NCBI GenBank assembly: GCA_903915655.1
Contig: CAIWTU010000100.1
Location: forward strand, 1 to 64,000
Length of the DNA: 64,000 nucleotides
Direction of reading: 5' to 3'
Source of the DNA: an uncultured Geobacter sp.
Lineage (GTDB): Bacteria > Desulfobacterota > Desulfuromonadia > Geobacterales > Geobacteraceae
Shown piece by piece: positions 1 through 64,000 of the stretch. The stretch's first letter is position 1. Every line of letters begins with the position of its first letter. The notes beneath the pieces were generated by a model, which worked only from the letters and a program-made list of their open reading frames with translations, did not search any database and was not told where the DNA came from. Position numbers and translations under genes: made by a program.

Positions 1-29
1 ATACTACCTGAACCGCTCTGCCTTGTCAA
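1..29 (-). promoter_or_regulatory. Tandem sigma-70 promoter 1 (closest to the gene left of the window)
   Basis: On the minus strand a perfect -35 TTGACA (plus 24-29) lies 17 nt from a -10 TAGTAT (plus 1-6). An A-rich stretch like an UP element sits just upstream of the -35. Transcription would leave the window to the left. It is the last of four similar promoters spaced about 100 bp apart, a layout typical of rRNA operon leaders. The driven gene is outside the window. Confidence 0.75.
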
Positions 30-102
30 TCTCTTTTTTTACGCTTTGAATCTTTTCTGCCAGACCTTCTCTGTTTCCCTCCCGACCTTCCGGAAGCCCT
101 TC

Positions 103-131
103 TTTCTACCAAAACCTAAAACATCTGTCAA
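103..131 (-). promoter_or_regulatory. Tandem sigma-70 promoter 2
   Basis: Minus-strand TTGACA (126-131), 17-nt spacer, TAGAAA (103-108), with an A/T tract upstream of the -35. The flanking sequence (GGTAGAAAGA and GGGCTTC around the -10) is shared with promoter 3, so the unit appears duplicated. Confidence 0.75.
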
Positions 132-200
132 GCTCTTTTTTTCAAATTCTTTACCGCTCATTCACCGCAAAAAACTTTGACTCTCGCTGCGAAGCCCATC

Positions 201-229
201 TTTCTACCAGACCCGCACTCTCCTGTCAA
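201..229 (-). promoter_or_regulatory. Tandem sigma-70 promoter 3
   Basis: Minus-strand TTGACA (224-229), 17-nt spacer, TAGAAA (201-206), preceded by a run of A residues. It is nearly the same as promoter 2 across both hexamers and the start-proximal GGGCTTC. Confidence 0.75.
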
Positions 230-307
230 CCCTTTTTTTCTCAATGATCACAAATCTTTTAACAGCATGCTTACTCTGCTATCTCTCGCTCATTCGCAAG
301 AGGAGCG

Positions 308-336
308 TTTATATCAAAACCATCCCCTCTTGTCAA
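308..336 (-). promoter_or_regulatory. Tandem sigma-70 promoter 4
   Basis: Minus-strand TTGACA (331-336), 17-nt spacer, TATAAA (308-313), with an A-rich stretch upstream. A further degenerate unit lies around 385-409 (GTGACA and TAGAAG) but its spacing is only 13 nt, so I do not call it. From 337 to the rsmI stop codon at 463 I see no gene. Confidence 0.7.
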
Positions 337-462
337 ACCTTTTTATCGGGCTTTTTTCACTACCTTTACACCTGACGCTGAAAACTTCTACCATTGACTC
401 TTCTGTCACCCGGTAATCCTTGCTCCACACCCGGAAAAGCCCCTCTTTACAGCAGGCCTGTT

Positions 463-1344
463 TTATTCATCATCCGAACCGGCCCGGTTCAATCCCGACA
501 AACGCAATGCCTCGATATATACAGTAGTGCGAGCTATGCCGGTCTCGACAGCTATTCGCTTCACCGCGTCTTTTAAAGATAGCTTGTCTCCCCCCATGAA
601 TTTATCCAGGAGATCCGGAATGGAGACCTCTTTGGTTGTCGTTCGGTTCTCCCCCGGGGCGACCAGAATAACTATTTCACCCTTTACCTGCCGTTTCTCG
701 TATTCTGTTATGAGTTGCGACACAACCCCCCGTGTAAACTCTTCATAAATCTTGGTAATTTCCCTGGCAATTACCGCTTCTCTATCACCCAGTATTTGCA
801 GGATATCAAGCAAAGTTGCCTGTAGTCTGTTTGGCGATTCGTAGAAGATGATAACCCGCTCCTCTTCCTTTATGGCAAGCAGCTTATTACGTCGCTTTCC
901 CTGCCTGTTCGGGAGAAACCCTTCAAAGACAAAAGAATCCGTCTGCAGACCAGAAGCGGAAAGGGCAGCCAAGGCGGCAGATGGACCTGGAATTGGTACC
1001 ACCGGAATACCGAGCTCAACGGCATTCCGTACAAGCAGATAGCCCGGATCCGATATACAGGGCGTTCCTGCATCCGAAATAAGCGCAACAGAAAGTCCCT
1101 GCATGAGCTTCCCAAGTAGAACGGTGCCTTTTAAATGCTTGTTATGATCAAAATAGGAGGTAAGAGGATTAGATATGCCAAAGTGTGAGAGAAGCTTTCG
1201 AGAATGCCTGGTATCCTCTGCCGCAATGAGGTCGACCTCCCGCAGGATACGTACGGCACGGTACGTTATATCCTCCAGATTGCCGATCGGGGTGGCAACT
1301 ATGTATAAAGTTCCTTTTTTCTGATTGTTCAAGGTTCCTCTCAC
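463..1344 (-). CDS. rsmI: 16S rRNA (cytidine-1402-2'-O)-methyltransferase RsmI
   Basis: RsmI uses SAM to 2'-O-methylate C1402 in the 16S decoding centre. The protein opens with the family signature GTLYIVATPIGNLEDITYRA, followed by AEDTRHSRKLL, SDAGTPCISDPGYLLV and PIPGPSAALAALSASG, the SAM-binding TP-methylase fold. Its length of about 290 aa is normal. It is the last gene of the ffh-rsmI operon and follows yraN with no gap. The longest frame begins with GTG at 1344. A TTG at 1332 has the better ribosome binding site (AGAGGA just upstream), so the true start may be four codons downstream. Confidence 0.96.
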   Translation of the reverse strand: MRGTLNNQKKGTLYIVATPIGNLEDITYRAVRILREVDLIAAEDTRHSRKLLSHFGISNPLTSYFDHNKHLKGTVLLGKLMQGLSVALISDAGTPCISDPGYLLVRNAVELGIPVVPIPGPSAALAALSASGLQTDSFVFEGFLPNRQGKRRNKLLAIKEEERVIIFYESPNRLQATLLDILQILGDREAVIAREITKIYEEFTRGVVSQLITEYEKRQVKGEIVILVAPGENRTTTKEVSIPDLLDKFMGGDKLSLKDAVKRIAVETGIARTTVYIEALRLSGLNRAGSDDE

Positions 1345-1731
1345 TCAATAGGCAAGGTCAAAAGCATTAGTTATATGATCTATATGCGGGGCCTCAATAT
1401 TTTCAAGCAGTATCGCTATTACGTCGAAACGGGCGTTTGTCCCTTCAAGTCTCTTTTGGGCCATATATGTAAGCGCTGCCTTGGAAATCTGCCGCTGCTT
1501 GAAGGGGGTCACCGAGAGTTGCGGTGGTCCATATGACAGGTTTTTCCTTGTCTTTACTTCAACAAAAACTACAGTCTTCCCTTCTCTGGCGATTATATCG
1601 AGTTCACCACACCGGCACCGGTAATTCTGCTCAAGTATCGTATACCTCAGTTTTTGGAGATATTTTAAAGCAATTGCTTCACCCTGAACCCCAAGGGCCT
1701 TATTCCCCGGCTGCACTTCGCCATTCTTCAT
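1345..1731 (-). CDS. UPF0102 (YraN) family endonuclease-like protein
   Basis: A small protein of the restriction-endonuclease-like UPF0102/YraN family, of unproven cellular role. The GELDIIAREGKTVVFVEVKTRK stretch carries the D and ExK residues of the nuclease-like core. I start it at ATG 1731 (128 aa) rather than the longer frame, because that ATG overlaps the rnhB stop as ATGA, which implies translational coupling. The upstream 28 codons of the long frame are a shadow of rnhB. The rnhB-yraN-rsmI order supports co-transcription. Confidence 0.93.
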   Translation of the reverse strand: MKNGEVQPGNKALGVQGEAIALKYLQKLRYTILEQNYRCRCGELDIIAREGKTVVFVEVKTRKNLSYGPPQLSVTPFKQRQISKAALTYMAQKRLEGTNARFDVIAILLENIEAPHIDHITNAFDLAY

Positions 1732-2429
1732 ATAAGTTTCCAGGGGATCGTTGGTTCTTCCAGGCCTCCGAGATGCTCTTTCACGCCGCGGAAGGTCTTC
1801 CTGTGGATCTCGCAAGGCCCGAATGCCGCTATCGCCGCCAGATGAGCAGCAGTACCGTAACCCTTGTGCAAAGCAAAATCATAGCCGGGATAAAGATCGG
1901 CATACCGGGTCATAAGCCTGTCCCGGGTGACCTTGGCTACAATAGAGGCTGCAGCAATCGACAAACTTGCTGAATCCCCTTTTTTGATGGTTTTCTGTGG
2001 AATTGGAACAGATATTTTGAAAATGCCGTCTATGAGGATATAATCCGGTGCGAGGGGTAAATTATCAACCGCCAGTTTCATCGCCCGCAGTGTGGTCTGA
2101 AGGATATTTATCCGATCTACAAGAGCATGGTCGCCGAGTCCAACTCCGACGGCTGATGCATTTTCCATAATCAGGAGATACATCGCTTCGCGTTTGGCAG
2201 GGGTCAGTTTTTTTGAATCATTCACCCCGGGAAGGGAGACTCCATTGGGGAGGATGACCGCCGCGGCAACAACAGGGCCGGCAAGCGCTCCTCGACCTGC
2301 TTCGTCAACTCCTGCAAGAGAGCTGAACCCCTGATCAAGGAGTTGTTTCTCAAAGTGAAGGAGGTCAGGCGGTCCTTCCGGGTCAAACAGTCTGTTGCCG
2401 TATTCCGAACCAGATAAAATTGAAATCAT
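1728..2429 (-). CDS. rnhB: Ribonuclease HII
   Basis: RNase HII cleaves RNA in RNA:DNA hybrids and removes single misincorporated ribonucleotides. The type-2 RNase H core is clear: GVDEAGRGALAGPVVAAAV near residue 40 with catalytic D and E, ILIDG mid-protein, and SIAAASIVAKVTRDRLM near residue 160. At 233 aa it is slightly long because of a roughly 35-residue N-terminal extension. A GAGG sits 4 nt before the ATG. It lies 65 nt downstream of rplS across a hairpin terminator, so it may depend on readthrough. It overlaps yraN by 4 bp. Confidence 0.96.
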   Translation of the reverse strand: MISILSGSEYGNRLFDPEGPPDLLHFEKQLLDQGFSSLAGVDEAGRGALAGPVVAAAVILPNGVSLPGVNDSKKLTPAKREAMYLLIMENASAVGVGLGDHALVDRINILQTTLRAMKLAVDNLPLAPDYILIDGIFKISVPIPQKTIKKGDSASLSIAAASIVAKVTRDRLMTRYADLYPGYDFALHKGYGTAAHLAAIAAFGPCEIHRKTFRGVKEHLGGLEEPTIPWKLI

Positions 2430-2452
2430 CCAGCCTCACGGTACTCTGCCGC

Positions 2453-2484
2453 AAAAAACAAAGCCCCGGGTTGTCCCGGGGCTT
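2453..2484 (-). terminator. Intrinsic terminator after rplS
   Basis: Perfect 10-bp GC-rich stem, AAGCCCCGGG / CCCGGGGCTT, with a 4-nt loop (2461-2484), followed on the minus strand by TTGTTTTTTG. It lies between the rplS stop and rnhB, so it probably attenuates the downstream half of the operon. Confidence 0.85.
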
Positions 2485-2494
2485 ATAAAAAAGT

Positions 2495-2848
2495 TTACGC
2501 AGCGATATATTTTTTCTCGCGAATCCTTGCGGCTTTGCCGCGTAATTTTCTAAGGTAGTAAAGCTTGGCACGACGAACCTGACCACGGGTTACCACCTCG
2601 ATCGCATCCAGACCTGGGGAGTGGAGGGGAAAACATCTTTCCACGCCAATACCATTGGAAATTTTTCTTACGGTAAAAGACTCTCTGAGGCCGCCATTCT
2701 GACGCTTGATAACAACGCCCTGGAACGCCTGAATACGGCTTTTGTCACCCTCCACAATCTTCACATTAACCTTTACCGTATCTCCCGGCTTGAATACCGG
2801 TATGTTTTTTTTCATCTGTTCAAATTCAATTGCATCGATTTTATTCAT
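2495..2848 (-). CDS. rplS: 50S ribosomal protein L19
   Basis: L19 sits at the 30S-50S interface. The 117-aa protein matches the family along its length: [53 protein letters not shown] and the basic tail [28 protein letters not shown] segment precedes the ATG. It is followed by a strong intrinsic terminator and preceded by the SPOUT methyltransferase gene, an order common in Desulfuromonadota. Confidence 0.98.
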
Positions 2849-2921
2849 TTCTGTTATTCCCCCTTAATCTATACCATCAATTAATTGCGAGTTCAATGAG
2901 GCTCCTGCAAAACTATTGTCA

Positions 2922-3500
2922 TTAATGCCCAAGAAGCCTGTCCAGTATTATGGCTACTGCCGATCTGACGGAGAGATGGTTATAATCGCCTATCCCCTTT
3001 ATCGGTGATAAAATATGATCCGCTTGTGAAAGTATCTCGTCCGTCAACCCCCAACCGGTGCCGAACAGAAGCAGGTACGGTTGGCTGAGATCCCGTAAGA
3101 GCAGTTTCATCTCCGGGTAAGTTATGTTTTTACGATCGCCTTTTGCCCCGGTAGCTATGATCCTGACCTTCTTATCGTAAAGCTTCTGCAGATTTTCAAC
3201 CACCCGGTCAAGAGACTCTTCTATCGTTACCAGATCCAGAGCTGCCTTGCGCTTTGGATTATAAGAGGCGCCCCATCCCTCCTGCCAGTGTTGCACAATC
3301 CGCAATGCCAACAGCTGCTGTTCCTGCAATGGAGTTACCACAAAGTATCTATAGAGACCAAAGGTCCTGCTTGCACGCGCGATGTCGTGCAAATCAAGAT
3401 TGGTAACGGAGGTCGCAACTTCGATCCGATTTTTATCATAAACAGGATAATGGAGTAAAGCGATACTTAAATTATTCCCTGTAGTAACATTCGGTGTCAA
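2922..3500 (-). CDS. SPOUT-type RNA methyltransferase (PF09936-like), TrmD-adjacent
   Basis: A 192-aa protein of the SAM-dependent RNA methyltransferase family usually found next to trmD in Deltaproteobacteria. Visible features are ALLHYPVYDKNR at the N terminus, TSVTNLDLHDIARASRTFG, and a C-terminal trefoil-knot-like segment LLLFGTGWGLTDEI ... GIGDYNHLSVRSAVAIILDRLLG. The knot is the SAM site in this fold. Its RNA target is not known to me. It starts 3 nt after the trmD stop, so the two are co-translated. The family call rests on motifs and position. Confidence 0.88.
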   Translation of the reverse strand: MTPNVTTGNNLSIALLHYPVYDKNRIEVATSVTNLDLHDIARASRTFGLYRYFVVTPLQEQQLLALRIVQHWQEGWGASYNPKRKAALDLVTIEESLDRVVENLQKLYDKKVRIIATGAKGDRKNITYPEMKLLLRDLSQPYLLLFGTGWGLTDEILSQADHILSPIKGIGDYNHLSVRSAVAIILDRLLGH

Positions 3501-3503
3501 TTC

Positions 3504-4232
3504 TTATTCCTGACCATACTCTCTGAGAAATTTTTTATCCTCTTCGGATAAATCCGCTGCAGCAAGCAGATCAGGACGGCACTTGAATGTTTTTATCAAA
3601 GACTGTTGCCTGCGCCACAAGAAGATTCCAGCATGATTACCCGACAAAAGAACCTGCGGTACCGCCAACCCGCGAAACTCGGAAGGCCTGGTATAGTGCG
3701 GATATTCCAGAAGGCCATCGGCAAAAGAATCACTACAGGCCGATTCAGCGCTACCCAGCACCCCGGGAACAAACCGTGAAACTGCGTCAACGATCGCCAT
3801 TGCAGCAAATTCGCCCCCGGTCAGGACAAAATCGCCAAGGGAAATCTCGTAATCAACAAAAAGTTTTTTAACCCGCTCGTCGACACCCTCATAACGGCCA
3901 CAGATTATGACCAGCCGATCCTCTCCAGCCAGATCTTTTGCCATGGCATGATTAAAAGGACGCCCCTGCGGCGTTGTCAGTATTACTTTCGCCTTCCGAC
4001 CGTCGGCCTTTACAGACTCAATACAGGCGGCAATCGGATCGACCTTCATAACCATCCCGGACCCGCCACCATAGGGATAATCATCTGCACTCTTATGCTT
4101 ATCTACGGCATAGTCACGAATATTATGAAGAGCAATCTCGATTAAGCCGTTTTCAATGGCCCGTTTCAAAATACTCTCGGAAAAAGGTGTGGCAAACATG
4201 GCAGGGAAGAGAGTAAGGAGATCGAACTTCAT
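3504..4232 (-). CDS. trmD: tRNA (guanine-37-N1)-methyltransferase TrmD
   Basis: TrmD methylates G37 next to the anticodon and so prevents +1 frameshifting. The 242-aa protein shows [54 protein letters not shown] and the knot motif [29 protein letters not shown]. Length is typical. The ATG overlaps the rimM stop by 4 bp (4229-4232). Confidence 0.98.
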
Positions 4233-4756
4233 AGTTCAAGCAATCCTTCTAGAGGACTCACTGTCATGACACCGGCATCAAGATCTACAGTGACAACTAC
4301 ATCCTCTATGGCAGGAATAAGATATTCCTTTTCAGCCTTTCTTACCAGATAGACATCGTTACTACCGGTAGCCATTATGTCAAACAGTTCACCAAGGTGT
4401 TCACCGGCTATGGTTACAACCTTGAGCCCGATCAGATCAGACCAGTAATACTCCCCATCAGGGAGTCTCGGCAGTTTGTCACGGTCTACATAAATCTCCC
4501 GGCCAACAAGCCGTTGCACTTGATTTATATCATCAAATCCTTGCAGGACGAGCAGAACCTTCTTACCATGTACAGACGAAGATGCTATTTTCAGCTCTTC
4601 TTTCTCGCCATTCGGCCCGCACAGAATTACAGTACGTTGTTTGCTTATACTCTCGAAATCTCCAGAATAGAGAACAATTTTTAACTGTCCTCTGACTCCA
4701 TGGGTGCCGGTTACCTTGCCGATTATTATCAAATTACTATTTGTATTTGAACTCAT
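4229..4756 (-). CDS. rimM: 16S rRNA processing protein RimM
   Basis: RimM binds S19 and helps assemble the 30S head. The 175-aa protein has an N-terminal RimM domain ([16 protein letters not shown]) and a C-terminal PRC-barrel ([36 protein letters not shown], then [10 protein letters not shown]). The ATG overlaps the khpA stop by one base and the stop overlaps trmD by four. Confidence 0.97.
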
Positions 4757-4986
4757 TACTCTACAATTTTAAGGATAGCCTTCTTGTTGCTTTTCGTAGA
4801 AACCGCATTGAGAAGGGTGCGCATCGCCTTGGCGGTCCGTCCCTCTTTGCCGATTATTCTTCCCATATCCTCTTTCGCTACTGTCAACTTGATAACGGTG
4901 GTCTCATTTTCCATTTCTTCGGTAGCAGTAACTTTGCTGGGGTCATCGACAAGAGCCTTGGCTATCATCTCTACGAGTTCTTTCAT
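4756..4986 (-). CDS. khpA: KH-domain RNA-binding protein KhpA
   Basis: A 76-aa single-KH RNA-binding protein. The frame opens upstream, but the family starts at MKELVEMIAKALVDDP, so I take ATG 4986. The GxxG KH loop is visible in RIIGKEGRTAKAMRTLL. In many bacteria it sits between rpsP and rimM, as here. The upstream 48 codons overlap the 50-nt rpsP-khpA spacer and the rpsP end and are not coding in this frame. Confidence 0.95.
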   Translation of the reverse strand: MKELVEMIAKALVDDPSKVTATEEMENETTVIKLTVAKEDMGRIIGKEGRTAKAMRTLLNAVSTKSNKKAILKIVE

Positions 4987-5036
4987 GTCGGTATCCTCTG
5001 TACGTGTAGTAGTCCGGCAAACCGGAAAATAAGATG

Positions 5037-5303
5037 TTACACTGCTTTGGAAACGAATTTCTGCCATATGCCGACTTTCTTCAGCATCTGCTTGACGGTA
5101 TCGGTCGGTTGGGCCCCTTTGCCAAGCCACTCAAGAGTTTTCCCCTCTTCAAACCTGAATGCAGCCGGTTCCTGATTCGGGTCATATGAACCAACTTTCT
5201 CAATAAAGCGACCATCTCTTTTATTGCGTCCATCTGTTACAATCACTTGATAAAAAGGCTTCTTTTTTGCGCCCGCACGGGCAAGTCTAATTTTTACAGC
5301 CAT
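5037..5303 (-). CDS. rpsP: 30S ribosomal protein S16
   Basis: S16 is a 30S assembly protein. The 88-aa sequence begins [21 protein letters not shown] and continues with [15 protein letters not shown] and the family's [27 protein letters not shown] ribosome binding site precedes the ATG. It lies 114 nt downstream of ffh. Confidence 0.98.
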
Positions 5304-5417
5304 CTTTTCCTCCTCGGTTTTCCACGGTACTGGGACCGGAATGTTATTATGTTAAAACAGCGAAATATCTTCTCACAGGTTCGGCGCCGGCCATCCTCGA
5401 CCTGACTATCTGAATTG

Positions 5418-6776
5418 TCAAAACGGCATTGCACCTTTCCCGAGCCTTCCCATGCTCTTCAGCATACCTTTGGGGCCCAGTTTTTGCAGTTGCCTTACAA
5501 CTTTTTGCGCTTCTACAAAACGCTTGACGAGCTGGTTTACCTCTTGAACTGTCGTTCCGCTTCCCTTGGCAATGCGCAACCGTCGACTCCCGTTGATAAT
5601 GGTGTGATTTCTCCGTTCAGCCATTGTCATCGAATCTATGATCGCTTCGATACGTTTCATTTCATTTTCACTCGGCTGGGCGCCCTGCATCTGTTTCATC
5701 ATCTTTCCCATGCCTGGTATCATTCCCATAATAGATTCAAGGGAGCCCATCTTCTTTATCTGCTGTAGCTGAACTTTAAAATCTTCGAGATTGAACTCGT
5801 TCTTCTTAAGTTTCTGCTGTAACTTTTCCGACTCTTTCAGATCTATGGTCGATTGAGCTCTTTCTATCAGGGTGAGCATATCACCCATTCCAAGTATCCG
5901 GGAAACAAGTCGGTCTGCATGAAAAACTTCGAACGCATCAAGTTTTTCACCGAGACCTACAAATTTTATCGGTTTCCCGGTTACCGCTTTTATGGAAAGC
6001 GCTGCCCCACCCCTGGCGTCACCATCGAGCTTGGTAAGCACGACCCCGGATAACCCGAGACATTCATTAAATCCAGTTGCAACATTAACCGCCTCCTGGC
6101 CGGTCATTGCATCAGCAACCAGAAGAATCTCTTCAGGGTCAATCGCCGCTTTGATCCGCGCAAGTTCGTCCATCAAGGGAGCGTCAATCTGCAGACGGCC
6201 GGCAGTATCATAAATAACCGTGTCAAAACCTGAGAGTTCAGCATAGCGGAGCGCATCACGGCAGATATTCACGGGATCCTGGTCGGCCCTCGACTCAAAT
6301 ACCTCCAATGCAAGCTGGCGTCCCAATGTTTTAAGCTGCTCTATCGCCGCCGGACGGTAAACGTCGGCAGGAACGAGTAGCGGCCGCCTCTTCTGTCCCT
6401 TCAGAAATCTGGCCAGTTTACCGCAACTGGTTGTTTTACCGGAACCCTGTAGACCTACAAGCATTATTGAAACCGGAGGTTTCACCGCCAGGTTGAGGCT
6501 GTTATCCTCGTCCCCTCCCATAAGAGAGACCAGTTCGTCATGGACGATCTTTATAACCTGCTGGCCGGGAGCAAGGCTTTGAAGTACCTGCGAACCGATC
6601 GCCTTGCTTCGGACAGCCTCGACAAAGTCCCTGACGACCTTGAAATTAACATCCGCTTCGAGCAGGACCAGCCGCACTTCACGCAAAGCCTCGCGGATAT
6701 TCTCCTCGGTCATAACACCCTGACCGCGAAGTTTTTTGAACAGCAAATCCAGTTTATCGGAAAGATTCTCGAACAT
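5418..6776 (-). CDS. ffh: Signal recognition particle GTPase Ffh (SRP54)
   Basis: Ffh with 4.5S RNA targets nascent membrane proteins to FtsY. The 452-aa protein has the N domain (about 1-95), the G domain with P-loop GLQGSGKTT (108-116), DTAGRLQ and TKLDGDARGGAALS, and a Met-rich M domain (GSLESIMGMIPGMGKMMKQMQG) near residues 350-430. It is the first gene of the operon running to rsmI. A consensus -35 lies about 110 nt upstream. Confidence 0.98.
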   Translation of the reverse strand: MFENLSDKLDLLFKKLRGQGVMTEENIREALREVRLVLLEADVNFKVVRDFVEAVRSKAIGSQVLQSLAPGQQVIKIVHDELVSLMGGDEDNSLNLAVKPPVSIMLVGLQGSGKTTSCGKLARFLKGQKRRPLLVPADVYRPAAIEQLKTLGRQLALEVFESRADQDPVNICRDALRYAELSGFDTVIYDTAGRLQIDAPLMDELARIKAAIDPEEILLVADAMTGQEAVNVATGFNECLGLSGVVLTKLDGDARGGAALSIKAVTGKPIKFVGLGEKLDAFEVFHADRLVSRILGMGDMLTLIERAQSTIDLKESEKLQQKLKKNEFNLEDFKVQLQQIKKMGSLESIMGMIPGMGKMMKQMQGAQPSENEMKRIEAIIDSMTMAERRNHTIINGSRRLRIAKGSGTTVQEVNQLVKRFVEAQKVVRQLQKLGPKGMLKSMGRLGKGAMPF

Positions 6777-6863
6777 AAAACCCTATTTCGCTAGCCCCCG
6801 ACCTTGAAGCAAAGTCACGTCTCAACAGGATAAAGGCCTGCAACAGCTTTTTACAAAGAGATA

Positions 6864-6893
6864 ACTTTAGATGACAGCTTTACTTTTTGTCAA
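6864..6893 (-). promoter_or_regulatory. Candidate sigma-70 promoter of the ffh-rsmI operon
   Basis: Minus-strand TTGACA (6888-6893), 18-nt spacer, TAAAGT (6864-6869, 4 of 6). It lies about 90 nt before the ffh start. The remaining gap up to the ABC-F stop at 7217 holds no gene I can support. Confidence 0.55.
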
Positions 6894-7216
6894 GGATAAA
6901 ATTTATTTCACCTCCAATCGGAGTGATAAATCCCCTTCTCCCGAGCTTTTCTGCCGCTAACATTCTCTGCCGTTATAAACTCATTCAGTTCCATTGCAGA
7001 CAATTTCTAGGTGAGTGCATCGGCCCGAAAGAAGTGAGATCAGCGCCGTCACATGTATAGCCACGGACGTATCGATAGTCATAGCTGATTTACTCCTCGT
7101 CTGCCGGTATGATGAGTGGATCGGACAGATTAAGACTTTTTATCAAGTTATCATTTAAAAAAGATCTGTCAAGGTTCACAACTGGATTTCTCCGAGGGGT
7201 GGCTCCAGGATGGGAA

Positions 7217-9169
7217 TTAGTTTGAGGCCGAAGAGGCTTCGTCTTCCTGCAACATCTCCCATTCCGCATAAAGTCCGGCAATACTCTGAATAAGTGTAGC
7301 ATGCTCTCCAACCACCGTTTTGGCAGAAGCAGTTGTCTTGAAGAAATCCGGATCTCCCATCTTCTGTTCGAGGAAGAGGAGGAGTTCTTCCGCCTCTTCA
7401 ATCTCTTTTTCCACTTCGGCAACTCTCTTTAACCGACTCCGCTCCTTTCGCTGTTTTTGCTTCTCTTCATCCCGCCGTTGCAAACGTTCCTCCTTGTGGG
7501 AAACGACTGCCTGCTGAAGGGAACCGGAGGGGTGGCAGACAGGCAGGGGCTCCCCTCCCGGATCTAGACGCATCATACCGAGCTTCTCCAGGTAATCCTC
7601 ATAATTCCCAGGAAAAGATCTTATCCCGCCATCAGCCACCTCAACAACGCGGGTAGACAACGCATCGATAAAGTAGCGGTCGTGGGATACAAAAACAACG
7701 GTGCCTGAAAAAGATTTCAGAGCTTCCAGTAGTACTTCCTTGCTGAAGAGGTCAAGGTGATTGGTCGGTTCATCCATCAGAAGGAGATTAACCGGACGGA
7801 GAAGCATCTTTGCGAGGGCAAGGCGATTTCTTTCACCTCCGGAAAGCACCCCGACCTTTTTATGGATATCGTCACCGGAAAACAGGAACGCACCGAGAAT
7901 ATCACGAAGTCCCGGAACGGCGTCAAAGGGAGCATCGGCCAGCAATTCTTCATAGACGCTCCTTTCGCCTGCCAGAAAGATTGACTGGTCCTGGGCAAAG
8001 AGATCAACAGCAACATTATGCCCTGTACTCCTCTCACCACTCTGGAGACCGTGACCTGCAAGGAGACGCATCAGAGTAGATTTGCCGGCGCCGTTATGAC
8101 CGACAAGGCATATCTTCTCGCCTCGTTCCACAAGGAGATCGATACCATCAAGCACAATATTCTCTCCATATGACTTTGATACATTTTTGAGTTCCATTAC
8201 AATTCTGCCGCTTTTTTGTGCTACCGGGAAGTTGAAGCGGATCCGCTTCCGTTCGGGAGGCAATATTATCCGCTCCATCTTTTCCAGTTGTTTTATACGG
8301 GATTGGACAAGCGCGGCCTTGTCGGCTTTGTATCGGAATCGCGAGATAAAATCTTCTATTTTCTGCATCTCTTCATCCTGACGTCGCTTCGTCTCCCGCA
8401 ACCTAGCAATACGTTCTTCACGCTGCAGGAGATATTTACTGTAATTACAATGATAGTCGGTTAGCGCGCAATTCCAGACCTCCGTTATCCTGTGACAGAC
8501 CTCATCCATAAAAAACCGGTCGTGGGAGACCAGAATTACCGAGTGAGGGTACCCTGTGAGGTACTCTTCCAGCCAGTTGCGCGCCTCTATATCGAGATGA
8601 TTGGTCGGCTCATCAAGGAGCAGCACATACGGTTTCTGTAAAAGAAGTTTGGCCAGCGCAATGCGCATCTGCCATCCTCCTGAAAATTCGGCGCAACCCC
8701 GCTCCCAGTCGGCAGGAGAGAACCCTAACCCCCGCAACACAGTCCCTGCCTCAGATTCCATCGAGTACCCCCCCCCCAGGCGGAACTGCTCCTGCAGATC
8801 ACCCAGCCGAGAGAGTAACTCTTCATCTTCCTCCCCACCACCCATGGCCTCCAGACGGAGACCGAGCAGCTGCAGTTCCTTCTCTATACCCTGCAAACCG
8901 GCAAAAGCCGTCATCACTTCGGCAAAGAGGGTCGTTTCATGACTGACAATCCCATCCTGGGGAAGGTAGCCGATCGTCGCCCCTCTGGCCAGCAGGATAG
9001 CGCCAGCAGAGGGGTCCATCTGCCCGGCAATAATCCGCATCAAGGTGGTCTTGCCTGCCCCGTTTTCCCCGACCAGGCCAACTCGTTCTCCCTTTTTCAA
9101 ATGCCAGTTTATATTCGAGACAATCGGTCTTCCGTTAAATTCTTTGGAAAAATTATGAAGATGTAACAT
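7217..9169 (-). CDS. ABC-F family ATP-binding protein
   Basis: A 650-aa protein with two ABC ATPase domains and no membrane segments, the layout of ABC-F proteins that act on the ribosome. Domain 1 has Walker A GENGAGKT (34-41), signature FSGGWQMRIALAKLL and Walker B VLLLDEPTNHLD. The linker RFRYKADKAALVQSRIKQLEKMERI follows. Domain 2 has GHNGAGKS, LSGGERNRLALAKML and LLLMDEPTNHLD. The C terminus (about 545-630) is a charged coiled coil. It resembles the YheS/Uup group; the exact subfamily is not clear by eye. It is monocistronic, with its own promoter. Confidence 0.95.
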   Translation of the reverse strand: MLHLHNFSKEFNGRPIVSNINWHLKKGERVGLVGENGAGKTTLMRIIAGQMDPSAGAILLARGATIGYLPQDGIVSHETTLFAEVMTAFAGLQGIEKELQLLGLRLEAMGGGEEDEELLSRLGDLQEQFRLGGGYSMESEAGTVLRGLGFSPADWERGCAEFSGGWQMRIALAKLLLQKPYVLLLDEPTNHLDIEARNWLEEYLTGYPHSVILVSHDRFFMDEVCHRITEVWNCALTDYHCNYSKYLLQREERIARLRETKRRQDEEMQKIEDFISRFRYKADKAALVQSRIKQLEKMERIILPPERKRIRFNFPVAQKSGRIVMELKNVSKSYGENIVLDGIDLLVERGEKICLVGHNGAGKSTLMRLLAGHGLQSGERSTGHNVAVDLFAQDQSIFLAGERSVYEELLADAPFDAVPGLRDILGAFLFSGDDIHKKVGVLSGGERNRLALAKMLLRPVNLLLMDEPTNHLDLFSKEVLLEALKSFSGTVVFVSHDRYFIDALSTRVVEVADGGIRSFPGNYEDYLEKLGMMRLDPGGEPLPVCHPSGSLQQAVVSHKEERLQRRDEEKQKQRKERSRLKRVAEVEKEIEEAEELLLFLEQKMGDPDFFKTTASAKTVVGEHATLIQSIAGLYAEWEMLQEDEASSASN

Positions 9170-9204
9170 TATCGTTTTTTGTCCTTCCAGAAGGTATTGT
9201 CACC

Positions 9205-9234
9205 ATTGTACGAGGAAGCGGACACTTTTGTCAA
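9205..9234 (-). promoter_or_regulatory. Candidate sigma-70 promoter of the ABC-F gene
   Basis: Minus-strand TTGACA (9229-9234), 18-nt spacer, TACAAT (9205-9210, 5 of 6), with the predicted start about 30 nt before the ATG at 9169. Confidence 0.6.
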
Positions 9235-9323
9235 TTTCCGCTGATTCTCAACTCGAGTCTCAGGGGGAGAAGAAATAAAAGATCATTCAGATCGCAGTTT
9301 TTATCCCAAAATTAACTAAATTT

Positions 9324-9332
9324 TGCTATAAT
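9324..9332 (+). promoter_or_regulatory. Candidate extended -10 promoter upstream of rng
   Basis: TGCTATAAT is an extended -10 with a perfect hexamer but no good -35. It lies about 310 nt upstream of the rng start, which would give a long leader, as is known for RNase E genes that self-regulate. The rest of 9235-9642 has no gene I can support. Confidence 0.4.
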
Positions 9333-9642
9333 CTATAAATTTTAATGGCTGGTTGCTCTCGGTCGCAAAAAGAGACCGGCTTAACACTACACTGTATATA
9401 TAGAATAGCGGAATGTCCTCAGTAAACCTGCCGTGGTTGGGTAACAAAAACTGGATATTTTACCGGCAGAGTCAATTTTTATGAAATTCGGAAGCAGACG
9501 GTTACTTATGCATGTAGAAATATACGGGAAGATGGGCCGGTTCGAACTTCTCGCCTCTACATACAGACAGAAGCCCCACGGGTTCCAAGACTGAAGATAT
9601 TTTCCGTAAAAGCCTATGAGAAGGGAAAGGGATATAAACAAA

Positions 9643-11850
9643 ATGGCAAAAATGATGTTGATAAATGTAATGCACCCTGAAGAGGCTCGCGTTGCCATTA
9701 TTTCGGACGGTCAACTTATCGAACTAGATGTCGAAACAGCAGGGAGGGAACAGACCCGCGGCAATGTCTACAAGGGTTCAGTCGTCAGGGTAGAACCGGG
9801 TCTACAGGCCGCTTTTGTCGATATAGGACAGAAAAAGCTCGGTTTCCTTCAGATGGGGGAGATACAACCCGAATACTGGCAATGGCGCGATGACGTCGCG
9901 GAAGAACAGCGCAACCGCCGCCCCAGAATCCAGGAAATCCTGCGCCGGGGCCAGGAGCTAATTGTCCAGGTAGAAAAAGGTGAGCGGGACAACAAGGGCT
10001 CCGCACTAACCACATACCTGTCATTACCTGGCCGCTACATGGTCCTCATGCCCGGAAGCGATTCTGCCGGTGTCTCACGTAAAGTGGAAAGTGAAACCGA
10101 ACGAAAAAAACTTAAAGAAATTGTGGCAGAAATAGGTATTCAGGAGGGGGTAGGCTACATAATCAGGACCGAGGCGGTCGGTAAACGGAAGAGTGAATTG
10201 GCTAAAGATTTTCAATACCTCCTTAAACTGTACGAAAGCATCAAGGAAAAAGCTGCTGAATCTGGCGCACCTGCCCTCATCTATCGTGAATCCGATCTCG
10301 TTATCCGCACCATCAGGGATTATTTCACCGCAGATATAGAAGAAGTTCTGGTCGACAGCAAGGAAGTATATAAGCAGGCCACGGATTTTTTCAAAGAGGT
10401 TATGCCCAAATATGAATCAAGGGTAAAACTTCACCAGGAAAAACGTCCCATCTTTTCAAGATACCAACTGGAAGAGCAGATCGATCTCATCTATGAAAAA
10501 AAGGTCCCTCTCAAATCGGGCGGATCTATCGTCATCGAACCTACTGAAGCCCTGGTCAGTATCGATGTAAACTCCGGGAAATCAACAGGAGAGAGGGGGG
10601 TGGAGGACACCGCCTTCAAGACAAATATGGAGGCAGCCGAAGAGGCTGCCAGACAGCTCAGGCTTCGGGACCTCGGGGGTTTGATAGTAATTGACTTTAT
10701 CGACATGAGGGATCGCAAGCATCAGACTGAAGTTGAAAAAACCCTGAAAACCGCATTAAAAGAGGATAAAGCCCGGGTCAGTGTAGGGAAAATATCACAA
10801 TTCGGGATGCTTGAGCTCTCCAGGCAGAGGATCAAACAGACTATAAATGAAGCAAACTACCTGGAATGTCCCCACTGCGGTGGACACGGCAAGGTTAAAT
10901 CGATAGAGGCAATGGCTCTTTCTTTCCTGCGCAAGACACATACCGTGGCAGCCAGGGGGAATATTGCCGAGGTGCTTGGCGGGTTACCGCTTGATGTCGC
11001 CTATTATCTGCTGAACCGGAAAAAACGGGAACTTGTTCAAATAGAAACCGATTATAATATAGAAGTCACCGTTAAAGGCAAACCATCCTTCATGATGAAT
11101 CAGATGGAGCTGGAATTGAACAAAAGAGAGAAGGCGCCTGCGGCGGAACAGGGGCAGGAGCAAGCGGAAATGGTATCGGAGGCAATCCTCCCCCTCCCGG
11201 CTGTCGCCACGGAATCTGAAGAACAAAAAAACAAGAGAAAACGACGGCGGCACAAGAAAAAACCCCAGCCTGCGATTGAATCGCTTTCTCTGGAGGAAGG
11301 ATTTCCCGAACAGACCCTTGATGGGGAGATGCCGGGGGAAGAAGCCGTCTCGTCACAGTCAGAAGCGTCAGAGGCAATAGCTCAGGATGAGACCGAAAAC
11401 CCCGTATCGGAACTCAAGAAAAAGCGCCGCAGGAGAAGAAGGCGTAGCGTAAAACCGCAGCAAACCGAAGAAACGTTGGAAACGCCGCAGGATATAGTCC
11501 CGCAGGCTGAGCAGACGGTCCAGACTGACCCTGTAACAACGGGGGAACCTCATCTGGTCCTCCCCTCTTCCGAAGAACAGGTGGAAGCAACGGCAGAAAA
11601 GAAGAAACCGGTACGCAAGAAGAGACCGGTTAAAAAGCCGGAAGCAGAGAAGCTTATTGCCGGACAGGAAACTGTACTGCCAGCAGGAGACCCTCTCCAT
11701 CCAACCGAAACAGCCACAGAGGGCACTTCGGGCTCGGCTGAAATTGTTCCTAAAAGGAAGAGCAGACCTCGAAAGAAAAAAGTATCGGCTGCAGAATCGA
11801 GCGAGACCCCCGAGGTGATGGTCAGAGATGAAACCGTTATAACAGATTGA
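9643..11850 (+). CDS. rng: Ribonuclease E/G family endoribonuclease with basic C-terminal tail
   Basis: An endoribonuclease for rRNA and mRNA processing and decay. The catalytic half (about 1-480) has an S1 domain (GNVYKGSVVRVEPGLQAAFVDIG), a DNase I-like core with SIDVNSGKS and IVIDFIDM, and the zinc-link CPHC (C409, C412). The last 250 residues are low-complexity, with alternating acidic and Lys/Arg-rich blocks such as KKKRRRRRRR, like RNA- or protein-scaffold tails of RNase E. I start at ATG 9643 (MAKMMLINVM), which has an AGGGAAAGGG purine tract upstream and matches the family. The frame opens nine codons earlier. RNase G versus E cannot be settled by eye. Confidence 0.93.
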   Translation: MAKMMLINVMHPEEARVAIISDGQLIELDVETAGREQTRGNVYKGSVVRVEPGLQAAFVDIGQKKLGFLQMGEIQPEYWQWRDDVAEEQRNRRPRIQEILRRGQELIVQVEKGERDNKGSALTTYLSLPGRYMVLMPGSDSAGVSRKVESETERKKLKEIVAEIGIQEGVGYIIRTEAVGKRKSELAKDFQYLLKLYESIKEKAAESGAPALIYRESDLVIRTIRDYFTADIEEVLVDSKEVYKQATDFFKEVMPKYESRVKLHQEKRPIFSRYQLEEQIDLIYEKKVPLKSGGSIVIEPTEALVSIDVNSGKSTGERGVEDTAFKTNMEAAEEAARQLRLRDLGGLIVIDFIDMRDRKHQTEVEKTLKTALKEDKARVSVGKISQFGMLELSRQRIKQTINEANYLECPHCGGHGKVKSIEAMALSFLRKTHTVAARGNIAEVLGGLPLDVAYYLLNRKKRELVQIETDYNIEVTVKGKPSFMMNQMELELNKREKAPAAEQGQEQAEMVSEAILPLPAVATESEEQKNKRKRRRHKKKPQPAIESLSLEEGFPEQTLDGEMPGEEAVSSQSEASEAIAQDETENPVSELKKKRRRRRRRSVKPQQTEETLETPQDIVPQAEQTVQTDPVTTGEPHLVLPSSEEQVEATAEKKKPVRKKRPVKKPEAEKLIAGQETVLPAGDPLHPTETATEGTSGSAEIVPKRKSRPRKKKVSAAESSETPEVMVRDETVITD

Positions 11851-11937
11851 TTTCTCTCTCGGAGCTATCTCCCCTGTAAAACTGCGGCCGATCGAGCTGA
11901 CGGGTCCACCCGCTAGTTCGCTGGTTCGGCTTTTATA

Positions 11938-11966
11938 TTGACTGAAACAGCGGCTTACGCTATAAA
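11938..11966 (+). promoter_or_regulatory. Sigma-70 promoter of pta
   Basis: TTGACT (11938-11943), 17-nt spacer, TATAAA (11961-11966), just 36 nt before the pta ATG, with AAGGAGG in between. Confidence 0.7.
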
Positions 11967-12002
11967 AATGAGTTGTGATTTTATTTTAGCAAGGAGGAAA
12001 GT

Positions 12003-13010
12003 ATGCACTTGGCAGATCAAATCAAGTCAAAAGCGAAGGGTAATCTACAGACTGTTGTCCTTCCGGAAAGTTACGATGAAAGGATGCTCTTTGCCGCAGA
12101 GAAAATCGTTGAGCAGGGTTTGGCAAAGGTTGTCATGCTTGGAAACCCTGAAAAGATCAAAGCCGCTGCCGCCGCTAAAAGTATTATTCTGGACGGTGTT
12201 GAGATCATCCAGCCGTCGATATCCCCAAAACTTGAAGCGTATGTAGAAAAACTCGTTGAACTCCGCAAAAGCAAAGCCCTTTCACGTGAAGACGCCCAGA
12301 AGCTTTTGACCGCATCCGATAACCTCTATTTCGCCGGCATGATGGTGCGAATGGGAGATGCAGGCGGGTGCGTAGCCGGGGCGACCAGCACAACCGGCGA
12401 TGTCCTGCGATCTGCTTTCCACACGGTCGGAACCTCCAGCGGCATAAAGACCGTATCGTCATTCTTCCTCATGGTCACTAATAATTCGGCTTTTGGAGAG
12501 AACGGCGTTCTTCTTTTTGCAGACTGTGCAGTCAACCCGAATCCTGACGCGCAGGCTCTCGCAGAAATAGCCGTTGCAACGGCTAGAAACTGCAAATCCT
12601 TCCTGGATGTAGATGGCCGGGTAGCGATGCTCTCATTCTCGACAAAGGGAAGCGCCTCCCATCCCGATGTCGACAAGGTAAGGAATGCTGTTCAAATTGC
12701 CAGGAACATCGAGCCATCGATATTCATAGACGGTGACCTGCAACTTGATGCAGCGATCCTACCAAGTATTGGTGAACGGAAAGCGCCTGGGAGTCCTGTT
12801 GCCGGCAAGGCTAACGTATTGATATTCCCCGACCTGGATGCTGGCAATATCGGCTACAAACTGGTTGAAAGGATTGCCGGCGCAGAAGCGATCGGACCGA
12901 TCCTCCAGGGATTGGCAAAACCGATAAACGACCTCTCTCGTGGTTGCTCAGTTGACGACATCGTCAATGTAGTTGCAATAACGGCCGTCCAGGCTATGGC
13001 CATGGGATAG
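12003..13010 (+). CDS. pta: Phosphate acetyltransferase
   Basis: Pta interconverts acetyl-CoA + Pi and acetyl-phosphate + CoA. With AckA it links acetate and acetyl-CoA. The 335-aa protein is the short PTA_PTB type without the N-terminal DRTGG domain: [44 protein letters not shown], then [26 protein letters not shown] and [10 protein letters not shown] near the C terminus. A strong AAGGAGG precedes the ATG. It faces ackA across a shared hairpin rather than forming an operon with it. Confidence 0.97.
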
Positions 13011-13041
13011 GACGAAGATAAACCGTATAGACAAACAGTCA

Positions 13042-13085
13042 GAAACAGGAAAGGCCGACGAATCTTCGCCGGCCTTTCCTGTTTC
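13042..13085 (+). terminator. Long hairpin between convergent pta and ackA
   Basis: GAAACAGGAAAGGCCG pairs with CGGCCTTTCCTGTTTC around a short inner loop (13042-13085). The stem is 16 bp or longer. There is no good U-tract on either side, so it may act as a bidirectional terminator or mRNA-end stabiliser. Confidence 0.6.
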
Positions 13086-13140
13086 ACTCGCTTGATACCG
13101 TCTAATCAATTCCCGCCCGGTAAGGGAGGGGAAGAACAAT

Positions 13141-14403
13141 CTAGAGGGTAAAATCCTTCTTTGAAAAAGAATATTCGAAATTCATATGATCGGTATAGGT
13201 ACCTTCCAGAATTGCAGCAACATCCTCGGTAAAAACAAGTTCCTCGTTTGTCGGGATAACAAAAACCTTGATCGGCGAATCATCGGTAGTAATAAGACTC
13301 TCCCGTTTTCTGGTCATGGCCGCCTTGTTTCTGGCCTTATCAAGCTTGATACCGAGGCATTCGAGTCCTTCAATCGCCTTTTCCCTGACCTGCCAACCCA
13401 TTTCACCGACACCGGCCGTGAAGACGACTGCATCAAGACGGCCAATGGCAGCCATATATGCACCGATGTATTTCTTTAACCGATATCCCTCTATCTCAAC
13501 CGCAAGCTTACAGAGTTTATCGCCCTTTTCCGCATGTTCAATAACGTCGCGCCGGTCGGTATATTTGCCGGTTATACCTAGAATACCACTCTTTTTGTTC
13601 AGAACATCGTCTATTTCTTTTGCTGAAAGACCCTCCAACTGCATCATGAACAAAGGAATCGCGGGATCTATATCACCGCAACGGGTGCCCATAACTGCGC
13701 CTTCCAGGGGAGTGAGCCCCATGCTGGTGTCGATGGAAACACCATGTTTGATGGCACAGTGGGAAACACCGTTTCCGATATGCATGGTTATCAGGTTACA
13801 GTCCTTGGGCGCCTTACCGAGGAGAACTGCCGCCCTTTTTGAGACGTAGAGGTGTGAGGTGCCGTGGAATCCGTAACGACGAACTCCGTACCGTTCATAC
13901 CAGTCATACGGGAGAGGATAAATAAAGGCGCAATCCGGCATGGTCTGGTGAAATGCGGTATCAAAAATCGCCACGTTGGGGACATCGGGGAGTACGGCAC
14001 GGACGGCTTCTATACCGGAAATGTTGGGAGGATTATGCAAAGGGGCAAGATGCTGAACGGCTTTGACTGCTTCGAGGACTTCATCGTCAATTAGAACAGA
14101 CTTGGTAAAACTCTCCCCTGCATGAACAACCCGGTGACCAACCGCGGAAATCTGGGACATCTCCTTGAGAACGCCATGCTTGGGATCGGTCAATGTTTTA
14201 ATGATGAGATCGACAGCGATCGTGTGATTCGGACACTCCGATTCTTTTCGGAATTTTTCACGCCCGGGAACTTCATGAATGATAAAAGACCCGCCCAGGA
14301 CGACCCTTTCGACCAAACCTTTGGCGATGATCTCTTTTTTTTCCCAGTCGAACAGCTGGTACTTTACAGATGAGCTTCCACAGTTAATTGCCAAAATATC
14401 CAT
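13141..14403 (-). CDS. ackA: Acetate kinase
   Basis: AckA makes ATP and acetate from acetyl-phosphate, or the reverse. The 420-aa protein starts MDILAINCGSSSVKYQLFDW, the ASKHA phosphate-1 motif, then VGHRVVHAGE, FDTAFHQTMP, YGFHGTSHLYV, HIGNGVSHCAI and the C-terminal VFTAGVGEMGW. I take ATG 14403, which follows GGGGAGGTAGG; the frame's 52 upstream codons have no family similarity. Confidence 0.97.
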   Translation of the reverse strand: MDILAINCGSSSVKYQLFDWEKKEIIAKGLVERVVLGGSFIIHEVPGREKFRKESECPNHTIAVDLIIKTLTDPKHGVLKEMSQISAVGHRVVHAGESFTKSVLIDDEVLEAVKAVQHLAPLHNPPNISGIEAVRAVLPDVPNVAIFDTAFHQTMPDCAFIYPLPYDWYERYGVRRYGFHGTSHLYVSKRAAVLLGKAPKDCNLITMHIGNGVSHCAIKHGVSIDTSMGLTPLEGAVMGTRCGDIDPAIPLFMMQLEGLSAKEIDDVLNKKSGILGITGKYTDRRDVIEHAEKGDKLCKLAVEIEGYRLKKYIGAYMAAIGRLDAVVFTAGVGEMGWQVREKAIEGLECLGIKLDKARNKAAMTRKRESLITTDDSPIKVFVIPTNEELVFTEDVAAILEGTYTDHMNFEYSFSKKDFTL

Positions 14404-14637
14404 AATACTACCTACCTCCCCTTTAAAATCAATGTAATAATCATCCTGCGTAATCACCAGATAAAACTTCAAAAAAACAACCGGCTGACAACAATCAGCC
14501 GCCAGGCATATCCGCAGTACGGATGACGGCAGAGACGCCTCCCACTTCCCATATCCCAACTGTTGATTTTATAAAGAAATCCGCCCACTGCGCTACAAAA
14601 ACCGGAGAACTGCACCGCTGAAAACAAACAACTTTTA

Positions 14638-14666
14638 ACTGTACACTAAAGAGCACTATTGTTCAA
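14638..14666 (-). promoter_or_regulatory. Possible promoter of ackA
   Basis: Minus-strand TTGAAC (14661-14666), 17-nt spacer, TACAGT (14638-14643), each 4 of 6. It would give a leader of about 230 nt. I see no gene in the 14404-14788 gap. Confidence 0.3.
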
Positions 14667-14709
14667 CAATTTTATACTCACAGTTCCAATCCTTACGCAA
14701 CCTTTACCC

Positions 14710-14738
14710 TAGACATTTATTTTGGCATATGATATTTT
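14710..14738 (+). promoter_or_regulatory. Possible promoter of the ferredoxin gene
   Basis: TAGACA (14710-14715), 17-nt spacer, TATTTT (14733-14738), about 50 nt before the ferredoxin start. Confidence 0.4.
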
Positions 14739-14788
14739 GGCGAGATAAAAAAGTGAGTCTATCAAAGATAGAAAGGGAGGTGAAAATC

Positions 14789-14956
14789 TTGGCTTATACC
14801 ATTTCTGATGAGTGCATTAACTGCGGAGCATGTGATGATTCGTGTCCGGTGGGCGCAATTGCCGAAGCTGGAGAAAAGAGGGTTATCGACGAGGATAACT
14901 GTATCGACTGCGGAGCCTGTGTAGATACCTGTCCGGTAAACTGCATCAGCGAATAA
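14789..14956 (+). CDS. 2[4Fe-4S] ferredoxin
   Basis: A 55-aa clostridial-type ferredoxin, a low-potential electron carrier. It carries two CxxCxxCxxxCP clusters: CINCGACDDSCP and CIDCGACVDTCP. The family start AYTISDECINCG and a GGGAGGTG site 5-7 nt upstream point to a TTG start at 14789 instead of the ATG at 14729. It is monocistronic with its own terminator. In this window it is a plausible donor for the dehydratase-type activator at 27.8 kb, but that link is inference. Confidence 0.93.
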   Translation: MAYTISDECINCGACDDSCPVGAIAEAGEKRVIDEDNCIDCGACVDTCPVNCISE

Positions 14957-14979
14957 TTTTTCCTATCCTTCTTTGTAAT

Positions 14980-15016
14980 GCCGGCGTCTCGGGGACAACC
15001 CGACGCCGGCCTGTTT
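14980..15016 (+). terminator. Intrinsic terminator of the ferredoxin gene
   Basis: Stem GCCGGCGTC / GACGCCGGC (14980-15010) followed by CTGTTTTAT. Confidence 0.75.
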
Positions 15017-15135
15017 TATCCCCTCTCGTCCAGACCGCCGGCAAACTCCATAAGGAACCTGCATACCGTCCTTTCTTCCCTGCGCCCCACCTCTCTGCCA
15101 TACAGAATTCTATCACTGTAAGAGCTTTTCACACT

Positions 15136-16392
15136 CTACCGCTCAGCAGCGGTCGGCACGACCGCCTCAACTCCAAACTCGCCGGCGCCCTGAGGTACGT
15201 TCTTGAAAACTATAGTGAAGGGGATCACTTTCCCCGGAGGTACCAGCTGATTGTTTTTTGTGCTACCAGTTTGCTCGTTCAAAATATTGTCAATTTCGGA
15301 GAGGGAAGAGTTCATTAATTGATCGTTGGAATAGGTTTTGCCGCAGGTCACAGATTGTTCTGCGACCACGGCCCCTTTTGCCCCGTAAATAACCCCTTTT
15401 ACCCTTGATCTGGTCCTGCCATTTTTTGCGCTGTTAAAAGCTTCGCCCCTGACAACGAATATTTCCCCGGCTTCACTGTTTACCAGAAAAGTTCCCTCGA
15501 CGCTTTTAATGGTAAAATCCCTGCGCCCCTGCAGGTCGCACCCGGACAACCACGCCGGTAAGCCCCAGCCAGCCAGGGAGAACGTCCAGGAAGGACCAAT
15601 GAAAAGAAGGTACCCCGAGGCAGCCAGCGCAAAAAACATAACAAGAGCTAGAACGACCTTTTGAACGAGAGAAGCGCCCTTGCGCCGGGATGCAATCGGA
15701 AGGGGTGGCAATTCGTCATCATCCGGGCCGTCAAATTCGCTTGAGATCGTTCTCTCCCCCACTGGCCCCCCCCATTCAGAGATGGAAGGGGGGGGTTCTT
15801 TACCGGTTTCAATATCCCGGCAATCCCCGTCGGTTGATTCATCCCCGTCGGTTGATTCATCCCCGTCGGTTGATTCATCCCCGTCGGTTGATTCATCCCC
15901 ATCGGTTGATTCATCCCCATCGGTTGATTCATCCCTGACGGCAGAGAGCTCACTGTCGGGAGCGATTGCGCCTGAGAGAAACGTATCAGCATCGCTATTG
16001 GAGGCGGTTTCCTCTGGATCGCCCGCGTGAAGAGAGAATGATTCCCAAGAAGACTCGGTCTCGCCCCCCTCCTCCGCTTTTTTCCCTGTATCTTCGTCGA
16101 ACGTAATCTCTGGTCCACTTTCTTCGTGTATCCCGAAACCTTCGTTTCCTTGATCCGGTTTTTCTTCATACGAAGGGGCTATCCCTGGCATAACATAATC
16201 ATCATTTTCATCAGAGGGGAAGGGTGCAGAACCAGGCAATATTTTGTCAAAATCAGGCTCCTGTTCGGCAATTGCCTTTTCAACGACAAAAGTATGTTTA
16301 CACCTGGAACAGCGCACCTTGACTCCTGCTTCCGTAACTCTGGAATCGTCGAGCCTGAACCTGGTTTTGCATTGTTCACATTGAATAATCAT
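15136..16392 (-). CDS. MJ0042-type zinc-ribbon protein with DUF3426 and an in-frame repeat
   Basis: A 418-aa single-pass membrane protein. The N terminus is a CxxC...CxxC zinc ribbon (IQCEQCKTRFRLDD ... VRCSRCKHTF). A long acidic linker follows and contains six copies of DESTDG. A transmembrane segment (VVLALVMFFALAASGYLLF) lies near residue 255. The C-terminal 160 residues are a DUF3426-type beta domain (FLVNSEAGEIFVVRGEAFN). Start is ATG 16392, where the zinc ribbon begins; the frame's earlier 56 codons are not conserved. The function is unknown; the family is common in delta- and betaproteobacteria. Confidence 0.85.
   Translation of the reverse strand: MIIQCEQCKTRFRLDDSRVTEAGVKVRCSRCKHTFVVEKAIAEQEPDFDKILPGSAPFPSDENDDYVMPGIAPSYEEKPDQGNEGFGIHEESGPEITFDEDTGKKAEEGGETESSWESFSLHAGDPEETASNSDADTFLSGAIAPDSELSAVRDESTDGDESTDGDESTDGDESTDGDESTDGDESTDGDCRDIETGKEPPPSISEWGGPVGERTISSEFDGPDDDELPPLPIASRRKGASLVQKVVLALVMFFALAASGYLLFIGPSWTFSLAGWGLPAWLSGCDLQGRRDFTIKSVEGTFLVNSEAGEIFVVRGEAFNSAKNGRTRSRVKGVIYGAKGAVVAEQSVTCGKTYSNDQLMNSSLSEIDNILNEQTGSTKNNQLVPPGKVIPFTIVFKNVPQGAGEFGVEAVVPTAAER
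15825..15932. repeat. 18-bp tandem repeat, six copies, in frame
   Basis: Six contiguous copies of CCCCGTCGGTTGATTCAT (plus strand). The last two differ by one base (CCCCAT instead of CCCCGT). Each unit encodes DESTDG on the minus strand. The near identity suggests recent slippage, so copy number probably varies between strains. Confidence 0.95.
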
Positions 16393-16531
16393 TTGGTATT
16401 CTCCAAAAAAAGATCGAGCTTGATTTTGGGGTGGAATTAAAGCGGCAATTTCACCAGTAAAACAGTAATCAGATGAGAAACTATCGGTTTCCGGACGGAA
16501 ACTATTTAAATATCGGCCGGTTAGCTTTTCC

Positions 16532-16560
16532 TGTATAACAAAAAGCAGAATAACAGTCAA
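16532..16560 (-). promoter_or_regulatory. Sigma-70 promoter of the zinc-ribbon/DUF3426 gene
   Basis: Minus-strand TTGACT (16555-16560), 17-nt spacer, TATACA (16532-16537), about 140 nt upstream of the start at 16392. Confidence 0.6.
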
Positions 16561-16587
16561 TTGATTATAGTCTCAAGGGGCTGTTTG

Positions 16588-16596
16588 TGCTATAAA
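16588..16596 (+). promoter_or_regulatory. Possible extended -10 promoter of the DUF1573 gene
   Basis: TGCTATAAA lies 47 nt before the ATG at 16643. No clear -35 is present. Confidence 0.4.
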
Positions 16597-16642
16597 CTAG
16601 GCAGACCATGCTTTCTAACTCCTACATATGAGGTAATCAGCA

Positions 16643-17332
16643 ATGAATTTCAGAATGTCCCTTTTTTCTGTTTTGGCCATGACGCTTTATTTTGCCTCTC
16701 CGTCAATTGCTGCACCCCGCGCTGTTGTTGAGAGGCCGAGCTTCGATTTCGGCACAATAGACCAGGGAAAGAGTATCGACCATGTTTTTATGGTCACAAA
16801 CGGCGGCGATACCCCCCTCACAATAGGCCAGGTCAGCACATCTTGCGGATGTACTGTTGCCGACGTATCTTCACGTAGCATAGCGCCAGGAAAAACTGGC
16901 GCGATCAAGACCACATTCAACTCGACCAATTTTTCCGGCAACGTCAGCAAAACAGTGCACTTTCATTCCAATGACCCTAGAATGCCGGTCTATACCCTGA
17001 CTATCAAAGGGATCATTTTAGAACGACTTGTAGTAACCCCAAAACAGTTAGACCTAGGAGAGATACAGGCGGGAACAAGGAAGAACATCCTGATCAGAAT
17101 TGAAAACAAGGGTCCTCAACCGATAACGGTTATTTCCGCAAAAACCGCCATGCCTCAGGTTACGGCAAAAATAGTTACCAATAGGGTAAAATCCGGCGCA
17201 ACAGGCACCATTTCAGTCGACGTTACTCCACGCAAGGAAGACCGTTTTCTTACCGGCTATCTTGTTATAACAACCAGTAGCCCTGAAAAACCGGAAATAA
17301 CAGTGCCGGTTTACGCATCAACTACAAAATAA
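16643..17332 (+). CDS. Exported DUF1573 protein (two Ig-like domains)
   Basis: A 229-aa protein with a signal peptide (MNFRMSLFSVLAMTLYFASPSIAA) and two tandem beta-sandwich domains of the ASH/DUF1573 type. The first has FDFGTIDQGKSIDHVFMVTN and the marker TSCGCT (residues near 70). The second starts LDLGEIQAGTRKNILIRIEN. The family is periplasmic or surface-exposed with no defined biochemical role. GAGG lies just upstream of the ATG. Confidence 0.85.
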   Translation: MNFRMSLFSVLAMTLYFASPSIAAPRAVVERPSFDFGTIDQGKSIDHVFMVTNGGDTPLTIGQVSTSCGCTVADVSSRSIAPGKTGAIKTTFNSTNFSGNVSKTVHFHSNDPRMPVYTLTIKGIILERLVVTPKQLDLGEIQAGTRKNILIRIENKGPQPITVISAKTAMPQVTAKIVTNRVKSGATGTISVDVTPRKEDRFLTGYLVITTSSPEKPEITVPVYASTTK

Positions 17333-17475
17333 TTTTACGGCAGTCAAGCTTTTCAAGGAAGTGTGGATTTATCAATAATCAGGATTTTTGAAAGCGTTAT
17401 AAGCAAATCATTTTTTATCCGCTGGAAGATAAAACCTTGAGTAAATTCCACAAATAAGGTAAAAAGATACAACAG

Positions 17476-17552
17476 GGGCGGTTAGCTCAGATGGATAGAG
17501 TACAGGCCTCCGAAGCCTGGGGTCGTGGGTTCGAATCCCATGCCGCCCACCA
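17476..17552 (+). tRNA. tRNA-Arg (anticodon CCG)
   Basis: A full cloverleaf is present. The acceptor stem is GGGCGGT / GCCGCCC, the D stem is GCTC...GAGT, the anticodon arm is CAGGC-CTCCGAA-GCCTG with CCG as anticodon, and the T arm holds GGTTCGAATCC. Discriminator A and an encoded CCA end it at 17552. It decodes CGG. Accessory DNA begins directly downstream, so it is a candidate integration site, although I found no repeated att copy of its 3' end. Confidence 0.96.
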
Positions 17553-17561
17553 TAAAAACAG

Positions 17562-17598
17562 GCACTTACAGCTTTGTGTTGTAGGTGCTTTTTTGTTT
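17562..17598 (+). terminator. Intrinsic terminator of tRNA-Arg
   Basis: GCACTTACAGC (17562-17572) pairs with GTTGTAGGTGC (17578-17588), with one G-T pair, followed by TTTTTTG. Confidence 0.8.
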
Positions 17599-17677
17599 AT
17601 TATGATTGTGTAACCCCTGGTTTAACCTCTATTCTCCTTGATGGGGACTGATGTACTGATTTTCGTTTGTTCGGTAA

Positions 17678-18415
17678 TATGCGCTTTGGCGCTGGACCAG
17701 CGATATAACAGCACGATTGTTGCCGCGTTGCGTAATGCCGGAAGAACTGCGGGAGCTCAGACGGATACTGCGCTACCGGAACATGATTGTGCGAACCGCC
17801 GTAAAGATGAAGAACAAGATGTCCGGCTTATTGATGGAGGTTGGAGCCCAATACAACAAGAGGCAGCTCCACGGTAAAAAATATTTTGCCGCACTTCTAG
17901 AGCGGGTCGAAGATATTCCTGAATCTGTAAAAGGCTTGTTGAGGTTGAGTCGTAATGGTTTTGAGATGTTTGACGACATCCAGAAAAAACTGATTATGGC
18001 GTTACGAAAAAACAAACTGATTCAAGAACGGGTTCTACGGTTGATGAGCATCCCAGGAATTGGCGAGGTTACTGCTCTTACCTGGGTTCTGGAAACAGGC
18101 GAGGTGAGCCGCTTCAGCTCATCACGCCATGCCATCAGCTACTGTGGTTTATGCAGTGCCCAACATGAATCCGCAGGAAAAGAACAGCGCAGTCCGATTT
18201 CCAAACAGCGCAACAAACACCTGCAGACAACGCTAATAGAGGCTGCCAAACTTGCACCTCGCTGGAATGAACAACTTGCAGTGCTGCATGAGAAAGAGCT
18301 GGCTCGTGGTAACCGAAACCGCGCCACCCTGGCGGTAGCCCGCAAGCTGGTAGAGTTCATGCTGGCAGTAGACCGGCGTAAAACAGACTTCGAGATGTTA
18401 AAGAAAGCGGCATAA
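17678..18415 (+). pseudogene. IS110-family transposase, 5'-truncated
   Basis: The frame from 17717 (TTG) encodes the central and C-terminal part of an IS110/IS116/IS902 transposase. It shows LPRCVMPEELRELRRILRYRNMIVR, then the Transposase_20 domain LMSIPGIGEVTALTWVLETGEVSRFSSSRHAISYCGL. The N-terminal DEDD RuvC-like domain (about 110 residues) is missing: upstream in frame there is a TAA at 17675 and no similarity. It should be inactive. It lies directly after the tRNA-Arg terminator. Confidence 0.85.
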
Positions 18416-18451
18416 CAAAGCGCACATAATCCTTCATAGCAATACTATTTT

Positions 18452-18534
18452 CCCGTCAGGCCTTGCCGAATTAGGGACTGCGTGAACAGATTCTGTTGCA
18501 CGCCCTTGGAAGTGTTTCAAGGCTGACGGGTTGG
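18452..18534. repeat. Imperfect inverted repeat downstream of the IS110 remnant
   Basis: CCCGTCAGGCCTTG at 18452 is matched by CAAGGCTGACGGG ending near 18534, with one unpaired base. It may be the 3' end region of the IS110 element. Confidence 0.45.
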
Positions 18535-18564
18535 CCCTAACTCAATTTTCTGCAATGGTGTAGT

Positions 18565-18608
18565 TGTTGGTTTCCATGACGCCGCACACGACGTCATGGA
18601 AACCAACA
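18565..18608. repeat. Perfect 17-bp inverted repeat
   Basis: TGTTGGTTTCCATGACG (18565-18581) is followed after 10 nt by its exact complement (18592-18608). There is no U-tract. It may be the end of a lost mobile element or a large hairpin. No gene is supported between 18416 and 18857. Confidence 0.7.
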
Positions 18609-18823
18609 GGTAATAAAAACCAGGTGCGGCAAATGGATGTCTGGTCGCATGATCGTGCGGACCACTTGGAAAGGTTAAAAAGATTGGACGGCATGAAGGC
18701 GAAAAGCAAGGCCACCGGTGGAGTCGGGAAGGTTATGGGAAATCTCCGTTTCCCCCTTGACAAAACTTATCATGGATGTCCCTATTTTTCACCCGTCGCT
18801 TGGCAGTGCATCCCTGCACAGCA

Positions 18824-18850
18824 GGAACCGCTGATTAAATCAGCGGTTCC
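18824..18850. terminator. Palindrome at the 3' end of the 109-aa gene
   Basis: GGAACCGCTGATT / AATCAGCGGTTCC form a 13-bp perfect stem with a 1-nt centre. It lies 8 nt downstream of the minus-strand stop at 18858, so a terminator or 3'-end hairpin role is likely, although the U-tract is poor. Confidence 0.5.
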
Positions 18851-18857
18851 CTTCTTG

Positions 18858-19187
18858 CTAATAGATAGCTGAAAGATACACCGTGTATCGGGACTTTTGT
18901 GTGCCAATATTCTTTACGTGGTAGTGGATCTCATCCTCGATGGTGACATCAACTGTTTGCGATTGGGGGTACGGCTTCTTCTCGGTGACGATCAGCTTTC
19001 GCCAGACCCTGGTAACCTCCAGTTCCACAACTTCCGCGAACCCCTTGGTTGAATCACCAGTGGAGAAGGGAACTGCTTGGGCCGACCAAACTGCCTCACG
19101 AGGCGCGGCATTGTTATACACCCAGTTATGTGTCTGCCCGGGTTCAATCCAAGCGTCGATCTTTGTATTGATGAATTTCACAGCCAT
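18858..19187 (-). CDS. Small protein of unknown function, third gene of the CHAT cassette
   Basis: A 109-aa protein without a signal peptide. The start is ATG 19187, which follows AAAGGAG; the longer frame from 19295 lacks support. The sequence is rich in Trp, Val and Thr with alternating polarity (DAWIEPGQTHNWVYNNA, IEDEIHYHVKNIGTQKSRYTVYLSAIY), so it is probably a beta-sandwich. I do not recognise the family. It lies 352 nt downstream of the CHAT gene on the same strand, in a spacer with several hairpins, so it could be co-transcribed or have its own promoter. A role as regulator or substrate of the CHAT protease is speculation. Confidence 0.7.
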   Translation of the reverse strand: MAVKFINTKIDAWIEPGQTHNWVYNNAAPREAVWSAQAVPFSTGDSTKGFAEVVELEVTRVWRKLIVTEKKPYPQSQTVDVTIEDEIHYHVKNIGTQKSRYTVYLSAIY

Positions 19188-19320
19188 CTTAATCTCCTTT
19201 CTGTTTTTAAGTTTAGCTGGTAATTCTCTTTGAGGAAGGTCAAGCACCAGCCGAAAGAAGACCTCCCATGTTTCGGATTTATTGCTTTTCGTCACCCCCT
19301 TTCCCGTACTGATCTCAAAG

Positions 19321-19366
19321 CGTGCCTAATTGGCACGAAGTTGACCCGCCGGTTTTTGTGCGGGTC
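19321..19366. repeat. Two small hairpins in the CHAT-109-aa spacer
   Basis: CGTGCC-TAATT-GGCACG (19321-19337) and GACCCGC...GCGGGTC (19343-19366) follow each other directly. With the inverted repeat at 19416-19479 they make the 352-nt spacer strongly structured. Confidence 0.6.
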
Positions 19367-19415
19367 TAACTTTCTGTTGGTTCTTTTTCTGGTTGTGCCA
19401 TTTCAAATATATTTC

Positions 19416-19479
19416 AACCTTCTGTAAAACCAAGCGTTCATTAGCGTTTCAATGTTAAAAAAGAGGATTACAGAAGGTT
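19416..19479. repeat. 12-bp inverted repeat spanning 64 nt in the CHAT spacer
   Basis: AACCTTCTGTAA (19416-19427) and its exact complement TTACAGAAGGTT (19468-19479). It lies 60 nt after the end of the CHAT gene. No coding sequence is seen in 19188-19539. Confidence 0.65.
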
Positions 19480-19539
19480 AAAGCTTCTCAATGATGAATG
19501 CAAGGCGTTATCAAGCTGTCTTCGCTTTTAAGGGCAGTC

Positions 19540-22500
19540 CTAATTTAGTCCATACTTCCATCTAATAAGCTCATCGGGCTCTTCTTCACGGATCGATTGA
19601 AATCCCCTGTCAAGCCAGGGATATATCTTTTCCTCGGCCTGCGCGTTTATATAGTTCTGGATCTTCATTAGTTTCTCACTAATATCTTCCGGGACACTGC
19701 CTTGCGTATACGAATAGGTATTGTGCTTTATAAAACAGCCGATCAAACAGACCGTCACCTCACAGAGGTGTTCAGGGGTTTTCTCACTGGCATGCTTAAG
19801 AACATTTTCGGCCGAGCTCTGTAGCCCCTTCATCACTTCATTGATCCGGCTGTACAACTTGTCGTCATAAGGTAATCCCCCCAGATTTTCAAGTTCCTGG
19901 CACATATGCTGCTCAAATTGCTGAAAGGGCTGAAACCATTTCTCGACACGCCAGCTTTTTTGCAGACTTATAATCATTTCGTTCAGCACTCCCACCTGGC
20001 CGATAATGATTTCTTGCGCAAGCTGGAGTTGGTTCTGAGATCCCCACAGCCAGTATAGGAGTCCAGCAGTAGAAATCACAGCCTCCTCAGACGAGGTTTC
20101 GGGGAACGCTTTCAGGCTAACAAGTTTTTCAACGAGGATTCGCGAAAAATCATAAATTTCCGGCATATCATCCAGTGCATACAGACGGCTGGAGATGACG
20201 GCATTCCAGAGAATGTTCTCTGCAATCGATTCATCCCGGCATGCAACCGGACCACGGCCATCACGAATATCGCGAGCTTCCATGGCCAACTGGATATCCA
20301 TTATCACATTGACTGCTCCCATGAATTTTTCTGTATCTTCTCCTTGCGGGCCATGTAGTTGCGCTTTAGGCGCCCGATCACCGCATGTCAGTTTAAACCA
20401 GTCAACCAATAGCTCATCTAGCATTTGCTTCCAGGGATTTCCCTCTTCTTCCAGAGATTCAAAAATATTAATCGCATTATCATAGAACCGGATTTTATCT
20501 TCTGCTAAAAAATGTGTATCAAAGTATTTACTAGACATGTAAATCAGGAGACCTAACAACGGGAGATAATCGATTTCATATGCCAGCCGGCAGGCATCGG
20601 CGATTACCCCCAGCGATACCCGACTTTCAATATTATCAAGTTCATTGATGGCTTGTAACAAGCCGATGCTGGCCAGCAAACGGACATCCTCTGGCTCCCG
20701 TGTTCGACGCAAGGCAATAGCTGCCACCGCCTCTTGACGTTCTTCATCACTACCTCGATTCAGAACCATAGTGTCGAGATAGGCACGAGTCACGCTGGAG
20801 GGCACGTTCTTATCCACAAAAGACATTCCAGGGTCACCAATCAGAACAGTACTGCCCCATAAGAGAGGATGCACACCTTCCGTTGCAAAGGTTTGCCGTA
20901 CCGCCCGAAGACTTTCCCCGAACGTCATAGTATTCATGTTTGCATATAATTGTTCTGCCAGTCGCGAGGACACTTCATCATCTACAGGCAAGAGGTTGGC
21001 AATTACGGAACGCGAACCCGCTCTAAGAAGGGCATAGGGCATGCTTTGCGCACGCCCGGCCCCCCCCCATCGACTGGTACCAAGTTCACAGGCATTGATG
21101 TAAGCGGTCGGCATGCGAGGGATGAAGATGCCGAGCAGGGCCGAAGCAAACAACTTATCACCGTCATGAAGCATCAACGACTCTTCTGATCCCGTGACTT
21201 CTCCATGTGCTGCAATATGCAAATGGCTGACATACGGCAAGCGGTCGAGAATATATTTGGGTTTGATACGCTTTTCGTGCACTACCGGTACATCCCACCC
21301 CCATTCTTGCAACATATTGCGTATACTATTCACTTCATTTTCCGCGTATTTCAAGTGCGGTAAAGCATCAGCGTCCGGCACGGCAAGCGCAAGAAGTCGC
21401 TTGTGTGAATCACGACGTGTAGTGCCTTCCAGGCAACTGATCAGCGTCCTCAAATTGGGGAAGCGGGCCACCACCTTGTCAATCCCGAGCCACTCCTGCT
21501 CGTTTCTGAATAACTCGAAGGGGACCGAACCTCCTTCGGCCCGATGATCGGGACAGAGCAGCAGTTGCTCGCAACTTGCCACCATAATCCTAATTTTTTC
21601 AGGCATTGCCTCATATGTGGCTTGCGCCAACACCTTGAGGCGTTCAGGGGAAGACGCCGACCCTGTGTACTGTATCAACCCAATCTGTTCATGCAAATAG
21701 TCCGTGAGGGCACGCACTTTGGTTGCAAACTCTTGACCAGCGAATACCGCAACAGGCTCCGGTTCCCCTGTCAGGGCAATAAACAATGATCGCCCATTCA
21801 CCGTGCGCACGATGAGGGCCAGGGTATCATCCCAATCCCTCAGTGCACAATTGGCCCTTGCGAGACGATCACGTGCGAGTTTATTGAGATCATCAAACGC
21901 GTTTTCCGTTAAATCGATGTTGAACCAGTGATCGACAGGAGACAGTCCTGAGAAATCATAATCGATGAGCTTGGCAATCAATGTCCGTTCGAAGTACATC
22001 CACGGTAACAAACCTTCACCGCGCGCACAGAGTGCCTGCAGTGAAAGGAGCACCGGTTCGTCGAAGACTTGGCGATTGGCAGGCAGATTGAGCCGTCGAT
22101 CTCTTTTAGAGGCGAGCAGATCTAGCGATGCAATAAAGCGGTCAACGATCGGCTCACGCGCTGGAGTCTCTTCATGGCTAAGCAATAGCAAACCGTATGC
22201 CGCCGCCCGCATCAGTGGTTCTTCAGTTCGTGCGACCCCTTTAGCAGCGGCGTCCCAATCCGCCTCTTTATCCTCCGCCGATTCTGATGTCACACTCAAC
22301 GCTGCGTGCAAAACTGCAGAAAACTCCGCGACCTCTAACCCCAGCAAATCCACCATCTCAATAATCTGCTGAACGCTCTCGCGGGCAACTTTTGGACTGG
22401 CGGAACAAATTACGGTTGCCAATTCCAGTGGCGTGGTGTCGCCAATGCCATTGCATCGACATACCGCCACAATGGTCTGCAGGCGCTCATCAATACTCCG

Positions 22501-23232
22501 GGGCGCGCTCATGACCGCACATCGACTCGCACCGACTGCCGCCTTAATTCGCAAATCGCACAGTTGTTCCCATAATAACGTAAACTCGGCCCCGAGTGCT
22601 TCCTTGGGGAGATGCTCGCTACCGACGGGATATTCAAAGCGGACCTGAGCGAGCAGCGCGTCGCTCATGCGTTGATCATCTTCCGTAATCTCGGCCGCTG
22701 CGGCTTCCGCCTCGTCATATGCTGCTACTGCCGGGGCGAATTCTAGCAAGGCTTCCCGACACTCTCCTTCCAGCAAGCAGGCTTGTGCGCGAATCATCCT
22801 AGTCATTACTAGATCTGCGCATTTGGGATTATTGAGGTGTGTCAGAGATGCCAGCACCTCGTCCAGCGCACGGCCATACTTACCCTGTCCAAGATAGGCT
22901 AGGGCCAGATGGTTCAGTAAATTTGAACGCGTGAGAAGGCGAAAGGCAGAGTCCTTATTGACCAGCAGCAGGGCTTCCAACCCACGTTTTGCCGCCACTT
23001 CGAGGTTATTCTCGGGCAATACCTTCACATGTTGCTTGATTAGTGTTGACAGCAGGTTGGCCACATACCCCGCTGTAGCCGGTTCCCGCTCTAGCATGTT
23101 ACGAAGCGCATTGACGGCCTGCTCGAATTCCATCGGCTGTTGCCTTTGCTCCGCAAGCCAACAGGAGAGATGCAAGTTGAATTGTTGCATCCAGACCTCC
23201 CCTTCCATACGCTGTGGACTGTTGATTTCCAT
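19540..23232 (-). CDS. TPR-containing CHAT-domain caspase-like protease
   Basis: A 1230-aa cytosolic protein. The N-terminal 250 residues read as TPR-like helices (FEQAVNALRNMLEREPATAGYVAN, LAYLGQGKYGRALDEVLASL). The CHAT core lies at about 480-830, with HLHIAAHGEV (His676) and AYINACELGTS (Cys715) as the expected His/Cys dyad, and the family's AGSRSVIANLLPVDDEVSSRLAEQLYANM and LWGSTVLIGDPGMSF. About 400 helical residues follow and resemble nothing I know. CHAT-TPR proteases (separase/caspase relatives) act in type III CRISPR effectors and gasdermin activation. No CRISPR or gasdermin is nearby. The gene starts 20 nt after the 228-aa gene, so the two are co-transcribed. Confidence 0.88.
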   Translation of the reverse strand: MEINSPQRMEGEVWMQQFNLHLSCWLAEQRQQPMEFEQAVNALRNMLEREPATAGYVANLLSTLIKQHVKVLPENNLEVAAKRGLEALLLVNKDSAFRLLTRSNLLNHLALAYLGQGKYGRALDEVLASLTHLNNPKCADLVMTRMIRAQACLLEGECREALLEFAPAVAAYDEAEAAAAEITEDDQRMSDALLAQVRFEYPVGSEHLPKEALGAEFTLLWEQLCDLRIKAAVGASRCAVMSAPRSIDERLQTIVAVCRCNGIGDTTPLELATVICSASPKVARESVQQIIEMVDLLGLEVAEFSAVLHAALSVTSESAEDKEADWDAAAKGVARTEEPLMRAAAYGLLLLSHEETPAREPIVDRFIASLDLLASKRDRRLNLPANRQVFDEPVLLSLQALCARGEGLLPWMYFERTLIAKLIDYDFSGLSPVDHWFNIDLTENAFDDLNKLARDRLARANCALRDWDDTLALIVRTVNGRSLFIALTGEPEPVAVFAGQEFATKVRALTDYLHEQIGLIQYTGSASSPERLKVLAQATYEAMPEKIRIMVASCEQLLLCPDHRAEGGSVPFELFRNEQEWLGIDKVVARFPNLRTLISCLEGTTRRDSHKRLLALAVPDADALPHLKYAENEVNSIRNMLQEWGWDVPVVHEKRIKPKYILDRLPYVSHLHIAAHGEVTGSEESLMLHDGDKLFASALLGIFIPRMPTAYINACELGTSRWGGAGRAQSMPYALLRAGSRSVIANLLPVDDEVSSRLAEQLYANMNTMTFGESLRAVRQTFATEGVHPLLWGSTVLIGDPGMSFVDKNVPSSVTRAYLDTMVLNRGSDEERQEAVAAIALRRTREPEDVRLLASIGLLQAINELDNIESRVSLGVIADACRLAYEIDYLPLLGLLIYMSSKYFDTHFLAEDKIRFYDNAINIFESLEEEGNPWKQMLDELLVDWFKLTCGDRAPKAQLHGPQGEDTEKFMGAVNVIMDIQLAMEARDIRDGRGPVACRDESIAENILWNAVISSRLYALDDMPEIYDFSRILVEKLVSLKAFPETSSEEAVISTAGLLYWLWGSQNQLQLAQEIIIGQVGVLNEMIISLQKSWRVEKWFQPFQQFEQHMCQELENLGGLPYDDKLYSRINEVMKGLQSSAENVLKHASEKTPEHLCEVTVCLIGCFIKHNTYSYTQGSVPEDISEKLMKIQNYINAQAEEKIYPWLDRGFQSIREEEPDELIRWKYGLN

Positions 23233-23252
23233 GTCAGACCTACCTCTCCGTT

Positions 23253-23939
23253 TTACGTATCTTGTTGGATATCCAATACCACCTCATACCAGAATGAAAA
23301 ATCCTGTTCCCGATACGCCCCAGTCTCGGGATGCCGTCCGATTCCGAACTGGTCGCGATACTGCAGCCAAGAGACACGATACAGGCCAATGGTGTTGCTC
23401 GTGATGTTCTTCATCACCTTATAGGCAATATTGCCAAGCGTCACTGCACCACCCACGGCAGCGGCAATGGCGGCAGCCTGCGGCGCCGCCGCAGACAACG
23501 CCAGCACCGAGCTTGCGGCATTTTGCCACTCCTCCGATTTCAGTTCAGTGTTCAACAACGTGGCCAACTCGTCCGAGTCCTTTGTGTCGCGTGACACAAA
23601 GATCGAAATATCCAGAAACTGACAAGGATGCCCATAATACAGGCACTGCCCCGGCGAAACGATGGGAAGCCGCTGGCCATCCTTAATGCCCGAAAACCGG
23701 TATGTAGAGGGATATAAAAAATTGTTGGCGTGCTCTTCCTTGGGGCCATGGATGACAAGCGCGTCCAGACGAATATCAGCCGAGCCAAACCATTTTTTCG
23801 TGTCGTAAATAAAGAGGTCGTTGATACGAATGGCTAAGGCAGGCGTTTTTTTACCCCGCATCACTGTAAGTTTTTTCAATTGTGCGTCGAGGGCAGTTTC
23901 ATCTATGGCGAGTGATTCGTCGATCAGCCAGCTTTCCAT
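23253..23939 (-). CDS. Unknown protein with a hydrophobic Ala-rich helix, first gene of the CHAT cassette
   Basis: A 228-aa protein with a perfect AGGAGG ribosome binding site and no signal peptide. The first 130 residues look beta-rich (AIRINDLFIYDTKKWFGSADIRLDALVIHG, FLDISIFVSRDT), somewhat like a C2 fold. Residues about 140-175 form an Ala/Gly-rich hydrophobic stretch (SAAAPQAAAIAAAVGGAVTLG) that could insert into membranes. The conserved-looking tail is GLYRVSWLQYRDQFGIGRHP ... QDFSFWYEVVLDI. I cannot name a family. Being just upstream of and coupled to a CHAT protease, it is a candidate substrate or effector, by inference only. Confidence 0.75.
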   Translation of the reverse strand: MESWLIDESLAIDETALDAQLKKLTVMRGKKTPALAIRINDLFIYDTKKWFGSADIRLDALVIHGPKEEHANNFLYPSTYRFSGIKDGQRLPIVSPGQCLYYGHPCQFLDISIFVSRDTKDSDELATLLNTELKSEEWQNAASSVLALSAAAPQAAAIAAAVGGAVTLGNIAYKVMKNITSNTIGLYRVSWLQYRDQFGIGRHPETGAYREQDFSFWYEVVLDIQQDT

Positions 23940-24016
23940 ATGATCCTCCTTTACTCTGGTGGTCTGTTGTCAAGAAATTTTTGCCTCCATAAATTATCTC
24001 CCTGTTGAGACATTCT

Positions 24017-24048
24017 ATATTGCAATTTCCCAGTATTATTTGCAATAT
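24017..24048. promoter_or_regulatory. Operator-like inverted repeat upstream of the CHAT cassette
   Basis: ATATTGCAA (24017-24025) and TTGCAATAT (24040-24048) form a perfect 9-bp inverted repeat with a 14-nt spacer, 78 nt upstream of the cassette's first start codon. This is the layout of a dimeric repressor site. No regulator gene is adjacent. The rest of 23940-24234 holds nothing else I can support. Confidence 0.45.
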
Positions 24049-24234
24049 TTAATTTATTGTAGATAACTTTTTGTTTGCAGACATTTTTTCCGAAAACTCT
24101 GTTGTTAACCTTTTCTTGTCTGGGAAGCTTATGCCCGGATTTGGCAGGATCTGGCTCCCGGTCATGGATCACCTTGAAACTTTTAAGGGTAATACGCGAG
24201 TGAGAGTGAGAGAGAAATCGATCCTCGAAATTAA

Positions 24235-24271
24235 GAAGGCCATATCCTTTTCGGATATGGCCTTCTATTTT
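24235..24271 (-). terminator. Intrinsic terminator after wrbA
   Basis: 13-bp stem GAAGGCCATATCC / GGATATGGCCTTC with a 5-nt loop (24235-24265). It is followed by TATTTT on the plus side and CTTAATTT on the minus side, so it may stop transcription both ways. Confidence 0.75.
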
Positions 24272-24307
24272 GGTTCCCCGAGCGGAATGCTCAGTAAAAT
24301 TTATTGT

Positions 24308-24931
24308 CTAATTTATTCCCTGTGAAAGCTTCTGGGTAATCCTTGCTACATGGGCACCCTGGAAACGGGCAGCTGCCAGTTCGTTTTCGCTCGGCATCCG
24401 TAATCCGTCAGTACCTGCTATGGTAGAAGCGCCATAGGGGGATCCACCGGCTATCTGACTGTTGTCCATTTGTCCTGCAAAGGAGTAAGGCAAGCCTACA
24501 ACTACCATTCCCTGGTGAAGCAGGGTAATATGGAAGCTCAAGATGGTGGACTCCTGGCCGCCATGTTGGGTAGCGGCACTCGCAAAAACACTTCCGACCT
24601 TTCCGACCAGGGAACCATTCAACCAGAGTTGGCCAGTTGAATCGAGAAACTGACGCATCTGTCCGCACATGTTCCCGAAGCGTGTGGGGGTGCCAAAGAT
24701 TATCGCATCGGCAGATATCAAATCTTCCAATTGAACCAGCGGAATGTGTGCCATACCGTTCTGCGCGTCAAGAGCCCCCATCTTTCCGAGCACTTCTTCT
24801 GGAAGCGTTTCCGGGACTCTTTTGATGAGGGCCTCGCAGTCTGGAACTTCACGAACGCCAGCGGCAATTGCTTCTGCCATCTGGTAGATGTGCCCGTACA
24901 TACTGTAAATTACGATAAGAACTTTGGTCAT
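24308..24931 (-). CDS. wrbA: NAD(P)H:quinone oxidoreductase, WrbA type
   Basis: A 207-aa FMN-dependent two-electron quinone reductase of the flavodoxin fold. [26 protein letters not shown] binds the FMN phosphate; [28 protein letters not shown] and the C-terminal [12 protein letters not shown] are family marks. Start is ATG 24931, preceded by AAAGGAGG; the frame's earlier 44 codons lack similarity. It is monocistronic, transcribed toward the CHAT cassette. Confidence 0.95.
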
Positions 24932-25151
24932 GTTTGCCTCCTTTAAAATTTGTCCGAATTCGCCATCAACCTCCCACCAGAAACGAGCGGATCGACCCAT
25001 CATTTCAAAGGTCAGCCACTGTGCGAAATCGTGATATTTCTTTCCGTCTGCGGAGCCAATCAATTCGCGTTGCAGCTCCCACCTTGCGCACTCGCGCTTT
25101 TAAGCATCAACGGCCTGAACCCGCGCCTGCTGCTGCTGTTTCAATTGTTCA

Positions 25152-25876
25152 TTATCTTTGAGTTTCTGCCAACGCCACCACCGCATTCTTTAGAGCCTCC
25201 AACGGTTCTTCAGTAATTTTCTTCTGCCGTTCGGTCTCCAGCGTCTGGGTCTTTTCACGCTCCTTAGAGACAATCTCGTTTCTCTCGTCTGCCAGCGTCT
25301 GCGCCTGTTGCGCCAGTTGTTTTCGTTCGGTCTCTGGGAGGCAGGAGGATTGGTAATTTCCTTCGTCAGCAAAACCGGATAATTTCAGTCGCGCCAGGAA
25401 AGACTCATCAGCCGACTCTAACTGAAGCGGCCAGCTGGTTGAAACGGGCTTCGTTTTCCCGCAGAGACTCAACATCCTCTTCCTTGCGCTTGTTGATATC
25501 GGTCAACACAACGCGGTACTCGGGCGTCCCATCTTTTTTCACCATCCGCAGTTCGCACCCTGGTAGTTGAGCTGACTCCCCGCCGCACCCCTGCCGGCAA
25601 GGCGGTGAATCCGCTGCCGTTACTCGCGCCCCGGTTGGGAGCATTCCAGTTTTCCGTACCGGTCTCCTTCAATTCATTCCCAGCCAGAAGTGGACCGCCA
25701 AGAAAGTTGACCAGAACGGTCAATTCATCATCTGATGGCACGTGCCAACCGGAAGAACAGAGAGCACGGGGATCGCTTGCTGCATATTCGTGGTCTGCGT
25801 GCCTCGCAGTGATGATACAACCATTTGATAACTTGTCAACTTGGAGGCCCGACCAGAGGCCCCTCCTATGAAACAA
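25152..25876 (-). pseudogene. Gene debris: FISUMP-type domain and PAS/PAC sensor fragments
   Basis: Three overlapping minus-strand frames carry pieces of unrelated proteins. 25469-25876 has CSSGWHVPSDDELTVLVNFLGG and LKETGTENWNAPNRGASNGSGFTALPAG, the core of the Fibrobacter-succinogenes major paralogous (FISUMP) domain. 25408-25644 has a PAC-like end, MVKKDGTPEYRVVLTDINKRKEE ... LRENEARFNQLA, as in PAS sensor kinases. 25152-25475 is a short coiled-coil. No frame is complete and the frames shift between pieces, so I call this decayed DNA. Confidence 0.6.
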
Positions 25877-25909
25877 GTTCCCCCTTGATAATTTCCTGGA
25901 TAATATCTC

Positions 25910-25939
25910 TTGACATTACCACTTTTTAGCTGTTCTACT
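25910..25939 (+). promoter_or_regulatory. Promoter of riboswitch cassette 1
   Basis: TTGACA (25910-25915), 18-nt spacer, TCTACT (25934-25939). The same arrangement and nearly the same sequence recurs at 39317-39346. Confidence 0.65.
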
Positions 25940-25944
25940 TTAAA

Positions 25945-26022
25945 CTATTAAAGCCAAACCACGAGCAATCGTGGGACGGAAAGCCGCGGGTCCTCCAGGG
26001 GGACAGCCGGGTTGCCAAATGA
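25945..26022 (+). promoter_or_regulatory. GEMM-I cyclic-dinucleotide riboswitch (copy 1)
   Basis: The class I GEMM core is recognisable: GCCAAACC, a stem closed by the GAGCAA loop, GGGACGGAAAGCC, then GCGGG...CAGCCGGGTTGCC. This matches the c-di-GMP-I aptamer consensus (GCAAACC ... GGGACGCAAAGCC ... AGCCGGGUUGCC). In Geobacter relatives some members sense cGAMP instead. By my alignment the position equivalent to Vc2 G20 is G, which favours c-di-GMP, but this needs proper alignment. A terminator follows at once. The cluster from 26401 to 37413 lies downstream. Confidence 0.85.
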
Positions 26023-26033
26023 CCGGATGATCT

Positions 26034-26064
26034 AGCCCCTGGCCCATGCGCTGCGGGTTTTTTT
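26034..26064 (+). terminator. Riboswitch expression-platform terminator (copy 1)
   Basis: AGCCCCTGGC pairs (with wobbles and one mismatch) with GCTGCGGGTT around a 6-nt loop, followed by seven T. It starts 12 nt after the aptamer, as expected for ligand-controlled termination. Confidence 0.7.
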
Positions 26065-26087
26065 ATTAGGGGCAGCGATATGAAGGC

Positions 26088-26299
26088 GTGAAAAGGCGGG
26101 AGCAAACGGAAGAAGCACGAGAAGACAGGGCAAGAAGTATGCGAAGCTGATCGCCAAGGCATGGAGCGATGACTCTTTCAAGGAGAGGCTCCTGGCTGGC
26201 CTGCTGTTGATCACGACGACGACTCTTGGCACGGCCGTAGCTGGCCAGTCCCGGCCCACAGCTATATCCGCACCCTTGACGGGAAACGGAGTGAGGTAA
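26088..26299 (+). pseudogene. Remnant of an NHLP-type leader peptide gene
   Basis: Starting at GTG 26088, the reading begins VKRREQTEEARED and, after a frame shift near 26135, continues KKYAKLIAKAWSDDSFKERLLAG. This resembles the N-terminal leader of nitrile-hydratase-like (NHLP/TIGR03793) natural-product precursors. The remainder (LLLITTTTLGTAVAGQ ... ) ends at a TAA at 26297. The frame break and loss of a typical leader end suggest decay. Similar sequence at 39001-39075 is a second copy of the 5' part. Recognition is by eye. Confidence 0.4.
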
Positions 26300-26400
26300 G
26301 GGGGATAGCTGATTACGAGGTGCGACTTGCCGGCGCCACGGCACACGAAGTGGTTCTGCAACGACACTGACACAACGGAACACAACGAAAGGAGAGCACA

Positions 26401-27696
26401 ATGAAGAACAGACGCACCATCAGGAGGATTGTCCTGCCGCTGCTGATCTGCGCGGCCACCGGCCTGACAACCGCATGGGCCGGGGGGAAAATCACGCAGG
26501 ACACGGCAGTCTCGGAATTCTCCCACCGGCTCACCAACCTCCAGAACAAGTACGATGTCGTCAAATACCAGTGGTACGACATCTATGCCGATGGCCTCGT
26601 GCCCGGCGCTGATGAAGGGGGGAAACTGCTGATCGATGCCAAGGCCGCACTCTCTTCCGGCAACGCCCGGCAGGCAACAACACTGCTCGACTCGGCGGAA
26701 AAGTTACTTACGACCTATGAGAAGGGTAATCTCCCCCTCTATTCGCCACCGGAACCGATGAAAGATCCGGCCGATACGGGCAAGGTCCACTTGGGAACCC
26801 TCAGTGATCTGAAGATGACGGAATTTGCCGGGATCCCCCGGTGGAACTACTGGTTCAACTTCGTCGGGAGGGGGGACGATGGAGAGCAGTATATGATCTA
26901 TGCCTGCATAAATCAGCACGGTACCGGCAAGGTGGTCCTGCCGGTCCTGTTCGCCCTTTCTTCGACGAAGAACCCGAACGATGTCCGAAAGCTGAACTTC
27001 ACCACCATGCCGGTCTACACCGAAGGAAAGGATAGCATCACCTATACGGTCACGGAAGGGAACCGGTCGCTTAGCTACACCCTGGCGCAGGGCAGCGTGA
27101 AGATAACGTACCGTGACGTTGACATGACGGTGGTTGCCAGCGCGAAGTTCAACTACTCTTTCTGGTACAACAAGGGGCTCGGCGGCGCCGAGATGATGCC
27201 GAATGCCGTTATGGCCGGGTTCGAGGAGATGGGAGCAGCCTCCGCCACCTTCACCTTCAAGAAGAAAAAAGTAACCGTCAAGGGGTTTGCTGAGCAGGAA
27301 AACCTCTTCTGCGGCGGCCCCAAGAGTGCCGACTACCGGACCGCTCTCCTGAAGTTCGGCAACGAATGGTGGGTACCGTTCCATACCGACCAGGTGAGCG
27401 GCCTCTTCTGTATGACCGGCAGATACCGGGACGCCGGGCTCTACTACAAGGGTAAGTACTACACCCCCTCCGAATTCAAGGTGACGCCGCTGAAGGGGAA
27501 CACCTCCTTTATCATCGATGCAAAGTTCGGTGGCAACGACCTCCATCTGATCGTTGATCTCTGGGGATGGGACCCGAAGCTCTATGAGCACTGGGGGAAC
27601 GCCGCCGGCACGGTGAACGGGAAGAAACTGACCAACGGTTTCAGTTGGCTGGAGCATATCCCCCAGGGGGGCGTCAACAACAGCCCGCCGCAGTGA
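26401..27696 (+). CDS. Exported protein of unknown function, possibly calycin/CrtC-AttH-like
   Basis: A 431-aa protein with a Sec signal peptide (MKNRRTIRRIVLPLLICAATGLTTAWA), so periplasmic or secreted. Residues 30-115 look helical (HRLTNLQNKYDVVKYQWYDIYADGL). The rest is beta-rich with many Trp/Tyr and ends LIVDLWGWDPKLYEHWGNAAGTVNGKKLTNGFSWLEH. That is reminiscent of lipocalin-like CrtC/AttH hydratase-family proteins, but I would not assign a function. AAAGGAG precedes the ATG. It is the first complete gene downstream of riboswitch 1. Confidence 0.75.
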   Translation: MKNRRTIRRIVLPLLICAATGLTTAWAGGKITQDTAVSEFSHRLTNLQNKYDVVKYQWYDIYADGLVPGADEGGKLLIDAKAALSSGNARQATTLLDSAEKLLTTYEKGNLPLYSPPEPMKDPADTGKVHLGTLSDLKMTEFAGIPRWNYWFNFVGRGDDGEQYMIYACINQHGTGKVVLPVLFALSSTKNPNDVRKLNFTTMPVYTEGKDSITYTVTEGNRSLSYTLAQGSVKITYRDVDMTVVASAKFNYSFWYNKGLGGAEMMPNAVMAGFEEMGAASATFTFKKKKVTVKGFAEQENLFCGGPKSADYRTALLKFGNEWWVPFHTDQVSGLFCMTGRYRDAGLYYKGKYYTPSEFKVTPLKGNTSFIIDAKFGGNDLHLIVDLWGWDPKLYEHWGNAAGTVNGKKLTNGFSWLEHIPQGGVNNSPPQ

Positions 27697-27765
27697 CGGT
27701 GATAGCAGGGGAGACGAGCCACATCCGGAGAGTGACAACACTATCTACATAAGGAGGGATGAAAC

Positions 27766-28560
27766 ATGATAGTTGCAGGAATAGATCTGGGCTCAACAAC
27801 CGGCAAGGCGGTGGTGCTGGTTGATGACAAGATATTCCTCGGAGATATCATCATGTCCACGCCTAAACCTGCGCTTACCGCGCAGTTGGCTATGGATGCG
27901 GCGCTTAAAAATGCCGGGCTCTCATCGGTGAAAGATCTCAGCTATATCGTCAGCACCGGTTACGGCAGGCTTAAGGTTGATTTTGCCAACGAAAATATCT
28001 CGGAAATTTCCTGCCACGCCAAAGGCGCTTTTTACGCCATGCCTTCCGTAAGGACGGTAATAGACATAGGCGGACAGGATTGCAAGGCTATCTCCTTGAG
28101 TGATAAGGGGGCGGTGCTGGGCTTTGAGATGAATGATCGGTGCGCGGCCGGCACAGGCAGGTTCTTTCAGGTCATGGCCAAGGTTCTGGCCTGCGGACTC
28201 GACGGTATAGGTGATCCGGCCAACATAAGTAAAACTCCTGCAAGTATATCAAGTCAGTGCAGTGTGTTCGCCGAATCAGAAATCATTACGCTGGTTAACA
28301 ATGACATCTCTTTGCCCGACATCATAACCGGCATAAACAAAGCTGTAGCAAGCCGTGTCAGTTCGCTGGCCAGACGGGTAGGGGTGTCCGAAGATGTCGT
28401 CATCAGCGGGGGTTGCTACAATAATGAAGGGCTCAGAGCGGCGCTGGAAGACTCTTTGGGTATGAAAATAACGAAACTGCTTCTTAACCCGCAGTTCATG
28501 GGAGCTCTGGGCGCCGCTGTGCTCGCAAAGGGAAAAGCCGCCACTCTCACGAAATCATAA
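27766..28560 (+). CDS. 2-hydroxyacyl-CoA dehydratase activator-type ATPase (BadF/BcrA/HgdC family)
   Basis: A 264-aa ASKHA ATPase of the type that binds one [4Fe-4S] cluster between two subunits and injects an electron into a partner enzyme on ATP hydrolysis. It shows the phosphate loop AGIDLGSTTGKAVV, VIDIGGQDCKAI, and the cluster cysteines in NDRCAAGTGRFF (C126) and SSQCSVFAESEII (C165), plus SGGCYNN near the C terminus. Its length matches HgdC. An AAGGAGG precedes the ATG. It directly precedes one dehydratase-like pair and is the only activator in the cluster, so it may serve both pairs. Confidence 0.93.
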   Translation: MIVAGIDLGSTTGKAVVLVDDKIFLGDIIMSTPKPALTAQLAMDAALKNAGLSSVKDLSYIVSTGYGRLKVDFANENISEISCHAKGAFYAMPSVRTVIDIGGQDCKAISLSDKGAVLGFEMNDRCAAGTGRFFQVMAKVLACGLDGIGDPANISKTPASISSQCSVFAESEIITLVNNDISLPDIITGINKAVASRVSSLARRVGVSEDVVISGGCYNNEGLRAALEDSLGMKITKLLLNPQFMGALGAAVLAKGKAATLTKS

Positions 28561-28572
28561 ACGGAGTCTGAT

Positions 28573-29724
28573 ATGTCTGAAGAAAACAGATCACAAGTCT
28601 TGAAGAAGTTTAACGACTATGCGGGGAAAATCCTGAATCCTTCGGTAGAAAACGTTAAATCAGCAGACTGCAGGGTTGTCGGCTATTTCTGTTCGTTCAT
28701 ACCTGAAGAACTTTTCATTGCCGCAGGCCTCCTGCCCTTTAGAATGAGGGGGACGGGCAGCGAAACTACCGAGAGGGCCGACGAATACTTCACCTCCTGC
28801 AACTGCAGCTTTCCGCGCCACTGCTTCAATCAGGCTCTGACCGGGGAATTCACGTTCCTGGACGGGCTTGTTGTCGGGACCAGTTGTGATGCCACACGGT
28901 ACATCTATGACAACTGGAAAAGCAGCCCGATTAAGACGCCGTTCATCTATCTGCTGGGGTACCCTCATGTAAGCGGTGTTGCCATGGCGAATTATTACCG
29001 CGCTGAACTGGCCAAACTAAAAACAGCTCTTGAGGAACAGTTCGGCGCTCGCATAACGGATGAAAAATTGAGGAGCGCCATAACACTCTGCAATGAAACC
29101 AGGGAGCTTCAGCGACAGCTCTATGAAATGAGAAAATCCGCCAGCCCGCCGATAACCGGCTCCGAAATGGTTTCGGTCATGGTCGCGGGCGTTTCCATGC
29201 CTAAAGATGAATACAATGCGGATCTCAAGCAGTTGATTGAAGAGCTTGAAGCTCTGCCTGCCACTAACAGTACCTATGCGGCACGACTGATGGTTGTAGG
29301 CTCCTGCGGGGATGACGACATCCTGAGTCGTCTTGCGGAGGAACAGGGGGCGCTCGTCGTCACCGACCACACCTGTTTCGGCGGCAAGCTGAAATACGGC
29401 GCAGTGGACGGGGCCGCTTCTGATCCTCTTCAAGCGTTGGCAGAGTATCAGATTCTGACCCGGCCTTTCTGCGCCAAGGTCGGAGGGGCATATCAGTTAA
29501 GGGCCAAAGTAATACTGGATGCCGCGAAGGAATTCGGGGTGGACGGAGTTTTGGGACAGAGACTCGGCTGCTGCGACACATGGGGCGGCGAGCTTTATGC
29601 CCTCAAGGAGGACCTCAAGGGTGCGGGTATACCCAGCCTGATGATTGAGCGGGAATATGTCCCGGATTCCGAAGGCCAGCTTGCAACCCGCGTTCAGGCG
29701 TTCATCGAGACGGTAAGGAGGTAG
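28573..29724 (+). CDS. 2-hydroxyacyl-CoA dehydratase-like subunit, HgdB/BcrC type (pair 1)
   Basis: A 383-aa protein of the HgdB/BcrC/FldC and double-cubane-cluster superfamily, expected to hold an Fe-S cluster reduced by the activator. Visible are GYFCSFIPEELFIAAGLLPFRMRG near the N terminus, CNCSFPRHCFNQAL, the VVGTSCDATRYIYDNW loop, ITGSEMVSVMVAGVSMPKDEY mid-protein, and GVLGQRLGCCDTWGGE near residue 330, all typical cluster-binding regions. The substrate is unknown: no CoA-transferase or beta-oxidation gene is nearby. It lies 12 nt after the activator and 3 nt before its partner. Confidence 0.9.
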   Translation: MSEENRSQVLKKFNDYAGKILNPSVENVKSADCRVVGYFCSFIPEELFIAAGLLPFRMRGTGSETTERADEYFTSCNCSFPRHCFNQALTGEFTFLDGLVVGTSCDATRYIYDNWKSSPIKTPFIYLLGYPHVSGVAMANYYRAELAKLKTALEEQFGARITDEKLRSAITLCNETRELQRQLYEMRKSASPPITGSEMVSVMVAGVSMPKDEYNADLKQLIEELEALPATNSTYAARLMVVGSCGDDDILSRLAEEQGALVVTDHTCFGGKLKYGAVDGAASDPLQALAEYQILTRPFCAKVGGAYQLRAKVILDAAKEFGVDGVLGQRLGCCDTWGGELYALKEDLKGAGIPSLMIEREYVPDSEGQLATRVQAFIETVRR

Positions 29725-29727
29725 ACC

Positions 29728-30960
29728 ATGACTGACCAGGAAATAATCAATGCACTCACCGCGGAAGGCAACGAATACTTCAAGGCGCTGACCATAGCGG
29801 GCGTGAACGATAACGCCAGGATGGGCAGGCCTTTCATCATCGTGTCAGACGATGCGCTCCCCGAAATACCGGTTGCCATGGATATCTCATGCTCCATCAT
29901 GACTGTTGCCGGCGCCATGGGGACGGTGGGACCGGGCGCAGCCGAGAGGATAGACAAGGCGACCGAAATGGGGGTGGAGAACAGGCTCTGCGCCAGCGTG
30001 AAAATGGGGGCGTATTTTCTGAAGGCCGGAATCCTGCCGGTGCCGGACATGGTCATCACGACAAACTCGCCGTGCGACGCGGTCGATATGTTGGGCCAGA
30101 TGATGGACAATTACCCGCCATGGGCAAAAGTCCCGAAATTCAGGCTGGACGCACCGCACGGCCAGACCGATGAGGACTTTGTCTATTTTGGCGCGCAGTT
30201 GAAGGAGATGGTGCAGGCAATCGAGAAGGCGACCGGCAAAAAACTCACCATGGAAAGATTCGTCGAGGTGGCCGAGGAGTCGAACAGACAGGCATCCCTG
30301 ATAATGGATTTTCAGGAACTGACGCGGGCTGTTCCCTGCCCGGTGGACCCGGACATGGCCAGGGTGGGCTGGGAGCTCGCCAGATGGGTGGCAGCCACCG
30401 ATCCGTCGGTTTTTCCGAAAGCAACCGGCTGGCTTGAAAGGCTCGTCGACGTGACCGAACGCAAGGTGAAAGCAAAAACGGGGATGGACGGCGTACAGGA
30501 GAAGATACGTTTCCTCTGGTATGATGTTTCTCCGTCCTGGGGTTCGAAACTCTTTCCGCGGCTCAGGAGCGAACTGGGCGCGGTATGCATGAAGACCTAT
30601 TACTCGTTTCATAATTACATCCCCATCGACACGACGAGCATGGACAGCATGCTTGCGTCTGTCGCCAAGAAGTACCTCATGGGCACACCGATGACGCGGC
30701 AGGCCATGCACACCGCCGACGTCTTCTGCGACGATATCGTTCGCATCTGTAAAGAGGACAAGTGCGACGCGATGATCATGCCCTGCCATATCGGGCACAG
30801 GGACACCAACGCCTACCAGAAACTGGCTCGGGATACCTGTCGTGCGAACGGTATTCCCTTTTTCTTCCTTGGCTGTGATGTGTGGGACGAAAGATATATG
30901 CCGGCCGATGTCGTATTTGACAGGCTGAAAACATTTTTTCAATCGACAGGACTTGCCTGA
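29728..30960 (+). CDS. 2-hydroxyacyl-CoA dehydratase-like subunit, HgdA/BcrB type (pair 1)
   Basis: A 410-aa second subunit of the same superfamily. Cysteines in likely ligand positions are DISCSIM, VITTNSPCDAVD, FCDDIVRICKEDKCDAMIMPCHIGHRDTNAY and FLGCDVWDERY. The last segment matches the end of BcrB/HgdA-type proteins. It follows its partner by 3 nt with AAGGAGG in the overlap region, so a 1:1 complex is likely. It is clearly paralogous to the 34409-35620 gene. Confidence 0.88.
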   Translation: MTDQEIINALTAEGNEYFKALTIAGVNDNARMGRPFIIVSDDALPEIPVAMDISCSIMTVAGAMGTVGPGAAERIDKATEMGVENRLCASVKMGAYFLKAGILPVPDMVITTNSPCDAVDMLGQMMDNYPPWAKVPKFRLDAPHGQTDEDFVYFGAQLKEMVQAIEKATGKKLTMERFVEVAEESNRQASLIMDFQELTRAVPCPVDPDMARVGWELARWVAATDPSVFPKATGWLERLVDVTERKVKAKTGMDGVQEKIRFLWYDVSPSWGSKLFPRLRSELGAVCMKTYYSFHNYIPIDTTSMDSMLASVAKKYLMGTPMTRQAMHTADVFCDDIVRICKEDKCDAMIMPCHIGHRDTNAYQKLARDTCRANGIPFFFLGCDVWDERYMPADVVFDRLKTFFQSTGLA

Positions 30961-30974
30961 TCAAGGATTTCAAC

Positions 30975-31637
30975 ATGATTGAACTTCTCATGGCGACGCT
31001 GCCGCTGTCACTGGCTGCCGCTGTCAGCGTATCATCGATACTGGTGTTCTTTGCGATCCTGGTGGCAAAGGAAAAGCAGATTGAACATGGGTTTGCCTTT
31101 GTCCTGGGCGGCATCTCATGCTACGCCGCCATAGCGGCCGTGGTAATCTTTTCATGTTCCGCGGCAGCTCCTCCCGGATCGTCTCACCACCCGGGGCTGC
31201 ATGCCGGCGGAGACTTCATCCTCTCGGCGCTCTGCATTTTGCTGGCCATCAAGGAGATGCTCAAGAAAGCTGATGCGGGTAAGGAGAGGAACCGCGCTCT
31301 GCCTGGGGGCGCCGTAGCCTACTTCGGAATCGGCGCCCTGATGCGGGGCGCCAGCGCCAACACCCTCCCGCCGTTCATTGCCGCAGTGAAGGATGTTTCA
31401 GGAGCGCATCTCTCCTCCTCCTCATCGATGACGTTGTACCTGATGATTATTCTGGTCTCAATGGCCCCGATGATCATCCCCCTGCTGATCTTCATGTTCA
31501 ACAGGGAAAAGGCCGTGGCCCTCATCCTGCCCGTGAACAATTTCCTGGAGAAGAACAAGAAAAGAATCAGCATTACGGTGCTGGTAGTCATTGCGTTCTA
31601 TCTGGCGCTGCACGGGTTTCATCATCTGCGGGGATAA
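30975..31637 (+). CDS. Polytopic membrane protein, possibly GAP/LysE-like transporter
   Basis: A 220-aa inner-membrane protein with about six hydrophobic segments (LPLSLAAAVSVSSILVFFAILVA, FAFVLGGISCYAAIAAVVIF, FILSALCILLAI, a central GGAVAYFGIGALM segment, LYLMIILVSMAPMIIPLLIFMF, ISITVLVVIAFYLALHGF). A His/Pro-rich loop sits near residues 67-78. The layout resembles GAP/Sap (LysE superfamily) exporters, but the call is weak. It is embedded in the dehydratase cluster, 14 nt after pair 1. Confidence 0.65.
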   Translation: MIELLMATLPLSLAAAVSVSSILVFFAILVAKEKQIEHGFAFVLGGISCYAAIAAVVIFSCSAAAPPGSSHHPGLHAGGDFILSALCILLAIKEMLKKADAGKERNRALPGGAVAYFGIGALMRGASANTLPPFIAAVKDVSGAHLSSSSSMTLYLMIILVSMAPMIIPLLIFMFNREKAVALILPVNNFLEKNKKRISITVLVVIAFYLALHGFHHLRG

Positions 31638-31638
31638 C

Positions 31639-32391
31639 ATGGGGATGACGCTGCTTGACGATCAAATCTGCAAGGTACCTGAATATGTTGAGGAACTGCG
31701 ATCTCGGGGGAGAGCGGTGACCGTCTCCGATGCTCCTCCTATCTCCGTGGCGCTCCCGGTGGCTGTCGGGAAGGGCGCCCACTCTGGTCTCGTTCTGCGT
31801 GGTGACACCTGGCTGGAACTGGGAAACCCCGAGGCGGGGTCATGTTCATGCACGCTCTTCACCGCCACGCCGGGGCTCGTCCGGGATGGCCGGGTGACGG
31901 TAATCGGTCCGGATGTCAGTGATGCCTGCGGCAAAAGTCTCCCCTTCGGTCAGATACTGCTGATCGGAGGAGATGAGCTTCAGGAGGGAGATTGCGAGCT
32001 GCTCATGCATATGGGTGTCATCGGAGACAGCATCGAGGGGTACATGGTTCGGAGTTCGCGGCAGAGTGTCTGGAGCAGGATCAGCAGGGATGTCGCCCTG
32101 AAGGGATTCACTCTCAAGACCCTCGGGAGGGCACTCAGAACGCTGCACAAGGCCGGCAGTTGCAAAATACAGGCTATGGAAACCATCTTTGTGACTTCCA
32201 GCCGGGAAGATCTGGAGCGTCTTGCTGAAATAGCCCGGGAGGGGCAGATGATCACCCGCGAGATAGCCAGGGTGACGTGGAAAGCCCGGGGCGTTGATCT
32301 TGACTGCACCTTGGACTGTTCATCCTGTGCTGACAAAACGGTCTGTGACGACATCAAGGAACTGCTGGGAGAGAGGGTATCCGCATCATGA
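31639..32391 (+). CDS. Acetyl-CoA synthase (CdhC)-like protein lacking the A-cluster domain
   Basis: A 250-aa protein. By eye it follows the N-terminal/middle part of the CODH/ACS beta subunit CdhC: WLELGNPEAGSCSC (CdhC has ELGGPK), VTVIGPDVSD, FGQILLIGGDEL, EGYMVRSSRQSVWSRISRDVALKGF, LGRALRTLHKAG and METIFVTSSREDLERL. It then ends with C223-x3-C227-x2-C230-x5-C236, possibly an Fe-S or Ni site, where CdhC would enter its A-cluster domain. So it should not be a working acetyl-CoA synthase. The start at ATG 31639 follows GGGG and overlaps nothing; the longer frame from 31591 runs into the upstream gene. A CooC-like ATPase gene follows directly. Confidence 0.65.
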   Translation: MGMTLLDDQICKVPEYVEELRSRGRAVTVSDAPPISVALPVAVGKGAHSGLVLRGDTWLELGNPEAGSCSCTLFTATPGLVRDGRVTVIGPDVSDACGKSLPFGQILLIGGDELQEGDCELLMHMGVIGDSIEGYMVRSSRQSVWSRISRDVALKGFTLKTLGRALRTLHKAGSCKIQAMETIFVTSSREDLERLAEIAREGQMITREIARVTWKARGVDLDCTLDCSSCADKTVCDDIKELLGERVSAS

Positions 32392-32417
32392 GCTTTACTG
32401 GAGGAGGTGAGTCAGAA

Positions 32418-33185
32418 ATGATTGACAAACAGGTAAGACCCGGCAACAGCATACCGAAGCCGGTGCTGGCGGTATGCGGCAAAGGTGGTGTGGGGAAGAC
32501 GGCCTTCTCGGCGCTGCTGGCCCGGGTTCTGATTGCGGAACGGCTGAAGCCGCTTCTGCTCGTTGATGCCGATCCGGTGGGAGGACTGACCTCGGCTATC
32601 GGTGAGACGGCCGTATCCACTCTTGCTGCGGTGCGCGACCGACTGGTCGGGCAGGCCATCTCGGGAGACAAGGGGGCTCTAGCCGATGCTGCCAGCCAAC
32701 TGGACTATTATGTCATGAACGCGCTGGTGGAACACCCGGATTTCAGTCTGCTGGCCATGGGGCACAATCGGGAAAAGGGGTGCTTCTGCCCGGCAAATCA
32801 ACTGCTCAAGAATGCCGTCGACACTCTGATCTCGTCGTTTGCCGGCGTGCTCATCGACGCCGAAGCCGGGATCGAGCAGATTAATCGTGATGTTACGGGC
32901 CGAGTCACCGGCATCATCGTCGTTGTGGACGGCTCGCAACGAAGCATGAATACCCTGGAGATGATTGTCCGGATGCGGGGCTCTTCCAACGTCAGGGTGG
33001 TTGCCAACCGGGTTCCGAAAAACTTCGCATTTAACCTCCCTCAATCGGTGGTCCACCTTGGCTCTATCCCGGAAAACGAGGAACTTCAGCAGTTCGACCG
33101 CGACGGTCGCTCCCTCTGGCAGTTGCCGGCAGATAATGAAGCTCTCACCGCAGTGCGGGAGATTGCGTGGCGTCTTACCTGGTGA
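32418..33185 (+). CDS. CooC/AcsF-like P-loop ATPase (Ni-enzyme maturation type)
   Basis: A 255-aa MinD/ParA-fold ATPase. It has the deviant Walker A CGKGGVGKT (20-28), LLVDADPVGGLTSAIGE, a CxC in NREKGCFCPANQLL (the Zn/Ni-binding dimer motif of CooC), VLIDAEAGIEQINRDV, and VANRVPKNF. CooC proteins insert nickel into CODH, and AcsF serves acetyl-CoA synthase. No full CODH or ACS is in the window, so the client may be the CdhC-like neighbour or the dehydratase subunits. I choose ATG 32418, which has GGAGGAGGTGAG upstream. An ATG at 32388 overlapping the previous stop as ATGA would add ten residues. Confidence 0.85.
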   Translation: MIDKQVRPGNSIPKPVLAVCGKGGVGKTAFSALLARVLIAERLKPLLLVDADPVGGLTSAIGETAVSTLAAVRDRLVGQAISGDKGALADAASQLDYYVMNALVEHPDFSLLAMGHNREKGCFCPANQLLKNAVDTLISSFAGVLIDAEAGIEQINRDVTGRVTGIIVVVDGSQRSMNTLEMIVRMRGSSNVRVVANRVPKNFAFNLPQSVVHLGSIPENEELQQFDRDGRSLWQLPADNEALTAVREIAWRLTW

Positions 33186-33248
33186 GACATGAGTTCCTCG
33201 TTCCGCCGTATGCGTGACAAATCTTAACAAAAGATAGGAGAGTGTTAC

Positions 33249-34412
33249 ATGAAATCAGGCATTAAATCAGATAGTTTTGAAAAGTTTACCGTGATTGCAG
33301 GCAGCATCATGAACCCGTCAGTTCAGGAATGTAAAGATGGTGGCCGAAAAGTCCTGGGCTATACCTGCTCATTCGTGCCTGAAGAGCTGATCATTGCTGC
33401 GGGCATGCTCCCTTTTCGTATCAGGGCGACAGACAGCGAGAGCGCTGGACGAGCAGACGACTATTTTGAGTCGGCCAACATCTGCAGCCTGATACGCCAC
33501 ACCTTCGGAAAGGTGTTGAACAGCGAATATGATTTCATCGACGGCGCCATAGTCGGCGGTGGCTGCGACGGTAACCGGCATATCCTTGATAACTGGGAAA
33601 AAAGCCCGGCAAAAATTGCTTTCCTTGATCGCCTGTTTATTCCGCATGCCTCCAATAACCTCACTGCGGAATTTTTTCTGGGTCAGCTTTCAGGATTGAA
33701 GAGCAGAATTGAAGGGTATTTCGGCGTAACAATCACGGATGAAAAATTATGGAGCGCAATCAGACTCTGCAACGAGGTCAGGGAGCTTCAACGGGAACTC
33801 TATGGCCTAAGGCTGTCGGATAATCCGCCCATCACCGGCTCGGAAACCGTGGCTGTCATTGTCGCCGGATCATCAATGCCGAAAGAGGAGTACCGGGACG
33901 ATCTGAAAAAGCTGTTACGTGAACTTCAGGAAGTACAAGTCCCTGAAAAGAAATACTCCGCTCGGATAATGATTGTCGGTCCCGGCCATGACGACACCTC
34001 GATGAGCGATATCGTCGAAGAGCTGGGCGGCCTGGTGGTCAATGACCTGACCTGTTTCGGCGGCAAGGTAATCTTCGGCAGTGTCAAAGAGGATGGGTCT
34101 GACCCGCTCAAAGCCCTGGCCGATTACCAGGTGCTGACAAGGCCGTTCTGCCCGAAGAACCTCAGTGCGCATCCTGTTATCAACAAGGAAGTGTTTGACA
34201 AGAGCAAAGAATTCAAGGTCGATGGCGTAATCGGCCAGGTATTCCTCTGCTGTGAAACCTGGGGGGGTGAAATTTTTATCCTTAACAAAGAACTCAGAGA
34301 TGCCGGCATACCCTTGCTGAGAATCGAGAGGGAATGCACCGCAGATTCGACAGGCCAATTGAGGACGCGTGTCCAGGCCTTCATTGAGACGATATCAGGA
34401 GGTGCACTATGA
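33249..34412 (+). CDS. 2-hydroxyacyl-CoA dehydratase-like subunit, HgdB/BcrC type (pair 2)
   Basis: A 387-aa paralogue of the 28573-29724 protein, similar along the whole length: GYTCSFVPEELIIAAGMLPFRIRA, VGGGCDGNRHILDNW, ITGSETVAVIVAGSSMPKEEY, DLTCFGGKVIFG, GVIGQVFLCCETWGGE. It differs where pair 1 has CNCSFPRHC: here it is ANICSLIRH, so one cysteine of that patch is lost and another remains. TAGGAG lies upstream of the ATG. The stop overlaps its partner by 4 bp. Confidence 0.9.
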   Translation: MKSGIKSDSFEKFTVIAGSIMNPSVQECKDGGRKVLGYTCSFVPEELIIAAGMLPFRIRATDSESAGRADDYFESANICSLIRHTFGKVLNSEYDFIDGAIVGGGCDGNRHILDNWEKSPAKIAFLDRLFIPHASNNLTAEFFLGQLSGLKSRIEGYFGVTITDEKLWSAIRLCNEVRELQRELYGLRLSDNPPITGSETVAVIVAGSSMPKEEYRDDLKKLLRELQEVQVPEKKYSARIMIVGPGHDDTSMSDIVEELGGLVVNDLTCFGGKVIFGSVKEDGSDPLKALADYQVLTRPFCPKNLSAHPVINKEVFDKSKEFKVDGVIGQVFLCCETWGGEIFILNKELRDAGIPLLRIERECTADSTGQLRTRVQAFIETISGGAL

Positions 34413-35620
34413 TAAACGTATTTTCTCAATTACAGATGCAAGCTGGCAAGTCACTCGGCGGTCTTTGCCTTGACCCGCAGAATGCATCTCCTGGACCGTT
34501 CGTGCTGGGCAACGGTGACTTTTTCATCGAAATACCGGCTGCTTACGGTTGCTCATATTCAGACCTGACGATTACCGGCGCCATGGGGACAGCAATGCCG
34601 GATGCATCTGAACTTATAGATAAAGCGATAGAAACCGGAGTGGAAAGCCGGATGTGCACTGCCCTTAAAGTCGCCTGCTATTATCTTGAAGCAGGCCTCG
34701 TCAGGAAACCTGACATGATAATAACTTCCAACTCTTGCTGCGACTCCATGGACACGCTTGGAAACCTGATGAATACCTACAAACCATGGGCGGAGGTCCC
34801 CAAGTTCATAATGGACGCACCGCACAGCTTTGATGAGGAAAGCTATATATACATGGGTAAACAACTGCGCCAGGCTGTGACCTTCATGGAAGATGTCTTT
34901 GGCAGGAAGATGGACTGGGACCGCCTCAGGGAAGTTTGCGTGCTGTCTAACAAACAGGACCAGTTGCTGCTCGAATTTCAGGAATTAAAAAAAGCCGTGC
35001 CTTGCCCGGCAAATCCTGATTTCTCAAGGCTTGGCTTCGCCTATGACAGGTGGACCGGTGAAAGAATCTCTCCGCAGATAACCGACTGGCTCGAACAGTT
35101 GATAAGCGCCACTGAACAGAGGGTAAAAGACAAGCTGGGGATTGAAGGAATAACTGAAAAGGTGAGGTTCCTCTGGCAGGAACTGGCCGGGACCTGGCCC
35201 CCGGTCGAGCTCTGGGGGCGTCTGCAGCAGGAACTTGGTGCGATTGTGATCATGGATTATATGTCATTCGGGACATTGACGCCCATCGATCTGACGAGTG
35301 AAGAGGCCATGTTCACCTCATTCGGCAAGCGATTTTTGCTGGAAGACCCGATGAACAGGCAGTGCCTGCACACGACCGACTTTTTCTGCAATGACATCCT
35401 GCAGATAGTCAAGGATTTCAAGTGCGACGCGGTGATCATACCCGCGCATATCGGAAACCGCGACACAAACTCACGGCTGAAGGTCGTCAGGGAGATGTGC
35501 CGCGAAAAGGGCATCCCGTGCCTGGTCCTCGGCATGGACATCTGGGACAAACGGTACATGACGCCGGAAACGGCCTTCGACCGGATAAAAACATTCTTCG
35601 AAACGACAGGACTTATTTGA
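34409..35620 (+). CDS. 2-hydroxyacyl-CoA dehydratase-like subunit, HgdA/BcrB type (pair 2)
   Basis: A 403-aa paralogue of the 29728-30960 protein (TGAMGTAMPDASELIDKAIETGVESRMC, IITSNSCCDSMDTLGNLMN, CNDILQIVKDFKCDAVIIPAHIGNRDTN). Compared with pair 1, MPCHIGH has become IPAHIGN, and NSPCD has become NSCCD, so the cysteine pattern differs and so may the metallocluster. ATGA overlap with the preceding gene and AGGAGG just upstream imply coupled translation. Confidence 0.88.
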   Translation: MINVFSQLQMQAGKSLGGLCLDPQNASPGPFVLGNGDFFIEIPAAYGCSYSDLTITGAMGTAMPDASELIDKAIETGVESRMCTALKVACYYLEAGLVRKPDMIITSNSCCDSMDTLGNLMNTYKPWAEVPKFIMDAPHSFDEESYIYMGKQLRQAVTFMEDVFGRKMDWDRLREVCVLSNKQDQLLLEFQELKKAVPCPANPDFSRLGFAYDRWTGERISPQITDWLEQLISATEQRVKDKLGIEGITEKVRFLWQELAGTWPPVELWGRLQQELGAIVIMDYMSFGTLTPIDLTSEEAMFTSFGKRFLLEDPMNRQCLHTTDFFCNDILQIVKDFKCDAVIIPAHIGNRDTNSRLKVVREMCREKGIPCLVLGMDIWDKRYMTPETAFDRIKTFFETTGLI

Positions 35621-35634
35621 TCAAAGGAGGTTTT

Positions 35635-37413
35635 ATGAAACAGAGAATTATTATCGCGTTATGTCTGCTGATCGTTACCCTGTTAACCGTCCAGGCGTTA
35701 TATGCCGCCAGGAAACCGGTTGCCGTAAAACATGCGGCTGCAGCCATAATCGACCCGAATGCATACCCTGCCGTAACTGCGGAAGAATGGGGACAGTTGC
35801 GCTGGATGCTGAAACTTGCCGATCAGGACATTCCCAATTTCACTAATTTCCAATCCGTGGATGAACAGGGAGTAAGCGCAAGCCGTTATTCCATTGCATT
35901 TGGCGCCTATTTCCTTGCTGCCGAGCAGTACCACAAATTCCCGGCATGGCAGGAGACAATCAAGACTGCGTTTGACCGCATAAACCAGAAGATGCTCGAT
36001 AAACAGGTATGGGGATACTGGGCGAATGAAAGCCTCGGTATTACAAAGTTCGAGCCCAATATGGACCGGCCTTACGCTGAAAACAAAGACCCTGTGTCCC
36101 TAGGAAATATCATGTATTCAGGCCATCTGGGACAGATGATCAATCTCTATCAGATGCTCTATAACGAAAGGAAATGGGATGCGCCGGGCTCGATAGTTTT
36201 CAAGTGGGACGACAAAACGGAGTTCGTCTATGACAACAGGAAACTCCAGGAAGTCATGTTCCTTCAGATGATGACAAATCCTGTCCCCGGGATAGAGTGT
36301 GAACGCAACGCCATCTTCCCGGTCTGCAACCTTCATCCGATGCTCAGCTGGAAGTTGTATGACCAGATGCACGGCACGCGTTATTTTGATGCAGCCCATC
36401 CGCTCTTTGACGAATTCTTCGAGAAAACCTTTGTCAATCGCAAGACGAACAGCTACGGCATTATTTATCTCATCAAGCAGGGCCTGTTATTTTCATCGTG
36501 GAGTCCCCAGTATGGCAACAAAATGGACGGTCTGATAAAGGGAATGGTCGCCAAGGGTGCTAATTTCAACTCCGCGAGTATTGATGGCTGGACCGGAACA
36601 TTCATGCACGCATGGAACCCGAAACTGGTAGAAAGCCTTTACCCCTATAGAAAAAAATTTCAGGTAATATACAATCCTGACGGCACGGTCAATCTCAGGA
36701 AAGATAATTTTGCACCTGACGCCTATTGGGGCTTTTTCACCATGGGAGTGGCCGAGATGGGCGACACTAAACTGTTGAAGGCGCTGCACAAGGCGGCTGA
36801 CAAAGAGCTGTCTCCGGTCTGGATAGACGGCACCTACCATTATCAGTTCGCAGACAAGACTCCGACAGTAAACTTGGCGGCGGCGGATTCGGACAAGTCT
36901 GCAACTCCGGCACACGCTGCGCCGATGGCAAAGTCCCCTGCTGCACCGCCGGCGCCGGCAGATGACGCTAAAGGCGGAATCTGCTGCAACGGTTTGCGGA
37001 CCAAAGAACATGGAAATATCGGCAATATGAAGACTTGGCCTCAGCATGCTGACCTCGTTGACAGGCAGATGGCAATTTCGAGGGCGCTGCCCAAGAGCGG
37101 CATGTGGACCATGCACAACAAGCCGTTCGATGCGGCACATTTTACCGAGCCTGCAATTACAGGGATTGATGTAAAAAAGACTGCGCTCAAGCGGGCGATA
37201 TATGACAGGTCAAAGAAGGCGCTCATCGTTTCTACAATGCTCGGCAAACCGGGCGCTGGAGATGTCAGTTTCAATATTGTAAATCTCGACTTGTCAAAGA
37301 CTTACAAGCTTATCATCGACGGCAAAAAGACTGCTCATATCAGCTCGGTGAAAGAATATGTTGTTACTCTTGACGGTGCGAAAGCCCATGACCTGATTCT
37401 TATACAGATATAG
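35635..37413 (+). CDS. Exported linalool dehydratase-isomerase-like protein
   Basis: A 592-aa protein with a signal peptide (MKQRIIIALCLLIVTLLTVQALYA). The start at ATG 35635 follows AAAGGAGG, 14 nt after the previous stop. Residues about 45-450 resemble linalool dehydratase-isomerase (Ldi), a periplasmic enzyme that hydrates myrcene and isomerises geraniol/linalool without cofactor. Matches are SVDEQGVSASRYSIAFGAYFLA (D76), YSGHLGQMINLYQMLY (H164) and GIECERNAIFPVCN, whose cysteines C222 and C231 have the nine-residue spacing of Ldi C171/C180. A Pro/Ala-rich linker (about 425-450) and a C-terminal beta domain follow. The substrate is unknown. Confidence 0.7.
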   Translation: MKQRIIIALCLLIVTLLTVQALYAARKPVAVKHAAAAIIDPNAYPAVTAEEWGQLRWMLKLADQDIPNFTNFQSVDEQGVSASRYSIAFGAYFLAAEQYHKFPAWQETIKTAFDRINQKMLDKQVWGYWANESLGITKFEPNMDRPYAENKDPVSLGNIMYSGHLGQMINLYQMLYNERKWDAPGSIVFKWDDKTEFVYDNRKLQEVMFLQMMTNPVPGIECERNAIFPVCNLHPMLSWKLYDQMHGTRYFDAAHPLFDEFFEKTFVNRKTNSYGIIYLIKQGLLFSSWSPQYGNKMDGLIKGMVAKGANFNSASIDGWTGTFMHAWNPKLVESLYPYRKKFQVIYNPDGTVNLRKDNFAPDAYWGFFTMGVAEMGDTKLLKALHKAADKELSPVWIDGTYHYQFADKTPTVNLAAADSDKSATPAHAAPMAKSPAAPPAPADDAKGGICCNGLRTKEHGNIGNMKTWPQHADLVDRQMAISRALPKSGMWTMHNKPFDAAHFTEPAITGIDVKKTALKRAIYDRSKKALIVSTMLGKPGAGDVSFNIVNLDLSKTYKLIIDGKKTAHISSVKEYVVTLDGAKAHDLILIQI

Positions 37414-37439
37414 GAAGGGTTGCAACTTTTCTCTCGCTC

Positions 37440-37755
37440 CAAACAGGAGCCCCCTGTGCAGATGCTCCGTATTATACCCATCAACCCAAGTCTGGGCCGC
37501 TGCCAGACTTGAAAAAGTCCGGCTCGGATAACCGGCTCTATATTTCATTGTTCGAAACAGCGCTTCAGAGTAGAGGTTGTCGTCACTAACCTGTGGTCTG
37601 CCGAAGGAAGGAACTACTCCCAGGCGGAGGGTAGCCCGCATGGTCGCCCCTTTCATCGGGCCGCCGTTGTCGGAATGAAGAACCAGACCTTCCGGATTGA
37701 TGCCCCCCCTGTGCATCTTCATAAACGGGTAAAGAATAAAATATGACTGGTTCAA
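37440..37755 (-). pseudogene. IS3-family transposase fragment (OrfB integrase core)
   Basis: VLHSDNGGPMKGATMRATLRLGVVPSFGRP, then ALFRTMKYR and YNTEHLHRGL are the end of an IS3 OrfB DDE integrase core. The N-terminal half is missing, part of it appears in another frame (37586-37792), and the frame runs past the domain into the 3' end of the preceding gene. No second ORF or terminal repeats are evident. The 37756-37986 stretch has no gene I can support. Confidence 0.75.
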
Positions 37756-37986
37756 CAGAAACGGAGAGCATGACTTGCCCAGAGCCGCCCATCTTTTACA
37801 AATTATTTACATTGTAATCGATGACAGTCACAGAAATAGGTATACAATTAGGTGGCAAGCTTCCACGGATTAAAGACCGTTGCCGGCAGCCCAATTCACT
37901 TTGGAGCGGACAGTCAGTTACGCAGAGACAAGCAGTGGCAAAATTGTTCGCGGCCCATATAAGCTGCAATAATTTGGAGCTGATTT

Positions 37987-38361
37987 ATGCTTAAAAAATA
38001 TCTATCATATTTAATTGTAACTCTGACATTCGGATTTCTCCTTTTTACTGACCCTGCTTTTGCCTCACGTTTCGAGGAAGTCCATGTATATAACCTTAAT
38101 GTCAGGGAAGTAGCCGGAGAATCTGTATACAACGGAACATGGACAAGGCGACCAGGAACAGATATCTTCGACGCAGTTTGGAACGAATCCATTCGTGATC
38201 TGATTGAAATTGAATCGGTTCGCGGTAACCGGATAGTTTTCTATCGTTATGGAAATAATGGCAGGTATTCGGGAAAGTTTTCAGAAAACGGCTATCTCAT
38301 CACTGGAACCGCGAGCTGGTATGCACCGGGATGGTATTGGGAAGCCTGGGTGACCGAGTGA
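37987..38361 (+). CDS. Small exported protein of unknown function
   Basis: A 124-aa protein with a signal peptide (MLKKYLSYLIVTLTFGFLLFTDPAFA). The mature part of about 98 residues is beta-rich and aromatic (YNGTWTRRPGTDIFDAVWNESI, IVFYRYGNNGRYSGKFSENGYLITGTASWYAPGWYWEAWVTE), like a one-domain lipid- or sugar-binding beta fold. I do not recognise it. It stands alone between an IS3 remnant and decayed DNA. Confidence 0.65.
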   Translation: MLKKYLSYLIVTLTFGFLLFTDPAFASRFEEVHVYNLNVREVAGESVYNGTWTRRPGTDIFDAVWNESIRDLIEIESVRGNRIVFYRYGNNGRYSGKFSENGYLITGTASWYAPGWYWEAWVTE

Positions 38362-38399
38362 AGCGTCCCCTGTAAGCAGCTCGGTAACGGTTTTTAATT

Positions 38400-38829
38400 C
38401 CCTATGGGTAAATTCCCTGAAGCGATGAATAATATAGGTAGTTAAGACGTCCCCCCCTTGCTCGCACTTGTCGTGGAGCATGCAGGAAGAGCAGATCGTG
38501 AACGCATAATGAAAGATGCATTTGAAGAAAAGACTTGATCACTTGGAAGCCCGACCCCATGTTCAGCGCGAAGGTATTGAGGAAGCCAGCAACCATACCG
38601 GCCAGCATCAGTAGAATCGTAGTCAGCATGAACCAGTTGCTTGCGGATAACTTCCCGATGCCTTCCAGGCTACCCACCGCAACAGTAGGCCCACGACCGC
38701 CACACCAAAGGCAAAGATCCTGTCGTTCGGCTTGAGGATTAATATTGAATTCTCAAATGCCAGCATCAGCAGAAAAGTCACGGACATGATGATCTTTTGT
38801 CGAGAATCGGTTTTATCCAATGGCCTCAA
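38400..38829 (-). pseudogene. Broken membrane-protein gene
   Basis: Two minus-strand frames carry hydrophobic segments in succession: MSVTFLLMLAFENSILIL and RIFAFGVAVVGLLLRW in 38623-38829, then NWFMLTTILLMLAGMVAGFLNTFAL in 38402-38677. They look like one small membrane protein interrupted by a frameshift near 38640. I do not recognise the family. Confidence 0.4.
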
Positions 38830-39005
38830 ACATCCATATAGAAGTTTTTCAAGGAACAGCGGATATTTTTATTCCCCAACAATTCAGCGAGTATTTAGCC
38901 CATACCGCCAAAGATGTTCGCCTGAACCTTGTTGAAGGAGAAGGGCATTTCTATCATCTTGCCTACGGCGATCAGATGCTGAAAAAGGTTAAGGATCTCT
39001 ATTAG
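38820..39005 (+). pseudogene. C-terminal fragment of an alpha/beta hydrolase
   Basis: The frame ends EVFQGTADIFIPQQFSEYLAHTAKDVRLNLVEGEGHFYHLAYGDQMLKKVKDLY. This is the acid-His end of an alpha/beta hydrolase (catalytic D in GTAD and H in GEGHF). The nucleophile half is absent. Confidence 0.7.
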
Positions 39006-39075
39006 CGGCAACGATATGAAGCTGTGAAAAGAAGGAGGCAAAATGGAAGACTCAAGATAAGAACAAGGCAGGAAG
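39001..39075 (+). repeat. Second copy of the sequence downstream of riboswitch 1
   Basis: ATTAGCGGCAACGATATGAAG followed by GTGAAAAGAAGGAGGCAAA closely matches 26066-26135, the start of the NHLP-like remnant. Here it lies upstream of riboswitch copy 2 and not downstream. No gene is supported in 39076-39316. Confidence 0.6.
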
Positions 39076-39316
39076 CCCCCTGTGTCAGGATAGTTGTCGC
39101 CTCTCCGTGAGAGATTGTGTTAACCTGTGGGGCAAAGAGGGAGAGCGACAAAGCGTACGGTCAGTCCTCCAAGTTGTCATGATAGAGACCGCCCCTGCCA
39201 ATTTTCATGGTTTGACTGCCATGAAGTGATGTCACATCAATTTAGATAACATGTCAACCTGGGCGATCGACCTCATAACCCCTCCTATGAAACAAGTTCC
39301 CCCTTGATAATTTTTC

Positions 39317-39346
39317 TTGACATTACCACTTTTTTGCTGTTCTAAT
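39317..39346 (+). promoter_or_regulatory. Promoter of riboswitch cassette 2
   Basis: TTGACA (39317-39322), 18-nt spacer, TCTAAT (39341-39346, 5 of 6). Upstream it shares CCTCCTATGAAACAAGTTCC with cassette 1. Confidence 0.7.
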
Positions 39347-39353
39347 TTAGCTT

Positions 39354-39428
39354 ATCAAAGCCAAACCACGAGCAATCGTGGGACGGAAAGCCGCGGGTCC
39401 TCCAGAGGATAGCCGGGTTGCCAAGTGA
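39354..39428 (+). promoter_or_regulatory. GEMM-I cyclic-dinucleotide riboswitch (copy 2)
   Basis: The aptamer core is almost identical to that at 25945-26022: AAAGCCAAACCACGAGCAAT, GTGGGACGGAAAGCCGCGGG, and AGCCGGGTTGCC. The next intact gene is the subtilisin-like protease at 39846. Confidence 0.85.
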
Positions 39429-39431
39429 TTG

Positions 39432-39462
39432 AGCCCGTGGCCGTGCGCTATGGGCTTTTTTG
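39432..39462 (+). terminator. Riboswitch expression-platform terminator (copy 2)
   Basis: AGCCCGTGGC (39432-39441) pairs fully, with two G-T wobbles, with GCTATGGGCT (39447-39456), followed by six T. From here to 39845 only short decayed frames are seen, such as GDYRLDANGRPIVNMQAPLV at about 39625-39690. Confidence 0.8.
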
Positions 39463-39845
39463 TTTGGGGACGGCCATCATCTGAAGGGGAAACCCGGTTC
39501 GGGCCTGGCTCTCTATTACCGCTTTGACAATGAGGCAGGTGGCGGCAACCTGTCAGGACGGCAAAATCTCGATGCGACATATTCCCCTGCCCGGTCGTCA
39601 ACTGCACCGTCAGAGGGCTTCGGGCGACTATCGGCTGGACGCCAACGGCAGACCGATCGTGAATATGCAGGCGCCGCTGGTCAGTAGTCCGTCAAAGCCG
39701 CCAGCAGAGGGGGAGAAGGGCAACAACCCCTGACGGTATTCGCTACACCGTTCTGTTATTGCAATTCTGCTGTTCTGGATCTACCCGAAATACCGAAGCA
39801 GCAGGGTTATACTCGGACATCAATCGATATGGGGGTATAATTCGG

Positions 39846-42800
39846 ATGGATATTAAAAAATGGGTTCTCTTACTCTGCTCTCTTTGTTGCCTTTCCTTTC
39901 ACTTTTTCTTTACTCTCCAGGAGGCGTCTGGCTTTGAAATCGAGTCGGAGGTTCGCCTCAAGATGGCCATAGAGTGGAGCGCCGGGTACCTCATTTATTT
40001 CAGCGGCCCCCCTGATCTCTCCGGGGCGTCTGCTCTGGAATGGAAGGAGCGGGGTGAGTTCGTGGCTGGTTCTCTTCAGGTCGCGGCTACCGCTTCGCAG
40101 GCGAGGGTAAAGGAGTATCTGGACACCCACAACGTGAAGTATCGGAGTTTCTGGGCCGCCAATGTGATAGTGGTGGAGGCCTCGAATGAGGTAGTCCTCA
40201 ATGGGCTTGGGCAGTTCTCCGAAATAGAAGCAATCAGGGCGAGGGTTGTCGTACCGGCGCCCGGCCCGACTCCGGGGGAAGCCGGGGCAAAGTCCGCGAA
40301 GATGGCGGGTATCGAGCCCAACCTTACCCATGTAAATGTGGACAAGGTGTGGGCCCTCGGCTATGACGGCGCTGGCATGACAATCGGGATTCTCGACAGC
40401 GGCGTGCGCTATACCCACAAGTCGCTGGTAGGGCAATACAGAGGTAATCTCGGCAACTCCTTCGATCACAACTATAACTGGTGGGACCCTTCCAATGCAT
40501 GCAACGGGACTCCTTGCCCCGCCACCACACACGGCACCCACGTGGCCGGGATTGCGTTAGGCGACGACGGCGCCGGCAATCGGATAGGGATGGCGCCCGG
40601 AGCGAAATGGATCGCCTGCGTGGGATGCGTCCCCGGCAACTGCCCGGACGAAAACCTCCTTTCATGCGGACAGTTCATGCTTGCGCCGACCGACTTACAG
40701 GGGAACAATCCGGACCCGACCAGGCGGCCCCATCTGGTCAACAACTCGTGGGGGGGAGGCCCTAACACCAAATGGTATTGGGCTGTTATCGCCAACTGGC
40801 GGGCTGCTGGCATATACCCTGTCTTCGCGAACGGCAATAACGGCCCCGGTTGCTCCACCCTCGGTTCTCCGGAGGACTATCCTATCGTCACCTCAGTGGG
40901 GAACGTATATTACACGACTGACCAACCTTCGGATAGATCTACACGGGGACCGTCCACCTTGGAAAACAACGTCAACCCCATGGGCTATCCCTATCTGAAA
41001 CCCCTGATATCGGCGCCGGGAATGGACATCCGTTCGGCCTACAGCACGGGGGACGGAGACTACACAACCATGAGCGGGACCTCTATGGCGTCCCCCCATG
41101 TGGCAGGCCTCGTGGCCCTTATGCTCCAGGCCGCGCCCTGCCTCACCCAGACCCAGATCGAGAAAGTTCTCGCCCAGACTGCAACGCCTATAGCCTACGC
41201 GACGACGTGTGGCAATTCGGGTCCGGAGAACGTCCCGAACAACGCTACTGGCTGGGGCATAATCGATGCCTATAAGGCAGTAAATTCGGTTCTCGGGGTT
41301 TGTGGAGGCATGGGTGCCCTCCAAGGCAGTGTGACGTCCGGATCGAGCCGGGTCGAGGGCGCCGTGATACGCACGGACTCCCGTCTGACCGCCACAACCG
41401 ACAGTAGCGGACGTTATTCCATACCCCATCTTCCCGCAGGCGCCCAGGCTCTGACCATTACGGCGGACGGCTACTACGGGACCACGGCTACGGCTGTGAT
41501 CAGCGCCAACGCGACAACTACGGTGAATATCGCCCTGAAAGCAAAACCATTCGTGACCGTAACTGGCAAAGTTGCGGACGGGTCAGGGGCCGGCTGGCCC
41601 CTCGGTGCTCCCGTCACAGCGGCCTCTTCGAACTCGACGACCACGGTTTTGACCAACCCCACGACGGGCCGCTACTCCCTGAGCCTCCGTGGAGACACCT
41701 CCTACACCTTTACCGTAACCTCCAGAGGATATGAGACGGAGACCAGAACAGTGACAGTATCAGGGACGACAAAGGTTCAGGATTTCTCCCTGCGTACCGA
41801 TCGGACGTGCAGCGCCCAGGGCTACGCCGAGAACCGGCTCCTTTACGAAGAATTCGAAGGGATCTTTCCTCCTGCGGGGTGGAACAGATCTGCCTCGGGG
41901 AGCACACCCAATGTGTGGCGCCGAAATGACTATTACGGCACGAAGAACAGGACAAACGGCAGCGGCTTTTGCGCCCAGGCAGGCAACGACAGGGATAAGT
42001 GGGACGCCTTCCTGATGTCGCCTACCGTGGCCCTGCCCGCCAGCGGGGGGGCCACCCTCTTTTTCGAGAACCTTTTTTGGTCCAGTCTCGGATACTTTGA
42101 AGCGTGGGTAGATCTGACCGATGACGGAGGAATCACCTGGCATAACCTCGCTGACTGGTCTAATAACCGGGGGCCCGTCAGGGAGCAGCTCGACCTCTCG
42201 GGGTATGCGGGGAAGAGCGTTCAGGTCCGGTGGCGCTATTCCACAAACAACAGGTGGGGCGACTCCCAGCAACAGATCGACAACGTGCAGATAACCGGAG
42301 CCTGCCAGGTCAAGGCCAAGGTGGGCAGCCTGATACGAGGGAAGGTGCTCGACGCCAATACCGGGCTACCGGTCGCGGGAATCAAGGTCGCCAATGACCT
42401 AGGCGAGACTGCGACCTCTGATGGGTCGGGTCTATTCACCCTCTTCTCTACATCCGGGCGCCGCACGTTTATCGCCAATCCTACGGCAAAATCCTATTAC
42501 GGGTCCCTCGTTGTCCGGGCAACCATCCCCTCCGGGGCCAAGACCATACTGACGGATTTCCGCCTCCCCGCCGGAAAAGTGAGTTCCAATGCCCCAGGGC
42601 TGTCCGTCGCTCTTGCAGCAAATTCGACCGCTGTCAAAGCACTGACTCTGGTGAACAAGGGAGGGGTAGCCGCTTCCGTCCGGCTCATCCAGACGGATCC
42701 CGGAACCGGTGAGCCTGCTAAGTGGCTTTCCTTGTCACCCCAGACAGGCTCCGTGCCGGTGCGGGGAAGCCTGAAGGTGATGGCGACCTTCAACAGCTCG

Positions 42801-42908
42801 GGCTTGCAGCCGGGGACCCACACGGCGCAGATTACGGTAGTCACGTCAACACCGTACCCTTCCCTCGTGCTCCCGGTAACACTGGTAGTAAAGGCAAGGA
42901 AGCGGTGA
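39846..42908 (+). CDS. Exported subtilisin-like (S8) serine protease, multidomain
   Basis: A 1020-aa secreted protease with a signal peptide (MDIKKWVLLLCSLCCLSFHFFFTLQEASG), a propeptide-like region (about 35-155), and a peptidase S8 domain with the full triad: Asp in TIGILDSGVRYTH, His in THGTHVAGIAL, Ser in SGTSMASPHVAGLVALM, plus oxyanion NNSWGG. Two carboxypeptidase-regulatory-like domains, a MAM/jelly-roll-like stretch (about 640-780) and a C-terminal NEW3/Ig-like domain follow. The layout resembles bacillopeptidase F relatives. I start at ATG 39846, where the signal peptide begins. Control by riboswitch 2, 380 nt upstream, is likely but not certain. Confidence 0.92.
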   Translation: MDIKKWVLLLCSLCCLSFHFFFTLQEASGFEIESEVRLKMAIEWSAGYLIYFSGPPDLSGASALEWKERGEFVAGSLQVAATASQARVKEYLDTHNVKYRSFWAANVIVVEASNEVVLNGLGQFSEIEAIRARVVVPAPGPTPGEAGAKSAKMAGIEPNLTHVNVDKVWALGYDGAGMTIGILDSGVRYTHKSLVGQYRGNLGNSFDHNYNWWDPSNACNGTPCPATTHGTHVAGIALGDDGAGNRIGMAPGAKWIACVGCVPGNCPDENLLSCGQFMLAPTDLQGNNPDPTRRPHLVNNSWGGGPNTKWYWAVIANWRAAGIYPVFANGNNGPGCSTLGSPEDYPIVTSVGNVYYTTDQPSDRSTRGPSTLENNVNPMGYPYLKPLISAPGMDIRSAYSTGDGDYTTMSGTSMASPHVAGLVALMLQAAPCLTQTQIEKVLAQTATPIAYATTCGNSGPENVPNNATGWGIIDAYKAVNSVLGVCGGMGALQGSVTSGSSRVEGAVIRTDSRLTATTDSSGRYSIPHLPAGAQALTITADGYYGTTATAVISANATTTVNIALKAKPFVTVTGKVADGSGAGWPLGAPVTAASSNSTTTVLTNPTTGRYSLSLRGDTSYTFTVTSRGYETETRTVTVSGTTKVQDFSLRTDRTCSAQGYAENRLLYEEFEGIFPPAGWNRSASGSTPNVWRRNDYYGTKNRTNGSGFCAQAGNDRDKWDAFLMSPTVALPASGGATLFFENLFWSSLGYFEAWVDLTDDGGITWHNLADWSNNRGPVREQLDLSGYAGKSVQVRWRYSTNNRWGDSQQQIDNVQITGACQVKAKVGSLIRGKVLDANTGLPVAGIKVANDLGETATSDGSGLFTLFSTSGRRTFIANPTAKSYYGSLVVRATIPSGAKTILTDFRLPAGKVSSNAPGLSVALAANSTAVKALTLVNKGGVAASVRLIQTDPGTGEPAKWLSLSPQTGSVPVRGSLKVMATFNSSGLQPGTHTAQITVVTSTPYPSLVLPVTLVVKARKR

Positions 42909-43097
42909 CACTGCTAGTCAAGGCAAGGGTAATATTTTGAGCTGTGGAGGAGCATAAGGGTGAGCATTCAGAGAATTTCAGACAGCTTAATCTTGCATTT
43001 TTCAGACATTATCCTCCTCCCCTCGCTATTTATTGACGAATACTATCATTATTGATACTATGAACAGACGACAGCTCTATCTGACATCCTTGTAAAG

Positions 43098-43330
43098 ATG
43101 CGTGAAAACCCAAAAAACATACGTTTTTCCGACATCTGTACAGCGTGTGACCACTATTTCGGGCAGGCAAGGCAGACAGCGGCAGCCATCGAGTTTACAA
43201 AACTCCATGGATAGGTGACCCACGAGTAAACATCCAAAACGAAAAGGGCCGTGCGAAGAGATATCAGGTCAAGCAGGTTTTAAAAGCGATTGAGAGGTTG
43301 GAGAACGAACATGGCGGAGAAAAAAGATAG
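43098..43330 (+). pseudogene. hicA: HicA-like toxin gene with a -1 frameshift
   Basis: ATG 43098 reads MRENPKNIRFSDICTACDHYFGQARQT and then meets a stop. Shifting one frame near 43188 restores SGSHRVYKTPWIGDPRVNIQ ... YQVKQVLKAIERLENEHGG, ending at TAG 43330, which is the HicA mRNA-interferase fold with its catalytic His (GSHRVY). A single missing base explains the break, so the toxin should be inactive unless frameshifting occurs. It overlaps hicB by 20 bp. Confidence 0.8.
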
Positions 43331-43643
43331 TAAATACACTTATCGAATCACTTGGTCGGAGGAAGACAGCGAATATGTCGGACTTTGCTCTGAGTTCGCA
43401 TGCCTTACTTGGCTGGCCCAGTCGCCCGAGGCGGCACTGAAAGGCATCCGAAAGCTCGTGCGAGAAGTGGTTGCGGACATGGTAAGTAACGGGGAGCCGG
43501 TACCCGAACCTATTGCCACAAAACATTTCAGCGGTAAATTCATGGTACGTGTTCCACCTGAAGTGCACCGACAACTGGCTCTGGAAGCAGCGGAAGCCAA
43601 GGTAAGCCTTAACAGAGTGGTGAGCACGAAGCTAAGTCATTGA
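43311..43643 (+). CDS. hicB: HicB-family antitoxin
   Basis: A 110-aa antitoxin: a partial RNase H-like domain (YTYRITWSEEDSEYVGLCSEFACLTWLAQSPEAALKGIRKLVREVV) and a C-terminal ribbon-helix-helix DNA-binding part (FMVRVPPEVHRQLALEAAEAKVSLNRVVSTKLS). The start at ATG 43311 has GGAG 7 nt upstream and lies inside the end of hicA. It is intact although its toxin gene is broken. Confidence 0.9.
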   Translation: MAEKKDSKYTYRITWSEEDSEYVGLCSEFACLTWLAQSPEAALKGIRKLVREVVADMVSNGEPVPEPIATKHFSGKFMVRVPPEVHRQLALEAAEAKVSLNRVVSTKLSH

Positions 43644-43675
43644 ATTTTAGGTTATTCCGAAGAATTTGAGGCTAA

Positions 43676-43909
43676 AGGGACGTTCTTAAAAGCTTGACCA
43701 ACCTCCTGTTTCCCACCCCATGCCACGTTCAGCCCGTATATGGCCTCCAAAACCGGCCATAGCGGAGTTGCCCTAGCGCGTCGCCTTAAAATTTACCGGG
43801 TCAGGGGTAACAGTTGCGTCAAGACGGGGAAGAGCGCTTATCAAAAACTATCCGGAGCGTGCTGCCATCGTCGACTAAGAGGTTAGTTAATGAATTAAGA
43901 ACGTCCCTC
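43676..43909. mobile_element. MITE-like element A (234 bp, 14-bp TIRs)
   Basis: Perfect 14-bp terminal inverted repeats: AGGGACGTTCTTAA (43676-43689) and TTAAGAACGTCCCT (43896-43909). No ORF of note lies inside. The interior is similar to element B at 45511. Ends of this type occur around REP-associated (Y1) transposases in related bacteria (from memory), but no transposase is present. Confidence 0.7.
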
Positions 43910-43935
43910 AGCCCAAAATAGAAAAGGAGAATGTC

Positions 43936-45474
43936 ATGGTTAATGACAATGCAAAAAAAGGCAAAGAGAGTCCGGGTAGCGACGATGCAAAAATGATCGG
44001 TAATTTAAACCGGCGGGATTTCTTGAAATATTCCGCCGGAACAGTCGCATGCCTTTACCTGGGCGCGTTGAACACCGGCTGCGGCGGAGGGACCAACTCC
44101 ACCAGCAGCAACTTCCCGGTGGTTGTTTTCTCGGATGTTCATTTTAACCCTTTTTATGACCCGAAACTTGTTTCCGCGCTTGTCAACGAGAACGATACCG
44201 GAAAGTGGACCGGTATTTTTCAGAGATCGGTCCTGGGACCTTCGTCACGGGGTGGCGATACCAACTATCAACTGCTCGTGCTTGCGCTCTCAGGCATAAA
44301 GCGGAACCTGGGAGCGAGTCCGCTCATTATTTTTACCGGCGACATTCTTGGGCATGGCTTGGCGCAAATGTTTTATGAACAACTTAATGGAACCCAGACA
44401 TTTCGCGACGATGCGGACGTTGCCGCGATGAAGGCCTTTACCGACAGGGTGGTCGCATTTTTTATGGGCCAGGTGAGGGGGGCTGTCGGAAACATTCCCG
44501 TCATGTTCGCTGTTGGAAACGGCGATTCATACTCGGGCGCTGGACCGAATGTCCTGGACAGCAGTACTTTTGCCCCGGATAACAGTTTTCTTCTGAATAC
44601 GGCGGAACTTTTTTATACAAAGTTCTTGAACAGCACAGTAGACGATACGGAATTTCATACTACCTTCACCAAGGGAGGATATTATTCCGCGGAGCCGGCC
44701 GGAACTGATTTGATGGTGATAGCGCTCAATACCATCTTGTTTTGCCAGCTTTTCTCTTCGAGCGCGACTGCTAATGACAGCATGGTAGCTGATGAACTTG
44801 GCTGGCTCGAGTTAAGACTCCAATCTGCCAAAGCCAAGGGCAAAAAGGTGTGGCTCTTGATGCATGCGCCTCCCGGCGCGGATATTGCCACAACAGCCGG
44901 CAGTGTTAGCAACGGGCAGATTACAAGCGCCGCGATGATGTGGTGGCCGGCGTATCAGACAAGTTTTCTGGCCATACTTGCGAAATATCCGGGCATCATA
45001 TCTCTTACGCTTGCCGGGCATACGCATATGGACGAATACCGTATCATCCCGACTACCGATGCGCTTGAAATAACGCCCGCCATAAGCCCTTGGTTTGGCA
45101 ACAACCCTGCGTTCAAGGTCTTTACAATTTCACTCGATACTTTGAAGCCGACCGATTACAGTTCCCTCAACTACGACCTAGCCACCAATCCGGCGCGCTT
45201 CAACAGCTATTATGCTTTTTCAACGGCGTATTCCGCGAGAGGTCTTCTGGATGCATCTTTGATGCAGCTTATTCCGGCGCTTGTCACGAATAAAGGCAAA
45301 CAGTCACTTTACAGAGGGTACTATTTTTCCGGAAACAATTCCATGAATCCCGCTACTTATCTTCCTTTTAAGAATTCCTATGATCCGATTACCGACGCGA
45401 CCTGGCCGGTGTACTGGAGCGGCATTGGACATATGGAGGAAGGGGATATTATTGCCAGCGTGAACTCCTACTGA
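43936..45474 (+). CDS. Tat-exported metallophosphoesterase (acid sphingomyelinase-like)
   Basis: A 512-aa protein with a Tat signal (NRRDFLKYSAGTVACLYLGALNTGC, possibly a lipoprotein at that Cys). The calcineurin-like metal motifs are in order: VVVFSDVHFNPFYD, IIFTGDILGH, AVGNGDSYSG (the GNxD variant), LLMHAPPG and TLAGHTHMDEY. The ASMase-like layout suggests a phosphodiesterase acting outside the cytoplasm; the substrate is unknown. AAAAGGAG precedes the ATG. It lies exactly between two related MITE-like elements. Confidence 0.88.
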   Translation: MVNDNAKKGKESPGSDDAKMIGNLNRRDFLKYSAGTVACLYLGALNTGCGGGTNSTSSNFPVVVFSDVHFNPFYDPKLVSALVNENDTGKWTGIFQRSVLGPSSRGGDTNYQLLVLALSGIKRNLGASPLIIFTGDILGHGLAQMFYEQLNGTQTFRDDADVAAMKAFTDRVVAFFMGQVRGAVGNIPVMFAVGNGDSYSGAGPNVLDSSTFAPDNSFLLNTAELFYTKFLNSTVDDTEFHTTFTKGGYYSAEPAGTDLMVIALNTILFCQLFSSSATANDSMVADELGWLELRLQSAKAKGKKVWLLMHAPPGADIATTAGSVSNGQITSAAMMWWPAYQTSFLAILAKYPGIISLTLAGHTHMDEYRIIPTTDALEITPAISPWFGNNPAFKVFTISLDTLKPTDYSSLNYDLATNPARFNSYYAFSTAYSARGLLDASLMQLIPALVTNKGKQSLYRGYYFSGNNSMNPATYLPFKNSYDPITDATWPVYWSGIGHMEEGDIIASVNSY

Positions 45475-45510
45475 TCTTCACAAAGAAAAGAGCTTAAGGC
45501 GAGGGGGCAA

Positions 45511-45693
45511 AGGGAGGTCCTTAAATGCTTGACCAACCCCCTACCTTGCCACGTTCACCCTGTATAGACTGCACGAATATCCTTCATCACGTTATCGTGA
45601 GCGTCAAGGCAGGGAAGAGAGCTTGTCAAAAGATATCCGGAGCTTGCGCCCATCGTCGACCAAGAGGTTGGTTAACGAATTAAAACGTCCCCC
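45511..45693. mobile_element. MITE-like element B (about 183 bp, degenerate TIRs)
   Basis: Starts AGGGAGGTCCTTAA (45511) and ends TTAAAACGTCCCC (45692), diverged versions of the element A ends. Interior matches to A include GCTTGACCAACC near the left end and CATCGTCGACYAAGAGGTT near the right end, in the same orientation. Confidence 0.6.
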
Positions 45694-45700
45694 ATACGTA

Positions 45701-47848
45701 TCACTTCCCCGCCATCCCTTTGTCCAGCGACCCGAAGTTCCAGGGGCGTTTCCCGCCAATCCGGACAGTAACAGCGACTCCATCCTGAAGCTGACGGAAC
45801 TGAAATTCATCCAGTGTAAATATCAACCGATCGATCGTCCCGGAGGGATAGCGCGAAAGAGCGATGATCCGGTTCCCGATGTGAAGCTCGGGCAAAGCGT
45901 TGGTGGCGGTAAAAGGCCGGGTCGAAGCGACTTCGATTTCGACGGTTTTGCCCCAGCCCGCGGACCGGAGAGCTGCGCCGGCTTCTCCCGTGCGGATGGC
46001 TTTTATTTCGTTGACCTCCGGCTTTTCGGATATCTGTTCTTTGACCTGAACAGCATCCGTAGAATCGGCCTGACTCTGTGTCGCATCGGTGGCTGCAATG
46101 ATCGTGGGCGCTGCGAGCGTCCTGGTCAGCCGTACGTCGGCAAGGTAGATAGAGGAAGCGGCAGTATGGTCAAAGAAAAAACGCACACCCTGAAAATTTG
46201 CCGGTCGAAAGCCGGGAAAAGCGGATAGTGGGATGCGTATGGTTTGAAACAGCTCATTGTTTATTGCCCGATTAAAGGATTGCCAGGTGAACTCAGTTCC
46301 GCAGGGCCTGTGCACAACCGCCCGGGATTTGAGGGCGACCGGTTTCGAGAGGGGGGCACCCACGGAGGCGAGAAGGATGGAAAAGTCCAGATCGCCCGTC
46401 GGATCGGAAGGATCGCCGCACAGGGTTCCGAAACAGCGCAGCATTACCCTGAATTCCAGTGACTTGAAACCCCGGGCGTCCACACCCGACCCGCTCCAGG
46501 CCGCATTGACCTGGAGAAATCCCCCGGCGTTGCTCCATTGAACGGCAGCGGCCCGCTGGGAGCTGTCCTGGTTGAGACTGGCCTGACCATGCTCGTATTG
46601 CGTCAGGCCGGAGGAAAGATTCTGTACTCCCCTGCTGGATGTACCGGTCGGTCTGTCAAAGCTGTCGATTACGAAATTCTCGAAATCCCGCGGAGCGGGT
46701 GAATACCCTCGCGCATAGGTTGTAATCGAGGTCAGGGAGGAAGGAAGCGGGTAACTCGGATCAAAGCGCAAGGCCAGGTCGGGATGTCGCAGAGAACCTG
46801 TGTTGGAGCGGAAAAAGGGAATCAAGGTATGGATGGCGGTTTCACGCTGTTTTGGCGAGCCGACGTTGGCTGGAAAGAGTTTCGTCTGTCCGGAGCAATT
46901 TTCCGCATCGGACTCCTGCCACTCGGTATTGTAGAAGTTGTGATTGGCGCCGAAAACCTGAAAGGTCGATTTTCTGTACGATGCTGTTTCTCCGGTTTTG
47001 AGCAGCATCCGGTCAAACGGCTTGATTCCCTGCAGATCGGAGACATCCCCATCGCAGGCAGGGAGGAGCACATTCCAGAAAACATTCTCCGCATTCAGCG
47101 TGCGGCCGGTCTGGCCGTCGACGGGAGCAATTTCAAACAGCGACCGGAAGGAAACCGGTCCGATCCGCCCTGGCCATGGACTGTCCGGATCATGATACTG
47201 TGCAATGGCGGCGCGCATCCCTTCTCCGCCGCGCGAATGGCCCATCAATCCCACCTGTGCGAAATTGATGAGGCCTGTAAGCTGAAATCCGAGGGAGTGC
47301 GGAACTTCGCCCCCGGAATTCCACCGGGCAAGCATCTCAAGGTGGCGCAGAACCAGACGTCCGCGTCGAAGATTCAATCCCATATCTCCGGGTTCGCCAG
47401 GAGCCTGGTTGACCCCTCGGTTTGCATTGATCGACACCACCACGTAACCGTAACTCGCCAGAGACTCCGCCAGATAGTCATAGCCCCGATGGTTGGGGGT
47501 TACCTGATAGCCGTCCGGACAGACGCCTGTCGTGGTGTAGTCTAACCGGTCGTCAATACGGATGCCAAGATCGGGATCGAATCTGCCGCAGGTGTTGTGA
47601 TTGCCGTGAAGAAAGAGCACAAGGGGGTAAGCCCCGCCTGCAGCCGGGCGCCATACATGCCCCCACAGTTCGGTTTCCAATGCGGATGTCACCAGCGGAT
47701 CGATCGAGGCGGGCAGCTTGTATTCTCCGTCGATGACGGTAAATCGCGGGGTGAACTCCGACTCTGTCTGCGGCGAACACCCCGAAACAGCAAGGAGGAC
47801 AACCAGCGCAATGGGCAGAAACCGGAAAATTGAATTGATGTGGCGCAT
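45701..47848 (-). CDS. Alpha/beta-hydrolase lipoprotein
   Basis: A 715-aa lipoprotein (signal peptide MRHINSIFRFLPIALVVLLAVSGC with lipobox). Residues about 60-330 are an alpha/beta hydrolase: PLVLFLHGNHNTCG, a nucleophile elbow GLMGHSRGGEG (Ser), and FQVFGANHNFYN (His). The family resembles PET-hydrolase/chlorophyllase-like lipases. The C-terminal 350 residues are beta-rich (CBM-like jelly rolls). I take ATG 47848 as start since the signal peptide begins there. The gene converges on the phosphoesterase gene across MITE B. Confidence 0.8.
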   Translation of the reverse strand: MRHINSIFRFLPIALVVLLAVSGCSPQTESEFTPRFTVIDGEYKLPASIDPLVTSALETELWGHVWRPAAGGAYPLVLFLHGNHNTCGRFDPDLGIRIDDRLDYTTTGVCPDGYQVTPNHRGYDYLAESLASYGYVVVSINANRGVNQAPGEPGDMGLNLRRGRLVLRHLEMLARWNSGGEVPHSLGFQLTGLINFAQVGLMGHSRGGEGMRAAIAQYHDPDSPWPGRIGPVSFRSLFEIAPVDGQTGRTLNAENVFWNVLLPACDGDVSDLQGIKPFDRMLLKTGETASYRKSTFQVFGANHNFYNTEWQESDAENCSGQTKLFPANVGSPKQRETAIHTLIPFFRSNTGSLRHPDLALRFDPSYPLPSSLTSITTYARGYSPAPRDFENFVIDSFDRPTGTSSRGVQNLSSGLTQYEHGQASLNQDSSQRAAAVQWSNAGGFLQVNAAWSGSGVDARGFKSLEFRVMLRCFGTLCGDPSDPTGDLDFSILLASVGAPLSKPVALKSRAVVHRPCGTEFTWQSFNRAINNELFQTIRIPLSAFPGFRPANFQGVRFFFDHTAASSIYLADVRLTRTLAAPTIIAATDATQSQADSTDAVQVKEQISEKPEVNEIKAIRTGEAGAALRSAGWGKTVEIEVASTRPFTATNALPELHIGNRIIALSRYPSGTIDRLIFTLDEFQFRQLQDGVAVTVRIGGKRPWNFGSLDKGMAGK

Positions 47849-48091
47849 TTTTAACCGAAAATATTCACCACAATGACAGAGGGAGATTGATAATAGATAA
47901 ACTTCCATCGTGTCCACTCCATTTATTATCCGCTTCATCAAGACCCTCTCAGGCGTTGTCAGTATTTTATTGTGGAGATCTTGATAATGGGACATCTAGA
48001 TTCATGATGAATATCGTTCAACAAGATTCTCTGATTTCATCTGGAAAATACAAGGAACCATCTAGAGATGTCAATTATTTTCTCATCAGGT

Positions 48092-49078
48092 TCATGCCCG
48101 GTTGCGGAGCGGGGTTCCTCCGCACCGAGTTTTCAGATAGCGTAGCACACCCAGGAACTGAGGGTAGACGACAAAGGAGGCGTGAAGGCTATAGAGTAGC
48201 GCAACACCGAGACCGATCCGGTATTTTGTAATGGTACGCGGTATGCGGAGCAGGGGTTTAATGGCTGCGGCCAGAGCGAGCAGAAGCCCAATCAGTGGCT
48301 GACCGAACAGCGCCCCGACCAAGATGAACAAGAAAGGAAGCAATGCTGCCATAATGACCCGCGCCAGTTCCCGCGCCCAGAGCCTTTCCTCTCCGTTCAG
48401 ATGGCGCATACCAACCTCGGCATAAGCGTGTCCGCTCCGGTAAGCCCGCTTCCAATACTGGGCAAAGGTGGTCATATTCAGGTCATGCAGGGTCATGGGG
48501 TCGGCAATCCGCCAGATAATCCACCCCTTCCGCCGAAGTCGGGCGCTGAAATCCGGCTCCTCTCCCGCAATCAGTGAACCGTCAAAACCACCCTTTGCAG
48601 CCAATGGTTCTCTCCGTGCAAGGAAATCTCCACCGAAATAACGGCACGGCCCCTGCTCGTAGTACCACTCCAACGAGGCGATGATATGATAACTGTTTTT
48701 ATCCGGCCAGCGCTCGCTCCGCTTGCCGCATACCGCCACAATTTTGTCATCAAAATGCCCTAGCGCCGTTTTCAGCCAATCCCGATTTAACAGCGTATCG
48801 GCGTCCATAAACTGTACGAACGGTGCAGCCGCGGCGAATAATCCGGCATTGCGCCCCTTTCCCGGTGTAGGGTGAGGGTCATTCAACTCAATCACCCCTA
48901 CTCCAGCTTCTCTGCCGATGGCGACACTGCTGTCGCTGGAACCGCCATCCACAAAGGTAATAGTCAGCAATTCCTGCGGGTAGTCAGCTCTCCGGATCGA
49001 GGCGATGCAATCGCCAAGGTATCGCTGAACGTTAATGCCGATAATAATGACGTCTATGTTGGGGAGATTGTTCATCAT
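48092..49078 (-). CDS. Family 2 glycosyltransferase, membrane-attached
   Basis: A 328-aa GT-A glycosyltransferase. It shows DVIIIGINVQRYLGDCIASI, TFVDGGSSDSSVAIG, the nucleotide-sugar DxD FMDADTLLN, and GEEPDFSARLRRKGW (acceptor-site ED). Two or three C-terminal hydrophobic segments (MAALLPFLFILVGALFG, GLLLALAAAIK, IGLGVALLYSLHASFVV) anchor it. It likely adds a sugar to a surface polysaccharide or lipid intermediate. A GGATG site lies before the ATG. The 47849-48091 gap has no gene. Confidence 0.85.
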   Translation of the reverse strand: MMNNLPNIDVIIIGINVQRYLGDCIASIRRADYPQELLTITFVDGGSSDSSVAIGREAGVGVIELNDPHPTPGKGRNAGLFAAAAPFVQFMDADTLLNRDWLKTALGHFDDKIVAVCGKRSERWPDKNSYHIIASLEWYYEQGPCRYFGGDFLARREPLAAKGGFDGSLIAGEEPDFSARLRRKGWIIWRIADPMTLHDLNMTTFAQYWKRAYRSGHAYAEVGMRHLNGEERLWARELARVIMAALLPFLFILVGALFGQPLIGLLLALAAAIKPLLRIPRTITKYRIGLGVALLYSLHASFVVYPQFLGVLRYLKTRCGGTPLRNRA

Positions 49079-49209
49079 TTCATCCTGTCAAGTTACAGCT
49101 TGGTATCGGGCAGAAGATTGCGGTCTTTGTAGATGATCCGGTTTTGCAGCGCCTCAATGCGATGAACCCATCAGGCGTTTAAGGTCTTTTCGGCACCCAG
49201 ATAATATCG

Positions 49210-49715
49210 ATGCTGTACGACAGCCGCTACCTTGCCGCCGGCATGGTGCTTTTCTGGGTGAGCATACGCGGACTTTTCCTCGTAGTTTCGATGATCTCCA
49301 GCTCCACCCTCTTTGCTTACGGCAAGCCGCGCTGCGAAACAATCGCCATGGGGATATCGCTTGCTGTTCTTCTGGTGCTGCTGCCGCTCGGGATCACTCA
49401 CCTCGGCATGACCGGCGCGCTTCTGGCGATCCTGTTTCCTGTATTGCAGCGCTGGCGGTGGAGTGCTGGTTCCTCGTCCGCTCCTTCGAAATTCCCTTCA
49501 TCTCTTTTGCCGTGCCTGCGCTCCAGACGGCCGCGGTTGTCGCGGCTTCATGGGCCGGGCACGCCGCCCTGAAGCCCTGGCTTGATGCGCCCCGCTGGAA
49601 GGCGGTTCCATTCATGCTGGTTATTCTGGCGATATCATCGGGGGTTTCATACGCGGGGTGGCGGCTGGCGCAATCGGCAATACCGGATTCACGCCAGGCA
49701 GCAGATCTGAAATGA
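49210..49715 (+). pseudogene. Polysaccharide flippase (Wzx/MATE-like), truncated and frameshifted
   Basis: The first frame (49210-49440) reads DSRYLAAGMVLFWVSIRGLFLVVSMISSSTLFAYGKP ... LLVLLPLGITHLGMTGALLAILFPV, the C-terminal half of an O-antigen flippase. Near 49440 it shifts frame, continuing AALAVECWFLVRSFEIPFISF ... WKAVPFMLVILAISSGVSYAGWRLA to 49715. The N-terminal half is missing. 49716-49858 has no gene. Confidence 0.7.
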
Positions 49716-49858
49716 ATCATAATGCTCTCGCAAATTCTCAGCAACGCCCCCGCCCCCCTGGCCGGGAAAGCCAGGGTGGGGGGCGTTGCCATGAAAACGC
49801 CAAGTTGCAGCTTCACCTACCCCCATGGCTGCCTGGGGTGTGAGCGTACAGCTGCCTG

Positions 49859-51181
49859 CTACTTCTGCATCTTAAAGGTATAGGCATCCGTAAACAGCGG
49901 CGTCTGTTGAGCAACATTGTCAGTTGTGTAAAACTTGATCTTCAGGCTCAAGTCATCAATATCCATCACCAGCGACCAGATCGTACGCACTGGAAATGGT
50001 TTAGCCCCTCCCTCGGAACCATCATCTGCATACCCGTAGACCATGCTCATGGCGTAGAGTCCGTCATCTGGCGTATATTTGTGAAAATATGATGCCTGCA
50101 GGTAGTCGTACAACCGCATGTAACGGTAGAAGGTGTTGTACGGTTCTATGCTGACTGGCTGGACAAAATAGCTCGGGTCAGGATAGACCCTGATCGAATG
50201 GTTTGTCATAATAGCCGGCCTGTCAGTCGGTTGAGGAATAAAGATGAAGGAAAGATTCAGGTCCTCGGGATTTTTCTTGTAAAATTCAAGTACCGTGGAT
50301 TTGCCGGTACGATCACCAAGGAGGAAGTGGATGCCGTCCAACGGGAAATAGACAGTAAGTTTGGAGACAAGTTGCTCGGCCTCTTCAATATTCCGCGCTC
50401 CCTCAAGGATCAAGCGCACCATCTGGAGATAACTCAACCCAGTCTGTTCTGGCAATAAATTCAGTTGAGTTACAGTACCTCCCTGCGTGTTAGACAATTC
50501 CTGGTCTACAAGGCCGCTGATGGTCAGACCATGCTCGTTGAAACCATCGTAGGCGCCGTTCAGCAGGTCATAGGTGCCAACCACCATGGCGGCATAACCA
50601 CCATCCTGGGGGTAGGTCTCCAGCACAAAATTACGCGAGAACATCTTGTTTCCATGACCAGGAACCGGGGGATCGCTGGTGAACTCCCACATGTCAACTG
50701 TATAGAAATCCATGTCACGAGCCTGGAAGGAATGGCCGTTGGCTGTGACGGTTTTCGGGAAGAAAATGGCCGAACATTTCACCGGCTGCATGTCATACCA
50801 GAGAGCGCTGGTGTCGCGCAGGTCGCTGGCTCCACTACCGTAATACTCTGCTATCCCTTTTTGACGTTCCGCCAGATTTGGAAAAAACTGTTGAATGTAG
50901 CTGTTGCGGCTCTCTTTATAGATCTGCAACGAAAACGACATCATTTGAGCCTGATAGTAATCGTTGGAAATCTGTGCGAGCGCCTTGCCGATTTTATAAT
51001 TGGTGCCCCGCAAGACAATATGCCTGACCTCCTGATAATTGCTTCCGGTTTTCGGGAGTATCAGCTCATTGGTAACTATTGCACTTGGCACCCCGTAATT
51101 AGAGCTGCCGGAATCACCACAAGCGGACAAAAGTAATTGCAGACAGATAGCCAGAAACAGATAAACTCTTAAACGTACCAT
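49859..51181 (-). CDS. C45-family (AAT-like) Ntn-hydrolase lipoprotein
   Basis: A 440-aa lipoprotein (MVRLRVYLFLAICLQLLLSAC, Cys21). The mature protein follows the acyl-CoA:6-APA acyltransferase-like/C45 family: VLRGTNYKIGKALAQ, the presumed self-cleavage nucleophile in MQPVKCSAIFF (Cys136), FQARDMDFY, GAYDGFNEHGLTISGL, HFLLGDRTGKSTVLEF and IMTNHS. These enzymes hydrolyse or transfer amide-linked acyl groups. The substrate is unknown. AGGGAGG lies before the ATG. Confidence 0.82.
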   Translation of the reverse strand: MVRLRVYLFLAICLQLLLSACGDSGSSNYGVPSAIVTNELILPKTGSNYQEVRHIVLRGTNYKIGKALAQISNDYYQAQMMSFSLQIYKESRNSYIQQFFPNLAERQKGIAEYYGSGASDLRDTSALWYDMQPVKCSAIFFPKTVTANGHSFQARDMDFYTVDMWEFTSDPPVPGHGNKMFSRNFVLETYPQDGGYAAMVVGTYDLLNGAYDGFNEHGLTISGLVDQELSNTQGGTVTQLNLLPEQTGLSYLQMVRLILEGARNIEEAEQLVSKLTVYFPLDGIHFLLGDRTGKSTVLEFYKKNPEDLNLSFIFIPQPTDRPAIMTNHSIRVYPDPSYFVQPVSIEPYNTFYRYMRLYDYLQASYFHKYTPDDGLYAMSMVYGYADDGSEGGAKPFPVRTIWSLVMDIDDLSLKIKFYTTDNVAQQTPLFTDAYTFKMQK

Positions 51182-51322
51182 CGTGTAACCTCCCTTACTC
51201 CCTTAGATATGTTGTTGTCCTCCTCAGGACAGAATTGCTCGGTTACTGTTTCAGCCTGTCGTCTGACTTTCGTCCGTTTTCATGCTGGAGTGAGCGACCC
51301 TGTTCAGCAGATAGAGCGGGCG

Positions 51323-51905
51323 CTATTTTGTTTCATCAAACATCCTTCCCATGTACTCGCCGATCATCCCGAGTACAATCAGCTGTACCCCTCCGAGAAA
51401 AAGCATCACGGCCATAAGGGGTGCATACCCTTGTACACGATCACCGTATAGCAGTTTTTTGTAGATGACTTTGATGGCAAAGCCAAACGAACTGAACGCA
51501 ATGAATACCCCGATGTAAGATGAAATCTTCAGAGGAATTATCGAGAATGACGTTATCCCTTCCAGGGCGAAGTTCCAGAGACGCCAATAGTTCCATTTTG
51601 TTTCGCCGGCATACCGCGGGGAGCGATGGTAATAGACGGCTGTCTCGGAATAACCTATCCAGGCGAAAAGCCCCTTCATGAATCGATGCTGTTCGCGCAG
51701 CAGTTTCAAGGAATTTATCGCACGCCGGCTGAGCAGACGAAAATCTCCGGTATCTCTAGGAATTTTTATCTGGCTCAGAGATTGTATCGCTCAATAAAAG
51801 GTTTTTGCGGTCACCTTTTTGATGAACGTCTCCCCTTCCCTCAGCGTGCGGCGCGCGTAGACGACATTAAACCCTTCCTGCCATCTGGCGACCAGTTCAG
51901 GAATA
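51323..51905 (-). pseudogene. GT2 glycosyltransferase remnant (dolichyl-phosphate-sugar synthase-like)
   Basis: The frame 51323-51709 holds the C-terminal part: HRFMKGLFAWIGYSETAVYYHRSPRYAGETKW and two transmembrane helices. Just upstream, other frames give DTGDFRLLSRRAINSLK and LVARWQEGFNVVYARRTLREGETFIKKVTAK. Together they are a polyisoprenyl-phosphate glycosyltransferase broken by frameshifts and missing its N terminus. Confidence 0.7.
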
Positions 51906-52125
51906 AGTTCTGATGGTAGTTGTTTGGATAATCGAGATCATAGAAGCTTATCCACTCGATCCGCTCCGAGGTAAAGCGTTCCGACAGGCAGCGCAGGTCA
52001 TAGCCGGAGTTGTCGATGAATACTATTCCGGTAGTCGTTGAGACGCTCTTCGGATTGACGATTGCCAGTTCGGGCTGGTCGGTCTTTGGCTGAATGGTCG
52101 CTGTCAAAAGGAGGATGTTTTGCAT
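51906..52125 (-). pseudogene. N-terminal fragment of an unknown glycan-related gene
   Basis: MQNILLLTATIQPKTDQPELAIVNPKSVSTTTGIVFIDNSGYDLRCL ... EWISFYDLDYPNNYHQN looks like a genuine protein start with a clear ATG, but after about 70 residues it runs into the glycosyltransferase remnant. It seems to be a deletion junction. I see no gene in 52126-52567. Confidence 0.45.
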
Positions 52126-52567
52126 AGACTATTCAGTTGACCTTTCGGAAGTAGTTCCAGATCATCAAGATGCTAAAGGACCCCGAATTGAACCTGCCAG
52201 GACGGCGATGAACATGGTTACTATCCGAAAACAGGTTTTGCTTATAGGAGTACCACTAATTAAGAAAAAGCTCAATACCAGAAACAGATTATTACAACAG
52301 ATACCAGGGGCTGGACAGAGCGGTGAAATCGACCCAAAATAGTCTCGGTATGACGTAGAAAATTGCGATTTCATCAATTTTCGCTTGACTAAAGTTAATG
52401 TGCCAATATATTTAGGATTTCAGGTTCATAACCTCACAAAGGGTGCCATCATTGAATATGCGGAATCTATTTGCACCATTGTTGATGGCATTTGTTCACA
52501 GAGATTTCGACAAGAATTCATCATTTCAGTACTATACCGCAAGCAAACAGAGGAACAGGTGTCGCGG

Positions 52568-53124
52568 ATGAATCCGGAAATACAAAGAGCTCCCGCCTCA
52601 CCACCAGAGAAAACGTTCATCGACCGGTTCTCGCTCCCTCTCCTGTTACTGCTCTGGACAATCCTGATTGCAGGTATCACCGTACTGGGAATAATAAAGA
52701 ATGGGAGTCAGAATACGCCGCAGCCAGCTCCATGGCGCAGAAAACTTTTGAGAAGGAGATGCTCTTCCGTCGCTGGGCAAGCGGGCATGGAGATATCTAT
52801 AGGGTGGTAACCGAGAAAACGCCTCCTGAGCCGAATCTTCCCCTTATCCCTGACAGGGATATCATGCTCCCTTCCGGGGAAATACTCACCTTGATGAATT
52901 CGGCATGCATGATACGTCAAATTCATGAATCAATCTCCACTGAATCTCAAATCCTCGGTCATCTCACAAGCTTGAAACCCCTTCGCGGGCAGAACGCACC
53001 TGATGAATGGGAAAAGGGAGCGTTGCTACTTTTTGAAAAGGGGTCAAAAGAGCAACTTTCTATCGAAACAATGCATGGGAAACCATACCCCCCCATTTCC
53101 CACGTACGGATGGTTTTATCATAA
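52568..53124 (+). pseudogene. DUF3365/Tll0287-type sensor kinase N-terminus, frameshifted
   Basis: From ATG 52568 the frame gives a membrane anchor (MNPEIQRAPASPPEKTFIDRFSLPLLLLLWTILIAGITVLG). Near 52715 it shifts to a frame that reads FEKEMLFRRWASGHGDIYRVVTEKTPPEPNLPLIPDRDI, ILTLMNSACMIRQIHE and GHLTSLKPLRGQNAPDEWEKGALLLFEKG, a periplasmic DUF3365 sensor domain. The kinase part is absent; the gene ends against a glycoside-hydrolase remnant. Confidence 0.65.
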
Positions 53125-53942
53125 GAGAGGTTGTGGGCTTTCGAGAACTGTTTAGCATCTGTGGCAAACAGTGTGTCATGCAGTGGCACCCCTTTATTAG
53201 CAAGGAGGGCATTGCCGAAATGCTGCGACAGGTCATTTTCGTTTGTCAGGAGTAGCGCAACAACTGCCGGGTCATCTTTATAAGCAATGCCGGTAAACTC
53301 GTTAATGTGTGTCAGATATGCCCTGTTGAAAGCCTGCATCTACGCCTGAATGCTGGCGTTAAGATAGTTGAACCCCTGTACTTCGCCGGACTTTCCACCT
53401 TTCGCCAGATCGGAAAAATTGTCGATCTGGTCATTTTTTAGTAAACGTCCTGCCGACATGCAGATCGAGCCAGAGATAGACCCCCTGCTCTTTCAGCGAT
53501 TTTATCCAGAGATCAAGCTTGCGTTGCGCCTGAGGGGACAATTCTATGGTGTTATCGTCCGGATTTTTGAAAATGTTTGGCTTGACCCATTTAGAGTCAT
53601 GACGATGGATTCTCACCAGATTGAAACCGAGTTGCGCTATGCGCCGGGAATGTTTCTTGATATTGTCATCGCTGGTCCTGAACAGGGTAGCGGCCTGAAG
53701 ATTGGCGCCCCAGAATCTGGCGGGAGTGCCATCGGCCGATATAAAGGATGAAGCTGAATATCGGCCCATTTCCACTTTTTAGCCCAGCCGATGTATGACA
53801 AGGTAACAATCGGGACCGTTTTATCAAGCGGAGAAAAGAGAAAACTCTTTTCATCAACCCGTATGTTGTCCGGCGCGTAACCATAGCTACTGAGGCACAA
53901 AAAGAGTAGGATGACGATGAACGTTTTCAGTCGGTGGGTCAT
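53100..53942 (-). pseudogene. Exported glycoside-hydrolase-like (cellulase family) gene, disrupted
   Basis: The N terminus (from 53942) has a signal peptide MTHRLKTFIVILLFLCLSSYGYA. Frame shifts near 53770 lead to FWGANLQAATLF ... RIAQLGFNLVRIHRHDSKW and LDLHVGR, typical of GH5/cellulase-like barrels. Another shift near 53440 gives NDQIDNFSDLAKGGKSG. A TAG at about 53340 interrupts, and NRAYLTHINEFTGIAYKDDPAVVALLLTNENDLS follows, with the NEN acid motif. At least two frameshifts and one stop make it inactive. Confidence 0.7.
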
Positions 53943-53953
53943 GACTCGATCTA

Positions 53954-54823
53954 TTAGAGTAAACTGTTCAGATATAGACCATAGCCATTCTTCATAAGAG
54001 GTTGGGCCAGTTCGAACAGTTGCGCATCGTCAATCCAGCCATGGCGCCAGGCGATCTCTTCCGGGCAGGCAACTTTAAGCCCCTGCCGTTTTTCGAGTGT
54101 CGCAATGAACTGTCCTGCCTCAAGTAAACTTTCATGGGTACCGGTATCGAGCCACGCGTAACCACGCCCCATAATCTCGACTGAAAGCTTCCCATCCTGA
54201 AGGTAAAGGCGGTTAAGGTCTGTAATCTCCAGTTCGCCGCGAGGTGATGGCTTCAGCGCCTTTGCACGCGCTACAACCGTACTATCATAAAAGTAGAGCC
54301 CGGTTACGGCATAATTTGATTTGGGTTTAGAAGGTTTTTCTTCCAGACTGATTGCGGTTCCGCTTGCATCAAATTCGACAACCCCATACCGCTCTGGATC
54401 GGTTACATGATAGGCGAATATCGTAGAACCGCCATCTCTTTTTACAGCATTACTGAGCAGTTTATGGAAATCATGGCCATAGAAGATGTTGTCACCCAGC
54501 AGAAGGGCTGATGGAGCGCCATTCAAAAAGTTCTCACCAATTATGAACGCCTGTGCCAGGCCATCCGGCGAAGGTTGTACCGCATACTGCAGAGTAAGGC
54601 CCCATTTGCTCCCGTCGCCTAAAAGCTGTTCAAATCGGGGTGTATCCTGCGGTGTGGAAATAATCAGGATTTCCCGTATTCCGGCAAGCATGAGCGTGGA
54701 AAGAGGATAATAAATCATAGGTTTGTCGAAGACCGGCAGCAACTGCTTCGACACCACCATTGTTGCCGGGTGCAACCGAGTTCCAGCACCACCGGCGAGG
54801 ATAATCCCTTTTCTTTTTTTCAT
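53954..54823 (-). CDS. rfbA: Glucose-1-phosphate thymidylyltransferase
   Basis: RfbA couples dTTP and glucose-1-phosphate to dTDP-glucose, the first step to dTDP-rhamnose and other sugars. The 289-aa protein shows [76 protein letters not shown] and [10 protein letters not shown]. It is intact. rfbB, rfbC and rfbD are not in the window, so it may supply a pathway encoded elsewhere or be left over from a decayed cluster. Confidence 0.96.
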
Positions 54824-54837
54824 GTCACGCCCCTTTT

Positions 54838-55411
54838 CTGGTTCTTCCGCAGAATTTGTGGGTAGAGTTCAGTTTCAGGAGGTCTGAGCAGCTACCCGGT
54901 CGTTAATAAATAGAGCATCCCATCTTCGAGTCTGTCATTATCGGTTTCCACCAAGAAATCCAAGAGAGACGAGGATAACAGGATGCGGCTAAAGTCTATC
55001 CTAAACCGGATTCAATTGCACCATGGTATTGTGTATGGCACTGTTCGTCTGGTTGAAAAGGCAGCGCGCTTGCTACTTGAAATTGAAATACGACCTCGTA
55101 AGGGAAGTCGTCCTATTTGCTCAGGTTGCGGCAAACAAGGCCCCGGTTACGACACCTTGAAAGTACGGCGTTTTGAGTTCGTTCCGTTGTGGGGCATCGC
55201 CATATTTTTCCTGTATGCCAGGCGGCGGGTTGATTGCCTTGATTGCGGCATCAAGGTGGAGAGCATCCCCTGGGCTGAAGGGAAAAATCACCTGACTACT
55301 ACCTATGCTTGGTTTCTTGCAAAATGGGCAAAGCGCCTTTCCTGGAAAGAGAGAGCTGATGCATTCCATACCAAATGGGACAACGTCTTTCGAGCTGTAA
55401 CAGATGGCTGA
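54838..55411 (+). pseudogene. ISL3-family element, 3'-truncated
   Basis: The left end GGTTCTTCCGCAGAATTTGT at 54841 is of ISL3 type. The frame 54983-55411 encodes the transposase N terminus with the zinc-finger (PICSGCGKQGPGYDTLKVRRFEFVPLWGIAIFFLYARRRVDCLDCGIKVE) and part of the HTH region, then stops at 142 aa where about 400 are expected. The remainder is lost and the nucleotide-sugar dehydrogenase gene begins right after. Confidence 0.8.
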
Positions 55412-55545
55412 TGCCTGGGGTCTGGCCAACCGTACCCGCTTTATGCTGCGGAAAAGACGAAGGGACTTGGCAGACCACTTTAGCATTATACCCGTGGAAT
55501 TGACAACTCAGATTATTTCCGAAGAGCTCAATGGCATCTATGAAC

Positions 55546-56835
55546 TTATAGCCGCCAGAGGCGGATACCTGCCTGTCGTACTTCATCACGGTCATAGATC
55601 CCCTTGATGTCAATCAGGAGCGGATTTTCACCCATAAGGCTCCTGAGTTTGGATACCGGGAGCGATCGGTACTCCCTGTGCGCCACGGCAACAATGACTG
55701 CTGCGGCCACCGACAGCTCCTTCAGGGGGGTAAGCTTCACCCCGTATTCATGCGCTGCCCCGGTCGGGTCAGCCTGCGGGTCACTCACCTGCACGGCAAT
55801 ACCATACTCCTGCAATTCCCGGATAATATCGACAACCTTCGAATTACGCAGGTCGGGGCAGTCTTCCTTGAAAGTCAGGCCGAGAACCGTCACCGTCGAA
55901 CCGAGGATATTATTCCCGGCAAGGATCATCTCCTTCACTGTGCGCTGGGCGATGAACCTCCCCATCCCGTCGTTAATACGCCGTCCTGCCAGAATTACCT
56001 GCGGAATATAACCGATCTTCTCCGCCTTGTGGGTCAGATAATAAGGATCGACACCAATGCAGTGCCCCCCCACGAGCCCCGGCCTGAACGGGAGGAAGTT
56101 CCACTTGGTCCCGGCCGCCTCCAGCACATCATTGGTATCAATCCCCAGGCGGTCGAAGATAAGCGCCAGTTCATTCATCAACGCGATATTGAGATCGCGC
56201 TGGCTGTTTTCTATAACCTTGGCCGCCTCTGCAACCATTATACTGCTGGCGCGATAGACTCCTGCGGTGATCACCGAACCGTATACCCGCGCCACAATTT
56301 CAAGCGTAGCCGCATCCTGACCGGAGACTACCTTCCTGATCTTCGTAAAGGTGTGCTCCTTATCTCCGGGATTGATCCGTTCCGGCGAATAGCCAACCGT
56401 AAAATCGACACCGCAGAGCAGCCCCGAAACCCGTTCCAGAACCGGTACGCACTCATTCTCAGTCACACCGGGGTAGACCGTCGACTCATAGACGACAAGA
56501 TCGCCCTTCTTCAAGGCAGCGCCGACAGTCTCCGATGCCCGCAGGATCAAGGTCAGATCCGGCTGGTTGGCCTTATCAACGGGCGTTGGCACCGCTACGA
56601 TATGAAAATCAGCCTGCCGCAAGGCATCGATAGAACCGGTAAAGAGAAGATCGGCGCTGCTCAACTCTTCGGCAGAAACCTCACCGGTGCGATCATCCCC
56701 CTCTCTCAGCTCGGCAAGCCGAAGGGGATCGATATCAAACCCGACCGTACGACGAACATGTCCAAAAGCTACTGCCACCGGTAGCCCCACATAGCCGAGA
56801 CCGATAACCGAAACGGTCCTCTTCTCTCTCTGCAT
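55546..56835 (-). CDS. Nucleotide-sugar dehydrogenase (TviB/WbpA/WecC type)
   Basis: A 429-aa NAD-dependent UDP-sugar 6-dehydrogenase, probably for a UDP-HexNAc uronic acid of a surface glycan. It has the Rossmann start VSVIGLGYVGLPVAVAFG, VPTPVDKANQPDL, YESTVYPGVTENECVPVLE, SPERINPGDKEHTF, the catalytic Cys in GLVGGHCIGVDPYYLTHKA and GLTFKEDCPDLRNSKVVDI. I start at ATG 56835, preceded by GAGGAG; the frame opens twelve codons earlier. The exact substrate cannot be read from sequence. The 3' end lies close to the ISL3 fragment. 56836-57044 has no gene. Confidence 0.93.
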   Translation of the reverse strand: MQREKRTVSVIGLGYVGLPVAVAFGHVRRTVGFDIDPLRLAELREGDDRTGEVSAEELSSADLLFTGSIDALRQADFHIVAVPTPVDKANQPDLTLILRASETVGAALKKGDLVVYESTVYPGVTENECVPVLERVSGLLCGVDFTVGYSPERINPGDKEHTFTKIRKVVSGQDAATLEIVARVYGSVITAGVYRASSIMVAEAAKVIENSQRDLNIALMNELALIFDRLGIDTNDVLEAAGTKWNFLPFRPGLVGGHCIGVDPYYLTHKAEKIGYIPQVILAGRRINDGMGRFIAQRTVKEMILAGNNILGSTVTVLGLTFKEDCPDLRNSKVVDIIRELQEYGIAVQVSDPQADPTGAAHEYGVKLTPLKELSVAAAVIVAVAHREYRSLPVSKLRSLMGENPLLIDIKGIYDRDEVRQAGIRLWRL

Positions 56836-57044
56836 TATTGTCTCCTCAGCTTCCATTCGCACACCCTGCACGAATTCAACTTGACATATATCGCTTCACA
56901 GTTATCCGGCACCCGGAACAGGGGGTCGTACCATCCTCTCGCCAATCGATTCCATGTCATACTCCGGGAGCAATGATCTCTCCCCTTCTCGAAGCCCCCT
57001 TTTCGGGTCAGCAAACCGTATTGACCATCGAAAATGGACGGTCC

Positions 57045-59690
57045 CTACAGCGACAGGAGACCGGCCTCAAGAAGTTTATCTGCGAAATAGCGGCAGAGAT
57101 TCAGGCCAACCTGGGGATAGAGCTTGATTATTTCAATGAAATGTTCCGTTCGCACCATGAGTAATGACGTATCTTCCAGGGCAACATACTCATGGAGAGC
57201 CTCCGGGTGCGCAAACAAACCAATTGCCCCGAAAGAGGTTCCCATGGCAATCAGATCTACCTGATGGCCATGACTATCCCTCCTGGCTACCAGACCGGCA
57301 TGGACGAGATAGAGTCCCCCCAAAGGTTTCTTGCTCTCGACAATAATCGAGCCGGAGGGAAAATCCATCTCCAGGGTGATTGATGCCACAGCGCGGAGTT
57401 CTCTTATCCCCAGCCCTTTGAAAAGATCGAATCCGCTCAAGGTTTGAACCAGCTGTATGATGGGCGGCATTGCTACCTCCTGGTGCAGACATCGCTTCAT
57501 GCAATAAGATGCTGCCTGACGGACCGTTGGATCGGAATCTCCCAATCTTCGTTCGGCAAGCGGGTAAAAATGTTCGGCGGCAAACAATTGGCCAATGACG
57601 CAGAGTGCGAGAAGCCTAGTCAGAGGGTCTTCGTCTCGACACAAGATTGCGATAATATGGTCGGGAGAGTCTTTCTGCATTAAAGGAAAAAGCCGGCGGC
57701 CGCGATTGATTCTCTCTTCTTCGGGTAAGGAATCGATCAGCGGGATAAGCCAACTTGAGACAGTCGCATCAAGGGAGGTCTCCAACAGTTCCACCGCAAC
57801 CGATGCTTTCATGGAATTTATACCCCAGTACGCAAGTCGCATATCGGCATAGGTTATCCATAAAGTCAGAAAGACCAGGTTCAGCTTTTCTTGAATTCTT
57901 TCTTCTAAATGTCTCTGTAGCGGCGCAACAGACGCTATCCCCGGTACGGTTTTCACTACACTGGCGGCAATCAGATCATCATAGATATTCATTATGATCT
58001 TGCCTAAAAAGGGCCTGGCATCGAGGCCAGGCCACTTGGTCAGACGGAGTATTTCCAGTAGCTGTCGCTGCACGTCAACCGAACTTGCAATCAGAGACTC
58101 CTCGAAGATCGGTATAGCATCGGAACCAAATTGAGACAATGCTACTATGGCAGATCTACGGACGGAATCAACGTCCTCCAACAGGCCAATAAGTCTGTTT
58201 ACCGCCCGGAAGTCCCGGCTTAAGGCAAACGATAGAGCTGCCTCGGCCCTGACCTGCTCGTCGGAGCTTTCAAGGAGGCGGAGCGCTTCGTCCGGTTCAA
58301 TCGAGGGGATATCCAGCTTATCCATAAGGGTCAGGATCTCCTCCGGATAGTTTTCCAGATCGATTGTCGGCATTCTGGATATACCGTTATCAAACCGGCC
58401 TCTGGCCAGTTCGCTGAACTGGTCATAATCCAGGCATTCATAGGCTATGATCTGCTTGAGACCTTCACGGTATCTCCGTCTGAAGAAAAACGCCTCGATA
58501 CTCCAGAAGATGGCCAGAACAAGCGCTACAATGGCCATTTCACGAGGGGAAACGGTCGGTTTCAAGATGAGCATCAAAAGCGCGCCAACAAGCATTCCCC
58601 CCTGGCTCAAGGTCCCCCTCACGTAAGTCTGGGCCCAGTTGATAATATCTTCCGGCAAGAGGGCACAGAGCTGCTTGGTAATCGGCCCGAGTATTGCCCG
58701 CTGGAAGAGGATAGCCGATAATTGACCATAGGCTGCTGAGAAGATATTGAAAAACCCGGCGATCCCTCCGAATACCAGACACTGGTTAAGCGGGGTTATA
58801 ATGGCCGCAGTTCTCGTCGGAATCCTGGCATAGAGCCGGCCAATACTCAGGATGAATAGGAAAACAAAAAGTGTAGTCCCCCCCCTGAACCAGCTTAAAA
58901 AAACCATCAGATCGTGTTCCGAGTGGAAAGAGCCTCCGGCCAGAACGCCAAATTGATAGGTCAGAATTGGCAAGAGAATATTAGGAATCAGTGCGCAGAC
59001 ACAGAGAAAACGAAAAATGGGATAACGTCCGATCGCCTTAAAAACACCCGTTGATTCGATCGTCACATTCCCCGAATTCAATTGTCGGCCCTGAGCGGTT
59101 CGGCCAAACCGGGCCAGTACCACGATGATCGACAGGATGAATTCTGCTGCTGCGCAGAGGCCTAAAATAGCGTCCATTCCCAGCGTATGGGCCAACGGGT
59201 GGACAATCAGGCTCCCCATGGTGCTTCCCAACACTTGGGCAGCCATAAAGAGCCTGAACAACCTCTTCCCCTGTCTGGCGTCGAAGTCCGTCTGGGGTAT
59301 GTTCCAGAGGTAGACCAGCAGGAAGGCATCTTTCAGATATAATATCTGGAATAATACCGGACAGGTAATATCGATCCCCAGACCGGTCCCCCAATAGAGC
59401 CCCCCCTGGATTAAACTGAAGAGCAATAGAAATCCGGCCAATATGATTCCATCGGAGAACCGGTTCCCCAGACGGCGACAGAGATAAAAAAAGAAAAAGG
59501 ACAAAACTCCGTTTAATACAAGCATGAACGGGATATTGCCCGGCCCGTAGCGTTTGAGAAAAGATGCTTCTACATATACCCGGAAGAGTCCGAGAAAGAA
59601 ATAGACGAAAAAAAACAGGAGGGCGATGCGGAGGAAGGCTTTGCGCTCGGAGGGGTAGATATGTAACCATTTTCCTATAAAGTTGATCAT
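57045..59690 (-). CDS. ATP/ADP-translocase-like membrane protein fused to HEAT repeats and a cNMP-binding domain
   Basis: An 881-aa protein. The N-terminal 430 residues form about 12 transmembrane helices of MFS/TLC (nucleotide translocase-like) type, from AFLRIALLFFFVYFFLGLF to IVALVLAIFWSIEAFFF. A soluble half follows: HEAT-like repeats (EALRLLESSDEQVRAEAALSFAL, LIGLLEDVDSVRRSAIVALSQFG, RLLALCVIGQLF). A C-terminal cyclic-nucleotide-binding domain (LSGFDLFKGLGIRELRAVASITLEMDFPSGSIIVESKKPLGGLYLVHAGLV ... GTSFGAIGLFAHPE) ends it. Function is unproven; a ligand-gated transport or sensory role is inference. Confidence 0.88.
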   Translation of the reverse strand: MINFIGKWLHIYPSERKAFLRIALLFFFVYFFLGLFRVYVEASFLKRYGPGNIPFMLVLNGVLSFFFFYLCRRLGNRFSDGIILAGFLLLFSLIQGGLYWGTGLGIDITCPVLFQILYLKDAFLLVYLWNIPQTDFDARQGKRLFRLFMAAQVLGSTMGSLIVHPLAHTLGMDAILGLCAAAEFILSIIVVLARFGRTAQGRQLNSGNVTIESTGVFKAIGRYPIFRFLCVCALIPNILLPILTYQFGVLAGGSFHSEHDLMVFLSWFRGGTTLFVFLFILSIGRLYARIPTRTAAIITPLNQCLVFGGIAGFFNIFSAAYGQLSAILFQRAILGPITKQLCALLPEDIINWAQTYVRGTLSQGGMLVGALLMLILKPTVSPREMAIVALVLAIFWSIEAFFFRRRYREGLKQIIAYECLDYDQFSELARGRFDNGISRMPTIDLENYPEEILTLMDKLDIPSIEPDEALRLLESSDEQVRAEAALSFALSRDFRAVNRLIGLLEDVDSVRRSAIVALSQFGSDAIPIFEESLIASSVDVQRQLLEILRLTKWPGLDARPFLGKIIMNIYDDLIAASVVKTVPGIASVAPLQRHLEERIQEKLNLVFLTLWITYADMRLAYWGINSMKASVAVELLETSLDATVSSWLIPLIDSLPEEERINRGRRLFPLMQKDSPDHIIAILCRDEDPLTRLLALCVIGQLFAAEHFYPLAERRLGDSDPTVRQAASYCMKRCLHQEVAMPPIIQLVQTLSGFDLFKGLGIRELRAVASITLEMDFPSGSIIVESKKPLGGLYLVHAGLVARRDSHGHQVDLIAMGTSFGAIGLFAHPEALHEYVALEDTSLLMVRTEHFIEIIKLYPQVGLNLCRYFADKLLEAGLLSL

Positions 59691-59709
59691 GCCGGCTTCG
59701 GGAATACCA

Positions 59710-59910
59710 TGCTTAAATGGTTCATCCGCAGAATTTATGGTTAAAGTTCAAGTTGCGTAGGGGTGAACGGCTACCCGGTCATTGAAAACAATGGCTCCCC
59801 CCTGCAAAACCGGCATCATGCATATCTGAAAAGAGTAAGATCTGTCGCGAAAGTAGCCCTGTGTGACGCCCAAGTTTATACCAGATGAGGCTTGATTGTA
59901 CACTGGTTTC
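59710..59910. mobile_element. ISL3 left-end remnant (copy 2)
   Basis: GGTTCATCCGCAGAATTTATGG (59719) and GGCTACCCGGTCATT (59770) match the left end of the ISL3 element at 54841. The stretch ATACCAGATGAGGCTTGATTG at 59878 resembles the transposase start. No ORF remains. Confidence 0.55.
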
Positions 59911-59994
59911 TTCTGTACCGCCCGGGATCGTTGCTCTTTGTAAAAATTTCGCAAAAAGCCGTTTTGCGGCGCCACAAGTTATGGCTGTTTGGGC

Positions 59995-60022
59995 TTGCAA
60001 TATAGGTCCATTTTCCTATAAT
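59995..60022 (+). promoter_or_regulatory. Sigma-70 promoter of the MurG-like glycosyltransferase gene
   Basis: TTGCAA (59995-60000), 16-nt spacer, TATAAT (60017-60022), 25 nt before the start at 60048. Confidence 0.65.
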
Positions 60023-60047
60023 GTCGGTTGTCTGCAAGGAGGCCATC

Positions 60048-61304
60048 ATGGAATTGAGGGAGCGGAAAGGGAAAATAGTTCGTCGGATTATGGTTTATAC
60101 CCATAATTCTATCGGATTGGGGCATGCCGTCAGAACTATGGCGCTTATTGACGGTATGCGGAGGGCCAACCCGGGGATCGAATGCCTCGTCCTTTCCGGA
60201 ACGTCGGCCCCCCAGATTTTTCTGGACCAGGGGGTGGAGATAATAAGGTTGCCGGGGGTCAGACACGCCCTTGACCTGCCAGGCCACCCTTTTCTCCCAA
60301 GAAATCTTGACTCTTTCAGCATAAACGAACTCATTGCGTGGCGCCGTAAGATTATCGACGAATGCCTCCTTCACTTTAACCCGGAAGTAATCATGATTGA
60401 ACATTCCCTGGCCGGACTCATGGGAGAGGTTTCGCCACTCCTGGCAGCCAGAGCTGCTCACTATCCCGCAAACGCCTCCCCTGCGTTGATCCATCTGTCC
60501 CGAGGGATTTATCGTTTCGATCCGCAGTTCATTGCCGCTCCGGACGATTTTCCCGGCCTCCCTCCAAACACCAATATTCTACGCCTTTATGACGCCTTTT
60601 ATGTGTTTGAGGAAAAGAAAATGGTTGACGTAAACCGGGAGTTCTTCGGCCATGATCCGACCATTGAGAGCAAAATTCGATATATGGGGAGGATATCCGC
60701 CAGAAACGCGGATGAACTGGGCAATCCAAAAGAATTCCCGGGAGCGCCATGGGCCAGAAATAAGCCATTTATCCTCTTTCTCCTGGGCCGTTTCGGGGAG
60801 ATTGAAGATCTCCATTTACGAATATTAAGGGTATTCCGGCATCTTGGACTTGACAAAGGGAGAGACATCCTGATTGTTCCGGACGTCTACCTGAAACCGG
60901 AGACGTTAAAGGCGCTCAAGGCTCACCCGGAATTCAGGGATGTCCAGTTCACTCCGTTCATTCCCCATCTGGTGGATGTCATGGCCAAGTCCGACCTGGT
61001 GGTATGTCGGGCAGGGTACAATATAATTAACGAGGTCATGCTCACCGGGGTCAAGGCAGTGATCATTCCGGAAGCTCATCCCAGTGGGGAGCAGGAACGC
61101 CGGACTGCTTCCCTATCAGGGGATGGACTTCTGGTTCGAAATGAAAGGTCCTGCCTCTCCGACGATATCGAAGACGACCTGAATACCATGATGCATCAAC
61201 CACCACGCCCTTCTTCGGGAGACTACGACCGATTCCGTATCGGTCGAATCATCGTCGAAGAGTTGGAGGAGTTGCTGTCCAGACGCAGTCAGGATCTGGA
61301 GTGA
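60048..61304 (+). CDS. MurG-like (GT-B, family 28-type) glycosyltransferase
   Basis: A 418-aa protein with the MurG/UGT fold: IMVYTHNSIGLGHAVRTMALIDGMR (the glycine-rich N-terminal loop), EVIMIEHS, and in the C-terminal domain FIPHLVDVMAKSDLVVCRAGYNIINEVMLTGVKAVIIPEAHPSGEQERRTASL, matching the UDP-sugar-binding region. The acceptor is unknown. I start at ATG 60048, which follows AAGGAGG; the frame extends nine codons further. It converges on the radical SAM gene. Confidence 0.85.
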   Translation: MELRERKGKIVRRIMVYTHNSIGLGHAVRTMALIDGMRRANPGIECLVLSGTSAPQIFLDQGVEIIRLPGVRHALDLPGHPFLPRNLDSFSINELIAWRRKIIDECLLHFNPEVIMIEHSLAGLMGEVSPLLAARAAHYPANASPALIHLSRGIYRFDPQFIAAPDDFPGLPPNTNILRLYDAFYVFEEKKMVDVNREFFGHDPTIESKIRYMGRISARNADELGNPKEFPGAPWARNKPFILFLLGRFGEIEDLHLRILRVFRHLGLDKGRDILIVPDVYLKPETLKALKAHPEFRDVQFTPFIPHLVDVMAKSDLVVCRAGYNIINEVMLTGVKAVIIPEAHPSGEQERRTASLSGDGLLVRNERSCLSDDIEDDLNTMMHQPPRPSSGDYDRFRIGRIIVEELEELLSRRSQDLE

Positions 61305-61340
61305 GAGCGATAAAATTGATACAGCTCTCGCGGTTCTGCC

Positions 61341-62753
61341 TTATCGGGACAAGAGCTCTCTCGATGCAGCATTTTTGGCTGTAACGAGGGATTCGATACC
61401 CGAGGCCAACGATCGAAACCGCTCCTTTCCTATCTTCGGACAGAATCCGTTTTCCGGACTTTGATGACTATGCCGCGAATAATCATATCCTTTCCCTATC
61501 ACCCCTGACCGTCGGCATTGATCAAAAAGGGGGGTTCCCGGATAGGGTGTAAAAATACTGTAAATCAGTTTGTCTGCTTCCAGAGTCTCGATCAGCCGCC
61601 TGGTGGCGGCCAGAGATGCTTCGGTTTCATCAGGAAATCCAACCATAATAAAAACTTCCAGGCGTAACCCGGCTGATTTGACCAGCCTGGCGGCTTCCAA
61701 GGCCTGCTTCACCGTAAAGCACTTGCCGATAAGCCGGAGCATGACGTCGTCCCCGGACTCCAATCCAAGCTGTACCGTATTGAACCGAGCGCGAACCATT
61801 GCGGCAGTGGTCGTTTCCGAAATAAGCGCAACATGTGTCTCACAACTGAAGGTCAGACCGGAGGAGCTCTTTTCAAGAGATTGGCATAAAGCGATAAGAC
61901 GCTTTCTGGTTACGCCAAAGGTATCGTCGTCAAAGTGGATATGGGTCACCCCCATGGCGCGAAGCTCTGCCAACTCGGCCAGCAGGCTCTCTTCTGAACG
62001 GAAACGGACGGGACCACTCCAAATAGTGCCGGATGAACAGAAAGTACAGCTGAAGGGGCATCCCCGTGCAGTAAAAACGTATCCGAAGGCCCGTGGGGGG
62101 TACAGATTATACCCTTCCAGAACCTCCGGGAGATGACGATGGATAAAAGGGAGGGCATCTAAATTATCCAGCAGCGGCCTGGAGGGGGTCGTTACGACAA
62201 CGCCATCCCGTCGAAACGAAATTCCATCGATTTCATCAAGGGATTTCCCCGATGAAACGGCCTTTATCAACTCGAGGATGACCCCCTCTCCCTCGCCGTA
62301 AGTCACAACATCCACCTCTTTCCGGGTAAGCAGATCAGCGCCGGTAACGCTCGGATGGGGGCCGCCAAAGATCACCAGGGTCCGGGGCAACAGCTCCTTG
62401 ACGATACGGGCGCAGACGAGGGACGAGGAGAGTACGGGGGTCTTGACCGATATCCCGACCAGATCCGGGCGATAGCTTTCTACAAGCCGTTTCAGGTCGG
62501 CATAGGGAGGATGGTCGAGATTTGTCAGGTTATGAAGATAGGAGAGAAAGCCTTCTCCTGCCAGAAAATCGACGGAGAATAAGGCCGGGTCAGGGTGAAA
62601 ATCAGAGTTGACAACCTTCACCTCGGCCAGACCGCTATCCATGACCACGGCAGCCAGGGAACCGATCCCGAGAGGATATTTGCACAGCCCATAGTTTTCA
62701 TTATGGAGCCGGTAAAACGGGGGCTCGATAAGGAGCAGCCGGGGCAAATTCAT
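61341..62753 (-). CDS. B12-binding-domain radical SAM protein
   Basis: A 470-aa protein with an N-terminal cobalamin-binding-like domain (LLIEPPFYRLHNENYGLCKYPLGIGSLAAVV, LVIFGGPHPSVTGADLL, VDVVTYGEGEGVILELIKAV) and a radical SAM domain with the CxxxCxxC cluster motif RGCPFSCTFC (C232, C236, C239), then HIHFDDDTFGVTRKRLIALC and QLGLESGDDVMLRLIGK. The class contains methyltransferases and other modifying enzymes; the substrate is unknown. I start at ATG 62753 after GGGGAAGGGAAAG; the longer frame overlaps the histidine phosphatase gene. Confidence 0.9.
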   Translation of the reverse strand: MNLPRLLLIEPPFYRLHNENYGLCKYPLGIGSLAAVVMDSGLAEVKVVNSDFHPDPALFSVDFLAGEGFLSYLHNLTNLDHPPYADLKRLVESYRPDLVGISVKTPVLSSSLVCARIVKELLPRTLVIFGGPHPSVTGADLLTRKEVDVVTYGEGEGVILELIKAVSSGKSLDEIDGISFRRDGVVVTTPSRPLLDNLDALPFIHRHLPEVLEGYNLYPPRAFGYVFTARGCPFSCTFCSSGTIWSGPVRFRSEESLLAELAELRAMGVTHIHFDDDTFGVTRKRLIALCQSLEKSSSGLTFSCETHVALISETTTAAMVRARFNTVQLGLESGDDVMLRLIGKCFTVKQALEAARLVKSAGLRLEVFIMVGFPDETEASLAATRRLIETLEADKLIYSIFTPYPGTPLFDQCRRSGVIGKGYDYSRHSHQSPENGFCPKIGKERFRSLASGIESLVTAKNAASRELLSR

Positions 62754-62785
62754 TACTTTCCCTTCCCCTTTTTCTTCGTAACGGT

Positions 62786-63388
62786 TCAGATTCGGGACAG
62801 GCTCATCCGTTTCGCTCCCCATTTTACGATGTCTCTGCAAAAAACTGCGCCGTCGGTCCCGAGGGAGAGGATTACTTCATGGGGTTGAGTGAACGGGATG
62901 AATTCCTCAATCGGCCTGTTTAGAAAGAGGGCCAGCAGAATCCGGTTGACCACGCTGTGGGCCACAACCAGAAGCGAACCATCGGCATTTTGGCCATAAA
63001 TGGCTTTTAGAGCAGCAGTTACCCTGGGTACGGCGTCGGAGTAAGATTCACCTCCCCCCGGCCGATCATAACTACCTCCCCTGAGCGCTCCCCCCTGGGG
63101 CAAAACCTCCGAACGGCGCCGTCCCTCAAGGTTTCCTGCCGAAAGTTCTGTCAAACCGGGCAGAATAACCAGAGGTACGGCTATCTCCTCGGAAATGATT
63201 CTTGCCGTAGCCAGAGCCCTCCCGAGAGGAGAAGAATAAATTCGCTCTATACCGGAAGCTGACAGGGCAGCTATCATAAGGCGGAGGAGATCTGCACCCC
63301 CTTCGGCAAGGGGCGAATCTTGAGTCCCTAAAACAAATCCACTCCGGTTGGCTTCCGTCGGGGCGTGCCTGACCAGATATATCGCCAT
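62786..63388 (-). CDS. Histidine phosphatase family protein (CobC/GpmB-like)
   Basis: A 200-aa phosphoglycerate-mutase-superfamily enzyme. The catalytic motif is IYLVRHAPTEAN, with Ala in place of the usual Gly of RHG, as in alpha-ribazole phosphatases. YSSPLGRALATARII, LTELSAGNLEGR (acid catalyst) and LLVVAHSVVNRILLALFL (second His) follow. It lies 32 nt upstream of the radical SAM gene on the same strand, so they may be co-transcribed. CobC function is possible but not provable here. Confidence 0.88.
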   Translation of the reverse strand: MAIYLVRHAPTEANRSGFVLGTQDSPLAEGGADLLRLMIAALSASGIERIYSSPLGRALATARIISEEIAVPLVILPGLTELSAGNLEGRRRSEVLPQGGALRGGSYDRPGGGESYSDAVPRVTAALKAIYGQNADGSLLVVAHSVVNRILLALFLNRPIEEFIPFTQPHEVILSLGTDGAVFCRDIVKWGAKRMSLSRI

Positions 63389-63439
63389 AAGCGGTCCAAT
63401 TTATGATAGATTACTGACGATGCAACTTTTACTGCCGGG

Positions 63440-63530
63440 GAAATGTAGCTGCTACCCCGCTCGAGTCTATACCAAACCGGATTTGATTGCATAGTGGTTT
63501 TTGATCTGGATGTGAGAAAGTAGCAGTCAC
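63440..63530. mobile_element. ISL3-like remnant (copy 3)
   Basis: GTAGCTGCTACCC and TCTATACCAAACCGGATTTGAT near 63447-63490 resemble the ISL3 left end and transposase start at 54885-55015 (AAGTCTATCCTAAACCGGATT). It is short and degenerate. Confidence 0.4.
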
Positions 63531-63545
63531 AAACCTGGTGGTGCA

Positions 63546-64000
63546 ATGCGTAGACCTGACCTAGCTCCGCCCCTCTTTGCCGATGACATCGTTTTATCCG
63601 AATGGTCACTTTTCCGGTCTGAGCATCCCCGTCTATTTTCCGGCGAACATCCCCTGATCGTTCCATTGGCTCAAGCCGGACTTTTTCCCGAAGAGATGGA
63701 CGCCCTGGTTCTCGAGGTTGAAAACCTTACCGACAACCCGCTCTGCGCCGGGCTCTATCTATCCGACAATGGAAATCCTCCGATCGTTTCTTCAACTGGA
63801 GGGCGGGAGGTTCTCATCCCGCGGGTCCCGACCAGGTTGTTCTTTCCGATGGACTCTTTTGGTTTCTACGGCCTGAAAGAGCCAAAAGGAAAGCTTCAAA
63901 AAATCGAGTTGCTCGTCAGACGTGAACACGATCGTGAAGAACCGCGCCGTCTCGATGTAGCCGTATTGTCTCTTCGGGCTTTGCAGAGAATTCGCCCCTC
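63546..64000 (+). CDS. Partial gene of unknown function, cut by the window end
   Basis: From ATG 63546 an open frame runs to the end of the window with no stop (151 codons). It begins MRRPDLAPPLFADDIVLSEW and has balanced composition and codon use like its neighbours, for example LFPEEMDALVLEVENLTDNPLCAGLYLSDNG and RLFFPMDSFGFYGLKEPKGKLQKIELLVRREH. A TGGTGG lies just before the ATG. It is a real gene in my view. I do not recognise the family; the N-terminal 150 residues look beta-rich. Confidence 0.7.
   Translation, partial: MRRPDLAPPLFADDIVLSEWSLFRSEHPRLFSGEHPLIVPLAQAGLFPEEMDALVLEVENLTDNPLCAGLYLSDNGNPPIVSSTGGREVLIPRVPTRLFFPMDSFGFYGLKEPKGKLQKIELLVRREHDREEPRRLDVAVLSLRALQRIRP

Follow-up and report, generated by a model that had tools for sequence, protein, structure and literature searches.

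The class I benzoyl-CoA reductase BzdNO/BzdPQ has two related HGD subunits and a BadF-type ATPase, and the six cysteines 36, 73, 100, 263, 293 and 327 of BzdN are the ligands of its [8Fe-9S] cluster (PMC11971306). DCCP, which works with its own reductase, shows the same six-cysteine pattern, has an HgdC-type ATPase and carries out reductive small-molecule chemistry, and the 2-hydroxyacyl-CoA dehydratases HgdAB and HadBC, with HgdC or HadI as activator, are of the same Pfam family. Other systems of interest here are acetyl-CoA synthase (ACS, CdhC/AcsB), the nickel-insertion ATPase CooC and linalool dehydratase-isomerase (LDI/LinD). Relatives of all these proteins are encoded by ten ORFs on the + strand, at 26401-37413 of a 64-kb window (the whole stretch of DNA that we analysed), in an operon that apparently holds an undescribed yet widely conserved enzyme module. 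No description of this gene combination was found in the open-access literature searched. The locus resembles BzdNO/BzdPQ in its paired HGD subunits and BadF-type ATPase, but has a single ATPase gene, an additional short CdhC and CooC, and no acyl-CoA pathway genes nearby.

Gene order and riboswitch

The features of the locus are as follows.

25895..26001, + strand: 107-nt segment, upstream sequence and most of the riboswitch aptamer; second copy at 39302-39408 (91%)
25944..26020, + strand: c-di-GMP-I-GGC riboswitch aptamer (RF03167), 64.4 bits, Rfam gathering threshold 59
26401..27696, + strand: g1, exported protein by its N-terminal hydrophobic signal, no family match by HMM search
27766..28560, + strand: g2, HgdC/BadF-type ATPase (activator), TIGR00241 238.4 bits, cut-off 125.4
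28573..29724, + strand: g3, BzdN/double-cubane-type subunit of pair 1, PF06050, six Cys conserved
29728..30960, + strand: g4, BzdO-type partner subunit of pair 1, PF06050, His at the BzdO C380 position
30975..31637, + strand: g5, SfLAP (Sap/GAP) integral membrane protein, PF11139 69.2 bits, cut-off 35
31639..32391, + strand: g6, short CdhC, homologue of the ACS middle domain, with Cx3CxxCx5C and without the nickel-site domain, PF03598 54.7 bits, cut-off 24
32388..33185, + strand: g7, CooC/MinD-type P-loop ATPase with KGGVGK and CxC, best solved relative CooC (3kje, E 1.7e-14)
33249..34412, + strand: g8, BzdN/double-cubane-type subunit of pair 2, PF06050, six Cys at 40, 79, 106, 269, 301 and 335
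34409..35620, + strand: g9, BzdO-type partner subunit of pair 2, PF06050, Asn at the BzdO C380 position
35635..37413, + strand: g10, Ldi-family protein with signal peptide, PF18566 246 bits, cut-off 26.1, solved LDI E 2e-15

The starts of g6 and g10 were corrected to about 31639 and 35635. By these coordinates the gaps from g1 to g10 are 69, 12, 3, 14, 1, -4, 63, -4 and 14 nt; seven of the nine junctions are of 15 nt or less or overlap, as the original prediction of closely spaced or overlapping genes on one strand had it, and this spacing suggests that g1 to g10 are co-transcribed. HMM searches of the encoded proteins confirmed the families it had named, and the riboswitch that it placed at the head of the cluster lies upstream of g1, where the aptamer is followed by a GC-rich segment and then a T-run. 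The pocket residues read from the alignment are G20, A47 and C92, in what we take to be the customary numbering, and the predicted ligand is c-di-GMP. Expression of the operon would be controlled by a cyclic dinucleotide. Both copies of the 107-nt segment have an exact 49-nt core in common. Binders of cGAMP do occur among Geobacter relatives of this riboswitch class (PMC8835794).

The reductase-type subunits

Four HGD-D proteins (PF06050) are encoded in the cluster, g3, g4, g8 and g9. Two HgdA/B-like pairs had been predicted, and there are two HGD-family pairs, although their nearer relatives are BzdN/BzdO and the double-cubane protein, not HgdA/B. The best solved relatives of g8 are BzdN (8s02, E 1.2e-40) and DCCP (6eno, E 2.8e-23). 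All six double-cubane cysteines of BzdN align with cysteines in both g3 and g8, which argues for a reductase, and the six are kept in 39 of 40 aligned B subunits, g3 and g8 included; the loss of three of them from the B subunit of L099 counts against that reading. The solved dehydratase subunit HadC, in contrast, is without two of the six in a printed alignment. Since both large "HgdB-like" subunits retain the full set, they look like reductase subunits and not dehydratase subunits, in support of the earlier suggestion of reduction by a double-cubane-type cluster. Also counting against a reductase, the equivalog cut-offs for double-cubane reductases and BzdN/O (TIGR03190/03191) are not reached: g3 scores 204 bits on NF040772 (cut-off 350) and 162 on TIGR03190 (cut-off 453.8), and g8 scores 189.5 and 142.8 bits, respectively. 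DCCP is a homodimer, whereas each pair here has two different subunits, with extra partners.

In BzdO, a [4Fe-4S] cluster is bound by Cys95, Cys128 and Cys380. The first of these is kept in g4 and g9, the second is kept with a one-residue shift in the alignment, and the third is replaced by His in g4 and Asn in g9, leaving two of the three cysteines of the catalytic cluster. The A subunits keep all three except in one monophyletic clade with His or Asn at C380 (support 0.977), and g4 and g9 both belong to that clade. In the activator g2, C126 (DRCAAGTG) and C165 (SQCSVFAE), two cysteines per subunit, are presumably the ligands of a predicted bridging [4Fe-4S] cluster.

Having BzdN as the best solved relative of g8 could point to a catabolic CoA-ester pathway, in which an aromatic or alicyclic acyl-CoA would be the substrate of a system like class I benzoyl-CoA reductase or 2-hydroxyacyl-CoA dehydratase, and acyl-CoA dehydrogenases, TetR and Fer4 proteins are also found at several relatives' loci. 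However, no CoA ligase, CoA transferase, thiolase or acyl-CoA dehydrogenase occurs among the scanned window genes or in the annotated flanks of a related locus, L005, the A subunit is without the BzdO C380, and the version in the window is tied to an exported Ldi and a membrane protein, making this pathway very unlikely. The original prediction had likewise noted that no CoA-transferase, thiolase or acyl-CoA dehydrogenase was nearby, which holds for the scanned window genes, and had judged ordinary fermentation an inadequate account; 2-hydroxyacyl-CoA fermentation is indeed unsupported.

The short CdhC, the CooC-type ATPase and the distribution of the module

The g6 protein (about 250 aa, compared with 460-730 aa for CdhC/AcsB) aligns to ACS residues ~312-518 only, covering the middle domain and the beginning of the A-cluster domain, and similarity stops at ~518. 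It scores 60.6 bits against a cut-off of 356 on the ACS beta/CdhC equivalog TIGR00316, and it has no complete A-cluster domain with its CGC nickel site. A truncated ACS-like protein had been predicted, and g6 is ACS-like and short, but it is not a broken gene: it belongs to a conserved short family in which CxxCx5C (C228, C231 and C237 of g6) is invariant in 40/40 members. The structure model of g6 had a mean pLDDT of 40.5, too low for use. The P-loop and CxC of CooC are both present in g7, and all CooC rows of the alignment have the CxC.

The names of the CdhC and CooC families come from the CODH/ACS (Wood-Ljungdahl) system, of which g6 and g7 might be remnants or accessories. In the host genome, however, full ACS, CODH and CooS were all not found, and the sole prismane-family protein is a hydroxylamine reductase. 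The g7 CooC therefore cannot serve those enzymes, and CooC and CdhC probably serve the reductase module. The short CdhC family is also conserved apart from full-length ACS, in many genomes without an ACS match, beside HGD and not CODH genes. HGD/HgdC genes occur at 34 of 40 short-CdhC loci and at none of 20 full-length ACS loci (Fisher 5e-11), which favours the reductase module, and we rejected a CODH/ACS accessory role as highly improbable. A plasmid search matched only the full-length ACS of Acetoanaerobium (708-aa frame).

The core of the module, consisting of the short CdhC, the CooC-type ATPase, the HgdC-type ATPase and HGD pairs, is found together in 29 of the 395 genomes that were sampled from the phylum. 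At L005 there is a nearly complete relative of the ten-gene set, so these genes do not lie together by chance. Co-occurrence in other genomes was thus borne out. These families had been described as not normally found together. For the core, which recurs as a module across the phylum, that is wrong; for the Ldi, SfLAP and g1 additions it is right, as among the loci searched only the window and L005 have all three together. Four loci with the module but no adjacent CooC (L036, L037, L038 and L040) and three with a short CdhC but no HGD genes (L065-L067) count against our preferred explanation.

The same co-occurrence would fit equally well with g6 and g7 being dedicated maturases, that is, assembly or repair factors for unusual clusters in the HGD subunits that stay outside the working enzyme, the reductase being of the ordinary double-cubane type; where the role of CooC is known, it acts as a maturation ATPase. 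Yet the known HGD-type enzymes (BzdNO, HAD, DCCP) function without a CdhC/CooC pair, and an ACS middle domain with a motif invariant in all 40 short CdhCs is more than a simple chaperone needs. We consider this alternative somewhat unlikely.

The Ldi-like protein and the proposed mechanism

Equivalents of LDI His129, Cys171 and Cys180, which we take to be catalytic-region residues, are present in g10 as H167, C225 and C234 (numbered from 35626). Unlike LDI, g10 has an extra C-terminal domain and is linked to a reductase module, and its similarity to the solved enzyme is distant. It is predicted to be a periplasmic Ldi-like (de)hydratase/isomerase. Terpenoid-like chemistry is possible, the one line of evidence for it being the Ldi family and the conserved LDI residues. 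The g1 protein, 86% identical in L005, was not found in the other 394 sampled genomes of the phylum; a helical part followed by a beta-rich part is predicted for it with low confidence, and its structure model had a mean pLDDT of 46.8, too low for use. A resemblance to CrtC/AttH had no Pfam match behind it and was dropped.

Alternatively, Ldi, g1 and SfLAP could be cargo of a mobile segment with no relation to the rest, and only the core module would act together. An integrase fragment lies just downstream of the cluster, SfLAP shifts its place (in L005 it follows Ldi and is 66% identical to g5), and elsewhere the module is without an adjacent Ldi; that the Ldi genes of other genomes do not adjoin the module also counts against our preferred explanation. 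The Ldi-bearing version, seen in two genomes of the Geobacterales, seems to have been acquired by horizontal transfer. On the other hand, g6-g10 are kept as one block, 89.6% identical, in two families, and five of seven other Ldi-bearing genomes have a short CdhC (p 2.9e-5, uncorrected for kinship), so that we regard the cargo explanation as unlikely.

The explanation that we prefer, though tentatively and at a little less than even confidence, is a double-cubane reductase that is driven by ATP and has an ACS-domain/CooC pair of its own, to which Ldi, g1 and SfLAP have been added in this operon. With energy from ATP, the module probably forces electrons through complex iron-sulfur clusters onto a compound that is difficult to reduce. 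From the observed gene set, its conservation and the conserved ligand residues we infer the cluster types, electron path, CooC role and substrate class that follow. The core would belong to the class I benzoyl-CoA reductase/double-cubane protein superfamily as a low-potential reductase. Its g2 dimer would hydrolyse ATP and pass electrons singly to the double cubane ([8Fe-9S]) in g3 and g8, the B subunits. From there the electrons would go on to the A subunits, g4 and g9, whose catalytic [4Fe-4S] site would have two Cys and His/Asn as ligands instead of three Cys. The short CdhC may be a dedicated partner with a putative metal cluster held by CxxCx5C, and a possible role for g7 could be to load or reactivate metal, nickel being the obvious candidate, in g6 or the A subunit. 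With a putative Ldi-like enzyme in the periplasm, an exported g1 and an SfLAP transporter added, the likely substrate is a small, non-polar compound, unsaturated or hydroxylated, that is moved across the inner membrane. More doubtful still is that this is an ATP-driven metalloenzyme of a new class, with electrons of very low potential going from the double-cubane reductase to an ACS-derived subunit that carries a nickel or mixed-metal site loaded by CooC, and with an alkene or alcohol, terpenoid-like or of some other non-CoA kind, as the substrate.

To our knowledge, enzymatic Birch reductions are limited to CoA esters. The natural role of double-cubane proteins has been described as unknown (PMC11971306). 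A conserved module pairing double-cubane-type chemistry with an ACS-derived protein and a CooC ATPase, together with a conserved Cys-to-His change at the presumed active cluster, provides concrete genes, in many uncultured Desulfobacterota, for testing a new ATP-driven reduction. If true, the nickel or mixed-metal reading would unite the worlds of benzoyl-CoA reductase and CODH/ACS in a single machine.

The gene cluster and its core module

Ten ORFs (g1-g10) occupy positions 26401-37413 of the window on the + strand. Their spacing is as tight as originally predicted: at 7 of 9 junctions the genes overlap or lie no more than 15 nt apart, and we infer that they are co-transcribed. HMM scans of all ten bore out the family names first given to them:

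25944-26020, ahead of g1: c-di-GMP-I-GGC riboswitch
g1: exported protein, no family
g2: HgdC/BadF ATPase
g3 and g8: HGD-D (B-type, BzdN-like)
g4 and g9: HGD-D (A-type, BzdO-like)
g5: SfLAP
g6: CdhC
g7: P-loop ATPase
g10: Ldi

Among solved structures, g8 is closest to BzdN (E 1.2e-40), with DCCP and HadC ranking behind, while g9 matches DCCP and BzdO best, in both cases weakly. For g6, g7 and g10 the best solved relatives are ACS, CooC (E 1.7e-14) and LDI, respectively. The confidence of the predicted structure models (g1 and g6) was too low to support claims about folds.

A three-sequence CdhC profile, run against 395 genomes of the phylum, split short CdhC ORFs (about 220-350 aa, with one longer open frame) from the full-length ACS group, most members of which are ~740 aa. 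By our count short CdhC occurs in 29 of these genomes, many of which gave no full-length ACS match in the profile search. At the 40 short-CdhC loci that were read, many of them on short contigs, HgdA-like genes were present in 33, HgdC in 32, HgdB-like genes in 31 and CooC in 28, whereas HgdA, HgdB and HgdC were found at 0/20 control full-length ACS loci matched for phylum and distance (Fisher 5e-11). The original prediction that these families are not normally found together therefore fails for the core module (short CdhC, CooC-type and HgdC-type ATPases and HGD pairs), and the same difference shows that short CdhC constitutes a distinct family.

Three loci of one genus (L065, L066, L067) carry short CdhC with no HGD or HgdC genes nearby, close to genes for acyl-CoA dehydrogenase and for a TRAP-type binding protein. 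Five others (L042, L047, L050, L051, L069) are large clusters with two consecutive HgdC genes and several HGD genes, in which a ~430-aa protein without a Pfam family recurs and, in some, a TetR regulator is present. In four loci (L006, L038, L040, L064) a gene for a GMC oxidoreductase is found close to the module, which hints at alcohol substrates. Elsewhere the window genome also has, on L129 (G000 C93), a separate single HGD protein with HgdC, without CdhC or CooC.

Conserved cysteines and proposed metal loading

In the BzdNO structure, BzdN holds its [8Fe-9S] cluster through Cys36/73/100/263/293/327 and BzdO its catalytic [4Fe-4S] cluster through Cys95/128/380 (PMC11971306). All six BzdN cysteines are kept in 39 of 40 aligned B-type rows, including g3 and g8, whereas in the printed alignment two of the six are missing from HadC, which is a subunit of a true dehydratase. 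The B subunit of L099 (6304-7461), a third Geobacterales module, has three of the six double-cubane cysteines left and may have turned dehydratase-like. A-type subunits keep the first two BzdO cysteines throughout, the second with a one-residue alignment ambiguity relative to BzdO. The third position is His in g4, L005, L099, L036 (two) and L037, Asn in g9, and Cys in every other complete A-type row; the seven His/Asn subunits form one clade (support 0.977). Together, these residue patterns argue that the enzyme is a BzdN/DCCP-type reductase whose catalytic cluster is altered.

The motif C228-x2-C231-x5-C237 is kept in 40/40 short CdhC proteins, with an extra C224 in the window clade. Similarity to ACS extends through the middle domain as far as the first A-cluster cysteines, where it ends. 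CxC, a motif known from CooC, is present in every aligned CooC-type partner. A search of the window genome found no full-length ACS, and its prismane-family proteins comprised hydroxylamine reductase only, with no CODH, so the metal loaded by the CooC-type ATPase would go to short CdhC or to the A/B subunits.

Predicted riboswitch control

A 107-nt segment that includes the aptamer is duplicated (25895-26001 and 39302-39408, 91%), the second copy lying ahead of an S8 protease, which suggests that a control cassette was copied. Near-identical segments head two unrelated operons, those of the module and the protease, 13.4 kb apart. The binding pocket, which we read as presumably G20/A47/C92, is taken to favour c-di-GMP as ligand. 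The window genome has 13 matches to the c-di-GMP-I-GGC family, five above the gathering score. Some Geobacter GEMM-I riboswitches bind cGAMP (PMC8835794). Just upstream of the riboswitch, at 25152-25876 (-), ORF pieces resemble, by eye, a disrupted PAS/kinase gene and a repeat similar to Fib_succ_major.

Added genes and probable horizontal transfer

The g10 protein has a signal peptide, and its H167, C225 and C234 are equivalent to the residues numbered His129, Cys171 and Cys180 in LDI. Few genomes of the phylum encode Ldi proteins (8/395, window genome counted); short CdhC is present in 5 of the 7 other Ldi genomes (p 2.9e-5, uncorrected for kinship), where the two genes are not adjacent. Three Ldi-family genes stand in tandem in genome G398 (L091 16349-19901, L092 397-2319), at a distance from the module; their identity to g10 is 44-46%. 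Within the 395 sampled genomes g1 occurs in the window genome only; it is also found in L005. SfLAP are membrane proteins tied to lipid export in mycobacteria. The combination of a cytoplasmic reductase, two exported proteins and a carrier in the membrane suggests that a small hydrophobic compound passes across the inner membrane.

The second copy, L005 (CAIOGM010000150.1, uncultured Geobacter), has the order g1, g2, g6, g7, g8, g9, g10, g5. Window DNA matches it in two blocks, 26301-28562 (81.7% identity) and 31620-37415 (89.6%), which adjoin in L005; exactly between them the window has an extra 3.06 kb (g3, g4, g5). In L005, g5 instead follows g10. No riboswitch match was found in L005. Branched-chain-type ABC transporter genes (L074 1183-4775) directly follow this copy of the cluster (L005/G041). 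The g6-g10 proteins are 88-94% identical between window and L005, versus 79% for acetate kinase of the two genomes, and among 141 genomes of the order just 3 have short CdhC; with an rve_3 integrase core fragment directly downstream of the cluster (37294-37755, -), this points to horizontal transfer.

The combination is real and conserved, and apparently undescribed in the open-access literature searched. It is related in kind to BCR-I, HAD and DCCP, here with an added ACS-derived partner.

Follow-up and report, generated by a model that had tools for sequence, protein, structure and literature searches.

The middle domain of acetyl-CoA synthase (ACS, or CdhC) is reported to make contact with CoA in the enzyme of C. 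autoethanogenum, according to a citation in the excerpted text of PMC12289521, where an AlphaFold3 model also docks it to CoFeSP. CooC is the ATPase of nickel insertion into CO dehydrogenase (CODH; structure 3KJE); in CooC1, Cys112 and Cys114 form a CxC motif whose dimer-interface site binds Zn, in competition with Ni (PMC6006190, excerpt). A third group of described systems consists of the HGD-D (PF06050) enzymes, i.e., the class I benzoyl-CoA reductase BzdNOPQ, 2-hydroxyisocaproyl-CoA dehydratase, and DCCP. BzdN holds an [8Fe-9S] double cubane through Cys36, Cys73, Cys100, Cys263, Cys293, and Cys327, and the [4Fe-4S] cluster of BzdO is held by Cys95, Cys128, and Cys380 (PMC11971306, excerpt). 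The putative isoprene reductase of Acetobacterium wieringae can be likened to these by its description, as an anaerobic reductase whose paper, in excerpt, contains nickel and CooC terms (PMC10134865).

The window, i.e., the whole stretch of 64,000 nucleotides analysed here (contig CAIWTU010000100.1 of the uncultured Geobacter sp. assembly GCA_903915655.1), carries a run of ten genes, all on the + strand between 26401 and 37413 and separated by short gaps or overlaps in its list of open reading frames. The run opens with a 431-aa protein (26401–27696, +) with a signal peptide apparent by eye, for which we found no Pfam or NCBIfam family over the cut-off and no PDB match of note; this exported-looking protein is kept in the same operon in a second locus, L003. 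Next come a BcrAD/BadFG-type activase, an ATP-dependent electron activator (27766–28560, +; TIGR00241, E 8.5e-71, over cut-off), and a first HGD-D pair, in which subunit a (HGDa; 28573–29724, +) has six Cys at the BzdN double-cubane ligand positions and subunit b (HGDb; 29728–30960, +) has two Cys and a His at the cluster ligand positions of BzdO. An SfLAP-family membrane protein (30975–31637, +) lies within the operon here and in L003, and is unmatched in the other loci (phmmer, 1e-5). The gene at the centre of this work (31639–32391, +) encodes a stand-alone ACS middle-domain protein of 250 aa with a C227-x2-C230-x5-C236 motif near its C-terminus. It overlaps by four bases (ATGA) the frame of a CooC-like deviant Walker A ATPase (32388–33185, +; match to CooC1 3kje, E 1.6e-14), which contains a CxC motif (GCFC) and has an alternative ATG at 32418. 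A second HGD-D pair follows, with the six double-cubane Cys in subunit a (33249–34412, +; BzdN, E 1.2e-40) and two Cys and an Asn at the BzdO ligand positions in subunit b (34409–35620, +). All the HGD-D neighbours (PF06050 domains) and the activase (PF01869) score above cut-off. The last gene of the run (35629–37413, +) encodes a linalool dehydratase/isomerase (Ldi)-domain protein; its start was set by analogy with L003, the frame being open from 35422. Both this protein and its L003 counterpart (11996–13774) lie beside anaerobic reductase genes, and the protein, 594 aa in length, has a long additional C-terminal part. An rve_3 integrase-core fragment (37297–37755, −) that closely follows the operon is a possible trace of mobility.

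The preliminary description of this DNA had recognised CdhC in the 31639–32391 frame, by the blocks VTVIGPD, IGG, VWSRISRD, and FVTSS followed by C-terminal cysteines. All of them are indeed present, and the similarity is borne out by profile comparison, since hhalign against 20 ACS gives a probability of 99.5% (E 3e-23). PF03598 matches residues 40–186 of the 250-aa protein (E 1.4e-14; 54.7 bits vs. a cut-off of 24). Solved ACS chains match from the middle domain to the first A-cluster Cys (E 8e-15 to 2e-9), and a profile of 38 members finds ACS in the PDB at 1.7e-23, with its CxxC falling on the CxxC of ACS. The homology spans about 195 residues, over which E60, G62, G90, D92, G134, M136, W145, R147, G156, and G163 are largely in common with ACS/CdhC. 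Matches to PRK04456 and TIGR00316 (E 2e-19 and 1e-16) are confined to the first 200 or so of about 460 model positions, and the scores with these full-length CdhC models (69 and 61 bits) stay below their cut-offs (372 and 356, respectively). Contrary to ACS, the stand-alone protein has neither the N-terminal nor the C-terminal domain. The same description had it stop before the A-cluster domain, and a stop before the remainder of that domain turns out to be general: the window protein ends 14 residues after the third A-cluster Cys position, and all 45 stand-alone members end 14–38 residues past C236. Chance similarity, a frame error, or a local truncation are ruled out by the fact that 45 members end alike. 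AlphaFold, run on four sequences, gave no usable model (mean pLDDT 41.5).

The C-terminal cysteines, which had been taken for a cluster of four, keep this status in part only. C227, C230, and C236 are found in 45/45 members, on a par with E60, L61, G62, P64, G90, G134, M136, and R147 (W145, 44/45), whereas a counterpart of C223, scored as a Cys within eight residues upstream of the motif, exists in 21 of the 45. Nor do these cysteines stand in place of the A-cluster domain, as had been proposed, for they align with the first cubane ligands of the A-cluster motif. In the merged MAFFT alignment, C227, C230, and C236 are matched with three Cys shared by 20/20 ACS; in Moorella ACS numbering, these would be Cys506, 509, and 518. 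The hhalign placement is slightly different locally (C223, C227, and C236 on three ACS Cys). Thus, by alignment, the location of the motif on the A-cluster is certain, and its placement within the motif is uncertain by one Cys because hhalign and the MAFFT/profile alignments differ. While six Cys are conserved in the A-cluster segment of 20/20 ACS, the stand-alone protein is devoid of the fourth cubane Cys and of both Ni-site Cys, and no Cys occurs beyond C236 in 44/45 members.

The 45 distinct members, the window protein included, come from at least three phyla. Named relatives come from three MAGs, one of Geobacter (91%), one of Ignavibacteriae (50%), and one (34%) labelled Deltaproteobacteria and placed under Myxococcota in the tree listing. 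Their distribution is patchy, which suggests horizontal transfer. Indeed, the protein occurs in 2/97 relative genomes (window genome counted), in one of the 198 genomes of the Ignavibacteriae MAG's phylum (that MAG itself), and in 5/52 genomes of the third relative's phylum (that MAG counted). In the phylum of the window, 30 of 395 genomes have short-frame matches set apart from ACS (frames of 219–350 aa plus one of 571; E 1.4e-27 or better), the ACS matches of the same search having E-values of 1.7e-21 or worse and, among the matches listed, frames of at least 405 aa in nearly all cases; this split was made by eye from frame length and E-value. Six genomes (G103, G140, G388, G328, G306, and G204) show CdhC-type matches in frames of 405–415 aa with in-frame stops (TAA, TGA) that the search read through, for which a pseudogene, recoding, or an assembly error are possible. 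No stand-alone protein was found in viral contigs, and the plasmid collection returned a single match, a true full-length ACS of Acetoanaerobium. In a tree of 61 rows, the stand-alone proteins and 20 ACS are parted by a 100/100 branch. As regards the sampling, L054 duplicates the L003 contig and was left out of the trees, of the HGD ligand and Cys counts, and of the final locus counts; it is still present in the CxC count and in earlier neighbourhood surveys (29 CxC rows for 28 distinct loci; 42 rows for 41). L126, a repeat of L005, was left out of the 47-row CooC tree and of the final locus counts. Alignment A2 comprises 38 of 42 rows (without L046, L053, L054, and L073), and A3, A4, and A5 comprise 16 of 54, 15 of 41, and 18 rows, respectively.

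Contrary to ACS/CdhC genes, the stand-alone gene is not linked to CODH. CODH is absent from 19 of 37 host genomes (19/33 in a first set; present in 4/4 further ones), the ACS C-terminal domain is absent from 20 of 33, and the window genome has neither. The protein is thus not a CODH/ACS subunit, a status ruled out by the CODH-free hosts, the HGD-D neighbourhood, and the 100/100 branch. Another proposal would make it a decayed or truncated ACS subunit, working with CODH/ACS or left over from it. This accounts for the sequence homology to ACS and is in our view very improbable, as the protein sits on its own side of that branch, its motif is conserved and its length similar in 45/45 members, and the 19/33 hosts without CODH and the 20/33 without the ACS C-terminal domain include the window genome.

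Coupling to a CooC-like ATPase, already remarked in the window, extends to the family. CooC adjoins the stand-alone gene on the same strand in each of the 31 loci that have CooC (31/44 overall). Like the ATPase of nickel insertion into CODH, the locus CooC keeps the deviant Walker A motif and the CxC: the metal motif is present in 29/29 rows and the exact string GKGGVGKT in 26/29, one of the three misses (L065) being read from an internal start. It differs from the CODH-linked CooC in that it forms a separate clade and is found where CODH is absent; trees part it from the sampled CODH/ACS-linked CooC with supports of 100/97 (36 rows) and 99/100 (47 rows). Of 37 host genomes, 35 have a CooC of the locus clade, which adjoins the stand-alone gene in 30 and lies elsewhere in the genome in five (G097, G107, G136, G171, and G179); genome searches did not find it in G144 (82% complete) and G728. 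It is adjacent in 19/19 CODH-free vs. 11/18 CODH-bearing hosts (p 0.003, the genomes being related). We dropped the idea that the locus CooC is missing only where a CODH-type CooC could stand in, as five of the seven exceptions carry a same-clade CooC elsewhere and the genomes are related; for the same 5/7, a CooC of their own acting in trans explains the exceptions better. CooC matches of at least 271 bits occur in 28 of 30 genomes with the stand-alone protein vs. 0 of 365 without it, a comparison whose p is not a fair test because the cut was set post hoc and the profile was built from these very loci.

Gene order shows that the main neighbours of the stand-alone gene are ATP-dependent reductases of the benzoyl-CoA reductase (BCR)/2-hydroxyacyl-CoA dehydratase family and their activases. 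Among the 44 loci fetched besides the window, HGD-D is found in 38, an activase in 35, and CooC in 31, vs. 0/20 for HGD-D and 0/20 for activase in CODH/ACS control stretches from host genomes. The six loci missing HGD-D consist of L046, L059, and L069, which are short contigs or contig edges, and L048–L050, which are one lineage. In these latter three (genomes G144, G179, and G107), HGD-D is absent from the fetched stretch and acyl-CoA dehydrogenase genes lie nearby. The frequent order, HGDa-HGDb-activase-activase-protein-CooC, resembles bzdNOPQ, and several loci add two acyl-CoA dehydrogenases, a flavodoxin or ferredoxin, and a second HGD-D pair. In several loci, genes for acyl-CoA dehydrogenase, thiolase, and AMP ligase point to the catabolism of a CoA ester. 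One guess, for the window/L003 lineage only and drawn from the Ldi-domain gene, is a terpenoid substrate. Two neighbour families have no Pfam match: c4 (about 430 aa, 14 loci; e.g., L063 16383–17681, −) and c7 (about 205 aa, 10 loci, often paired; e.g., L068 3302–3919).

These systems resemble BzdNOPQ, 2-hydroxyisocaproyl-CoA dehydratase, and DCCP by the six double-cubane Cys of HGDa, the three-ligand cluster site of HGDb, the presence of one or two activases, and, in many loci, a similar order. They differ from them by the ACS-like and CooC genes alongside and, in the window clade, by a His or Asn as third HGDb ligand. All six BzdN positions are Cys in 41/41 HGDa. In HGDb, the Cys95 and Cys128 positions of BzdO are Cys in 54/54, and the Cys380 position is Cys in 46/54, His in seven, and Asn in one. 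In the window itself, the third ligand is the His of the first copy and the Asn of the second; His or Asn at this position is also seen in L003, L004, L055, and L056. Judged by these residues, the substitution suggests an unusual active-site cluster. Equivalog models for Bzd, Bcr, Had, and double-cubane proteins score far under their cut-offs (for bzdN, 162 vs. 453.8 bits), and the substrate is therefore probably other than benzoyl-CoA.

What role, then, could the stand-alone protein play? The reading we favour, to which we give somewhat less than an even chance, makes it a dedicated accessory protein, or a third component, in an ATP-driven system for acyl-CoA reduction of the BCR-I/HAD family, combining the CoA-binding middle domain of ACS with a three-Cys remnant of the A-cluster cubane, served with metal by CooC, and bringing the CoA ester to its own site or to HGDb. 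From known family behaviour, the activase(s) would hydrolyse ATP and pass electrons to the double cubane of HGDa and then to the catalytic HGDb. The adjacent CooC, via the CxC site at its dimer interface, would load the three-Cys site, or an Fe-S cluster on it, with a metal, for which nickel is our first guess. The middle domain would hold CoA or a CoA thioester and carry it to the metal site or to HGDb. We infer CoA binding by the middle domain from its homology to ACS; the presence of a metal on the three-Cys site, its identity, and the reaction are likewise presumed. In favour of this third-component reading stand the three invariant Cys (45/45) and their alignment with ACS cluster ligands, the HGD-D genes in 38/44 loci vs. 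0/20 control stretches, the adjacent CooC with its CxC, the 19/37 hosts without CODH, the CoA contact reported for the ACS middle domain, and the double-cubane Cys kept in 41/41 HGDa. Several observations count against it: the three invariant Cys could equally hold zinc or be structural, 7 of 37 hosts have no CooC beside the stand-alone gene, and HGD genes are missing from the stretches fetched for the single lineage L048–L050. A bolder version, which we regard as doubtful, would have CooC load nickel or another hetero-metal on a three-Cys Fe-S site of this ACS-derived CoA-binding protein, which would then be a catalytic subunit operating with the ATP-driven double-cubane reductase, and would provide anaerobes with a novel route for reducing or rearranging a recalcitrant CoA ester.

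On the other hand, the direct adjacency of a known metal-insertion ATPase in the 31/31 loci having CooC also fits a maturation factor, which would stay outside the working enzyme and, together with CooC, assemble or insert a metal cluster (e.g., the double cubane or the catalytic cluster) into HGDab. A three-Cys site would suit a transfer scaffold, and the His or Asn ligand of the window-clade HGDb (8/54 rows) makes an unusual cluster possible. However, a maturase needs no retained CoA-binding domain, the ligand sets of HGDa and HGDb are ordinary in most lineages, and BzdNO with its double cubane was made in E. coli from a bzdNO plasmid (PMC11971306, excerpt), so that we consider this explanation possible but rather unlikely. 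The same motif, CxxCx5C without a fourth conserved Cys, would also fit a structural or zinc-holding site in a carrier or docking protein for CoA thioesters, CooC then serving another protein of the operon; the middle domain of ACS is indeed a CoA- and partner-docking domain (PMC12289521, excerpt). This carrier proposal is, to our mind, distinctly unlikely, as the alignment puts the three Cys on ligands of a metal cluster and CooC pairs with the stand-alone gene, its immediate neighbour in 31/31, rather than with HGD.

In conclusion, the comparisons made here support the view of a conserved, free-standing protein that derives from an ACS domain, carries a conserved Cys motif, and is coupled to a CooC-like ATPase. 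Of the two outcomes named in the preliminary description as refuting it, namely a profile search without similarity to CdhC and a lack of Cys conservation, neither was obtained. We found no description of a stand-alone ACS middle-domain protein in the open-licence literature, in the excerpts of it that include PMC13056359, and this is apparently a previously undescribed protein of anaerobic bacteria, built from known parts. PF03598 alone would file the corresponding genes as CODH/ACS subunits, in genomes without CODH. If the favoured role is true, evolution has dismantled ACS and put its CoA-binding domain, together with a metal chaperone, to new use in another low-potential metalloenzyme system. 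Either the short list of nickel proteins would be widened, or the ATP-driven aryl/acyl-CoA reductases would gain an unknown partner.
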